Shown piece after piece: positions 1-35,366 of a DNA stretch of 35,366 bases (the stretch's first letter is position 1; each line of letters starts with the position of its first letter). The DNA lies in the IMG/VR virus record IMGVR_UViG_3300022939_000070, positions 1-35,366 of that record, one strand, 5' to 3'. The notes under the pieces were generated by a model. That model did not search any database, was not told the origin of the DNA, and worked only from the letters and a program-made list of their open reading frames with translations. Both the position numbers and the translations under genes were made by a program. This stretch comes from a virus.

Positions 1-154
1 CATACTGGCTAATCAACACCTACAGGAGCTATCTGACGTAGAATGGGGTGGTGTAGAGTACCAACACTCAGCGCAACTAGATGGCGAGATCTATAAGGTG
101 GAGCCTGCGTTTGCTCATGCTAAGTTTGAGAGGCTATTTGACAACTCTAACCTA
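1..154. repeat. Left copy of terminal overlap (circular junction)
   Basis: Bases 1-154 match 35213-35366 with three mismatches, at 127, 132 and 133 (T/C, G/A, G/A against the right copy). They change one residue, Arg to Lys, in the tail protein that spans the junction. The reading frame is preserved across the join. This means a circular assembly, or a terminally redundant phage genome sequenced from a population with slight strain variation. The unique length is 35212 bases. Confidence 0.95.
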
Positions 155-634
155 AGTAGCAACACAGGTGTTCAGGTAGGATACTATGTGAATGAGAATG
201 AGGAAGCTTATGGAGGCAAGCCTCTTTTACTATACATAGACAACCAGTCACCTAGCGTAGACATTGGTTTCGTTGCTAATGATAACAGGATACAAATAGG
301 CAGCAGCTTATCAATAAATATGCCATCTAATACAGAGGTAATTGACAATGCTTCATCTAATAACCTCCACTTTAACGCAGAGAAGAGTGAGTATACACTT
401 ACCACAGCCTCAGAAACGCTATTTAAGCGCTTTTATGAGAATTATATAGTAAATGTATTCGATAGTAAAAATAGGCTCACTAAGGTCACCGCAGTGCTTC
501 CTGTAAATAAGATTATAGATATTGAGATGTACGATGTGATCATTATAGGTGGTAGGAAGTATAGAATAAACACAATGAAGACCAACCTCAAGGATGGTAG
601 AACTGAATTTGAACTGATTAACTACTATGATTAA
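2..634 (+). CDS. Distal tail / baseplate-like protein, C-terminal part
   Basis: This is the last part of the gene that starts at 33822 and runs off the right end. The frame is open from base 2 with no start codon of its own, and it matches the frame of the right-hand copy through the terminal overlap. Joined across the circle the protein is about 674 residues. This part is rich in beta-type sequence and ends in a segment (VIIIGGRKYRINTMKTNLKDG) that looks like a compact virion domain. The gene lies just upstream of a small ORF and the tape measure gene, which fits a distal tail or baseplate role. I know similar long proteins from Bacteroidetes phages but cannot give a specific function. The GTG at 98 is an internal codon, not the start. 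Confidence 0.85.
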   Translation: MLANQHLQELSDVEWGGVEYQHSAQLDGEIYKVEPAFAHAKFERLFDNSNLSSNTGVQVGYYVNENEEAYGGKPLLLYIDNQSPSVDIGFVANDNRIQIGSSLSINMPSNTEVIDNASSNNLHFNAEKSEYTLTTASETLFKRFYENYIVNVFDSKNRLTKVTAVLPVNKIIDIEMYDVIIIGGRKYRINTMKTNLKDGRTEFELINYYD

Positions 635-785
635 ATCAATATTTAGCATGCTACAGCAGGATTTGCCTACAGGGGATCCTGATATAGACTTTGCAAGGGG
701 TGCGCAGAAGTACCCATCAACATACAAGGAAGCGTTCAAACAAATTAAACAAAAGATAAGAAATAGATGGCAACGAACTACATAA
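627..785 (+). CDS. Small hypothetical protein between tail genes
   Basis: This 52-residue ORF starts at an ATG that overlaps the end of the upstream tail gene by 8 bases and ends 19 bases inside the tape measure gene. It therefore fills the only gap in this part of the tail operon. The sequence begins MIKSIFSMLQQDLP and ends in a basic stretch (KQIKQKIRNRW). The tight fit suggests translational coupling. No family is recognised. By position it could be a small tail assembly factor, but that is inference only. Confidence 0.55.
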   Translation: MIKSIFSMLQQDLPTGDPDIDFARGAQKYPSTYKEAFKQIKQKIRNRWQRTT

Positions 786-3592
786 AGATTGAGGTAGATT
801 ATGGCAACTCTAAGGTTAAGATTGGCGACCTTAAGATGGGCTTTGATGAGCTTGGTGAAAAGGCCACTGCCACTAGGAACAGGATAAATAAGGCATATAA
901 GTCTACTGAGAACGCTATGAAGGGTAGCCTTAAGGCACTTACTAGGGAGCGTGAGGGTTGGATTAACCTACAGCAGTCTTTAAGTACCACTAATGCTGCC
1001 TACTCTAAGTATCAGGCTCAGATTGATAAGCTAGACGCTAAGATCGCTAAGATTACAGATACTAGACGCAAAGAAGAGAAGGCGCTTAAGAATTCTGCTA
1101 ATGGTCTTCGTGCGCAGATCGCTGCTATGCAGACTGAGATGGATAACAGAATCCTATCTAATAAGCAGTACCGTATAGCCAACGAACAGCTACAACAACT
1201 TAAGGATAGGCTAGATGCCCTTACTGATACTAGAAAAGAGCATGAGATAGTACAAGAAGGTTCTGTTGCGCATTATGAGCAGGAGATTCAAGTTCAGATG
1301 GAAAGGCTCAGAAACATGAACCTTGAGCAGCATGAGATTGAAGAAACTGAGCAGAAGATTGCAAGTCTTACGGCTAGAAAGGCTGAGGCTGCTGCCAAAT
1401 CTACCATGCTTAATAAAGCAATGGCAGGAACCTCCTCTTCAGCAGGTGCAGCAGGTTCTGCTGTAACGGAATTTGGTCGTACTATTGGTGATGCTCCTTT
1501 TGGACTTATGGGTATGGCTAACAACATCCAACAGCTATCTCAACAGTTTGTGGATCTTAGTAATAAGTCAGGTGGTACTAAGCAGGCGTTACAGTCTATG
1601 CTTCAAACAATGATCGGCCCAGCAGGGGTTGTAGTTGCCATCAATATTATCACCTCAGCGCTTGTGGCCTACAACATGAAGAAGGATAAGGCTAAGGAAA
1701 AGACTGAAGACTTTAACGAGCAATTATTAATAGAGAAGAATACCCTAGAGGCTTTAAATGACTTATACAGGAATGGCGAAGATCTAATTGAAAATAGGGT
1801 TAGGATAATGGGTGCGTTAGCTGCTGCTGATGATAAGTATGCTGAGGCCTTAGATAAGATAGGTATTAATGAGGAGCAAAGAAGATTGTTTACTGAGGAT
1901 TATCTTGATAAAAGAATGGCGCTTAATGAGGCAGAGGATAAGAGGAATAAGATCGCAGAGAAGTATAAAGATCAATTAAAGCAAGAGTTAATATCTGAGG
2001 AGGCGCTTAATAAGGAGAGAGAGGAGATAAACAAGATAGAGGATCCTGCTGTTTATGCTGGTAGGATGCAAGCATTAGGTCAAAAAATAAATAGAAACAA
2101 CGAGCTTAAGGAAATCTTAGGTGAGGTGTCTGATGCTACTATTGCTGCTGCTGATGCTCAAAACGAGCTAAATAAAATCCTTGAGGCTAGCGCCCTAGAT
2201 GACGCTAAGAAGGATCTTGCTGCCTATGTAGAAGAGCTTAGAATACTGCAAAACTTTAAGGAGGGCCCTGAAAGACTAGCAGAGGAACTTAGGGTGTTAA
2301 AAGAGGACTTAGCTAAGGAGGCTGTTAAGGCAGGAACTACAGAGACTGCTGCTTATCAAGAAATACTATTAAGTATACTAGAAAAAGAGAGAGAGCTTTA
2401 TGAGGCGCAAGAGGAGATTAAACAAGAGTCTCACGACAAAGAAAAAGATCGACTTGCTAGTTTAGCAGAGCTAAATCAAGAATATACAGATAACCTAGAG
2501 GCTCAGGGTGATGAGTTGGGTATCATAAGGCTTAACCAAGCAGAAAGGGATGCTATTGCAGAGGCTAAGGCTCTTGGGGCAAGCAAGGATCTTATTATGA
2601 AGATCGAGCAGGACTTTGCTAACCAACGTCAGGCTATACTTGATGAGGATGCAAATGAAAGAGCAGAGAAGGCTGAAAAAGCAGCTAAGAAGCAGGCTGA
2701 TAAGGAGAAGAAGATAAGGGAAGAGGCCTTAAAGGAAAACCTACAAACAATTGGCGAATACTTTGATAAAGAGGTTGAGCTTATGCAGGAAAGAACCAAC
2801 AGGATCAGTGAGATCTTGTCAGGCTTTAGTACTATTATGGATGAGCTAGGCAACATGTCTCAGCATAGGTTTGAGCGTCAGATAGGTAGGCTTAATGAGG
2901 AGAGAGATTTGATTAAGCAAAACGATGACTTAACTAAACAAGAGAAGGAACAACAGTTAACAGACCTGCAAAGAAAAGAGAACAATATTCAGAGAAATAG
3001 AATTAAGGCTGAGTACAATATGTTTGCTGTTAAGCAGATGTTCTCTATTATGGAGATGGCTATGAAAGAGAGGGCTATGTTCAGAGAGCGCATGCTTATG
3101 AAGCAGAAGTTTATTGAGGAAACTAGGCTTACTCAGTTGTCTATTATACAGGAGCAATTAAAGGCAGGTTTGATCTCAGGCGTTCAGGCACAAATTGCTA
3201 TTAATGGGGTAAACCTTAAAGCAGCAGAAAATATGGCTGGTGCTAATATGTCGCTTGGTTCTTTTATGGCGAACTTAGGCCCATTGGGTATTGCAGCGTT
3301 TGCTTTAAGTATTGGTGGTGTTATAGCGTCTATTGTTTCTGCTAAGAGAAAAGGTCAGGCAGAGATTGCATCACTTTCAGATGCGCCTGTTAATCTTGGT
3401 GGTAGTAGTGGTCAATCTGCTAGTAAGCCTGCTGTTCCTGACTTTAATGTGGTAGGTGCTAGTGGTCAAAACCAGTTAGCTGAGGCTATTGGAGCGTCTA
3501 ACAATGAGCCACTAAGGGCTTATGTGGTATCCTCTGACGTAACGTCTGCACAGGAGATGGATCGTAAGATTGTAGAGGGTGCATCAATTTAA
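767..3592 (+). CDS. Tail tape measure protein
   Basis: At 941 residues this is the second longest gene. It is dominated by long Lys/Glu/Ala-rich coiled-coil segments (roughly residues 40-225, 380-640 and 640-800). Hydrophobic stretches lie near residues 283-302 and 838-862, as is usual for tape measures, which set tail length and help DNA entry. The C-terminus turns Gly/Ser-rich. It sits after the distal tail genes, or between them and the head genes on the circle. By the usual rule of about 0.15 nm per residue the tail would be near 140 nm, which is an inference. The ATG at 767 overlaps the preceding small ORF. CpG is scarce in this gene (6 in 2221-2820 by hand count). Confidence 0.9.
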   Translation: MATNYIKIEVDYGNSKVKIGDLKMGFDELGEKATATRNRINKAYKSTENAMKGSLKALTREREGWINLQQSLSTTNAAYSKYQAQIDKLDAKIAKITDTRRKEEKALKNSANGLRAQIAAMQTEMDNRILSNKQYRIANEQLQQLKDRLDALTDTRKEHEIVQEGSVAHYEQEIQVQMERLRNMNLEQHEIEETEQKIASLTARKAEAAAKSTMLNKAMAGTSSSAGAAGSAVTEFGRTIGDAPFGLMGMANNIQQLSQQFVDLSNKSGGTKQALQSMLQTMIGPAGVVVAINIITSALVAYNMKKDKAKEKTEDFNEQLLIEKNTLEALNDLYRNGEDLIENRVRIMGALAAADDKYAEALDKIGINEEQRRLFTEDYLDKRMALNEAEDKRNKIAEKYKDQLKQELISEEALNKEREEINKIEDPAVYAGRMQALGQKINRNNELKEILGEVSDATIAAADAQNELNKILEASALDDAKKDLAAYVEELRILQNFKEGPERLAEELRVLKEDLAKEAVKAGTTETAAYQEILLSILEKERELYEAQEEIKQESHDKEKDRLASLAELNQEYTDNLEAQGDELGIIRLNQAERDAIAEAKALGASKDLIMKIEQDFANQRQAILDEDANERAEKAEKAAKKQADKEKKIREEALKENLQTIGEYFDKEVELMQERTNRISEILSGFSTIMDELGNMSQHRFERQIGRLNEERDLIKQNDDLTKQEKEQQLTDLQRKENNIQRNRIKAEYNMFAVKQMFSIMEMAMKERAMFRERMLMKQKFIEETRLTQLSIIQEQLKAGLISGVQAQIAINGVNLKAAENMAGANMSLGSFMANLGPLGIAAFALSIGGVIASIVSAKRKGQAEIASLSDAPVNLGGSSGQSASKPAVPDFNVVGASGQNQLAEAIGASNNEPLRAYVVSSDVTSAQEMDRKIVEGASI

Positions 3593-3622
3593 AACAAAGT
3601 AGAACTAATAAGTTATCCTTAT

Positions 3623-4552
3623 ATGGAAGTTTTTGAGTTATTTATAGACGAAGAAAGTCTAGAATCAGGCATCCAAGCCATATCAATAGTAGAAAACCCT
3701 GCTATAGAAGAGGATTTTGTTGCTCTGAGCGCCCAAAAAGTGCAATTAGCAGAGGTAGACAACGAAAAGCGCATCCTAATGGGCCCTGCGCTGATCCCAA
3801 ACAAGAAAATCTATCGTAGAAACGAGCTTGGAGGAGAATATGAGATCTTTTTTAGTGAGGACACTGTAAGGAAGGCATCTCAGCTCTTTTTATCACGAGG
3901 CAATCAGAATAATTCGACATTAGAGCATGAATATGCCCTAAAAGGCATGTCTGTGGTCGAATCTTGGATCGTAGAGGATGAAAAGAAAGATAAATCTGCA
4001 TTTTACAACCTAAATATGCCAAAAGGCACATGGATGGTTTCAGTTAAGGTTAATAATGAAGAAATTTGGAATGAATTTGTTAAGACAGGTAAGGTTAAAG
4101 GTTTTAGTATTGAAGGTTACTTTACTGATAACGCTGATAGACCTAAAGAAGATGTGGAGGAAGAACTTTGCTCCGATTGCTTTGAGGAACTACAAGCGGA
4201 ATATGCTCTTTTAGAGGCTGTAGCAGCACTAGAAGAACAGGTAGAGTTAGAGTCTTATGGTGGCTATCCTGATAGCGCTGTAAGCAACGCAAAACTAGGT
4301 ATTGAACGCAATAAAGAGCTTAACAATAAATGCGCAACACAGGTGGGGAAAGTAAGGGCACAGCAAATTTCAAGGAAGGAGAAATTTACGTTGCCAACAT
4401 TAAAAAGAATCTACAGCTATTTAAGTCGTGCAGAAGCGTATTACGATCCCAAAAAGCCAAATTCGTGCGGTACTATCTCGTATCTACTGTGGGGCGGTAA
4501 GTCAATGAAGAACTGGGTTGAGTCTAAACTTAAAGGATTAGATGAGATTTAG
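3623..4552 (+). CDS. Capsid maturation protease, XkdF type, with C-terminal Cys domain
   Basis: Residues 45-170 resemble the XkdF family of phage serine proteases, which have a herpesvirus/HK97-like prohead protease fold. The segment opens with KRILMGPALIPNKKIYR. Candidate catalytic residues are His102 in LEHEYAL and Ser162 in GFSIEGYF. Residues 215-307 form a second domain (YPDSAVSNAK, CATQVGKVRAQQ, CGTISYLLWGG) that I know from other phage head-protease-type proteins. An acidic linker with CSDC lies between them. It is followed by scaffold-like and major capsid genes, the expected head order. The protease would remove the scaffold during prohead maturation. The start ATG lies 5 nt after a GTTATC motif. 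Confidence 0.8.
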   Translation: MEVFELFIDEESLESGIQAISIVENPAIEEDFVALSAQKVQLAEVDNEKRILMGPALIPNKKIYRRNELGGEYEIFFSEDTVRKASQLFLSRGNQNNSTLEHEYALKGMSVVESWIVEDEKKDKSAFYNLNMPKGTWMVSVKVNNEEIWNEFVKTGKVKGFSIEGYFTDNADRPKEDVEEELCSDCFEELQAEYALLEAVAALEEQVELESYGGYPDSAVSNAKLGIERNKELNNKCATQVGKVRAQQISRKEKFTLPTLKRIYSYLSRAEAYYDPKKPNSCGTISYLLWGGKSMKNWVESKLKGLDEI

Positions 4553-4928
4553 AAGTAGATACAACCCAAGCAGAACAAGCCCTAGAGAAAACAGAAGGGC
4601 TTGTTTGTGTAAAAACGGAAAGTATAGTCGTAAGTGCTGTAAGGGGAATATGATCAATCAAGGCATAGGAAATATCTATGGTGAGGCTGATCTTGGTAGT
4701 GGTGTTTGGTATGGATATATAATTGAAAGTTGTGACGACCAACATACGCATCATATTCATGTTCATGACAATCCACTAGAGATTGGTAAAATATACTTCT
4801 TTACGCTTGAGAATGGACACAATGAATGCTATACAGTAACAGAGGAAAAGCAATCTGAAGGCTTACACACAGAGAGTGTGTCTGTTGCTTATGCAAGTTG
4901 CGCTGAATGTCAGGCAGCTAACCCATAG
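4542..4928 (+). CDS. Conserved Cys-rich phage protein
   Basis: The 128-residue product starts 11 bases inside the protease gene. An Arg-rich N-terminus is followed by the Cys cluster CLCKNGKYSRKCCKG and the motif QGIGNI, a pattern I associate with small structural proteins of Bacteroidetes phages. Later it has a His-rich stretch (HTHHIHVHDN) and a terminal CAECQ. The Cys and His residues could bind a metal. The middle part looks like a small beta domain (YGYIIE, GKIYFFTLENG). It sits among head genes and is probably a virion or assembly protein. The function is unknown. Confidence 0.7.
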   Translation: MRFRSRYNPSRTSPRENRRACLCKNGKYSRKCCKGNMINQGIGNIYGEADLGSGVWYGYIIESCDDQHTHHIHVHDNPLEIGKIYFFTLENGHNECYTVTEEKQSEGLHTESVSVAYASCAECQAANP

Positions 4929-4984
4929 TTGAAAATACAACAGAATAAGTAATCAATAGTTAACCTAATATAAATTAAGTATTT

Positions 4985-5461
4985 ATGAAAGCAAGTGAAA
5001 TTGTAGAAAAACTACGATCAGTCTTACTTTCTACTGAAGAGCCACAAGTTGAGCCTGTAGAGGAGCAAGTAGAAATGGCTGCTGAGGATTTGGAAGTTAA
5101 AGACGCTGAAGAACTAGCCGTAGATGGTGAAGAGTCACCTGAAGAAGCTCCTGTAGAGGAGGCTCCTGAGGAGATGAAATATGCCACTAAAGAAGAGCTA
5201 GAGTCTGCTGTTGCAGAAATGAAGGCCATGTATGAGGCCATTATAGAGAAGATGGGTTCTGAGGAAATGGAAACAGAGGTTCCTGCCGAAGAATTATCTG
5301 CTCAAGAGCCTGAGCAAGTTGACTTGTCTGCTGACGAGCCTGCTGCTGAGCCTTTAACACACTCGCCTGAAGCAGATGAATCTCCAAAGATGAGTTTCTT
5401 CAAGCAAAACAAACCTCGCAACACAATGAGCGTGGTTTACGAAAAAATGTTTAATAAGTAA
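4985..5461 (+). CDS. Acidic scaffold-like protein
   Basis: The 158-residue product is very acidic (many Glu, with Pro/Ala/Val repeats such as PEEAPVEEAPEE). A likely coiled coil covers residues 65-95, and the C-terminus is short and basic (FFKQNKPRNTMSVVYEKMF). This composition and the position between protease and major capsid gene are typical of internal scaffold proteins, whose basic C-terminal helix docks on the capsid shell. The assignment rests on composition and synteny, not on clear sequence homology. Confidence 0.65.
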   Translation: MKASEIVEKLRSVLLSTEEPQVEPVEEQVEMAAEDLEVKDAEELAVDGEESPEEAPVEEAPEEMKYATKEELESAVAEMKAMYEAIIEKMGSEEMETEVPAEELSAQEPEQVDLSADEPAAEPLTHSPEADESPKMSFFKQNKPRNTMSVVYEKMFNK

Positions 5462-5475
5462 AATAACAAATAAAA

Positions 5476-6420
5476 ATGGCTACTACTACTAGTATTACTA
5501 CAACCTACGCAGGGGAATTTGCTGGACAGTATATTTCTGCTGCACTTCTTTCAGGTAAGACCCTGAACGAATCTGCGATTGGTATCAAACCAAACGTAAA
5601 GTACAAAGAAGTTATCAAGAAAGTTGATACTTCAGGATTAATCGCTAACGCAACTTGTGACTTCACCGATACAGGAAGCGTAACATTAACTGAGCGTATT
5701 CTTCAGCCTGAGGAGTTCCAAGTAAATGTTGAGCTATGTAAAAAAGACTTTAGATCTGATTGGGAGGCTATTCAAATGGGTGTTGGTGCATTCGATCAAC
5801 TTCCTCCAAAGTTTGCTGACTTCCTTATCGCTCATGTAGCAGGTAAAGTTGCAGAGAAAACAGAGCAAAACATTTGGGGTGGTGTAAACGCTACTGCTGG
5901 TGAGTTTGATGGATTCTCAGTTCTTATGGCTGCTGACGCTGACGTTAATGACGCTGCTAACGGTTCTGAAACTTCTTTCACAGCTTCTAACATCGTTTCT
6001 CTGCTTGAGAACACTTTAGATTCAGTTCCTTCAACTGTTTATGGTCGTGAGGACTTAACTATCTATGTTCCAACTATCGCTTACAAAGCATACATCCGTT
6101 CATTAGGTGGATTTGGTGCTTCAGGATTAGGTGCAGCAGGGGTTAACTCTCAAGGGTCACAATGGTACAGCAACGGAAACGCTTTATCTTTTGATGGTGT
6201 TAAAATCCAACATGCTCCAGGAATGCCTTCTGACCACATCATCGCTGGTGAGGCTTCTAACCTTTACTTCGGTACTGGTCTATTATCTGACCACAACGAG
6301 GTTAAAGTTATTGATATGGCTGACCTTGATGGTTCACAAAATGTACGAGTAATCATGCGCTTTACTGCTGGTGTACAGTACGGTATCGGATCTGACTTAG
6401 TGTTATTAACACTAGCATAA
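5476..6420 (+). CDS. Major capsid protein
   Basis: A 314-residue protein directly after the protease and scaffold-like genes, in front of a strong terminator. It contains segments typical of Bacteroidetes phage capsid proteins: ISAALLSGKTLNES, a central EQNIWGG, LYFGTGLLSDHNEVKVID and a final RFTAGVQYGIGSDLVLL. An HK97 fold is expected for this gene neighbourhood but is not proven by the sequence. Codon choice differs from the backbone: CpG is commoner (about 18 in 5461-6060) and codons such as AAC, GCT and CGT are favoured, as expected for the most highly expressed phage gene. Confidence 0.85.
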   Translation: MATTTSITTTYAGEFAGQYISAALLSGKTLNESAIGIKPNVKYKEVIKKVDTSGLIANATCDFTDTGSVTLTERILQPEEFQVNVELCKKDFRSDWEAIQMGVGAFDQLPPKFADFLIAHVAGKVAEKTEQNIWGGVNATAGEFDGFSVLMAADADVNDAANGSETSFTASNIVSLLENTLDSVPSTVYGREDLTIYVPTIAYKAYIRSLGGFGASGLGAAGVNSQGSQWYSNGNALSFDGVKIQHAPGMPSDHIIAGEASNLYFGTGLLSDHNEVKVIDMADLDGSQNVRVIMRFTAGVQYGIGSDLVLLTLA

Positions 6421-6441
6421 TAAATTAATTAATAACGAAGA

Positions 6442-6477
6442 AGGGTAGGTGAGCCAAGAGCCTGCCTGCCCTTTTTT
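6442..6477 (+). terminator. Rho-independent terminator after capsid gene
   Basis: AGGGTAGGT pairs with GCCTGCCCT (with two G-T pairs) across a short loop and is followed directly by TTTTTT. It lies 22 bases after the capsid stop codon and can limit read-through into the tail-tube gene. Confidence 0.8.
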
Positions 6478-6495
6478 AATAATAAAAACTTAACT

Positions 6496-7047
6496 ATGGC
6501 CTGCACATTATCATTAGGAAGAAAAGAGCCCTGCAAAGATGTAGTTGGTGGTATCAGAGCAGTATATTTTGCTGACTTTGGTGATCTAGGTGCTATCACC
6601 TACGATGCTACTGACACAGATGTAATTACTACATTTGGTAGTGCTCCTTCTGTTTACGAATACGAAGTTAAAGGAACATCATCTTTTACACAGAATATTC
6701 AAGCTAACAGAGAAAACGGAACTACTGCTTTCGAGCAAGTATTAGAACTTACCCTACACAAACTTACTAAGGAAGATCACAAAGAGTTAAAGCTATTAGC
6801 CTTTGGTCGCCCTCATGTTTTAGTAGAGGACTACAATGGCAACGTATTTGTTGCTGGATTAGAGCACGGTATGGATGTTACTGGAGGTACTATTGTAACT
6901 GGTGGTGCTATGGGAGATTTATCAGGATATACTCTTACCTTAACTGGTATGGAGCGTAAACCTGCTAACTTCCTTGCTCAAGGTGACAACGGTCAGGATT
7001 CAATTACTGACACTACTGCTACTATTACTGCTGGTACTAACTCTTAA
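6496..7047 (+). CDS. Major tail (tube)-like protein
   Basis: The 183-residue protein has a single compact beta-rich domain with motifs such as YEYEVKGTSSF, RENGTTAFEQVLELTL and LLAFGRPHVLVEDYNGN. The C-terminus is Thr/Gly-rich. It sits between two strong terminators as its own small unit, as is common for abundant virion proteins. I recognise it as a protein usual in Bacteroidetes siphoviruses that is most likely the tail tube subunit. A decoration or minor head protein is the alternative. The position right after the capsid gene does not discriminate between these. Confidence 0.6.
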   Translation: MACTLSLGRKEPCKDVVGGIRAVYFADFGDLGAITYDATDTDVITTFGSAPSVYEYEVKGTSSFTQNIQANRENGTTAFEQVLELTLHKLTKEDHKELKLLAFGRPHVLVEDYNGNVFVAGLEHGMDVTGGTIVTGGAMGDLSGYTLTLTGMERKPANFLAQGDNGQDSITDTTATITAGTNS

Positions 7048-7061
7048 GAATAGTATCACTG

Positions 7062-7097
7062 AAAAAAAGAGAGGCCCTGTAAGGCCTCTTTTTTTTG
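7062..7097 (+). terminator. Rho-independent terminator after tail-tube-like gene
   Basis: A perfect stem (AGAGGCC with GGCCTCT, extended by A-T pairs) encloses the loop CTGTAA and ends in a run of T. It starts about 15 bases after the stop codon. Confidence 0.9.
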
Positions 7098-7138
7098 CTC
7101 AATAAAAAACAAAAACATAGGTAGTTAGTTATCCTATT

Positions 7139-7501
7139 GTGATACGATTAAGACCTATACAAACAGAGCAAACATTTAGCATTATTCCCTCATCGTTTGA
7201 GGCTGCTGATCTTGACCTATGTTCAATAACTCTTACAGAAAACGGTACAAGTAAATCAGAAAGTAATGTTACTTTTACATGGGAGGTTTCTTCTAATGGA
7301 AACTACATTGAGGTCAGCATGACACCAACCATAACATTCAAGGAGGATCAAATATATGCGTTTGAGATGGCAACGTCTACAAATGTTTTCTATAGAGATC
7401 TGATCTACATAACAAGCAAAACAAATAAAAAAGAGATATTCTCATTCCCTGAGCGATACACAGAACGTAACGATGGTAATGACGAGTATATAGTATTGTA
7501 A
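7139..7501 (+). CDS. Hypothetical virion-associated protein
   Basis: The 120-residue product starts at GTG (VIRLRPIQTEQTFSI), 5 nt after a GTTATCC motif shared with other late gene starts. The sequence is mostly beta-type, with alternating polar and hydrophobic residues and an FERY-like element near the end (FPERYTERND). It precedes the portal gene by two bases, so it is probably co-expressed with head genes. I know small beta proteins of this kind next to tail and portal genes in Bacteroidetes phages, but not their function. Confidence 0.6.
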   Translation: MIRLRPIQTEQTFSIIPSSFEAADLDLCSITLTENGTSKSESNVTFTWEVSSNGNYIEVSMTPTITFKEDQIYAFEMATSTNVFYRDLIYITSKTNKKEIFSFPERYTERNDGNDEYIVL

Positions 7502-7502
7502 T

Positions 7503-9230
7503 ATGGCTAAGAACAGAGTAAGATTAGTAAACATGCCACAACAAACCAAGACCTATAAGAATAGTGTTAAGGTGGTTAACTTAAGTGGTTACCAGTCACC
7601 TGAGGTGATTGAGGATGACAGAAAAGATTGGGTGCTTTACCTAGCAGGTGATGATGGACAAGATTATTTCGAGTCTTTAATAGAGAAGTATCTAGGCAGC
7701 CCAACTAATGCTTGTTGTATCAATGGTATCACAGAGATGATCTATGGTAGAGGTTTAGATGCACTAGATAGCAAGGAAAAGCCTGAGATGTATGCTAAGA
7801 TGAAGCTGCTTCTTAAGCCTTCTTGCATGCGCAAGCTAGTCAATGACTATAAGTTATTAGGACAGGGCGCTGTACAGGTTGTTTACAATAAGGCTAAGAC
7901 TAAGATCGTTCAGGTACGTCATTTCCCAATGGAAACATTGAGAGCTGAGAAGGCTAAGAACGGTAAGTGTGAGGCATATTACTATCATCCAAAATGGTCA
8001 GAACTAAAACCTAGTGACAAACCTAAAAGAATTCCTACATTTGGTAACGGCTCTAAAGGTGAGGCTGTTGAACTTTATATATTCAAGCCTTATAAGTCAG
8101 GATTTTACTACTATGCTCCTGTTGATTATAATGGGTGTCTTCAGTACGCTGAACTTGAGGAAGAGGTTGCAAACTACCACATCAACAATATACAGAATGG
8201 CTTACAGCCTTCGTTATTGGTAAACTTTAATAATGGTATACCTAACGAGGAAACTCAGGAACTTATAGAGAGAAAGATATATGATAAATTTAGTGGAAGC
8301 TCGAATGCAGGCAAATTCATACTTACGTTCAACGAGTCAAGTGAGGAGCAAGCGACTATTGATCCAATTCATCTACCTGATGCGCATGCTCAATATCAGT
8401 TCCTTGCTGATGAGTCGAGAGAGAAGATAATGTTAGGACACAGAATTGTGTCACCTATTTTACTTGGTATCAAGGACAACACAGGATTTGGTAACAATGC
8501 TGAGGAGTTAAGAACTGCGTCTATTATTATGGATAACATGGTGATCAGACCATTTCAACAGCAACTTACTGAGGGCCTTGAGGAGATCCTTGCGTTTAAT
8601 GATATTTACCTTAACCTATACTTCGTAACACTACAGCCAATTGAATTTACAGAACTTGACAACATCTCAACCAAAGTTAAACGAGAAGAAGAAACAGGAG
8701 AGAAACTGTCAAGCCAAGTGCCTGAAGAAATGCAAGATCTGTCAGATGAAGAAATGAGTGATCTGTTTGAGCAGTTGGAGGATCTAGGAGAGGTAATCTC
8801 TGATGATTGGGAACTGGTGTCTACAGAGAGAGTAGATCTAGCAGATGCAAGCAAGCAGGACAACAAGGGTTACAAGGTTCGTTACGCATATATGCCTATG
8901 AGAAAGTCACCTGATAGCAGACAATTCTGTCAGCAGATGGAGGCCTTGACAGAGAAGGATGTAGTATACAGGCTAGAGGACATCAACCAAATGTCTTTCA
9001 GGGGGGTAAATAAAGAACTAGGACATCAAGGTAGAAACTACTCTCTGTTCAAGTTCAAGGGTGGTAAAAACTGTCACCACTACTGGGAGAAAAGAGTATA
9101 TAAAAAGAAAACACAAGTAAGCGAAGATGAAGCATTAGCTGATGGTTACACAGCGCCAAACAACCCAAGCGAGGTTGCTGTTGCACCAAAAGACATGCCA
9201 AACAAAGGTGCTTACCCAACAACTAAGTAA
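7503..9230 (+). CDS. Portal protein
   Basis: The 575-residue protein shows a portal layout. The N-terminal part includes CCINGITEMIYGRG. A central clip and wing region follows (LLGQGAVQVVYNK, VRHFPMETLRAEK). The stem and crown region contains HRIVSPILLGIKDNTGFGNN and ELRTASIIMDNMVIRP. An acidic linker (about 390-450) leads to a separate C-terminal domain with SFRGVNKELG, YSLFKFKGGKNCHHYW and KRVYKKK, which also appears in other Bacteroidetes phage structural proteins. The portal forms the dodecameric DNA entry ring. The gene lies between a small virion gene and a connector gene. Confidence 0.85.
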   Translation: MAKNRVRLVNMPQQTKTYKNSVKVVNLSGYQSPEVIEDDRKDWVLYLAGDDGQDYFESLIEKYLGSPTNACCINGITEMIYGRGLDALDSKEKPEMYAKMKLLLKPSCMRKLVNDYKLLGQGAVQVVYNKAKTKIVQVRHFPMETLRAEKAKNGKCEAYYYHPKWSELKPSDKPKRIPTFGNGSKGEAVELYIFKPYKSGFYYYAPVDYNGCLQYAELEEEVANYHINNIQNGLQPSLLVNFNNGIPNEETQELIERKIYDKFSGSSNAGKFILTFNESSEEQATIDPIHLPDAHAQYQFLADESREKIMLGHRIVSPILLGIKDNTGFGNNAEELRTASIIMDNMVIRPFQQQLTEGLEEILAFNDIYLNLYFVTLQPIEFTELDNISTKVKREEETGEKLSSQVPEEMQDLSDEEMSDLFEQLEDLGEVISDDWELVSTERVDLADASKQDNKGYKVRYAYMPMRKSPDSRQFCQQMEALTEKDVVYRLEDINQMSFRGVNKELGHQGRNYSLFKFKGGKNCHHYWEKRVYKKKTQVSEDEALADGYTAPNNPSEVAVAPKDMPNKGAYPTTK

Positions 9231-9232
9231 TT

Positions 9233-9751
9233 ATGGCAAACAAGGCACTATTTGTAAGCATAGCGGACATTAAGAAGAAGTCAATCATTAGTGGTAATGT
9301 AGACCCTGATAAGATCGTGCAGTTTGTTGAGGTCGCTCAAGACACACACATACAAAACTATCTAGGTGGTAAGCTATATAAGAAGCTACAACAATTAATC
9401 GTAGATGGCGAACTAGACGATGCAGGAAATAGCGATTATAAGACGCTTGTAGACACTTATATCAAGCCAATGCTAATATGGTTCACCCAAGCTGATTATC
9501 TTCCATTTGCAGCCTTCTCAGTAGGCAATGGAGGCGTCTATAAGCATCGTTCAGAGAACAGCGATAATGTTTCTATGGATGAGCTGAATATGTTAGCAGC
9601 TAGAGCATTAGAAACTGCTGAATTTTACACTCGCAGATTCATGGATTATATGGATCACAACAGCACACTATATCCTGAATACACTAGTACAGCTAACGAA
9701 GATATGAACCCTGATAGGGATGTTAACTTCGGTGGAATCTATCTTGGATAA
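9233..9751 (+). CDS. Head-tail connector-like protein (DUF6712-like)
   Basis: The 172-residue, mostly helical product follows the portal gene by two bases. Motifs are KIVQFVEVAQDTHIQNYLGGKLY and, later, LIWFTQADYLPFAAFSVGNGGVY with EFYTRRFMDY. This pattern is like the DUF6712 group of Bacteroidetes phage virion proteins, probably an adaptor that sits below the portal. Family naming is from memory. The connector role is inferred from position and helical content. Confidence 0.6.
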   Translation: MANKALFVSIADIKKKSIISGNVDPDKIVQFVEVAQDTHIQNYLGGKLYKKLQQLIVDGELDDAGNSDYKTLVDTYIKPMLIWFTQADYLPFAAFSVGNGGVYKHRSENSDNVSMDELNMLAARALETAEFYTRRFMDYMDHNSTLYPEYTSTANEDMNPDRDVNFGGIYLG

Positions 9752-9869
9752 GAGAGGTAAATACAAACCAAAAGAGGAAAACGTAAGAAAACTATTTGCA
9801 TTCCTCAAAAAGATAGGCGAGTTGGAAGACTCGTCTATTGTTGTATCTAACAATAAAAAGAATAAATAA
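9732..9869 (+). CDS. Small basic hypothetical protein
   Basis: A 45-residue ORF fills the gap between the connector gene and the tail fibre gene. The start is either the GTG at 9732 or the TTG at 9744. Its TAA shares a base with the fibre ATG (TAATG). The product (ESILDKRGKYKPKEENVRKL and onward) is Lys-rich and probably helical. Overlap at both ends argues that it is translated. The function is unknown. Confidence 0.5.
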   Translation: MESILDKRGKYKPKEENVRKLFAFLKKIGELEDSSIVVSNNKKNK

Positions 9870-12800
9870 TGGCGGTTGACGTTTCTAAAATACCCAATAA
9901 TAATAAGTTTGACCCTGTTAGAGAGGCTATCCTGCAACTTCAGACTGATATTGAAGATACAGGTAATACCATAGGAAATGGTACGCTGACTATTGGTACT
10001 AGTGGTTCTTTAAGTGGTAGCGGTACATTTACTGCTAACCAAACAGGTAATTCTACAATCACTATTGGTATTGATGATTCAGACTATCTTTCTTTGTCTG
10101 ATACAGGAACACAAACGCTTTCAGGAAGTTTATCTTTAGTAAATATTACCCTTTCAGGGTATCTGCGTGGGCCTTCTACTTTTGTTATTGACCCTGCTAC
10201 TCACGGTGACGATACAGGTACACTTGTTATTGCAGGTAACTTACAAGTAGATGGTACTACAACTACAATCAATTCTACTACGCTTACTGTTGATGATAAG
10301 AACATAGTTATTGCTAGTGGTGCTGCAAATGCTTCTGCTGCCGATGGTGCAGGAATTACCATTGATGGTGCTAGTGCTACTTTAACATACGTTAGTGCTA
10401 GTGATAGATTTAGGTTCAATAAAGATGTTGAGGCAGATTTAATAGGTAACGCTTCTACAGCAACTACAGCAAGTAGCGCAGGTAGTGCAGATACATTAAC
10501 TACAGCAAGAAACATTGCTGTTGATGGTGCGGTAACTGGTAACGCTGACTTTGATGGTAGCGGTGATATTACAATTACTACAAGTGTAAACCATAACCAC
10601 GATGACCGTTACTATACAGAAACAGAATCTGATAACAGGTTCGTTAATGTAGATGGTGATACAATGACTGGTTCATTGACTATTGATGATAGTCTTACTA
10701 TCACAGGAATTACTAACAACTTATTGATTGACGAAATTGCAGATGGCACTTGGCATATCTACGATACGTTTCAAGATAACGGAATAAAGATTTATTCTGG
10801 TACTGGAGGTATTGAATTTCAGTATAATGGAGTAACTGAAATGACGATTGATGGCGGCGGTGTAACCTTTAATGGTACAGTTGATTTGTCTGATGCTAGC
10901 TTAAATATTGGTTCGGCAGATGTTATTTTTGGAATTGATGCAACAGATACTGGTGCAAGGGGTCTTATTTGGAGCTTTGACGCTGATGGCAATGGTACGG
11001 CTTCATACATTGGATATATTCGTGCAGGTGGTACGTTAGTAGGTGAAGTATTGCAGTTCAATATAAATTCTAATGGTACAGTTACTGGTAGCGATTCAAT
11101 CTATGAATTTAAAAATGGCGGTACAGATGTAGTTACTATTGGTGCAGATGGAAGTGTAACGACTGGCAGAATTACAATAGCAAATAATGCTAGTACTGGT
11201 GGGTTTAGTAACGCTTCAGACTTTCAGATTTTATTATACGATACTGGAACGGTAACTAGAAACTACGGAATAGGCATTGAAAGTAACACGATGATGTTTA
11301 ATAGCGATGACAATTATCGCTTTTATGTAGACAACGCAGTTGTATCTACTATAAATACTGATAATACTATTGTAAATGGAAACATTCAATCCCTTTCGCA
11401 GATTCGTGCAACTGGTTGGTATAATACAGAAACAGGTTCACAAGGTGATTTAGCATTTGAAATAGGTGTTTCGGCAGGTGTATCACACGCTATTTCGTAT
11501 AATAGAAATACGTCAAGTTATGGTGATATTACTTTTGCAGCAGTAAACTTTAATTTTGAAGAAAAAGGCGGTACAACTACTATTGCAAACAATGAAATTT
11601 GGCACGCAGGAAACGATGGCGCAGGTTCAGGATTAGATGCTGATACAGTTGATGGATTACAAGCAAACCAATTTTTACGCGCTGATACAAACGATGAAAA
11701 AACTGGTTGGTTAAAAGTTTATTCAGCAATCGGCGCAGGTGATAACGTAAGAACTGGATTAGCGCATTACGATACAACTGCAATGGCAGAGGGTGTTGGT
11801 GGTCAGTTGGTGGTTGGATATAAATATACAAGCGCAGGGGATTATACTGAAGGTGCCATAATTAAAATGTTTAAAGAAAATGGCACAAGTGATGAATATG
11901 GTTCAGGCTTAAAATTTCAAGTTAGAAATCACGCTGAAGATTTAAATACCAAAATGCGTTTATCGCCTAGCGGAAAATTATCACTTGGTGATAGCCCTTA
12001 CAATGGAGGTGTTTATGCTTTTAATTCATCAACAGAAGAAGATGATAACTGGGGAATGGAAATTTCTTGGTCAGGCTCACCTTCAACAGATTATCATACT
12101 AAACTAAAATACTATCCTGTTGCAGGTGAAAATAGGGCTGCTGGTATTTGGAACAGTCAGCTTAATAAGTTTTCGCTTTATTCAGATTCTAATACAGAAC
12201 CTAATATTATTGTTCCATACGGAAAACTGGGTGTTGGTCAAGAAAGCCCCTATATGAAACTTCACGTTGTTGGTGATTCAGGGGTAAATAACGGTTCTTT
12301 CTTTCTTGGTAATACTTCAGGTGGAAATAGCGCAATGCAATTCTACAAATCTGGTGCTGATTTAAGAATATACAGAAACGAAGGTTCTTTTGGTGGTAGT
12401 TATACTGCTGACAATGTAAATCTTCAGATTTATAGCGGTTCTACTTATTCAGTAAATATCGCAGGAAATGGAACCACTTATTTTAATGGAGGGAACGTAG
12501 GAATCGGCACGACTTCGCCTACTGGAACTTATGGTAAACTTTCTGTTGCAGGAGGAATTTCAATACTTGATGATAATAATGCTAAACTTGAAATAGGTAG
12601 ATATTCATCAGGTGCGCCAAACGCTTATATTAAATTAGGTGCTAATGCTAATTCATTACGCTTTACAAACAATACAGATACTGCTGATTTATTTACAATA
12701 ACTAACGGCGGAAACGTAGGAATCGGAACGACTTCGCCTTCTGAAAAGTTGGAAGTAAACGGAACTATAAAGTTAGGCGGATATAGTTACATTGGAGAAG

Positions 12801-13996
12801 ATTTATCTGATTTAGATAGTTTAACTATTGCTTGCGACCATACCGAATCAATACACTTCGCACATAAAAACGGTGGTACTTATACTACCAAAATGATTCT
12901 AAATTCTAGTGGCAACGTAGGAATTGGAACGGCTTCGCCTAGTAAAAAACTTCATATAAAATCTTCTGACAACGAAGGTATCTTTATGGAAGGTACTGGG
13001 GGAAGTGGTCATTGGTTTGATTTTCAATCAACAGGTGTTTCTAACTTATGGTCAATGGGTGCACAGGGCGGTCTTATGGGTTGGTACAATCGTACTAATT
13101 CTAGTTATAAGATGGTTATTACTGACGCTGGCTTAGTAGGAATCGGTACGACTTCGCCTAATGCTAAATTAGATGTTGCAGGAGAAATACGTTCTTCTTA
13201 TTCTTCAGGGCATTCATTAAGGCTTGTTGGTGCAGGCGGAGGTAATGCACAGATTTACGGCACAGACTTCTATTATGGAATGAACCTTTCTAATTCTCAA
13301 ACTAGTTCTTCTTACTATTTAATGTCGCTAAATAGCGGTGTTGGTAATGTTATGTATGTTAGGTGTGATGGTAACGTAGGAATAGGAACGACTTCGCCTA
13401 GTGCTAAATTTCAGGTTAGTAAAAACGGCAACAACGGTTCAAGCGGTCTTGGAGATTATGGAATAGTAAACGTTGCTTCTAGCGGTCAAGCAACCATTGG
13501 TGTAATACATAGCGGAGATGGTTATGCTAACCTAAATTTAGGTGGTACAAGTAATTTTTGGCATATATCAAAAAGATTAAGTACAGATAATTACAAACTT
13601 GAATATTATTGGTATGATGGAAGTGGTTTTACTTCATGCTTTGAATTTATGACCAATGGTGACTTTAAAGCAGCAGGTGATATTATTGCTTATAGATCTT
13701 CTGATAAGCGACTAAAAGACAATATTAAGAACATACCTAACGCACTTGAAAAGATACAATCAATAGGTGGTTATGAATTTGATTGGAACCATAGCCAAGA
13801 AACTTACGAAGGTCACGATGTAGGGGTTATTGCACAAGAAATAGAAGAAGTGCTACCTGAAGCAGTTACTACTCGTGATAGCGGTTATAAAGGTGTTCAG
13901 TACGAAAAACTAGTTCCGCTTCTTATTGAAGCAATTAAAGACCAACAGAAACAAATTGACGAACTAAAAGCAAGATTAGATGGCATTACCAACTAG
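9869..13996 (+). CDS. Long tail fibre with C-terminal S74 self-cleaving chaperone domain
   Basis: The 1375-residue protein is rich in Gly, Ser, Thr, Asn and Asp. The shaft starts with repeated TLTIGTSGSLSGSG-like and NGTVTGSDS-like segments, then a DTVDGLQANQF(L)RAD element common in trimeric fibres. Five NVGIGTTSP repeats lie in residues ~875-1177. The C-terminal ~98 residues form a peptidase S74 / intramolecular chaperone domain with SDKRLK: Ser1278 and Lys1283 are the expected catalytic dyad, and cleavage would fall just before Ser1278. The tail DVGVIAQEIEEVLPE plus a coiled coil supports trimer folding. The protein should bind the host receptor. CpG content rises from N- to C-terminus, hinting at an exchanged tip. 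Confidence 0.92.
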   Translation: MAVDVSKIPNNNKFDPVREAILQLQTDIEDTGNTIGNGTLTIGTSGSLSGSGTFTANQTGNSTITIGIDDSDYLSLSDTGTQTLSGSLSLVNITLSGYLRGPSTFVIDPATHGDDTGTLVIAGNLQVDGTTTTINSTTLTVDDKNIVIASGAANASAADGAGITIDGASATLTYVSASDRFRFNKDVEADLIGNASTATTASSAGSADTLTTARNIAVDGAVTGNADFDGSGDITITTSVNHNHDDRYYTETESDNRFVNVDGDTMTGSLTIDDSLTITGITNNLLIDEIADGTWHIYDTFQDNGIKIYSGTGGIEFQYNGVTEMTIDGGGVTFNGTVDLSDASLNIGSADVIFGIDATDTGARGLIWSFDADGNGTASYIGYIRAGGTLVGEVLQFNINSNGTVTGSDSIYEFKNGGTDVVTIGADGSVTTGRITIANNASTGGFSNASDFQILLYDTGTVTRNYGIGIESNTMMFNSDDNYRFYVDNAVVSTINTDNTIVNGNIQSLSQIRATGWYNTETGSQGDLAFEIGVSAGVSHAISYNRNTSSYGDITFAAVNFNFEEKGGTTTIANNEIWHAGNDGAGSGLDADTVDGLQANQFLRADTNDEKTGWLKVYSAIGAGDNVRTGLAHYDTTAMAEGVGGQLVVGYKYTSAGDYTEGAIIKMFKENGTSDEYGSGLKFQVRNHAEDLNTKMRLSPSGKLSLGDSPYNGGVYAFNSSTEEDDNWGMEISWSGSPSTDYHTKLKYYPVAGENRAAGIWNSQLNKFSLYSDSNTEPNIIVPYGKLGVGQESPYMKLHVVGDSGVNNGSFFLGNTSGGNSAMQFYKSGADLRIYRNEGSFGGSYTADNVNLQIYSGSTYSVNIAGNGTTYFNGGNVGIGTTSPTGTYGKLSVAGGISILDDNNAKLEIGRYSSGAPNAYIKLGANANSLRFTNNTDTADLFTITNGGNVGIGTTSPSEKLEVNGTIKLGGYSYIGEDLSDLDSLTIACDHTESIHFAHKNGGTYTTKMILNSSGNVGIGTASPSKKLHIKSSDNEGIFMEGTGGSGHWFDFQSTGVSNLWSMGAQGGLMGWYNRTNSSYKMVITDAGLVGIGTTSPNAKLDVAGEIRSSYSSGHSLRLVGAGGGNAQIYGTDFYYGMNLSNSQTSSSYYLMSLNSGVGNVMYVRCDGNVGIGTTSPSAKFQVSKNGNNGSSGLGDYGIVNVASSGQATIGVIHSGDGYANLNLGGTSNFWHISKRLSTDNYKLEYYWYDGSGFTSCFEFMTNGDFKAAGDIIAYRSSDKRLKDNIKNIPNALEKIQSIGGYEFDWNHSQETYEGHDVGVIAQEIEEVLPEAVTTRDSGYKGVQYEKLVPLLIEAIKDQQKQIDELKARLDGITN
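12494..13399 (+). repeat. Five near-identical 27-bp repeats in tail fibre gene
   Basis: Copies at 12494-12520, 12713-12739, 12914-12940, 13133-13159 and 13373-13399 encode (N/L)VGIGT(T/A)SP. Distances between copies are 219, 201, 219 and 240 bases. The nucleotide core GTAGGAAT.GG.ACG.CTTCGCCT is kept even at third codon positions, which suggests recent duplication or gene conversion rather than only protein constraint. Each repeat is followed by a (K)(L/F)xV segment, marking shaft modules. Confidence 0.9.
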
Positions 13997-14603
13997 CGGT
14001 CAATTAAGCCTTGAAGATATTTACGTTGAACAAAACGGTTTGACACCTACTGCGGCAGGTGATTATGCTTCGTTAAATGATATGTCTTTTGAAGCAGGTT
14101 TTTCTACACCACACCTTGTTTCTGACTTTTATGGATATTCTAAATTTCAGCCAAGTTGGCTACTTGGATATTTAGGCGGAACGATTAATTACAGTAACGA
14201 GGGAACGCAGACGTATCAAATCAACTGCTTTTATAAAGAAGATGGTTACGCATACAATACTGGTTCAACCTATTTGGCTTCAGGTTCTTTTACAAGCCGT
14301 GCGCCTTCCGTTTGGCAGGATATTGATAACGTAACGCCTTCATCTTTTGTAACTAACGACGATGGTACAAACAAAATAACAATTTATAGAAGTATATCGG
14401 CATTTAATCCTGCGTATATTGAAGTTAATTTTTATGCGCCAACAGTTGGCAGTTTAACTTATCCGTTTAGCAACGTTTCTTATTCTACGTCAAACGGTTC
14501 AGTTACTTCGCAGACTATTAGCGGTTCGCAGATTTATTTATATATGGCGACAAGTTCTTCTTCACTAACTTCGCATTCAATAACAATAGAATTTAAACTT
14601 TAA
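13980..14603 (+). CDS. Tail-tip associated protein, Ser/Thr-rich
   Basis: The 207-residue product overlaps the end of the fibre gene by 17 bases. It begins MALPTSGQLSLEDIYVEQNG, an N-terminus common in phage tail-tip and fibre-accessory proteins, followed by NDMSFEAGFSTPHLVSDFYG. Residues 55-207 look like an immunoglobulin-like or lectin-like beta domain with many Tyr, Ser and Thr. It is probably attached to the virion near the fibre. CpG is very frequent here (about 30 in 600 bases, against 4 in an equal stretch of the terminase gene), so this gene was probably acquired with the fibre tip. The exact function is unknown. Confidence 0.65.
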   Translation: MALPTSGQLSLEDIYVEQNGLTPTAAGDYASLNDMSFEAGFSTPHLVSDFYGYSKFQPSWLLGYLGGTINYSNEGTQTYQINCFYKEDGYAYNTGSTYLASGSFTSRAPSVWQDIDNVTPSSFVTNDDGTNKITIYRSISAFNPAYIEVNFYAPTVGSLTYPFSNVSYSTSNGSVTSQTISGSQIYLYMATSSSSLTSHSITIEFKL

Positions 14604-14607
14604 AATA

Positions 14608-14955
14608 ATGGCAAACACTTACAAATTTCACATTTACGCAACCGATTGCTTTGTTGATTACGATGGACTTTCGGATGTAATTCAGCAAGTACATTGGGGA
14701 TATGAAGTTTCCGATGGTACTAATTCAACAACTATGATTGGGGTTGAAACAATGGATGTTCCTGACGCAGAAAACTTCGTTGCTTTTGACCAACTAAATC
14801 AAGATATCGTTGCTTCTTGGCTTGAATCAAGACTTGATATTGAAGGTTTGCAAAATATCCTAGATAAGAAACTAGACGAAATGATAAACCCAACAATAGT
14901 AACCAAGCAACTACCTACTGCTGACAATCAGACAGAAGAAGAAGTTGTGGAATAA
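14608..14955 (+). CDS. Conserved fibre-adjacent protein
   Basis: The 115-residue protein (MANTYKFHIYATDCFVDYDG, then VHWGYEVSDG, VAFDQLNQDIVASWLE and a C-terminal acidic tail) matches a small family I know from many aquatic phages near tail fibre genes. It has an N-terminal beta domain and a C-terminal helix. Its place between fibre and coiled-coil genes suggests a virion or fibre-assembly role, but none is established to my knowledge. Base usage is like that of the fibre tip. Confidence 0.6.
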   Translation: MANTYKFHIYATDCFVDYDGLSDVIQQVHWGYEVSDGTNSTTMIGVETMDVPDAENFVAFDQLNQDIVASWLESRLDIEGLQNILDKKLDEMINPTIVTKQLPTADNQTEEEVVE

Positions 14956-14987
14956 TTTTCGTATATTAGTTTCAAAACTAGTTTATT

Positions 14988-15224
14988 ATGTCTAAAATCA
15001 CAGAAGAACAGCTTAAACAGCTACAAGAACAAGAAGGCAAGAAGAATGCTATCAAGCACGATTTAGGTCTTCTAGAAACACAGAAGCATTCATTGCTTCA
15101 CGCATTTGCTCAAATCCAAGAAGAGCAAGACAAACTGAAAGTCCAATTAGAGGATGAGTATGGTAAAATCAATGTCAACTTGGAAGATGGTTCCTACGAA
15201 ATCATCGCTGAAGAGGCAGAGTAA
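14988..15224 (+). CDS. Small coiled-coil protein
   Basis: The 78-residue product is almost entirely a predicted coiled coil (EEQLKQLQEQEGKK, then LQEQ-type heptads to EEQDKLKVQLEDEYG), ending in a short acidic beta-like tail. Similar small proteins with a helix then GxINVNLEDGSY are common in marine and Bacteroidetes phages. Its stop codon overlaps the next start (TAATG). The function is unknown. Confidence 0.65.
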   Translation: MSKITEEQLKQLQEQEGKKNAIKHDLGLLETQKHSLLHAFAQIQEEQDKLKVQLEDEYGKINVNLEDGSYEIIAEEAE

Positions 15225-15340
15225 TGAAGCTAATCACTAAAGCAGGTGTTTACGAGGCTGATACCTTTTGGAGAATAATCATAATGGTTATTAGTCACAG
15301 GTTTTGGCACTTGAGAAAACACGGCAAGTGGATGGATTAG
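15224..15340 (+). CDS. Short conserved-looking protein (38 residues)
   Basis: The ORF begins at an ATG sharing one base with the preceding stop codon and ends just before a terminator. The product starts MKLITKAGVYEADTFWRII and contains a central hydrophobic stretch (IIIMVI) then HRFWHLRKHGKWMD. The pattern of aromatic and His residues looks like a small membrane-associated phage protein. Its coupling and position as the last gene of the operon support expression. Confidence 0.6.
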   Translation: MKLITKAGVYEADTFWRIIIMVISHRFWHLRKHGKWMD

Positions 15341-15342
15341 TA

Positions 15343-15366
15343 GGAGGGGCAGTAAGCCCCTCTTTT
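15343..15366 (+). terminator. Rho-independent terminator ending fibre operon
   Basis: GAGGGGC pairs perfectly with GCCCCTC around the loop AGTAA and is followed by TTTTAAT. It lies three bases after the stop codon of the 38-residue gene. Confidence 0.88.
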
Positions 15367-15409
15367 AATATACAACAGTTTCATCCTTTTTAGTTATCTA
15401 TATATAGCT

Positions 15410-15790
15410 ATGAAACGAGGACTTGACAAACTAAAGGAAATATTTTGGTACAGCGATTCAGAACCGAACGAGGTGCTTATCGCTTTCTGCCATATCATTG
15501 CACTACCAGCGTCTTTGCTAGTAGAATTTGATAATCCTTCACTACTTTTTATACTAGGCTCACTAGCAGCAGGAGCATTCCAACTATGGGCTGTACTATG
15601 GTGCGGTCAATTAAGAATGCGTTTGCTTGCAGTACAAATCGCTACACTTATAGCTATTATGACTATTATCAACCTATCTGTTGCAGGGCTTATGTCAGGC
15701 AGTAGGTTAGGTTGGATTATTATTGGTGTCTTTGCCGTATGGAATACAATCCGAGTGTTTAACGAAAAAATAGCAAAAGATGGATGGTAG
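15410..15790 (+). CDS. Four-helix membrane protein of the lysis region
   Basis: The 126-residue product has four likely membrane segments (about residues 21-39, 44-64, 71-95 and 98-116). A short charged N-terminus and a Lys-rich C-terminus complete it. It is the first gene after a terminator and the first of five genes leading to the endolysin. It could be a holin-like or antiholin-like inner membrane protein. No family is recognised. A GTTATC motif lies upstream of the start, as for other late units. Confidence 0.6.
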   Translation: MKRGLDKLKEIFWYSDSEPNEVLIAFCHIIALPASLLVEFDNPSLLFILGSLAAGAFQLWAVLWCGQLRMRLLAVQIATLIAIMTIINLSVAGLMSGSRLGWIIIGVFAVWNTIRVFNEKIAKDGW

Positions 15791-16094
15791 TGTAGTACAA
15801 ATCATTTTGACTGTTATTGGTGTATTAGGTTCAGGTGCTATATGGAAGTATCTTGAAGCAAGGCTAAAAACCAAGTCGCAAGATAGAAGAGAAGAACAAA
15901 AAAATTCAGACAGCGTGCAATACAGGGATGACCTAAAACATAGGGTGAGAAACCTAGAGGCTTTACTATCACAAAATGGTGAAGAGAAAGACCAACTGCG
16001 TGAGCAGGTATTAGCACTTACTGCTGAAGTAAATGCATTGAGGGTTAAGGTAGAGTTCCTTGAGAAAGAGAATGACCGATTAAAAAGTAGATGA
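15780..16094 (+). CDS. Membrane-anchored coiled-coil protein
   Basis: The 104-residue protein starts 11 bases inside the preceding gene. One N-terminal membrane helix (residues 5-23, VVQIILTVIGVLGSGAIW) precedes a long charged coiled coil (about 50-103, ending KVEFLEKENDRLKSR). This topology matches spanin-like or Rz-like inner-membrane proteins and also generic phage accessory proteins. Its place in the lysis cassette makes a role in envelope disruption plausible. Confidence 0.6.
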   Translation: MDGSVVQIILTVIGVLGSGAIWKYLEARLKTKSQDRREEQKNSDSVQYRDDLKHRVRNLEALLSQNGEEKDQLREQVLALTAEVNALRVKVEFLEKENDRLKSR

Positions 16095-16372
16095 CAAGTC
16101 CAAAGCTAAATGATGACAGTAGCTTATCCATTAACATCAAGTGGCTTATTCAGATAGTTGTTGGAGTTGGTACTGCCGTTTATTTATATTTTGGATTAGA
16201 GAACAGAATAGCTGATAACGAGGATGAACTGAAAAGCCTTCGTTATAATCAAAACACTTACATATTCCCTGATATTAGAGTGTTAGAGAATGAGGTGATA
16301 GACTTTAAGTTAGAGAGAGAACGCATCAGAAAAGACATAGCAAGACTAAACGAGATCATACATGAGCGATAA
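16091..16372 (+). CDS. Second membrane-anchored coiled-coil protein
   Basis: The 93-residue product overlaps the previous stop by four bases. It has one membrane helix at about residues 18-35 (IQIVVGVGTAVYLYFGL) and a coiled coil to the C-terminus (NEDELKSLRYNQ, then VIDFKLERERIRKDIARLN). It is a good candidate for a partner of the preceding protein. Whether the two form a spanin pair cannot be decided from sequence, since neither has an obvious lipoprotein signal. Confidence 0.6.
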   Translation: MTSPKLNDDSSLSINIKWLIQIVVGVGTAVYLYFGLENRIADNEDELKSLRYNQNTYIFPDIRVLENEVIDFKLERERIRKDIARLNEIIHER

Positions 16373-16811
16373 AAAGAAATTTAAGGACACAGCAGTAGGT
16401 AAGTTTCTAACCAAGAAGCTACCTGAACTTGCAGGAGCTGCACTCACAGGAGGCCCATTAGAGGCTATTAAGATACTTATTGATGATGATACATCAATAG
16501 GCCCTGAGGAGAAGGCTAGGCTTCATAACGAGCTTGTAGAGCTGTATAAGGCAGAGGTAGAAGATAGAGAATCTGCAAGACAAAGAGAGGTTGAAGTAAA
16601 AAAGTCAGGTAACGTAGACTGGATGTTTAATATAACAGGGTTAGTAGGACTAGGGGCTTTCGCTGTTATTATATATGCAATTATATCCCTAGAAATTCCT
16701 GAGGCTAACAAGGAGCTTTTTTACCACATGATCGGTATTATTGAGGGCGTTGCCCTTAGCATCTATGGGTACTACTTTGGAACGTCAATGAAGGATAATA
16801 AAGACAAGTAA
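16362..16811 (+). CDS. Holin, 3TM type
   Basis: The 149-residue protein has a soluble N-terminus with hydrophobic GAALTGGPLEAIKILI and the motif AEVEDRESARQREV. Two strong membrane segments follow (about 91-110 and 121-140) and then a charged tail. This order is typical of the phage/GTA 3TM holin family (PF11351-type). It lies two bases upstream of the endolysin gene and would form the inner membrane lesion that starts lysis. Confidence 0.75.
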   Translation: MSDKKKFKDTAVGKFLTKKLPELAGAALTGGPLEAIKILIDDDTSIGPEEKARLHNELVELYKAEVEDRESARQREVEVKKSGNVDWMFNITGLVGLGAFAVIIYAIISLEIPEANKELFYHMIGIIEGVALSIYGYYFGTSMKDNKDK

Positions 16812-16813
16812 TT

Positions 16814-17221
16814 ATGACTGAACATTTTAACAAAGGAGAGTTTAGGTCAGCAGATAACGCACACTTTCCATACGAAGTAAAGCAAAACCTACAGGTTCTT
16901 GCTGAACAATTAGAGGTTCTTAGAGAGCATTTCCAAAAACCTATCACTATTAATAGTGGATACAGATCACCTAAGTGGAACGCTAAGGTTGGTGGTGCAG
17001 AGAAAAGCCAACACTTGCTTGGTAAGGCAGCAGATATTGTTATTGAGGGAGTATCACCTGACGAGGTCGCAGACGCTATTGATTTTCTTATAGAAAATAA
17101 GATGATGAAGCAGGGCGGTTTAGGAAGGTACGTTGACTTTACTCACTATGACATTAGGGGTAAAAAATCTCGTTGGGATAAACGACCAAAGAAGAAAGAA
17201 GATTCAAAAGAATCTGAATAA
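16814..17221 (+). CDS. Endolysin, peptidase M15 family
   Basis: The 135-residue protein is a complete M15-type zinc peptidase. It has SGYRSPKWNAKVGG, the zinc motif SQHLLGKAAD (His67, Asp74) and THYDIR (His111, Asp113). This family cleaves peptide stems or cross-bridges of peptidoglycan, either as L-Ala-D-Glu endopeptidase or D,D-carboxypeptidase. No signal peptide is visible, so export probably depends on the holin. The C-terminal tail is Lys-rich. It closes the lysis operon and is followed by a terminator. A degraded relative lies directly downstream. Confidence 0.9.
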   Translation: MTEHFNKGEFRSADNAHFPYEVKQNLQVLAEQLEVLREHFQKPITINSGYRSPKWNAKVGGAEKSQHLLGKAADIVIEGVSPDEVADAIDFLIENKMMKQGGLGRYVDFTHYDIRGKKSRWDKRPKKKEDSKESE

Positions 17222-17248
17222 TATTATTCCCCTCACACGAAAAGTAAC

Positions 17249-17275
17249 AGAGCCTCTTTATTGAGGCTCTTTTTA
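17249..17275 (+). terminator. Rho-independent terminator after endolysin
   Basis: AGAGCCTC pairs perfectly with GAGGCTCT around TTTATT and is followed by TTTTTA. It separates the late lysis operon from the next, separately promoted unit. Confidence 0.9.
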
Positions 17276-17351
17276 TTTGCAGTATCATTACTGTAAGGCG
17301 AAGTTACGAAAAAAAAATGACATATTATATCAACTAAATGTTAAAGTTTAC

Positions 17352-17383
17352 TTTTTAGCATAAATCTTTTTTTATTATATTTG
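17352..17383 (+). promoter_or_regulatory. Bacteroidetes-type promoter
   Basis: The -7 element TATATTTG (17376-17383) fits TAnnTTTG. TTTT stands at the -33 position (17352-17355) in place of TTTG. It lies 85 bases upstream of the M15-like gene, leaving a long leader that can fold. Confidence 0.7.
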
Positions 17384-17403
17384 CATAACAACCTTTCAGA
17401 GTA

Positions 17404-17455
17404 GAGGGGAGGATTAATTTAAACGAATTGGATTCTCGTGCAGACAGGCCTCCCC
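17404..17455 (+). promoter_or_regulatory. Possible structured 5' leader
   Basis: GGGGAGG (17406-17412) can pair with CCTCCCC (17449-17455). The 36-base interval between them holds a weaker inner hairpin (ACGA with TCGT). The element lies in the transcribed leader just before the ATG at 17469 and lacks a T tract, so it is not a plain terminator. It could protect the RNA or control translation. The role is unproven. Confidence 0.5.
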
Positions 17456-17468
17456 AATACTTTTAGTT

Positions 17469-17858
17469 ATGACCAAAGAAGAAGAGCTAGATAGAGAAGG
17501 ACTAAAGGTGCTTAGGTGGTCTATGTTTGACTCACCTGATGTGAAGGGTAGTGGTTATATGTTCATGGAGAGGGAGCCAGTGGTGGCATTAGATAGGGCA
17601 GCACAATACCATAGATACATACCCAATGTTTTACTTGGATATACATCTAAAGCAGTAGCGGACAAGATGGGACTAGTGAGCAGTGACTCACACAGAATAG
17701 GCAGGGCGATCAGGATAAGATGCGTTGGGCCAAAGAAAAGATTAAAACTAATACGCTCCTTAATGGAGCAAGGTGTTCAGAGGTTTGCCATAGATAGAGA
17801 TCAGGTATACTTTGACACAGACGACCTTAAGCCTCCATCTATTTACTTGTGGGTTTGA
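17469..17858 (+). CDS. M15 peptidase-like protein lacking zinc ligands
   Basis: The 129-residue product follows the M15 (M15_3-like) layout. It has MFDSPDVKGSG at 19-29, LDRA at 41-44, GYTS at 57-60, SDSHRIGRAIRIR at 72-84, a helix, and VYFDTDDLKPPSIYLW at 113-128. In active members the motifs read HxxGxAxD and (I/V)HxD. Here His75, Gly78 and Ala80 remain, but the zinc Asp is Arg82 and the final His is Tyr114. The protein is thus probably catalytically dead. It has its own promoter, a possible structured leader and a terminator, so it is a separate early-type unit beside an intact M15 endolysin. It could be a binding module or regulator, which is inference. The reading frame is intact and does not look like a decaying pseudogene. 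Confidence 0.75.
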   Translation: MTKEEELDREGLKVLRWSMFDSPDVKGSGYMFMEREPVVALDRAAQYHRYIPNVLLGYTSKAVADKMGLVSSDSHRIGRAIRIRCVGPKKRLKLIRSLMEQGVQRFAIDRDQVYFDTDDLKPPSIYLWV

Positions 17859-17885
17859 GTTTTCATTTTCTTGTTTAATGTTAGA

Positions 17886-17912
17886 TTGGGGGCAATAGCC
17901 CCCTTTCTTTTT
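17886..17912 (+). terminator. Rho-independent terminator
   Basis: GGGGGC pairs with GCCCCC around the loop AATA and is followed by TTTCTTTTTC, about 28 bases after the stop of the M15-like gene. Confidence 0.88.
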
Positions 17913-17945
17913 CTATGTTAATAAAATGTTAAAATTGTAAAAACA

Positions 17946-17977
17946 TTTGCATAATCAAATAACACCTTATATATTTG
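17946..17977 (+). promoter_or_regulatory. Bacteroidetes-type promoter, full match
   Basis: TTTG (17946-17949), a 20-base spacer, then TATATTTG (17970-17977). It is a full match to the Bacteroidetes consensus, 31 bases upstream of the gene at 18008, and opens the replication and recombination region. Confidence 0.85.
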
Positions 17978-18007
17978 TAGTGTTATTAATTATTAAATCT
18001 ATTTACA

Positions 18008-18448
18008 ATGAACACAGAAAATGAACCATTAACAGAACAGGAGCTTCTAGAGCAAAAACAACAAGAGGCTTTAAAGAAGGCAAGGATCTATGAGAACAAT
18101 AGACACCTTCGTAACCTTTACCAGTCTAGGCTGACTGACGAGAACCTTACGGCTATAGAGAGAAGGTACTACAGCGACATGCTTACCCTAGTCAACGACC
18201 CTATTCAGAAGACAGAGATAAACAAGTTTTGGAACCATATACAACTTCGTAGGGACATCTATGACAACAAGGTAGAGTATCTACAAGAGGTTATTGAGTA
18301 CCTAAGAGAGCTAGTTGTTCAGGTAGGTAGCCCTGACATATCACTACATGTTAGAAACAATATTGTTAGGAAGGCTGCTAATAAGGAATTTTTAAATGAT
18401 CCTGAGTTTAAATCTCTAATAAAAAACAGAATAAAAAATAATTATTAA
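18008..18448 (+). CDS. Hypothetical helical protein, first gene of early region
   Basis: The 146-residue product is highly charged and helical (LTEQELLEQKQQEALKKAR, RHLRNLYQSRLTDENL and an Asn/Lys-rich end KNRIKNNY). No membrane segment, Cys cluster or known motif is visible. It is directly downstream of the best-matching promoter in the window, so it is probably expressed early and may act on host processes or replication. Function and family are unknown. Confidence 0.65.
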   Translation: MNTENEPLTEQELLEQKQQEALKKARIYENNRHLRNLYQSRLTDENLTAIERRYYSDMLTLVNDPIQKTEINKFWNHIQLRRDIYDNKVEYLQEVIEYLRELVVQVGSPDISLHVRNNIVRKAANKEFLNDPEFKSLIKNRIKNNY

Positions 18449-18468
18449 TAAGTTGTTAAAAATTTTAT

Positions 18469-18476
18469 TATATTTG
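18469..18476 (+). promoter_or_regulatory. Promoter -7 element close to a start codon
   Basis: TATATTTG ends only four bases before the ATG at 18481. No good TTTG lies at the matching -33 position. If used, transcription would start at or next to the ATG and give a leaderless or near-leaderless message for the ERF gene. Confidence 0.55.
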
Positions 18477-18480
18477 CGTT

Positions 18481-19083
18481 ATGGAAACACTTACACTACA
18501 AGAAAGGTTGCTTAAGATTCAGACAGAACTTAAAGCACCAAAGAACATGTACAACTCTTTTGGGAAGTACAACTACAGGAACCTAGAGGGTATCTTGGAG
18601 GCTTCAAAGCCGTTATTATTAAAGTATGGGGTAAACCTAATCCTTAGTGATGATACTGTTGAGGTGGCAGGATTCCCTATATGTAGCGCAAAGGCTAAGA
18701 TCTTTTGCTCTGACTATCCTGAACTATCTATTGAGGTGCAATCACAGGCAGGTATAGACTTTAGCAAAAAAGGTATGGACTGGTCACAAGCATCAGGCTC
18801 TGCCTCTTCTTATGCTAGAAAGTATGCCCTTAATGGTCTATTCCTTATTGATGATACTAAGGATGCAGATGCTACCAACAAGCATGATAAAAAGACTGAG
18901 GTATTAAACAAGTCACATGATCAGTGGCCTAAGTTAGTGTCTTGGTTAAAGAATCAGAAAGACTTTGATAAGGCAATAGATCAAATATCAGGGCGATATA
19001 TTATTAGTGAAGAGGACAGAAAATCTTTGAAGTTATCTTCTTTACAGTCTGAAGCGTCAAAATATGTTAAATCAAAAAAGTAA
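18481..19083 (+). CDS. ERF-family single-strand annealing protein
   Basis: The 200-residue protein carries the ERF family pattern. The N-terminal helix RLLKIQTELKAPKN is followed by FGKYNYRNLEGILEASKPLL and, at residues 105-130, GSASSYARKYALNGLFLIDD-DAD. ERF proteins anneal complementary single strands and act in phage recombination and genome circularisation. The C-terminal third is Lys/Ser-rich and variable. An SSB-like gene follows immediately and a RecE-like nuclease lies 4 kb downstream, so a two-component recombination system is likely. Confidence 0.88.
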   Translation: METLTLQERLLKIQTELKAPKNMYNSFGKYNYRNLEGILEASKPLLLKYGVNLILSDDTVEVAGFPICSAKAKIFCSDYPELSIEVQSQAGIDFSKKGMDWSQASGSASSYARKYALNGLFLIDDTKDADATNKHDKKTEVLNKSHDQWPKLVSWLKNQKDFDKAIDQISGRYIISEEDRKSLKLSSLQSEASKYVKSKK

Positions 19084-19101
19084 ATTTAAATCAAGTAAAT
19101 T

Positions 19102-19413
19102 ATGAGTGCAACAATTTCATTTAGTATTGACCTAAGCAAAATCGACAAGAGCAAGGTTATTCAAGGAAAAAAAGGAACCTATTACAATGTAGTAGCTTTC
19201 GTAAATGATCAGGCAGATGCCTATGGTAACAATGTAAAGATTGCTACTGACAAGACAAAAGAGGAGCGTGATTCAGGCGCACCAACACATTGGCTTGGAA
19301 ACGGTAAGGTGATCACCACAGATGGTAGCATCTCTGCCGTACAGCTAGTAGGTAATCAGGCACAGCAAGCGCCTGCTCCTGCACCTGCTGAGAACATGGA
19401 CTTTCCATTTTAA
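19102..19413 (+). CDS. SSB-like single-stranded DNA binding protein
   Basis: The 103-residue product has a small beta-type domain (ISFSIDLSKIDKSKVIQGKKG, YYNVVAFVNDQADAYGNNV), then an Ala/Pro/Gln linker and a terminal MDFPF. The terminal motif matches the (D)DIPF-type tip with which SSB proteins recruit partner enzymes. Position directly after the annealing protein gene fits. Full OB-fold assignment would need structure prediction. Confidence 0.7.
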   Translation: MSATISFSIDLSKIDKSKVIQGKKGTYYNVVAFVNDQADAYGNNVKIATDKTKEERDSGAPTHWLGNGKVITTDGSISAVQLVGNQAQQAPAPAPAENMDFPF

Positions 19414-19430
19414 TGACTGCGTACAATTAG

Positions 19431-19456
19431 TGAAGGGGGCGAAAGCCCCCAACACT
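19431..19456 (+). terminator. Strong hairpin, possible weak terminator
   Basis: GGGGGC-GAAA-GCCCCC forms a stable GNRA-capped stem, extended by AGTG with CACT after small internal loops. Only TTT follows, so termination may be partial. It could instead stabilise the upstream message. It lies 20 bases after the SSB-like stop codon. Confidence 0.65.
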
Positions 19457-19475
19457 TTAAACAAGAAAACAAGGA

Positions 19476-20345
19476 ATGCTTACACAAGAACAAGAAGACG
19501 ATAGATTAAAGGCAGAGGTCTTGTTGCAAGATTGCTACATAGACCCAACTAAAAACTTAGAACATCCACCAATAGCATTGAGCTACGGAACACATACATA
19601 TAACACCTCTGAAGGATCAGTAACCTACGACACACCAATAGGAACCTATGGTAACTTTTCTTTCATACAGGGGCCACCTAAGACGCTTAAGACATTCCTT
19701 ATGAGTTTGTTTTCAGCAGCATATCTAGGTGGTGACTGCGAGAGGTTTAGTGGTAAGATTAAGGGTCACAGAGATGATAGATGCTTACTACACTTTGACA
19801 CAGAGCAAGGAAAGTTTCATGCACAGAAGACCTTTAAGAGGGTGCTTGAGATGACAAAAACAGATAATGCTTGTTATAAGACATACGGCCTTAGGCCACT
19901 AGACCACAAAGAGAGGCTAAAGGTTATTCAGGTAGCTATAGAGGATAATGAGGATGCAGGTCTTGTGATCATAGATGGTATTGCTGACTTGCTTGCAGAT
20001 GTAAACAATATTGAGGAGGCTAATGCTTTAGTGCAGAAGATCATGAAGTGGTCACAGATATACAATGTACATATCATGACAGTGATACATACCAATCATG
20101 GTAGTGAGAAGCCTACAGGGCATTTAGGTAGTGCGATGGAGAAGAAGGCAGAAACGCAGATACAGCTAGAGAGAGATAGTGCGGACAATAATATTATTAA
20201 GGTTCTGTGCAAAAGAAGCAGGAACAGATCGTTTGATACGTTTAGCTTCTATGTTAATAAGTATGGGTATCCACAGATGGCTTACGAGGATCTGAACTGG
20301 ATAGACAATTTAAAGAATGAAGATACAATTATCAATAGCGATTAA
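19476..20345 (+). CDS. RecA-fold ATPase (RepA/DnaB-like)
   Basis: The 289-residue protein has Walker A GPPKTLKT at 66-73, a second conserved LLHFDTEQGK at 104-113, Walker B LVIIDGIADLL with Asp167, and a sensor-like segment VIHTNHGSEKPTGHLGSAMEKKAE. This order is typical of the RepA-like group of hexameric helicase or recombination ATPases (AAA_25-type). It is a probable helicase or helicase loader for phage replication. No primase domain is seen. The gene overlaps the RusA gene by 29 bases. Confidence 0.78.
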   Translation: MLTQEQEDDRLKAEVLLQDCYIDPTKNLEHPPIALSYGTHTYNTSEGSVTYDTPIGTYGNFSFIQGPPKTLKTFLMSLFSAAYLGGDCERFSGKIKGHRDDRCLLHFDTEQGKFHAQKTFKRVLEMTKTDNACYKTYGLRPLDHKERLKVIQVAIEDNEDAGLVIIDGIADLLADVNNIEEANALVQKIMKWSQIYNVHIMTVIHTNHGSEKPTGHLGSAMEKKAETQIQLERDSADNNIIKVLCKRSRNRSFDTFSFYVNKYGYPQMAYEDLNWIDNLKNEDTIINSD

Positions 20346-20733
20346 ACCTATACCACATCAGTCGGTAAGGATGACTAGGGCAGGTAGAGCATATCAGCCC
20401 AAGAAGATTGTCGACTATAAGAATGAACTAAGAAGGCTCGTAGGGGAACAACTCCCTATGGGCTTTTCTGCTATAAAGGCAGGCACACCTATTCACATAA
20501 ATAAACTACACTATGTATTCGAGTACCCCAAATCGTTCCCTAAGTACAAGAGGAAAAGTACTAACACTATCTACAAGGTTACCAAACCTGACCTGCATGA
20601 TAATCTTAATAAGGCTCTGTTTGACGCTCTAGAGGGCGTTGTGTGGGAGATGGATCAGAACGTAGTATCAATCAATGATATGAAGAAATACTACAGCGAC
20701 ACTAACCAAATAATATTAGAAATAGAATGTTAG
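20317..20733 (+). CDS. rusA: RusA-type Holliday junction resolvase
   Basis: The 138-residue product shows the RusA signature: KPIPHQSVRMTRAGRAYQP near the N-terminus, then KPDLHDNLNKALFDALEG, VVWEMDQNVVSIN and KKYYS. Acidic residues Asp92, Asp95, Asp103 and Asp113 and the basic pair near 123 fit the metal site and catalytic Lys. It would resolve branched DNA before packaging. Its N-terminus is encoded in the end of the ATPase gene and its end overlaps the sigma-like gene by seven bases. Confidence 0.88.
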   Translation: MKIQLSIAIKPIPHQSVRMTRAGRAYQPKKIVDYKNELRRLVGEQLPMGFSAIKAGTPIHINKLHYVFEYPKSFPKYKRKSTNTIYKVTKPDLHDNLNKALFDALEGVVWEMDQNVVSINDMKKYYSDTNQIILEIEC

Positions 20734-21263
20734 AACTACTGGCCAATAACCACGATGTATGGATCAGGATGGTTATCAGTTTTGGGTGCAACAAGGATAC
20801 TGCTGAGGATATTGTTCAGTCCTTTTACCTGAGGATGCATAAGTATATCAAGGATGAGTCTAGGATCATGTATAATGATGAGGAGGTTAACAGGTTCTTT
20901 GTATACGTCACGCTTAAGAACATGTTTAAGACCTACATAGTTTCTGAGTCTAGATACCAATTCTTTGAAACTTGGGAGGAGGAATATGCTGAGTGGGATG
21001 ATGAAACAGCATACGATGAGAATACGGCATTTGGAAGGCTTGTAACGAAGATTCAGGCAGAGATGAATACTTGGCATAGGTATGACAAGCTATTGTCTGA
21101 GAAGTACCTTAAAAGCGATTACAGCCTAAGAGAGATTGCTAAGGGTACAGGTATTAGCCTGACAAGTATATTTAACTCAATGAAACATAATAAGAGGATC
21201 CTCAGGGATAAATTTAAGGAAGACTGGGAGGACTTTAAGAATGGAGATTACAACCTAATATAA
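20727..21263 (+). CDS. Sigma-70/ECF-like factor
   Basis: The 178-residue product has a region-2-like part (residues 8-75: MVISFGCNKDTAEDIVQSFY, then FFVYVTLKNMFKTYI). An acidic linker follows (WEEEYAEWDDE, about 82-100), then a C-terminal helix-turn-helix (DYSLREIAKGTGISLTSIFN, 131-150) followed by a basic helix. This is the layout of ECF sigma factors. It is a candidate for directing host RNA polymerase to phage late promoters. It is diverged, so sigma activity is not certain. Confidence 0.72.
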   Translation: MLELLANNHDVWIRMVISFGCNKDTAEDIVQSFYLRMHKYIKDESRIMYNDEEVNRFFVYVTLKNMFKTYIVSESRYQFFETWEEEYAEWDDETAYDENTAFGRLVTKIQAEMNTWHRYDKLLSEKYLKSDYSLREIAKGTGISLTSIFNSMKHNKRILRDKFKEDWEDFKNGDYNLI

Positions 21264-21268
21264 TCAAT

Positions 21269-21694
21269 ATGAAAGATGAAACCTATTATCAGAATCTCGA
21301 TAAGAGAACAAAGGAATATCGAGAGTGGAAAAAGAAAAGGCAGGAAGCATCAGAGGGCTTGGGAGATAGCGTTCAGAAGGTTACTAGAGCAACTGGGATT
21401 GAGAAGGCGGTCAAGTTTATAGCAGGTGAGGACTGTGGCTGTGAGGATCGTAAGAAGGCCTTGAATAAGTTGTTTAGGTATAACAACCCACTTTGCCTTA
21501 GGGAGGATGAGTACAACTATCTGACTGAGTTCTTTTCTGCTAGAAGGTCTACTATCTCTATGACAGAGCAGAAGCGCCTTGTAGAAATATACAACAGGGT
21601 ATTTAAGGCTAGACAAAAGTTAACTAAGTGTAGCTCGTGTGTTGCTAATGTGGTTAGAAACCTTAAACAATATTACGAGAAGTATAATGGGTAG
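21269..21694 (+). CDS. Conserved Bacteroidetes phage protein with Cys pairs
   Basis: The 141-residue product contains KVTRATGIEKAVKFIAGEDC, then GCEDRKKALNKLF, and a distal CSSC. The CGC and CxxC pairs could bind zinc. I know this ATGI-KFIAGxDCGC pattern from several Bacteroidetes phages. It is sometimes near packaging or replication genes, without assigned function. It lies five bases after the sigma-like gene and overlaps the next gene by eight bases. Confidence 0.65.
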   Translation: MKDETYYQNLDKRTKEYREWKKKRQEASEGLGDSVQKVTRATGIEKAVKFIAGEDCGCEDRKKALNKLFRYNNPLCLREDEYNYLTEFFSARRSTISMTEQKRLVEIYNRVFKARQKLTKCSSCVANVVRNLKQYYEKYNG

Positions 21695-22163
21695 GAATAA
21701 GGTGAACCCATACGTTCAGGCTAGAAGTTTTAGGATGGGCCTAGAGGCTGAGGATCTTTTTGTCAAGGTCATGGAGTCTATGGGTCTAGATGTAGAGAAG
21801 ACATCTATAGATATAGATAGAAAGATGCACATTGATTTTATCGTTGATGGCTTTGGATTCGATGTTAAAGGTAACAGAAAGTTAAACGCTATTTGGTTAG
21901 AGCTACAGAATACTAATGGTGATCATGGATGGCTGAAGGGAGCTGCTGATTATATAGCATTTCATTTCCCTGAACTAAATGTGTTTAAGATATTTAAAAC
22001 ACCTGAGCTTTTAGAGTTTGTAGAGGATAATGTCACAGAGAAGGCTAATGATAACAAGCCATACATGAAGATGTATACTAGAAAGGATAGGAGTGACATA
22101 ATAGTAAAGGTCAGATACTCAGACATCAAGCACTTAAAACATAAAATAATTAAATGCTTATAG
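21687..22163 (+). CDS. PD-(D/E)XK nuclease-like protein
   Basis: Starting at the ATG at 21687 (MGRNKVNPYVQARSFRMGLE), the product is 158 residues. A helix with Glu20/Glu22, then HIDFIVDGFGFDVKG (Asp50/Asp54 and Asp59-Val-Lys61), forms the core of a PD-(D/E)XK endonuclease fold. It is followed by WLELQN and GWLKGAADYIAFH. Such proteins are found in phage genomes as small endonucleases of unknown substrate. I chose this start because the upstream in-frame ATG at 21639 would overlap the preceding gene by 56 bases. Confidence 0.7.
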   Translation: MGRNKVNPYVQARSFRMGLEAEDLFVKVMESMGLDVEKTSIDIDRKMHIDFIVDGFGFDVKGNRKLNAIWLELQNTNGDHGWLKGAADYIAFHFPELNVFKIFKTPELLEFVEDNVTEKANDNKPYMKMYTRKDRSDIIVKVRYSDIKHLKHKIIKCL

Positions 22164-22183
22164 TATTATTAACATTTTTTTAT

Positions 22184-22191
22184 TATATTTG
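22184..22191 (+). promoter_or_regulatory. Promoter -7 element
   Basis: TATATTTG in a T-rich tract, 24 bases before the ATG at 22216, followed by an A-rich leader (GAACATTTAAACAAT). No TTTG is found at the -33 position, so this is a partial match. Confidence 0.6.
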
Positions 22192-22215
22192 TAAAGAACA
22201 TTTAAACAATTAATT

Positions 22216-22377
22216 ATGCAGTTTACCGTTAAGATTAAGCCTACTAGTAAAGACGAGGTCAAGGACAAGGATTGGTATGATGTCGAGATTAAAACCTATA
22301 AGGAAAAGATCTCAGGCAGATTCGAGAAGTATGAACTTAGACACCTAATCCAACAGATTGACAATGCCATTCCCTAG
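22216..22377 (+). CDS. Small charged hypothetical protein
   Basis: The 53-residue product starts at an ATG shortly after a promoter-like element. The sequence MQFTVKIKPTSKDEVKDKDW and the following beta-like segment (YDVEIKTYKEKI) suggest a compact alpha/beta fold. Its end overlaps the next gene by 14 bases. No family is recognised. Confidence 0.55.
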   Translation: MQFTVKIKPTSKDEVKDKDWYDVEIKTYKEKISGRFEKYELRHLIQQIDNAIP

Positions 22378-22666
22378 AAAGCAGAAGCCAGTTTTCACAG
22401 GGGTACTAAGGTATTTCCCTGATGCTATCATGGAGGTGGCTCGTTGTTCATGGATGGGAAACCAACAGCACCATGAGGACAAGCCACTTCATTGGGATAG
22501 GAATAAGTCAAACGATCACTTAGATGCTTTAGCTCGTCACCTGATAGATGCAGGTAGTATAGACGATGATGGGGTTCGTCACTCAGCTAAGGTAGCATGG
22601 CGAGCATTAGCTAATCTACAATTAGAACTAGAGAAGGAACAGCAAGATCAAATAGTATCCAAATGA
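22364..22666 (+). CDS. DUF5664-like dATP/dGTP diphosphohydrolase-type protein
   Basis: The 100-residue product from the ATG at 22364 has FPDAIMEVARCSWMGNQQHH, then KSNDHLDALARHLIDAG and RHSAKVAWRALANLQ. This resembles the DUF5664 group, an all-helical nucleotide pyrophosphohydrolase-type domain related to the enzyme that removes dATP in 2-aminoadenine phages. No PurZ homologue is seen in the window, so a modified genome is not supported. It may alter host nucleotide pools. The TTG at 22358 is an alternative start. Confidence 0.65.
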   Translation: MPFPRKQKPVFTGVLRYFPDAIMEVARCSWMGNQQHHEDKPLHWDRNKSNDHLDALARHLIDAGSIDDDGVRHSAKVAWRALANLQLELEKEQQDQIVSK

Positions 22667-22803
22667 AGCCAGCACATTACATACTTATGATCATTATTTT
22701 CTTGTGTATTCAAATGTTAAATACTGTAACTCGTTTGGATTTTACAACATTATTACTTTCCTTTGCTGTAGTTTATTTATTAAATCAAGAATATGATACT
22801 TAG
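22663..22803 (+). CDS. Small membrane protein (46 residues)
   Basis: The start ATG overlaps the previous stop codon (ATGA) and the end overlaps the next start by 11 bases. Two hydrophobic segments, HYILMIIIFLCIQML and TLLLSFAVVYLL, suggest two membrane helices. The overlap at both ends supports real expression. It could be an early inhibitor acting at the host membrane, but nothing specific can be said. Confidence 0.6.
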   Translation: MKPAHYILMIIIFLCIQMLNTVTRLDFTTLLLSFAVVYLLNQEYDT

Positions 22804-23095
22804 CAAACTAGTAAAGAATGAAAAGGACATGCTGTGTGATGCATCATTATTAGACATTGTGTCTATGGTGAAGGAGGCACACATCAAAAGGCCTAGTAGT
22901 AAGACAGAGAAGATGGTCAGCAACATTATGAACATTGTCTATTACATTAATGATCTACGCATGGAGCGTTATGTGTATGATGAAACCCTGAACAGGGCAA
23001 ACATAGAAAGGCTAAAAGCCTTAGAGAAGGTTAAAGAAATGCAGAAAGAATTTTACAATTATGATAACACTACTGAATGGAGAGAGTTGGAATAG
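22793..23095 (+). CDS. Hypothetical helical protein
   Basis: The 100-residue product is helical and charged (LLDIVSMVKEAHIKRP, VSNIMNIVYYIND, LNRANIERLKALEKVKEMQ). It overlaps the RecE-like nuclease gene by 35 bases, which suggests coupling. No motif is recognised. It may be an accessory factor of the recombination module, by position only. Confidence 0.6.
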   Translation: MILSKLVKNEKDMLCDASLLDIVSMVKEAHIKRPSSKTEKMVSNIMNIVYYINDLRMERYVYDETLNRANIERLKALEKVKEMQKEFYNYDNTTEWRELE

Positions 23096-23849
23096 GTACG
23101 AGATCTTGCAAAAGATGTACGATGATTCCTTTTACTATGGACACTTAGGCAAGCATGCCTTAAGTAGCTCCTCTCTCAAGAAACTTAATGAAGGGCCACT
23201 AACCTATGAGCTATCACTCAGAAAGAATGATAACTCTAACCAAGCGTTACGAGATGGTAGGCTGATACACATGTGCCTGCTAGAGCCTGAGAAGATTAAT
23301 GACCTGATTATCACAGAGGGTACTAAGGCAAAGAAGGAATTCAAGGAGGCCACTGCTTTTCATGGTGATCACATGGTATATACTCAGTCAGAGATGGATA
23401 ACGCTTACTGGATCGCAGAGGCTGTAAGGAGAAACGATGAGGCAGACTTTCTTTTGCATGGGACTGAGCGAGAGGTTCCTGCTATTGAGGAGATTGATGG
23501 CCTTGCCTTCAGGGCAAAGGCTGATGCCATAGATCTAAACTCAGGGCATATCATTGACCTTAAGACTACCAGCATTCCTGTTAGTGAAAGGTCATTTAAG
23601 TCCTCTGCAAACAACTTTATGTATAACTTGCAGGCAGCATTGTATTGCCATATCTTTGGGGCAACGCAGTTCACCTTCTTGGTGATACATAAGGAAACAA
23701 AGACGATTGGTATTTTTGATTGTAGTCAGGAATTCTTAGATATAGGTTGGTTCTTGGTAGAGAATGGGATTGATATATATAAAAGAAATTTCTTAAACGA
23801 GGAGGCTCGTAAAAACCTAAGAAACTATGTTGTTAGAGGAACTTTATAA
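23061..23849 (+). CDS. RecE-like PD-(D/E)XK exonuclease (YqaJ/DUF3799 type)
   Basis: The 262-residue protein has the order typical of phage exodeoxyribonucleases. ALSSSSLKKLNEGPL is followed by GRLIHMCLLEP (His70), GLAFRAKADAIDL (Asp155), HIIDLKTT (Asp166, Lys168) and a NLQAALYCHIF motif with QxxxY (Gln191, Tyr195). This is the RecB-type nuclease core of the RecE / DUF3799 family. It degrades one strand of duplex DNA so that an annealing protein can act. The ERF protein encoded at 18.5 kb is the likely partner. Confidence 0.85.
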   Translation: MITLLNGESWNRYEILQKMYDDSFYYGHLGKHALSSSSLKKLNEGPLTYELSLRKNDNSNQALRDGRLIHMCLLEPEKINDLIITEGTKAKKEFKEATAFHGDHMVYTQSEMDNAYWIAEAVRRNDEADFLLHGTEREVPAIEEIDGLAFRAKADAIDLNSGHIIDLKTTSIPVSERSFKSSANNFMYNLQAALYCHIFGATQFTFLVIHKETKTIGIFDCSQEFLDIGWFLVENGIDIYKRNFLNEEARKNLRNYVVRGTL

Positions 23850-24195
23850 CGATGGAAAAGAAATCGGAAACATCCAGTTACACTTCTACACAGCCACACT
23901 CTCAGCCTATCTCATATATAACGACCTTGAGGTATTCGATAGACTCCTCCAAGAATTTGAAGAAAAAGAGGAGTACCTCATCTGCTCAGGAATTAAGTCA
24001 GCAATAGAGAAGATAGAGGATGTGCATGATAGCAGGTTTCAGGATGCTGCTGTTGAGATTGGCATGAATGAGGATGAGGATGGTATGTTGACGTTTAGCT
24101 TTGAGAAGCATAAAGAAATAAGTAAGTTAATTTTTGAGGATATATTAAAGGAGATTTATGAAAAACAAATTGGACAGAGTAAGAGAGATAGTTGA
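23827..24195 (+). CDS. Hypothetical acidic protein
   Basis: The 122-residue product starts 23 bases inside the nuclease gene. It is acidic and helical (FDRLLQEFEEKEEYLICSG, IKSAIEKIEDVHDSR) with a short C-terminal Lys/Ser-rich end. No known motif is visible. The overlap with genes on both sides places it in the replication operon. Confidence 0.6.
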   Translation: MLLEELYNDGKEIGNIQLHFYTATLSAYLIYNDLEVFDRLLQEFEEKEEYLICSGIKSAIEKIEDVHDSRFQDAAVEIGMNEDEDGMLTFSFEKHKEISKLIFEDILKEIYEKQIGQSKRDS

Positions 24196-24754
24196 GAAGG
24201 AAGTAGGAATTAATCTATCAGCTAAGAACAACAACAATGACTATGTAAATGCTAGATGTATTTACTTTCAGATATCTAAAGACTTGGCTGACTATGGTTG
24301 GATTTATAGCTTAGAGAAGATCGGTCAGACTATCGGTAAGCACCATTCTACGGTAATACATTCTACTAAGTACAGGTTCCCAAAGATCATGCAGCGTAAT
24401 GAGTACAGGATCCTTTACTACAAATTAAAGAAGCAGATCGTGGAGGAGGTTACCGACTGTGTTATTGATGGTACAGAGTCTGAGGTAGAGATGTTTGAAA
24501 CTAACAGGCTACTAAAGCTAGAGATCTTAAAGGTCAAGGAGGTTCATGAGAATGAGATGGATATGCTGAAGAAGACACAGAATCTTTTGATTGATAAGTA
24601 TAGAAGAGAGTTGTCTATTCTAAGAAAGTCAACCACCTTTGTTGATGATAGGTTTGCTAAGATGACCTATGGTCTAGATGATGATCAGATGGAGCAGGTA
24701 TACCAAAAGCTAGAGCTATTGTGTAAGATGATGCCTAAGACTCAGTATGTCTAA
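24158..24754 (+). CDS. DnaA domain IV-like DNA-binding protein with coiled coil
   Basis: The 198-residue product carries, in residues 1-80, the pattern of the DnaA C-terminal DNA-binding domain. It has VREIVEKEVGINLSAK, then ARCIYFQISKDL, SLEKIGQTIGKHHSTVIHST, where the HSTVIH signature reads the DnaA box in bacterial DnaA. No ATPase domain is present. Residues 90-198 form a coiled coil and a helical tail. It may bind an origin in phage or host DNA, either to recruit the replication machinery or to block host DnaA. No exact TTATCCACA box was found by eye. Confidence 0.78.
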   Translation: MKNKLDRVREIVEKEVGINLSAKNNNNDYVNARCIYFQISKDLADYGWIYSLEKIGQTIGKHHSTVIHSTKYRFPKIMQRNEYRILYYKLKKQIVEEVTDCVIDGTESEVEMFETNRLLKLEILKVKEVHENEMDMLKKTQNLLIDKYRRELSILRKSTTFVDDRFAKMTYGLDDDQMEQVYQKLELLCKMMPKTQYV

Positions 24755-25040
24755 GATAAAGAAGAGTCCTTTTCAATTGGGGAGTCCTAAGACAGAGAAC
24801 CCTATAAAGGAAATGTCTTGGTGCTTGGAACACCACATAAGGGTTAACATAGATCCTGAGGCTATACAGGAGCCTAATGGTGATTGGAAACAGACCAACA
24901 GGTATCAGGTCTCTATTCATCAAGGGGACAGAATCAGAGAATCAGGTTATATATATGATAAGGACAATGTCCAAGATGCTGTACTTGAAGCATATAGACA
25001 GATATACAAAATGAATTATGGCAAGAAGAAAGAAGAGTAA
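24747..25040 (+). CDS. Hypothetical protein upstream of terminase
   Basis: The 97-residue product has a small alpha/beta pattern (IRVNIDPEAIQEP, NRYQVSIHQGDRI, GYIYDKDNVQDAVLEAYRQI). It overlaps the preceding gene by eight bases and the small terminase gene by 23 bases. Small proteins of this type sit before terminase in other Bacteroidetes phages. The function is unknown. Confidence 0.6.
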   Translation: MSKIKKSPFQLGSPKTENPIKEMSWCLEHHIRVNIDPEAIQEPNGDWKQTNRYQVSIHQGDRIRESGYIYDKDNVQDAVLEAYRQIYKMNYGKKKEE

Positions 25041-25443
25041 CGAGATAAAGGACAACGATGGTAGAAAGCACAACAAGCGACTACCTCCAAAGGTTCAGCT
25101 AAATGGGCCTGTTACTAGTAAACCTGCTAGGGTAAACAACGCTAAGAAGGCAGCAGTAACTAAGTACTCTATTAACGCAATGAAGGATGTCTTTGGCTCA
25201 GAGCAGGAGGCAATGAAGTCATTGGCTAAGTTTGCGAAGGAGGGTAGCTTAGGTCACATGAAGTTGTTGTTAGAGTATGGCTTTGGTAAGCCTGAGGATG
25301 TAGAGAGATCTACAGGTGGCACTAAGATCACAGCGCCAGTGATTAACTTCTACGGTAATAACACAGCAGAACCTGATGAGCCTATGGAGATTGAGGCAGA
25401 GGATATAGACTTCGAAGAGGAGGAAGAGGATGAGCAAGGTTAA
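25018..25443 (+). CDS. Terminase small subunit (probable)
   Basis: The 141-residue product begins with a basic tail (ARRKKSNEIK, KHNKRLPPK) and a helical segment with SEQEAMKSLAKFAKEGSLGH, MKLLLEYGFGKPEDV. It ends very acidic (EAEDIDFEEEEEDEQG). The GxGKP-type end of the helical part and the 14-base overlap with the large terminase gene are typical of small terminases, which recognise packaging sites and form a ring. Confidence 0.75.
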   Translation: MARRKKSNEIKDNDGRKHNKRLPPKVQLNGPVTSKPARVNNAKKAAVTKYSINAMKDVFGSEQEAMKSLAKFAKEGSLGHMKLLLEYGFGKPEDVERSTGGTKITAPVINFYGNNTAEPDEPMEIEAEDIDFEEEEEDEQG

Positions 25444-26641
25444 CATACACGACAAGTACATACCACTATTCACCTCACCCTCAAGGTATTACGTTGTCAC
25501 TGGAGGTAGGGGTTCAGGGAAGTCATTCTCTGTGGCTATCTTTTTACTTAACCTAATATGCGAGAGAGGACACAAAGTCCTCTTTACTCGTTATACAATG
25601 GTGTCAGCACAGACATCTATTATCCCTGAGTTTATTGAGAAGATAGACCTGATGGGATTAGCTCACCTGTTCAGGATCACAAAGGATGAGATCATTAACC
25701 TAGAGACTAAGAGTTCTATTATCTTTAAGGGGATCAGGACATCCTCAGGTAATCAGACAGCAGCACTAAAGTCTTTAGCAAAGGTAACCACCTTTGTACT
25801 GGATGAGGCAGAGGAGCTTGTGGATGAGGAGACCTTTGATAAGATAGACTTCTCTGTTAGAACACAGACAGAACAGAATAGGTGTATACTTATCTTAAAC
25901 CCTACTACTAAGGAGCATTGGATCTATAAGAGATGGTTTCAGAATCAGGGGGTTCCTGAAGGATGGAATGGTATAGATGGTAACTGCACCTATATCCACA
26001 CCACATACATGGATAACAAGGATAACCTTTCAGAATCTTTCTTGGAGCAGATCGGCAAGATGAAGAAGTTTAGGCCTGACAAATACATGCACCAAATTCT
26101 AGGGGGATGGCTCTCTTCAGCAGAGGGGACTATCTACAAGAACTGGAAGGTAGGAGATTATCAGCAGACAGAGCTAACAGTCTTTGGGCAGGATTTTGGT
26201 TTCTCCACAGACCCCACAACATTGGTGCATGTATCAGTAGACAATGAAGATAAGAAGATGTGGGTAAGGGAATGCTATGCTCAAACCAACATGACCACCA
26301 CTCAGATAGCTCAGAAGAACAGACAGTTCTGTGGCCTAGACCTAGTGATCTGTGATAGTAGTGAGCCTCGTCTTATTACAGAGTTAAAGAATATGGATCT
26401 TAATATTAGGGGGGCTATCAAGAAGAAGGGTAGTATCTTATCAGGTATTGCCTTGATGCAAGACTTTGAGATCATTGTAGACAAGGGTTCTACTACGATC
26501 ATCAAGGAACTTAATAACTACATTTGGAAGACCAAGAACGCAACGCCAATTGATTCCTACAATCACACATTAGATGCCATGCGTTACGCACTGGAATATT
26601 TAATAAGGGGGAAGAGTTTAGGTAGGTACGTTATCAGATAA
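25430..26641 (+). CDS. terL: Terminase large subunit (PBSX type)
   Basis: The 403-residue protein has Walker A GGRGSGKS at 25-32, Walker B TFVLDEAEE at 121-129, and the coupling segment ILILNPTT at 153-160. The RNase H-like nuclease domain starts with FGQDFGFSTDP (Asp255), continues with VICDSSEP (Asp309), and ends with YNHTLDAMRYALEY (Asp382). This is the complete terminase ATPase plus nuclease layout. It cuts and pumps the genome through the portal. CpG is almost absent (4 in 25441-26040), showing the backbone base bias. Confidence 0.93.
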   Translation: MSKVNIHDKYIPLFTSPSRYYVVTGGRGSGKSFSVAIFLLNLICERGHKVLFTRYTMVSAQTSIIPEFIEKIDLMGLAHLFRITKDEIINLETKSSIIFKGIRTSSGNQTAALKSLAKVTTFVLDEAEELVDEETFDKIDFSVRTQTEQNRCILILNPTTKEHWIYKRWFQNQGVPEGWNGIDGNCTYIHTTYMDNKDNLSESFLEQIGKMKKFRPDKYMHQILGGWLSSAEGTIYKNWKVGDYQQTELTVFGQDFGFSTDPTTLVHVSVDNEDKKMWVRECYAQTNMTTTQIAQKNRQFCGLDLVICDSSEPRLITELKNMDLNIRGAIKKKGSILSGIALMQDFEIIVDKGSTTIIKELNNYIWKTKNATPIDSYNHTLDAMRYALEYLIRGKSLGRYVIR

Positions 26642-26655
26642 TTCTCTTTTGCATA

Positions 26656-26686
26656 GGGGGGCCTTTTACATAGGGGCTCCCTTTTT
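26656..26686 (+). terminator. Probable terminator after terL
   Basis: GGGGG can pair with CTCCC (one G-T pair) followed by TTTTT. A second small hairpin (TCAGC-GCTT-GCTGA, 26722-26735) with a T run seven bases later lies just downstream. Neither is as clean as the other terminators. The region also carries three CATAGGGG units. Confidence 0.5.
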
Positions 26687-26771
26687 CATAGGGGGGGTAA
26701 AATCTTCAACCAACCTCAGCCTCAGCGCTTGCTGACCTCAGATTTTTTTAACAAAAATTTAACGCTTCAGA

Positions 26772-26803
26772 TTTGGTGGTTTCGAAAACCTGTCGTATGT
26801 TTG
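26772..26803 (+). promoter_or_regulatory. Accessory promoter copy 1
   Basis: TTTG (26772-26775), exactly 20 bases, then TATGTTTG (26796-26803). The spacer begins GTGGTTTCGA, shared with copies at 28645 and 29483. An A-rich leader with ACATTAAAACA leads to the ATG at 26829. Confidence 0.85.
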
Positions 26804-26828
26804 TACTATAACATTAAAACAAGTAAAC

Positions 26829-27107
26829 ATGAAACTACAAGAAATTATTAGCGAAACTGTTGTTGACTTCTATAGAAAGGTAGAGGCAGACGTTCAAAAC
26901 GACACAGGCGAGTCTATACTGCCTTTAGACGCTGAGGATGTATTAACTATGGTAGATGTGGAGATTTGGCATGTAATAAAAGACACCAAACACAAAAGCG
27001 ATCTTGTCCCTAGATGGGTACTTGAGGATGTATTATCTCAAGTGTTCGATAGGCTAGACTTCAAGGCATTAGCAGATAAAGTAAATAAAGAGTTATGCAA
27101 GGAATAG
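26829..27107 (+). CDS. Hypothetical acidic accessory protein
   Basis: The 92-residue product is acidic and helical (QEIISETVVDFYRKVEADVQ, then LEDVLSQVFDRLDFKALAD). It is the first gene after accessory promoter copy 1, downstream of terL. No motif is recognised. Such small genes between terminase and tail genes are often host-takeover or defence-related, but that is only context. Confidence 0.62.
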   Translation: MKLQEIISETVVDFYRKVEADVQNDTGESILPLDAEDVLTMVDVEIWHVIKDTKHKSDLVPRWVLEDVLSQVFDRLDFKALADKVNKELCKE

Positions 27108-27265
27108 CAAGATACAGGCTAACAAACTATGGGTTGAATGGGGGCACTGAGTCAGAAACTCATGTCCTCTGTACCCTAAGGGAAGTAAAACAATATGAGA
27201 GAGGTGAATTCTCAAGTTGTGAAGACCTATTAACAGGTGAAGTTTTCGAACCATGCGAAAAATAA
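27095..27265 (+). CDS. Small hypothetical protein (56 residues)
   Basis: The ATG at 27095 overlaps the previous gene by 13 bases. The product begins MQGIARYRLTNYGLNGGTES and ends with DLLTGEVFEPCEK. It has three Cys residues (26, 42 and 54) and a beta-like N-terminus. The stop abuts the next promoter. It is supported by overlap and position only. Confidence 0.5.
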   Translation: MQGIARYRLTNYGLNGGTESETHVLCTLREVKQYERGEFSSCEDLLTGEVFEPCEK

Positions 27266-27266
27266 A

Positions 27267-27298
27267 TTTGCATAAGTCAGAAAAACTATTTACTTTTA
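27267..27298 (+). promoter_or_regulatory. Accessory promoter, variant -7
   Basis: TTTG (27267-27270), a 20-base spacer, then TACTTTTA (27291-27298), one base away from TAnnTTTG. The leader ACATTAAAACA, also seen after the promoter copies at 26772 and 29483, follows and leads to the ATG at 27324. Confidence 0.65.
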
Positions 27299-27323
27299 CA
27301 CAAACATTAAAACAATAAACAAG

Positions 27324-27488
27324 ATGGAAGAATCAATTTGCTGTGGAGCATCAAGGCTATGGGACACAGACCTATGCTCAGAATGTAAAGAGCATACAGA
27401 CTTTGTTGAAGTAGACAATACACCAAGTGAAGACTTCAACAGAAGAACAAAGGAATGTTTAGATAACTTTAAAAAAACAAGATCATGA
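27324..27488 (+). CDS. Small zinc-ribbon-like protein
   Basis: The 54-residue product begins MEESICCGASRLWDTDLCSEC and continues KEHTDF. The CCGA...LCSECKEH arrangement is a known small phage zinc-ribbon pattern, in which two Cys pairs bind one zinc ion. Such peptides may bind nucleic acid or a host protein. It has its own promoter and overlaps the next start codon by four bases. Confidence 0.68.
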   Translation: MEESICCGASRLWDTDLCSECKEHTDFVEVDNTPSEDFNRRTKECLDNFKKTRS

Positions 27489-27733
27489 ATGAATTAACAA
27501 TTAATGAGGAGAAATTCGCTTTTTCGATTGAATTAATTAAACACTTTCAAGGGGCTTATAAAGTTTGTGGTTGGAAGCTGTGGTTTCAGTTACACCAAAT
27601 CTATGATTGGTTTGAGGAGTATAGAAAGGAAAACAAACTATTCTCTTTTGATGAGCAGGTGCAGGCTTTCTTTCACTCAAGCTATAGACCTGATATTATA
27701 CAAGAACTTAAATTTATCTACGATGAGCAATGA
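27485..27733 (+). CDS. Hypothetical protein rich in aromatic residues
   Basis: The 82-residue product is helical and aromatic-rich (FQGAYKVCGWKLWFQLHQIY, DWFEEYRKENKLF). Its start overlaps the zinc-ribbon gene (ATGA) and its end overlaps the next gene by 11 bases. No family is recognised. Confidence 0.6.
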   Translation: MNELTINEEKFAFSIELIKHFQGAYKVCGWKLWFQLHQIYDWFEEYRKENKLFSFDEQVQAFFHSSYRPDIIQELKFIYDEQ

Positions 27734-27941
27734 TAAGAACTTAGAACACCTTACAAGCGTAGAGCTAGAGTTTGTCTGTGAAACTACAGAGGATATTTTA
27801 GGGGTAGAGCCATCTATAGAAGAGGATGGGTGCTTAAGATACACTGAAGATCAACAGGATGAGTTTAACAGGATATACGACATAGTAGCCAATAGCTACA
27901 TACTTTGGAAATATGAACTAAAAAATCAAGACAATGAATAA
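27723..27941 (+). CDS. Hypothetical acidic protein (72 residues)
   Basis: I place the start at the ATG at 27723 (MSNDKNLEHLTSVELEFVCE), which overlaps the upstream gene by 11 bases. The longer frame from 27567 would lie almost wholly inside that gene. The product is acidic and helical with no motif recognised. It overlaps the next small membrane gene by eight bases. Confidence 0.55.
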   Translation: MSNDKNLEHLTSVELEFVCETTEDILGVEPSIEEDGCLRYTEDQQDEFNRIYDIVANSYILWKYELKNQDNE

Positions 27942-28041
27942 CAAAGAATTTGCCTCTTTCATGGCAACAATTGCAGCAGCAGCTATTAGCTTAGTTAGCG
28001 CCTATTATATACTAGGATTTCTAATTATTCTTTTATCATGA
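27934..28041 (+). CDS. Tiny membrane protein (35 residues)
   Basis: The product MNNKEFASFMATIAAAAISL and the rest, through YYILGFLIILLS, is one long hydrophobic segment after a short polar start. It overlaps genes on both sides (ATGA at the 3' end), which supports translation. The role is unknown. Confidence 0.5.
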   Translation: MNNKEFASFMATIAAAAISLVSAYYILGFLIILLS

Positions 28042-28478
28042 GGACATTAACTAAAGATGAGGCGTTAGATAGCGTCTATACACCAAGTCGCAGGGGCTAC
28101 ATTAATTGTAGCTTCTTTACCCTAGTCGATATACTAGGAGAGCCTACCTTTACTTGGGTTAATTGCCCTATCAATTATGAGTGGGCTATTGAATACAAGG
28201 GGTCTATCTTTACGATCTATGATTGGAGGTGCAAGCGTGATGCCTCGAAGACAGATGTAAATTTTCGCTGGAATGTTGGGGCTTCAGATTGGGCAGAGGA
28301 GTTTATAGATCAGATAGAAAAAAGGAGGATGTATAACCTTTACACTACAGAGGTTAAGACTTACTCAGAGCGAGTGAGAAGAGGAGATCTAACAGAAGAT
28401 GAGCAAGCAATGCTCTTAAGATCTTTGGCCAATGCAAGACTCAAGCGTGCAGAATTAGAGAAGGAATTAATAGTTTAG
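28038..28478 (+). CDS. Conserved-looking phage accessory protein
   Basis: The 146-residue product has an alpha/beta N-terminal domain (YINCSFFTLVDILGEPTFTW, then WAIEYKGSIFTIYDWRCKRD, and WNVGASDWAEEFIDQIEK). A basic helical tail follows (RVRRGDLTEDEQAMLLRSL and onward). I know the GEPTF...W.IEF.G...TIYDWK pattern from small proteins of several phages, with no assigned function. It closes this accessory operon before a terminator. Confidence 0.65.
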   Translation: MRTLTKDEALDSVYTPSRRGYINCSFFTLVDILGEPTFTWVNCPINYEWAIEYKGSIFTIYDWRCKRDASKTDVNFRWNVGASDWAEEFIDQIEKRRMYNLYTTEVKTYSERVRRGDLTEDEQAMLLRSLANARLKRAELEKELIV

Positions 28479-28504
28479 TTTATTTTGTTTGGTTGTTTTA
28501 GATG

Positions 28505-28538
28505 GCCTCTCTTTTAAATAAGAGGGGCTTTCTTTTTT
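28505..28538 (+). terminator. Rho-independent terminator
   Basis: GCCTCTCTT pairs with AAGAGGGGC (one G-T pair) around a short AT loop, followed by TTTCTTTTTT. It is next to a TAATATAGGGGG unit. Confidence 0.85.
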
Positions 28539-28644
28539 AATATAGGGGGTGGGTCAATTCCTACAGATCAAAACTCAATTTTCGCACTCAGAAAATATAA
28601 TAGAAAACTTTGATGGTGCTATAAGAAAAAATGATAGAAAAATA

Positions 28645-28676
28645 TTTGGTGGTTTAGATTTCGTGCCGTATGTTTG
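28645..28676 (+). promoter_or_regulatory. Accessory promoter copy 2
   Basis: TTTG (28645-28648), 20 bases, then TATGTTTG (28669-28676). The spacer begins GTGGTTTAGA and ends CGTGCCG. The A-rich leader AACAATTAAACAAATC leads to the ATG at 28701. Confidence 0.87.
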
Positions 28677-28700
28677 TAGTGAACAATTAAACAAATCAAG

Positions 28701-29291
28701 ATGGCAACTAAAGTAAAAGGATTAAGCAACTACAAGATCAACAAGATTAAGGACAATTTACGCTATTTTTATAACATAGCAGATCAAGATCAAAAGGAGA
28801 GAGGCGAGGCATGGTATCTACAGGCCAATATATGGTGCGAGACTATGGCTGTAAAATATGGGTATCCTACCTATATTGTGGCTGAGGTATTGAGCGCATT
28901 AAGCCCTAGAAACAAATGGGAAAGAAACAAAAAAGATGCTGAGGCAGTTCTTTCAGCAGTACGAAACAATGAACCTATAGAGTCAGTCAAAGTTTGTACC
29001 TTTCACAATAACAAGGAAAAAGCTTTCGATATTGCACGCCTTAAAACTAGGATCGTGCATGGATCACCTAAAACTTATTCATTTGTGCAAAATATAGCAT
29101 ACCTACATGCGGACTTTGTAACGGTTGACGTTTGGCACATGCGCGCTTGTTTTGATAAGATGATACTACCTAACTTGACAGATTTAAGATATGGCCAAAT
29201 TGTGAAAGCAACTAAACAGGTAGCAAAAGAATTTGGGCTCAAAGGTTATGAATTTCAAGCTATAGTTTGGAATGTAGTAAGAGAGGCTTAA
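28701..29291 (+). CDS. HhH-GPD glycosylase-like phage protein
   Basis: The 196-residue protein has VLSALSPRNKWERNKKDAEA at 64-83. KTYSFVQNIAYLHADFVTVD at 124-143 is followed by VWHMR. The arrangement K-T...N..(aliphatic) and then VDxxHxR recalls the helix-hairpin-helix DNA glycosylase core, where VDTHVxR carries the catalytic Asp (here Asp143). No Fe-S cluster Cys set is present. I know this phage family (LSPRxxWERN) as uncharacterised. A DNA repair or base-excision role is inference. It is a single-gene unit with its own promoter. Confidence 0.65.
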   Translation: MATKVKGLSNYKINKIKDNLRYFYNIADQDQKERGEAWYLQANIWCETMAVKYGYPTYIVAEVLSALSPRNKWERNKKDAEAVLSAVRNNEPIESVKVCTFHNNKEKAFDIARLKTRIVHGSPKTYSFVQNIAYLHADFVTVDVWHMRACFDKMILPNLTDLRYGQIVKATKQVAKEFGLKGYEFQAIVWNVVREA

Positions 29292-29349
29292 GAGTTTCTT
29301 TTTAATATAGGGGCTCTCTTTAATCAGGGGGGCTCTTTAATATAGGGGG

Positions 29350-29398
29350 GTGCGCGCGCGCTTATGCGCACATGTAGGCGCGCTCAGGTGCATGCGCG
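29350..29398. other. CpG-rich alternating purine-pyrimidine island
   Basis: In this stretch, TGCGCGCGCGCTTATGCGCA is followed by CATGTA, GGCGCGCTC and GTGCATGCGCG. By count there are nine CpG in about 50 bases, in a genome where 600-base stretches may hold only four. The alternating pattern could form Z-DNA or several small cruciforms. An AT-rich stretch (29401-29486) lies directly downstream. No ORF covers it. Confidence 0.75.
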
Positions 29399-29482
29399 TT
29401 AAGATACAAAAAGAAAATGAGATATCCAAATTTTTTAACACTTTTTTTTCTTATTTAGAATCAATATAAATTAGCAAATAAA

Positions 29483-29514
29483 TTTGGTAGTGTCGAATTT
29501 GTGCCATATGTTTG
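29483..29514 (+). promoter_or_regulatory. Accessory promoter copy 3
   Basis: TTTG (29483-29486), 20 bases, then TATGTTTG (29507-29514). The spacer starts GTAGTGTCGA and ends TGTGCCA, close to copies 1 and 2. The leader carries ACATTAAAACATTAAAA before the ATG at 29545. Confidence 0.85.
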
Positions 29515-29544
29515 TAGAGTAGAAACATTAAAACATTAAAAGCC

Positions 29545-29739
29545 ATGTACAAAAATCCACTAAACGAGATGTCATTTTATTACGCTAAAAATTTCGCAAA
29601 GCGATATAAAAACGGCGAAAAGTTAGATTTGTCAGAGTCTAATCTAGAAAAAATAATTCCTGAAAAATATCAAGAAAATATACTTTATAACATTTATGAA
29701 TTTTGGGCGGCGTTCGAATATTACGCTGAAATTGAATAA
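29545..29739 (+). CDS. Small hypothetical protein, first of a cassette
   Basis: The 64-residue product is rich in Tyr, Asn, Lys and Glu (MSFYYAKNFAKRYKNGEKLD, and EFWAAFEYYAEIE at the end). It is helical by appearance. It follows promoter copy 3 and precedes two more small genes. No family is recognised. Confidence 0.6.
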   Translation: MYKNPLNEMSFYYAKNFAKRYKNGEKLDLSESNLEKIIPEKYQENILYNIYEFWAAFEYYAEIE

Positions 29740-29754
29740 CTAAAAAATAAGATC

Positions 29755-30090
29755 ATGAAAAAAGTAGTTTTAAACATTGGGTTAAATAATAACCCTAAAA
29801 CAGAAAAGGAAATTGTAAACATGTTCCAAACTAGGCTCAGCCCTAAAGTAACATGGGCTAAAGTAGTTAGTAGCTACAATGATGAAGTAGAACCTACACT
29901 GGTGCTACATGGTCAAAGCGCTTTAGCCTTTAAACAAATTACAGACGCGATCAAGAACCTTAGTAAAGATCTAGATCAAGAATGTATTGGAACTGAAATC
30001 GAGGATCAGGGACTATTAATATACTCACCTACATTTAGAGGATCGCGCTTTAAATTTGATAGAAAATATTTTAAAAAAATAATTGCATAA
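29755..30090 (+). CDS. Hypothetical protein
   Basis: The 111-residue product has an alternating alpha/beta pattern (KKVVLNIGLNNN, TEKEIVNMFQTRL, VTWAKVVSSYNDEVEPTLVL, GQSALAFKQITDAIKNL). This looks like a small ferredoxin-like or anti-restriction-like fold, but this is appearance only. It lies 15 bases after the preceding gene. The function is unknown. Confidence 0.6.
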   Translation: MKKVVLNIGLNNNPKTEKEIVNMFQTRLSPKVTWAKVVSSYNDEVEPTLVLHGQSALAFKQITDAIKNLSKDLDQECIGTEIEDQGLLIYSPTFRGSRFKFDRKYFKKIIA

Positions 30091-30093
30091 AAG

Positions 30094-30125
30094 TTTGCAT
30101 ATTAAAAAACTAATTGCGATATTTA
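30094..30125 (+). promoter_or_regulatory. Weak promoter candidate
   Basis: TTTG (30094-30097), 20 bases, then GATATTTA, which keeps the A and TTT of TAnnTTTG but differs at two positions. An A-rich leader (AATTAAACATTTAACAA) follows before the ATG at 30154. Confidence 0.4.
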
Positions 30126-30153
30126 CAAAGTAAAATAATTAAACATTTAACAA

Positions 30154-30462
30154 ATGGAAACAACAAAGGAATTTTTAGCAAAGCTATCAAAGATCAACTT
30201 TGACAAAGCGCATTCAAAAACTGAGTTTAGCGGTCAGGTGTACATGGTTAAATTCTCTGACAAAATCTCGTCTGATGGCGCATGTATCTTAATACATGTT
30301 CAGGTGAATGGCAAAACAGTCAAAACGTGGGGCGCATGGGACGCGGACGCGTTCGAGGTGGCAGCATGGCGTGAGAAGTTATATGCTAAGATCGACAAAT
30401 CAGAATTTGAAAGGGAACAAATCGAGGCAACCATAGCAAAAGGGATCTTTGACAAACTGTAA
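30154..30462 (+). CDS. Hypothetical protein, last accessory gene
   Basis: The 102-residue product has a compact alpha/beta look (FDKAHSKTEFSGQVYMVKFS, ILIHVQVNGKTVKTWGAWDA, then a helix with AAWREKLYAKIDKSEF). CpG is locally frequent (seven in 30301-30360), unlike the terminase gene. It is followed by a strong terminator that ends the accessory block. No family is recognised. Confidence 0.62.
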   Translation: METTKEFLAKLSKINFDKAHSKTEFSGQVYMVKFSDKISSDGACILIHVQVNGKTVKTWGAWDADAFEVAAWREKLYAKIDKSEFEREQIEATIAKGIFDKL

Positions 30463-30494
30463 AAGTAACGCCCCCTCAGGGGGGCAACTTTTTT
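30463..30494 (+). terminator. Rho-independent terminator ending accessory block
   Basis: GCCCCC-TCAG-GGGGGC forms a strong stem, extended by AAGT with ACTT after small internal loops, and is followed by a run of six T. Confidence 0.88.
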
Positions 30495-31020
30495 GTAACT
30501 TGTTGAGAGAGTGAGAGAGTATATTTTTGAGATGTAACAAACTTTTTTAAATTTATCCAAGCCTTTTTTTTCAGCTCAGTTACTTTTAGACGTAATATGA
30601 GGAATCGTCTGGAACCGTTACTCAATTTAATGAATTCAACACTAAATCTCAGATCGCATCACTGGTGTTGTTGCTTGGGGCATAACATAAATAACATCTG
30701 ACGTATGAATAGATTGCGCCCCCTATGAACCTTAAATAAAAATAAAATTGTGTGCTAGTCAGCCTGTATGTTGGTGGGCGCTACAAAGGTTCCTAAAGAG
30801 TACCAACGCAGTATCTGAGTAGACTTACTTTATCTGAACCAACTATATCTCTATAGAAGTTTGGAGGTTTAGGCAGATCCTCTGCTGCTTTGACAAAGAT
30901 AATAAAAAATATCTTATACATATATATAACTAAACCACCCTAAAAGTGTTCATAGTTTTAGACTATATTAGTATAAGAAATATTTATAGTGGTACAAAAA
31001 CAAACATAAAGGTTATCTAT
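30495..31020. other. Gene-free region with several potential RNA hairpins
   Basis: No convincing ORF lies here; the longest ATG frame noticed is 34 codons from 30597. Possible stems: AGACG/CGTCT (30588-30610), GGGGC/GCCCC (30677-30722), GTTGGT/ACCAAC (around 30771-30812), CTATA-TCTC-TATAG nested in AACC/GGTT (around 30838-30870), and GCAG/CTGC (about 30875-30890). AT-rich DNA (30898-31005) follows. A weak late promoter (TTTT, then AATATTTATAG near 30979) may serve the tail operon. On the other strand TATCTTTG (30894-30901) is a possible -7 element. A small RNA, an origin or a packaging site are all possible. None is shown. Confidence 0.5.
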
Positions 31021-31743
31021 ATGATGGAAGATAAATTCGTACTTAATGTTCCCTCTAACATAGAGGATATTAGATTAGAGCAGTATCAGAAGTTCTTGAA
31101 GGTGTCTAAGGATATTGACAAGGAAGACGAGGAGGCTAACAAGTTTCTACAGATTAAACTACTTGAAATATTCTGTGACGTTACCTATGAGCAGATCAGG
31201 AGGATGCCTGCTGCGCTGTATGAGTTTGCTGTTACTAAGATTATGGAGGTGCTTAATGAGTCTACCCCACTAGTAAAGAAATTTAGTATGGTAGGTAGTG
31301 ATGGTGTGGAGATAGAGTTTGGTATGATACCCAACCTAGACAACATGACCTCAGGGGAGTATATAGATCTAGACAGCTTGGTTACTGACTGGGACAATAT
31401 GCACAAGGCTATGGCCGTGCTATATAGACCAATAATTAAGAGAAGGAAGGATTTATATGATATTGAGCCTTATTCCACCTATGAGAAGTACGAGGAGCTT
31501 ATGAAGCATGCTCCACTTAATGTGTCACTAGGGGCGCTGCTTTTTTTTTATCGTTTAGGGATAAAATTGTCGAAACATATCCTGAACTCTTCGGTGGAAC
31601 GATTGACACAGGAAGAGCGTACGCTAGTAGAGAAGAATCTTTTGGAAAAAAGTGGGGTTGGTATCAATCAATATATGCAATCGCTGGAGGAGATCTCCTT
31701 AAGTTTGATGAGGTCACCACAACAGGAATCCATAAATGTTTAA
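31021..31743 (+). CDS. Tail assembly chaperone, frame-0 product
   Basis: The 240-residue product from the ATG at 31021 (or 31024) has IRLEQYQKFLKVSKDIDKED, then GMIPNLDNMTSGEYIDLDSL, HKAMAVLYRPIIKRR and GALLFFYRLGIKLSKHIL. I recognise this pattern from tail-region proteins of Bacteroidetes phages. The position at the head of the tail operon and the T9 tract at 31541-31549 fit a lambda G/GT-type chaperone, which coats the tape measure. An in-frame GTG at 30946 would add 25 residues of poor quality. The preferred start follows GTTATC. Confidence 0.72.
   Translation: MMEDKFVLNVPSNIEDIRLEQYQKFLKVSKDIDKEDEEANKFLQIKLLEIFCDVTYEQIRRMPAALYEFAVTKIMEVLNESTPLVKKFSMVGSDGVEIEFGMIPNLDNMTSGEYIDLDSLVTDWDNMHKAMAVLYRPIIKRRKDLYDIEPYSTYEKYEELMKHAPLNVSLGALLFFYRLGIKLSKHILNSSVERLTQEERTLVEKNLLEKSGVGINQYMQSLEEISLSLMRSPQQESINV
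31542..31583 (+). promoter_or_regulatory. Probable -1 ribosomal frameshift signal
   Basis: Frame 0 reads CTT TTT TTT TAT. The heptamer T TTT TTT (31542-31548) allows both Phe tRNAs to re-pair one base back. Eight bases after it, AGGGATA (31557-31563) can pair with TATCCT (31578-31583) with one bulged G, a possible stimulatory hairpin at usual spacing. After the slip, TTA at 31548 starts an 88-codon open extension. Confidence 0.75.
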
Positions 31744-31814
31744 TGTGGTTAGCGTTTGAGAAAGATAAGAACGAACTAGAAGCAAAGAGAATAAAAGAAG
31801 CATATAGAAAATGA
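31548..31814 (+). CDS. Tail assembly chaperone, -1 frame extension (GT-like)
   Basis: The -1 frame is open from 31521 to the TGA at 31812 and has no ATG before 31744, so expression should need a frameshift at 31542-31548. The extension (88 residues, giving a 264-residue fusion) contains KIVETYPELFGGTIDTGRAY, then FGKKWGWYQSIYAIAGGDLL and HKCLMWLAFEKDKNELEAK. The WGWY...LAxGD..K.DE pattern is one I know as a separate small tail protein in Bacteroidetes phages. It shares 192 coding bases with the frame-0 tail, so the segment is read in two frames. The TGA overlaps the next ATG. An undercount of the T tract (T10 instead of T9) would give the same fusion. Confidence 0.72.
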   Translation, partial: LSFRDKIVETYPELFGGTIDTGRAYASREESFGKKWGWYQSIYAIAGGDLLKFDEVTTTGIHKCLMWLAFEKDKNELEAKRIKEAYRK

Positions 31815-32275
31815 CGAACATATACGACATTATAAGCAACATCAAAAGTTTTCTTAGGGAAAACCCAATAGTCAACTATGTCACCTTTGGTGATATCTTG
31901 GAGGTGGCGCTTAACAAGACAGAGATCTACCCACTAGTCCACTTTACACTTGGGCAGAGTGAGATTACTAGCAATACCATTAGGGTGACGCTAGAGTTCT
32001 TATTTATGGATATAGTAGATTACACGAAGGATTATAATGAGAATGATAAGGGTGACAGGCAGGATGCCACCAACCTAGTAGACGTTTACAATACTCAGCT
32101 ACAGATAGCAAACGAGCTAGTTAGTGAGTTAAGGAGGGGCGACCTATATCGCAACAAGTTTCAACTAGTAGGGGATCCTGTATGTAACCCATTTAAGGAT
32201 AAGTATGAGAATGAGCTTGCAGGGTGGTCACTTACTGTTCAAATAGATGTACCTAATAATATCTCTATCTGCTAA
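31811..32275 (+). CDS. Tail terminator/completion-like protein
   Basis: The 154-residue product shows the pattern of a small tail-completion protein: NIKSFLRENPIVNYVTFGDI, IYPLVHFTLGQSEI, then a beta strand TIRVTLEFLFMDIVD and LTVQIDVPNNISIC at the end. The start ATG overlaps the -1 frame stop (ATGA). The stop overlaps the next start. It probably caps the tail tube or joins it to the head. The assignment is by fold pattern and synteny. Confidence 0.6.
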   Translation: MTNIYDIISNIKSFLRENPIVNYVTFGDILEVALNKTEIYPLVHFTLGQSEITSNTIRVTLEFLFMDIVDYTKDYNENDKGDRQDATNLVDVYNTQLQIANELVSELRRGDLYRNKFQLVGDPVCNPFKDKYENELAGWSLTVQIDVPNNISIC

Positions 32276-32805
32276 TGGCATTTGATCCTGTAAAGATGAA
32301 GAGGGTGCTTAATAGCTTTGGCGACAGCGTAGTTGCTGATGCCAAGAAGAACCTTCAAAGTAGTGGAAATAATAATAGGCCTATAACCGTTATGGGTAAC
32401 CTAGAGGAGAAGATTAGTTTTGCTGCTAGGGTGATGCCTAACTCTATGAGCCTTAAGTTTGACTTAGGTCAATATGGTGAGGGTATTGATCAGGGTATTA
32501 AGGGAAGCAGTCCTATGTACAATCAGGTAAGTGGTACTCCTTTTAAGTTTCAGGCTACTATGCCATCAAAAGCAATGAGAGAAAACTTAGATCGTTGGGC
32601 AAGAAGGGTTGGATTTACATTTCTTGAGGATGACAGGAAGTGGGGCCTTATGGGTCTAGGGGCAGGTATATTGGCTTATGGTATTAAGCCTACTAAATTC
32701 TTTAGAAAGGCATACGAAAAACACTTTAAAAACTTAGACAGGGAACTGGTAGAAGCATTCGGCTTAGACGTAGATGACTTCTTCGAATTTATATTTAAAG
32801 AATAA
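32275..32805 (+). CDS. HK97 gp10-like tail/connector protein
   Basis: The 176-residue product begins with helical FDPVKMKRVLNSFGDSVVAD, continues with beta-type NLEEKISFAARVMPNSMSLK and ends KPTKFFRKAYEKHFKNLDRE, LVEAFGLDVDDFFEF. The C-terminal KPTxFFxxAxE...L pattern is like the HK97 gp10 family of head-tail joining proteins. The ATG shares one base with the upstream stop codon. Confidence 0.62.
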   Translation: MAFDPVKMKRVLNSFGDSVVADAKKNLQSSGNNNRPITVMGNLEEKISFAARVMPNSMSLKFDLGQYGEGIDQGIKGSSPMYNQVSGTPFKFQATMPSKAMRENLDRWARRVGFTFLEDDRKWGLMGLGAGILAYGIKPTKFFRKAYEKHFKNLDRELVEAFGLDVDDFFEFIFKE

Positions 32806-32808
32806 TAG

Positions 32809-33822
32809 ATGGCAACTAACATAAAAGCAAACGTAAGGAGTCCTAGATACTATGAGATGTCAGGCTCAGGATCTAAGACATTAAACCTAAAGATATGGAC
32901 AGGGGATATTATATCCACCCCAAGTACCAACACCTATACACTAACTAAAGACGCTGTTGATGGGCAGGCAGTATTTGAGATAAGCGAGCTAGTTAGGGAT
33001 TATATAGATCAGACGTTTCCAATAGTAGGGACTTCGTATCCTTGTGCTGCTGCTTGGGTTAAGATTAACTCTGACGCAGCTATTCCTGCGTTTGATGGTT
33101 ATGGATATTATAATGAAGGGGCTAACCCATCCTTAAGCACTAGAGCCCTAATTAGCAATACTACCATATGGGTTCCGCCATCAGAGAAGGTTAGAATACC
33201 TGTATATACCAGTGCGTCTACCAATGCGGTTAGTTCGGTAAAGTATTACAGTGGAGGTTCTTTGTTGGAATCAGATACTATTTCATCTAGCGGACAAAGT
33301 AGCGCACAGATTGCTTATCCTTTTACATCAGAAACAGTAGATGAGGTTAGGGTTTATTATTCTACTGACTCAGCATACGATTCTTTTGATGTTAAGTATA
33401 TGGACTGTTCTATGTACGACACTTATAAGATAACATTTGTTAATAAGTTTGGTGCGTTACAAGACTTGTATTTTATGGGTAAGTCTACAGAGTCAATGTC
33501 TGTTAGTAAGGATAACTATAAGGCCAACATACTTGATCATACGAATCAAAGCTACAGCATCTCAGAACACCAATACAAGGACTTCGATGTACAGGGTAGA
33601 CAATCTATGAATTTAACTACTGGTTATGTTTCTGAGGATATTAACGAACCAATTAAGCAGCTCATATTATCAGAGAGGGTTTGGATGACTGTAGGTAGTG
33701 ATGTTACACCAGTTACGGTAAACAGCAAGAGCCTAGTAATTAGAACCTCTGTCAATGATAAGATGGTCAGTTATACACTAGACTTTGAGTTTGCTCACGA
33801 TATTATACAGAATGTACGCTAA
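32809..33822 (+). CDS. Tail structural protein, beta-rich
   Basis: The 337-residue product has YYEMSGSGSKTLNLKIWTGD, then AVFEISELVRDYIDQTFP, and a C-terminal part with YDTYKITFVNKFGALQDLYF, SISEHQYKDFDVQGRQSMNL and SEDINEPIKQLILSERVWM. It looks like several beta domains. I know similar proteins just before the large distal-tail protein in Bacteroidetes phages. It is probably a distal tail or baseplate component. TAA and the next ATG overlap by one base. Confidence 0.7.
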   Translation: MATNIKANVRSPRYYEMSGSGSKTLNLKIWTGDIISTPSTNTYTLTKDAVDGQAVFEISELVRDYIDQTFPIVGTSYPCAAAWVKINSDAAIPAFDGYGYYNEGANPSLSTRALISNTTIWVPPSEKVRIPVYTSASTNAVSSVKYYSGGSLLESDTISSSGQSSAQIAYPFTSETVDEVRVYYSTDSAYDSFDVKYMDCSMYDTYKITFVNKFGALQDLYFMGKSTESMSVSKDNYKANILDHTNQSYSISEHQYKDFDVQGRQSMNLTTGYVSEDINEPIKQLILSERVWMTVGSDVTPVTVNSKSLVIRTSVNDKMVSYTLDFEFAHDIIQNVR

Positions 33823-35366
33823 TGCAGGCAATACAGCTATACATAGAGAATGAGCGTCTTGAGATGTTCAAGGACGAGAGTGTAGAGGTAACCCAAAGCA
33901 TAAAGAATGTTAGGGATATCTCTAAGGTGTTTACTACCTTTAGTAAGCAATTTTCTGTCCCTGCGTCTAAGACTAATAACAGAATATTTCAGCACTACTA
34001 CAATTTTGACATCGACAATGGGTTTGATGCTAGGACTAGGAAGGATGCTATTATAGAACTCAACTACCTACCCTTTCAGAAGGGTAAGATGCGCCTAGAT
34101 GGTGTGGACATGAGAAGTAACAAGCCTTATGCTTATAAGGTTACTTTCTTTGGTAGTGTGATTGAACTAAAGGACATTTTAGGCGAGGATAAGTTACCTT
34201 CGCTAACAGCACTAGATATAGACTTTGAATATAGCTCAACCAAGATACTAAGCAACCTACAAACACTAAATGCTGTAGATGCGCAGGGTAGCACACAGGT
34301 AGGGATCTCCTTACCACTAATTACCCATAGTCAAAGGCTATACTATGATTCAGGGGTAGAGTCTGAGCAGTCAGGTAACCTATATTGGGGAACTAAGGTA
34401 CAAGGGGTAAAGCACAGACAGTTAAAGTACGCTGTTAGGCTAGACAAGATTATAGACGCTATTGAGTCTAAGTACTCTGCGATCAACTTTGATACTAGTA
34501 GCTTTTTCCATGATGCCACTAAAGATATTCATAAGATCTATATGTGGTGTCACAGAAAGACAGGTCAGGTAACCATTGAGGCAGGTAATGAGCAAAAAGT
34601 GACTTTTACACAGACTAATTTTCAGACATACTTTAATATAGACGTAGATGGTGATGCAGTTCCTGTTAGCAATGCAGGGGCTAATGACACATTGGTGTTC
34701 TTGGGTAATGTAACCTCTACTTCTAGGGGCGAGTATGACTTGATCATCAAGAAGAATGGTACTATTGTTCAGGTATATGAGAAGGTTACAGGAACTATTG
34801 CCCCTACGTTTAGCACAGGCGCTTTTTCAGCAGGCGATCAGTATTCTGCATATATCAGAACCTATGACGAGCCAATTGTCTTTACGTCACTTACTTGGCA
34901 GTACAAACAAGGAACAAGCACTGTAGAAACAGAAACAGCCACAGACAATACCTATGAGTCGAGCTTCAAGTTTAATATAGCAGAGAACCTGCCTGAGATG
35001 AAGATCATAGACTTCTTATCTAGCTTATTTAAGATGTTTAACCTAGTGGCCTATGTTCAGGATGACGACACTATCCAAGTAGAACCACTAGACACCTACT
35101 ATGCTAGATCTAGGGATCAGGAGATCACTAAGTATATAGATATTACCAAGTCACAGGTAAACACAGCAATACCATTTAAAGAGATCTTCTTTAAGTATGC
35201 TGATACAAAAACCATACTGGCTAATCAACACCTACAGGAGCTATCTGACGTAGAATGGGGTGGTGTAGAGTACCAACACTCAGCGCAACTAGATGGCGAG
35301 ATCTATAAGGTGGAGCCTGCGTTTGCTCATGCTAAGTTCGAGAAACTATTTGACAACTCTAACCTA
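33822..35366 (+). CDS. Distal tail / baseplate-like protein, N-terminal part
   Basis: The gene starts at the ATG at 33822 (QAIQLYIENERLEMFKDESV) and is open for 515 codons to the end of the window. It continues at base 155 of the left end for 159 more codons and a stop, about 674 residues in total. Early motifs are TKV-type FTTFSKQFSVPASKTNNRIF and DAIIELNYLPFQKGKMRLDG, then KPYAYKVTFFGSVIELKDIL. I recognise the FSKQFSVPAS pattern from large tail proteins of Bacteroidetes phages. The gene order (tape measure downstream) fits a baseplate or tail-hub role. Confidence 0.8.
   Translation, partial: MQAIQLYIENERLEMFKDESVEVTQSIKNVRDISKVFTTFSKQFSVPASKTNNRIFQHYYNFDIDNGFDARTRKDAIIELNYLPFQKGKMRLDGVDMRSNKPYAYKVTFFGSVIELKDILGEDKLPSLTALDIDFEYSSTKILSNLQTLNAVDAQGSTQVGISLPLITHSQRLYYDSGVESEQSGNLYWGTKVQGVKHRQLKYAVRLDKIIDAIESKYSAINFDTSSFFHDATKDIHKIYMWCHRKTGQVTIEAGNEQKVTFTQTNFQTYFNIDVDGDAVPVSNAGANDTLVFLGNVTSTSRGEYDLIIKKNGTIVQVYEKVTGTIAPTFSTGAFSAGDQYSAYIRTYDEPIVFTSLTWQYKQGTSTVETETATDNTYESSFKFNIAENLPEMKIIDFLSSLFKMFNLVAYVQDDDTIQVEPLDTYYARSRDQEITKYIDITKSQVNTAIPFKEIFFKYADTKTILANQHLQELSDVEWGGVEYQHSAQLDGEIYKVEPAFAHAKFEKLFDNSNL
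35213..35366. repeat. Right copy of terminal overlap
   Basis: It matches bases 1-154 with mismatches at 35339, 35344 and 35345. All three lie in the last 28 bases, inside the tail gene, and change only Arg to Lys. It is most simply a circular assembly overlap from a mixed population. Confidence 0.95.

Follow-up and report, generated by a model that had tools for sequence, protein, structure and literature searches.

Frameshifting in tail-chaperone genes is a textbook ribosomal case, in which two products are obtained from one gene. The locus considered here raises the question of whether a long run of Ts in a phage gene serves such a switch, by which machinery the switch would be made, and whether both of the alternative C-termini are genuine protein sequences. 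The window, i.e., the whole stretch of DNA analysed, is the entire IMG/VR record IMGVR_UViG_3300022939_000070 (35,366 bases), and the host of this phage is probably an aquatic member of the Bacteroidetes. An initial sequence-only reading had proposed a programmed -1 frameshift with a long dual-coded segment in a tail-chaperone gene. The account that we consider probable is that of one gene with two isoforms and a programmed switch at nine Ts, brought about by transcriptional slippage from U9 to U10.

Architecture and Genomic Setting of the Gene

The features of the gene are compiled in Table 1.

Table 1. Coordinates of the predicted two-product gene and its parts in the window.
Feature	Position	Strand	Remarks
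Frame-0 product	31021..31743	+	240 aa; ATG 31021, stop TAA 31741-31743
N-terminal domain	residues 1 to about 170 of frame-0 product		runs on into long helix
T9 tract (candidate slip site)	31541..31549	+	frame-0 reading CTT TTT TTT TAT
In-phase T_TTT_TTT heptamer	31542-31548	+	inside T9
Dual-coded segment	31549..31743	+	64 frame-0 codons (31549-31740, 192 nt) + stop, also read in -1
-1 frame C-terminal domain	31548..31814	+	88 aa + stop; core FGKKWGWYQSIYA; needs frame switch

The open stretch of the -1 frame spans 31521 to the TGA at 31812-31814, and its single ATG, GTG or TTG codon, the ATG at 31743, lies past the conserved core. The elements on which the sequence-only reading was built, namely the T9 tract with an in-frame T TTT TTT and a start-less -1 frame of 88 codons, were confirmed and recur in 361 distinct relatives; likewise, the 64 codons (192 bases) of frame 0 past the slip and the 264-residue fusion have the coordinates that it had given. 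As predicted from the sequence, 176 residues are common to the 240-aa and the 264-aa form, and the identical 264-aa protein results whether a single U is added or the ribosome slips once by -1.

The frame-0 product matches phrog_32199, a family of unknown function, and its structure model has a mean pLDDT of 88.8. Its tail is modelled as the extension of one long helix (residues 166-230), along which the confidence drops from >90 to <60. The model of the -1 domain is helical (pLDDT 84.6).

The gene starts at 31021 and opens the tail module; the terminase gene (25430-26641) and several small genes precede it. Four ORFs (154, 176, 337 and about 725 aa) come next, and after them a 941-aa ORF (767-3592), which is, judging from its size and place in the gene order, the best tape-measure candidate. 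The tail-tube candidate occupies 32809-33822. Genes for protease-like, capsid-like and portal proteins are located further along, past the tape-measure candidate. The ORFs at 33822-35366 and 2-634 match consecutive stretches of phrog_38559. Both record ends thus lie inside one phrog_38559 gene, which means either a circularly permuted genome or one that was cut open at some arbitrary position. The first half of a 198-aa ORF at 24158-24754 resembles, by eye only, the C-terminal (origin-binding) domain of DnaA (IGQTIGKHHSTVIHS).

Relatives and Conservation of the Site

Relatives were collected in IMG/VR scans with the -1 domain and with divergent alignments, yielding hundreds of sequences, among which 361 distinct loci were counted. 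They include two isolates, the Nonlabens phages P12024L and P12024S, while a scan of genome contigs returned one locus, in a Bacteroidetes MAG. The tract comprises nine Ts in 318 of the distinct loci, ten in 39 and eight in 4, and is never shorter. In none of the 361 IMG/VR loci do the N-terminal and the -1 domain lie in one DNA frame, and all T10 loci keep the -1 relation. The heptamer T_TTT_TTT is in phase in every locus of the subset that was read codon by codon (264/264). The third frame stops at a median of 2 codons 3' of the tract in the relatives (31550-31560 in the window), a feature that the FR/LG codons, rather than selection, may account for.

Two observations had been named in the sequence-only reading as speaking against it. 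A T10 tract within a single continuous frame was looked for in the relatives and found in none of them. Regarding the breakage of either frame past the tract, frame 0 is shortened, not absent, in a subset, and the -1 frame stops early in one sequence (L021).

Sequence searches of Pfam, NCBIfam and the PDB yielded no meaningful family, and in PHROGs strong matches were obtained to unnamed families only. A search of freely accessible literature retrieved no paper that deals with this gene family or describes a tail chaperone with polymerase slippage. Among the structure matches in BFVD, several viral proteins of 226-267 aa (A0A516L611, A0A516L5A8, A0A6J5N0W0 and others) fit the models of both the N- and the C-terminal domain. 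These model-based matches suggest that distant relatives carry both domains in one continuous protein and speak for the fusion being a genuine product.

A fold neighbour of the N-terminal domain was encountered in Flavobacterium phage 6H (L387, 10352-10927, minus strand; probably gp10, by length). It ends with TGT TTT TTC TAT, and coding-like sequence extends beyond it, in other frames, in the direction of the tape-measure gene; this is possibly another frame-switched chaperone, or else the locus contains sequencing errors.

Dual Coding and Selection on the Frame-0 Tail

Upon synonymous reshuffling of the -1 frame of the window, frame 0 stays open this far in 1% of the trials. When the -1 codons are exchanged for synonymous ones, the median open length of frame 0 is about 5 codons for most representatives, versus about 62 observed, with the summed probability of this test being only indicative because the loci are related. 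Across alignment columns 2-58, a single frame-0 stop was observed versus about 100 expected; past the frame-0 end (70 versus 62.5 expected) and in an upstream control region of the same gene (833 versus 829 expected), the stops match the expectation. For the residue similarity in frame 0, the excess over the null that considers only the -1 frame reaches 1.37 BLOSUM units (z 17), whereas it stays at or below 0.18 units (z 3.6 or lower) in the control region. Change at third positions of the -1 frame amounts to 0.168 inside the overlap and to 0.220 after it, versus 0.317 for third positions of the N-terminal domain.

The consensus of the frame-0 tail is (V/L)FFYxLGxELxxxxLNYLE...EKNGDGINQ...SL. 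In a Nonlabens-like group and some other relatives, this tail has just 15-25 codons; hence, its first part is universal, while the longer part characterises the main group. On the strength of these comparative tests, we regard the frame-0 tail as a selected protein sequence in its own right and about 190 bases as dual-coded in most of the family, with predicted isoforms of 240 and 264 aa.

Dual coding, as claimed at the outset, is borne out by the 361 relatives and by the direct selection tests on frame 0. The frequency of CpG, which had been put forward as a sign of the double constraint, turned out to be uninformative: the overlap in the window contains 7 CpG in 194 nt (o/e 0.96; the genome-wide value is 0.54), but 12% of windows of this size are equally rich, and in the relatives the overlap (0.73) hardly differs from the upstream sequence (0.71).

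Evidence at the T Run

At least nine Ts are present in 357 of the 361 loci, and the two ends of the run compensate each other. Where the left T is lost (preceding codon GGT, AGT, TAT, GAT or GCT), the next codon starts with TT in 12/12 loci; where it is present, this holds for 18/252 loci only. When the left boundary slides, at least nine Ts are restored in this manner. On the tree, five supported independent changes were identified, nearly all concordant and none discordant, corresponding to a sign-test p of 0.06, with 5 events being too few to reach 0.05. TTC was never found at the second Phe codon, though it is synonymous in both frames and makes up 25% of the Phe codons upstream. Taken together, these sequence patterns indicate that the T tract is under strong selection at the nucleotide level.

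Outside this site, long T runs are depleted in some 0.9 Mb of related coding sequence (3 against 22 for T8, 1 against 10 for T9 and longer), and the avoidance of T7-T8 runs extends to each of the three codon phases. Avoidance regardless of phase fits the polymerase rather than the ribosome, and replication slippage could contribute to the avoidance of long homopolymers too. In the whole window, the T9 at 31541 is the sole A/T run of at least 8 inside a listed gene. Other such runs are found at 7089, 17309, 29442 and 30564, all between listed genes.

The tendency of polymerases to slip on such runs is documented. The RNA polymerase of E. coli slips preferentially on poly(T), for which about 7 Ts are required (PMC6260861), and single-base insertions dominate on A/T runs, rising exponentially with length (PMC5574713). 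In E. coli genes, UUUUUUU is avoided in all frames (PMC4066793). Thermus dnaX uses a T9 run (PMC5009743).

A possible hairpin eight bases downstream of the tract had been noted, an observation that did not withstand comparison with shuffled sequences. RNA folding at the site in the window is no better than in the shuffles (z -0.41), the mean z among 73 representatives of the family is about 0 on either side of the tract, and alignment folding revealed no pairs.

Given the conserved run of at least nine Ts with its sliding ends, the avoidance of T runs, the published measurements and the missing RNA structure, we favour transcriptional slippage over purely ribosomal frameshifting. Both are inferred from sequence, and the former is considered about twice as likely. 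Regarding the initial proposal of a programmed -1 frameshift, the switch to the -1 frame is thus upheld, whereas its ribosomal mechanism has become questionable, since at least nine Ts are kept rather than just the heptamer.

Alternative Explanations

The purely ribosomal account, i.e., -1 frameshifting on U_UUU_UUU with the extra Ts being incidental to Val/Leu-Phe-Phe-Tyr codons, is the one alternative of weight, and we regard it as possible, albeit on the unlikely side. The in-phase heptamer at every locus read codon by codon speaks for it, and stimulatory RNA structures are common in ribosomal frameshifting but not obligatory. Moreover, any T9 includes the in-phase heptamer, which weakens a polymerase-only reading, as do the four loci with T8 only and the ribosomal mode of the tail chaperones studied so far (PMC5009743). 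However, the heptamer alone would tolerate T7, T8 and T_TTT_TTC, in contrast to the length that is actually kept, and the compensating run ends, the lack of phase in the avoidance of T runs and the missing stimulatory structure likewise speak against this account.

Phase variation at the DNA level, with T9 and T10 genomes mixed in the phage population, would draw on the replication slippage that is likely on long homopolymers. It is very improbable considering that no relative has the domains in one frame, that the -1 relation persists at T10, and that an assembly isoform pair would be required together within one infection. A comparably slight chance is given to two separate genes, with the -1 domain having an independent start or being translationally coupled. 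In P12024L, the frame-0 stop indeed shares bases with a -1-frame ATG (TAATG; L001 4079, record position 24473) and the parts are annotated as separate genes, but the T tract is kept even where such an ATG exists, P12024L included, the sole -1 start in the window comes too late for the conserved core, and the viral proteins matching both domain models suggest one protein. Finally, the frame-0 tail might be a mere passenger that is open by accident, with only the -1 domain being of relevance. The short tails in the Nonlabens-like group and some others would be compatible with this, as would second positions of frame 0 that are more variable in the overlap (0.168) than in the N-terminal domain (0.072); yet, the purging of frame-0 stops and a residue conservation well above the -1 null, with a clean control, make it scarcely credible.

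Proposed Mechanism

According to the preferred reading, transcriptional slippage, the majority of mRNAs would carry U9 and give the 240-aa form, with the N-terminal domain running into the long helix. RNA polymerase would slip on the long T run, mostly by adding one U, and the resulting minority of U10 mRNAs would yield the 264-aa form by ordinary translation. By frame arithmetic, U8 and U11 transcripts would reach a stop two codons 3' of the tract. In addition, some of the long form may arise from ribosomes slipping by -1 on the embedded U_UUU_UUU. By analogy with the lambda pair gpG/gpGT, the N-terminal domain would bind the tape-measure protein and the -1 domain would recruit the tail-tube protein. 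In a wider sense, it is an evenly balanced proposition that a widespread group of aquatic phages, whose hosts are probably Bacteroidetes, relies on slippage of RNA polymerase at T9-T10, in place of ribosomal frameshifting, to set the isoform ratio of the tail chaperone, with two different functional C-termini over roughly 190 bases.

Function and Implications

A role as tail chaperone is likely in view of the tail module, the two-product logic and a weak fold match to the HK97 chaperone. The fold search with the N-terminal domain retrieved PDB 2ob9 (HK97 tail assembly chaperone) with 8% identity over 66 residues and a Z of 3.9, which is the level of unrelated helical proteins; in BFVD, it yielded a weak match to a protein named tail assembly chaperone (E 0.07). 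Of the earlier assignment as a tail chaperone located before the tape measure, the chaperone role is, thus, plausible, whereas direct adjacency does not apply. The gene should not be filed as a proven G/GT member, since it is not adjacent to the tape measure and the fold match is weak.

As the conserved signal resembles a polymerase slip site, a different machine may yield the same two-product ratio that is known from ribosomal frameshifting. The segment constitutes an unusually clean case of natural dual coding, and the divergent sequences available for studying how one piece of DNA maintains two proteins number in the hundreds. Current annotations either truncate the gene or list it as two unknown proteins; the T9 tract together with the FGKKWGWY signature would allow its annotation as one two-product gene.

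Comparison with Known Systems

The closest members with a named phage are gp40-gp41 of Nonlabens phage P12024L and gp38-gp39 of P12024S (Inhavirus), which belong to the same family (phrog_32199 and phrog_38404), have a T9 site and share the position in the tail module downstream of the terminase gene. They differ in being annotated as two hypothetical proteins and in a frame-0 tail of about 24 codons.

Thermus thermophilus dnaX also has a T9 run, at which one inserted base would lead to the -1 frame and to two C-terminal variants. In contrast to the phage gene, it is a cellular DNA polymerase gene for which slippage is demonstrated experimentally, and the passage on it in PMC5009743 describes no long conserved alternative tail.

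With lambda G/GT, which has counterparts in many long-tailed phages, the predicted products share the layout of a common N-terminal part and a -1 C-terminal extension encoded in the tail module, and no stimulatory structure is evident here; sequence similarity between the two was not detected. In lambda, the extended form is the minority product (PMC5009743). The systems differ in that the present gene has as its slip site 9-10 consecutive Ts whose number is under selection, and that four genes lie between the chaperone candidate and the tape-measure candidate. Furthermore, the standard-frame form continues here for about 60 conserved codons, while the lambda-type form ends near the site. By analogy, the gene may represent a G/GT-type variant in which, unlike in lambda, the standard-frame form owns a 64-residue tail in the same DNA.
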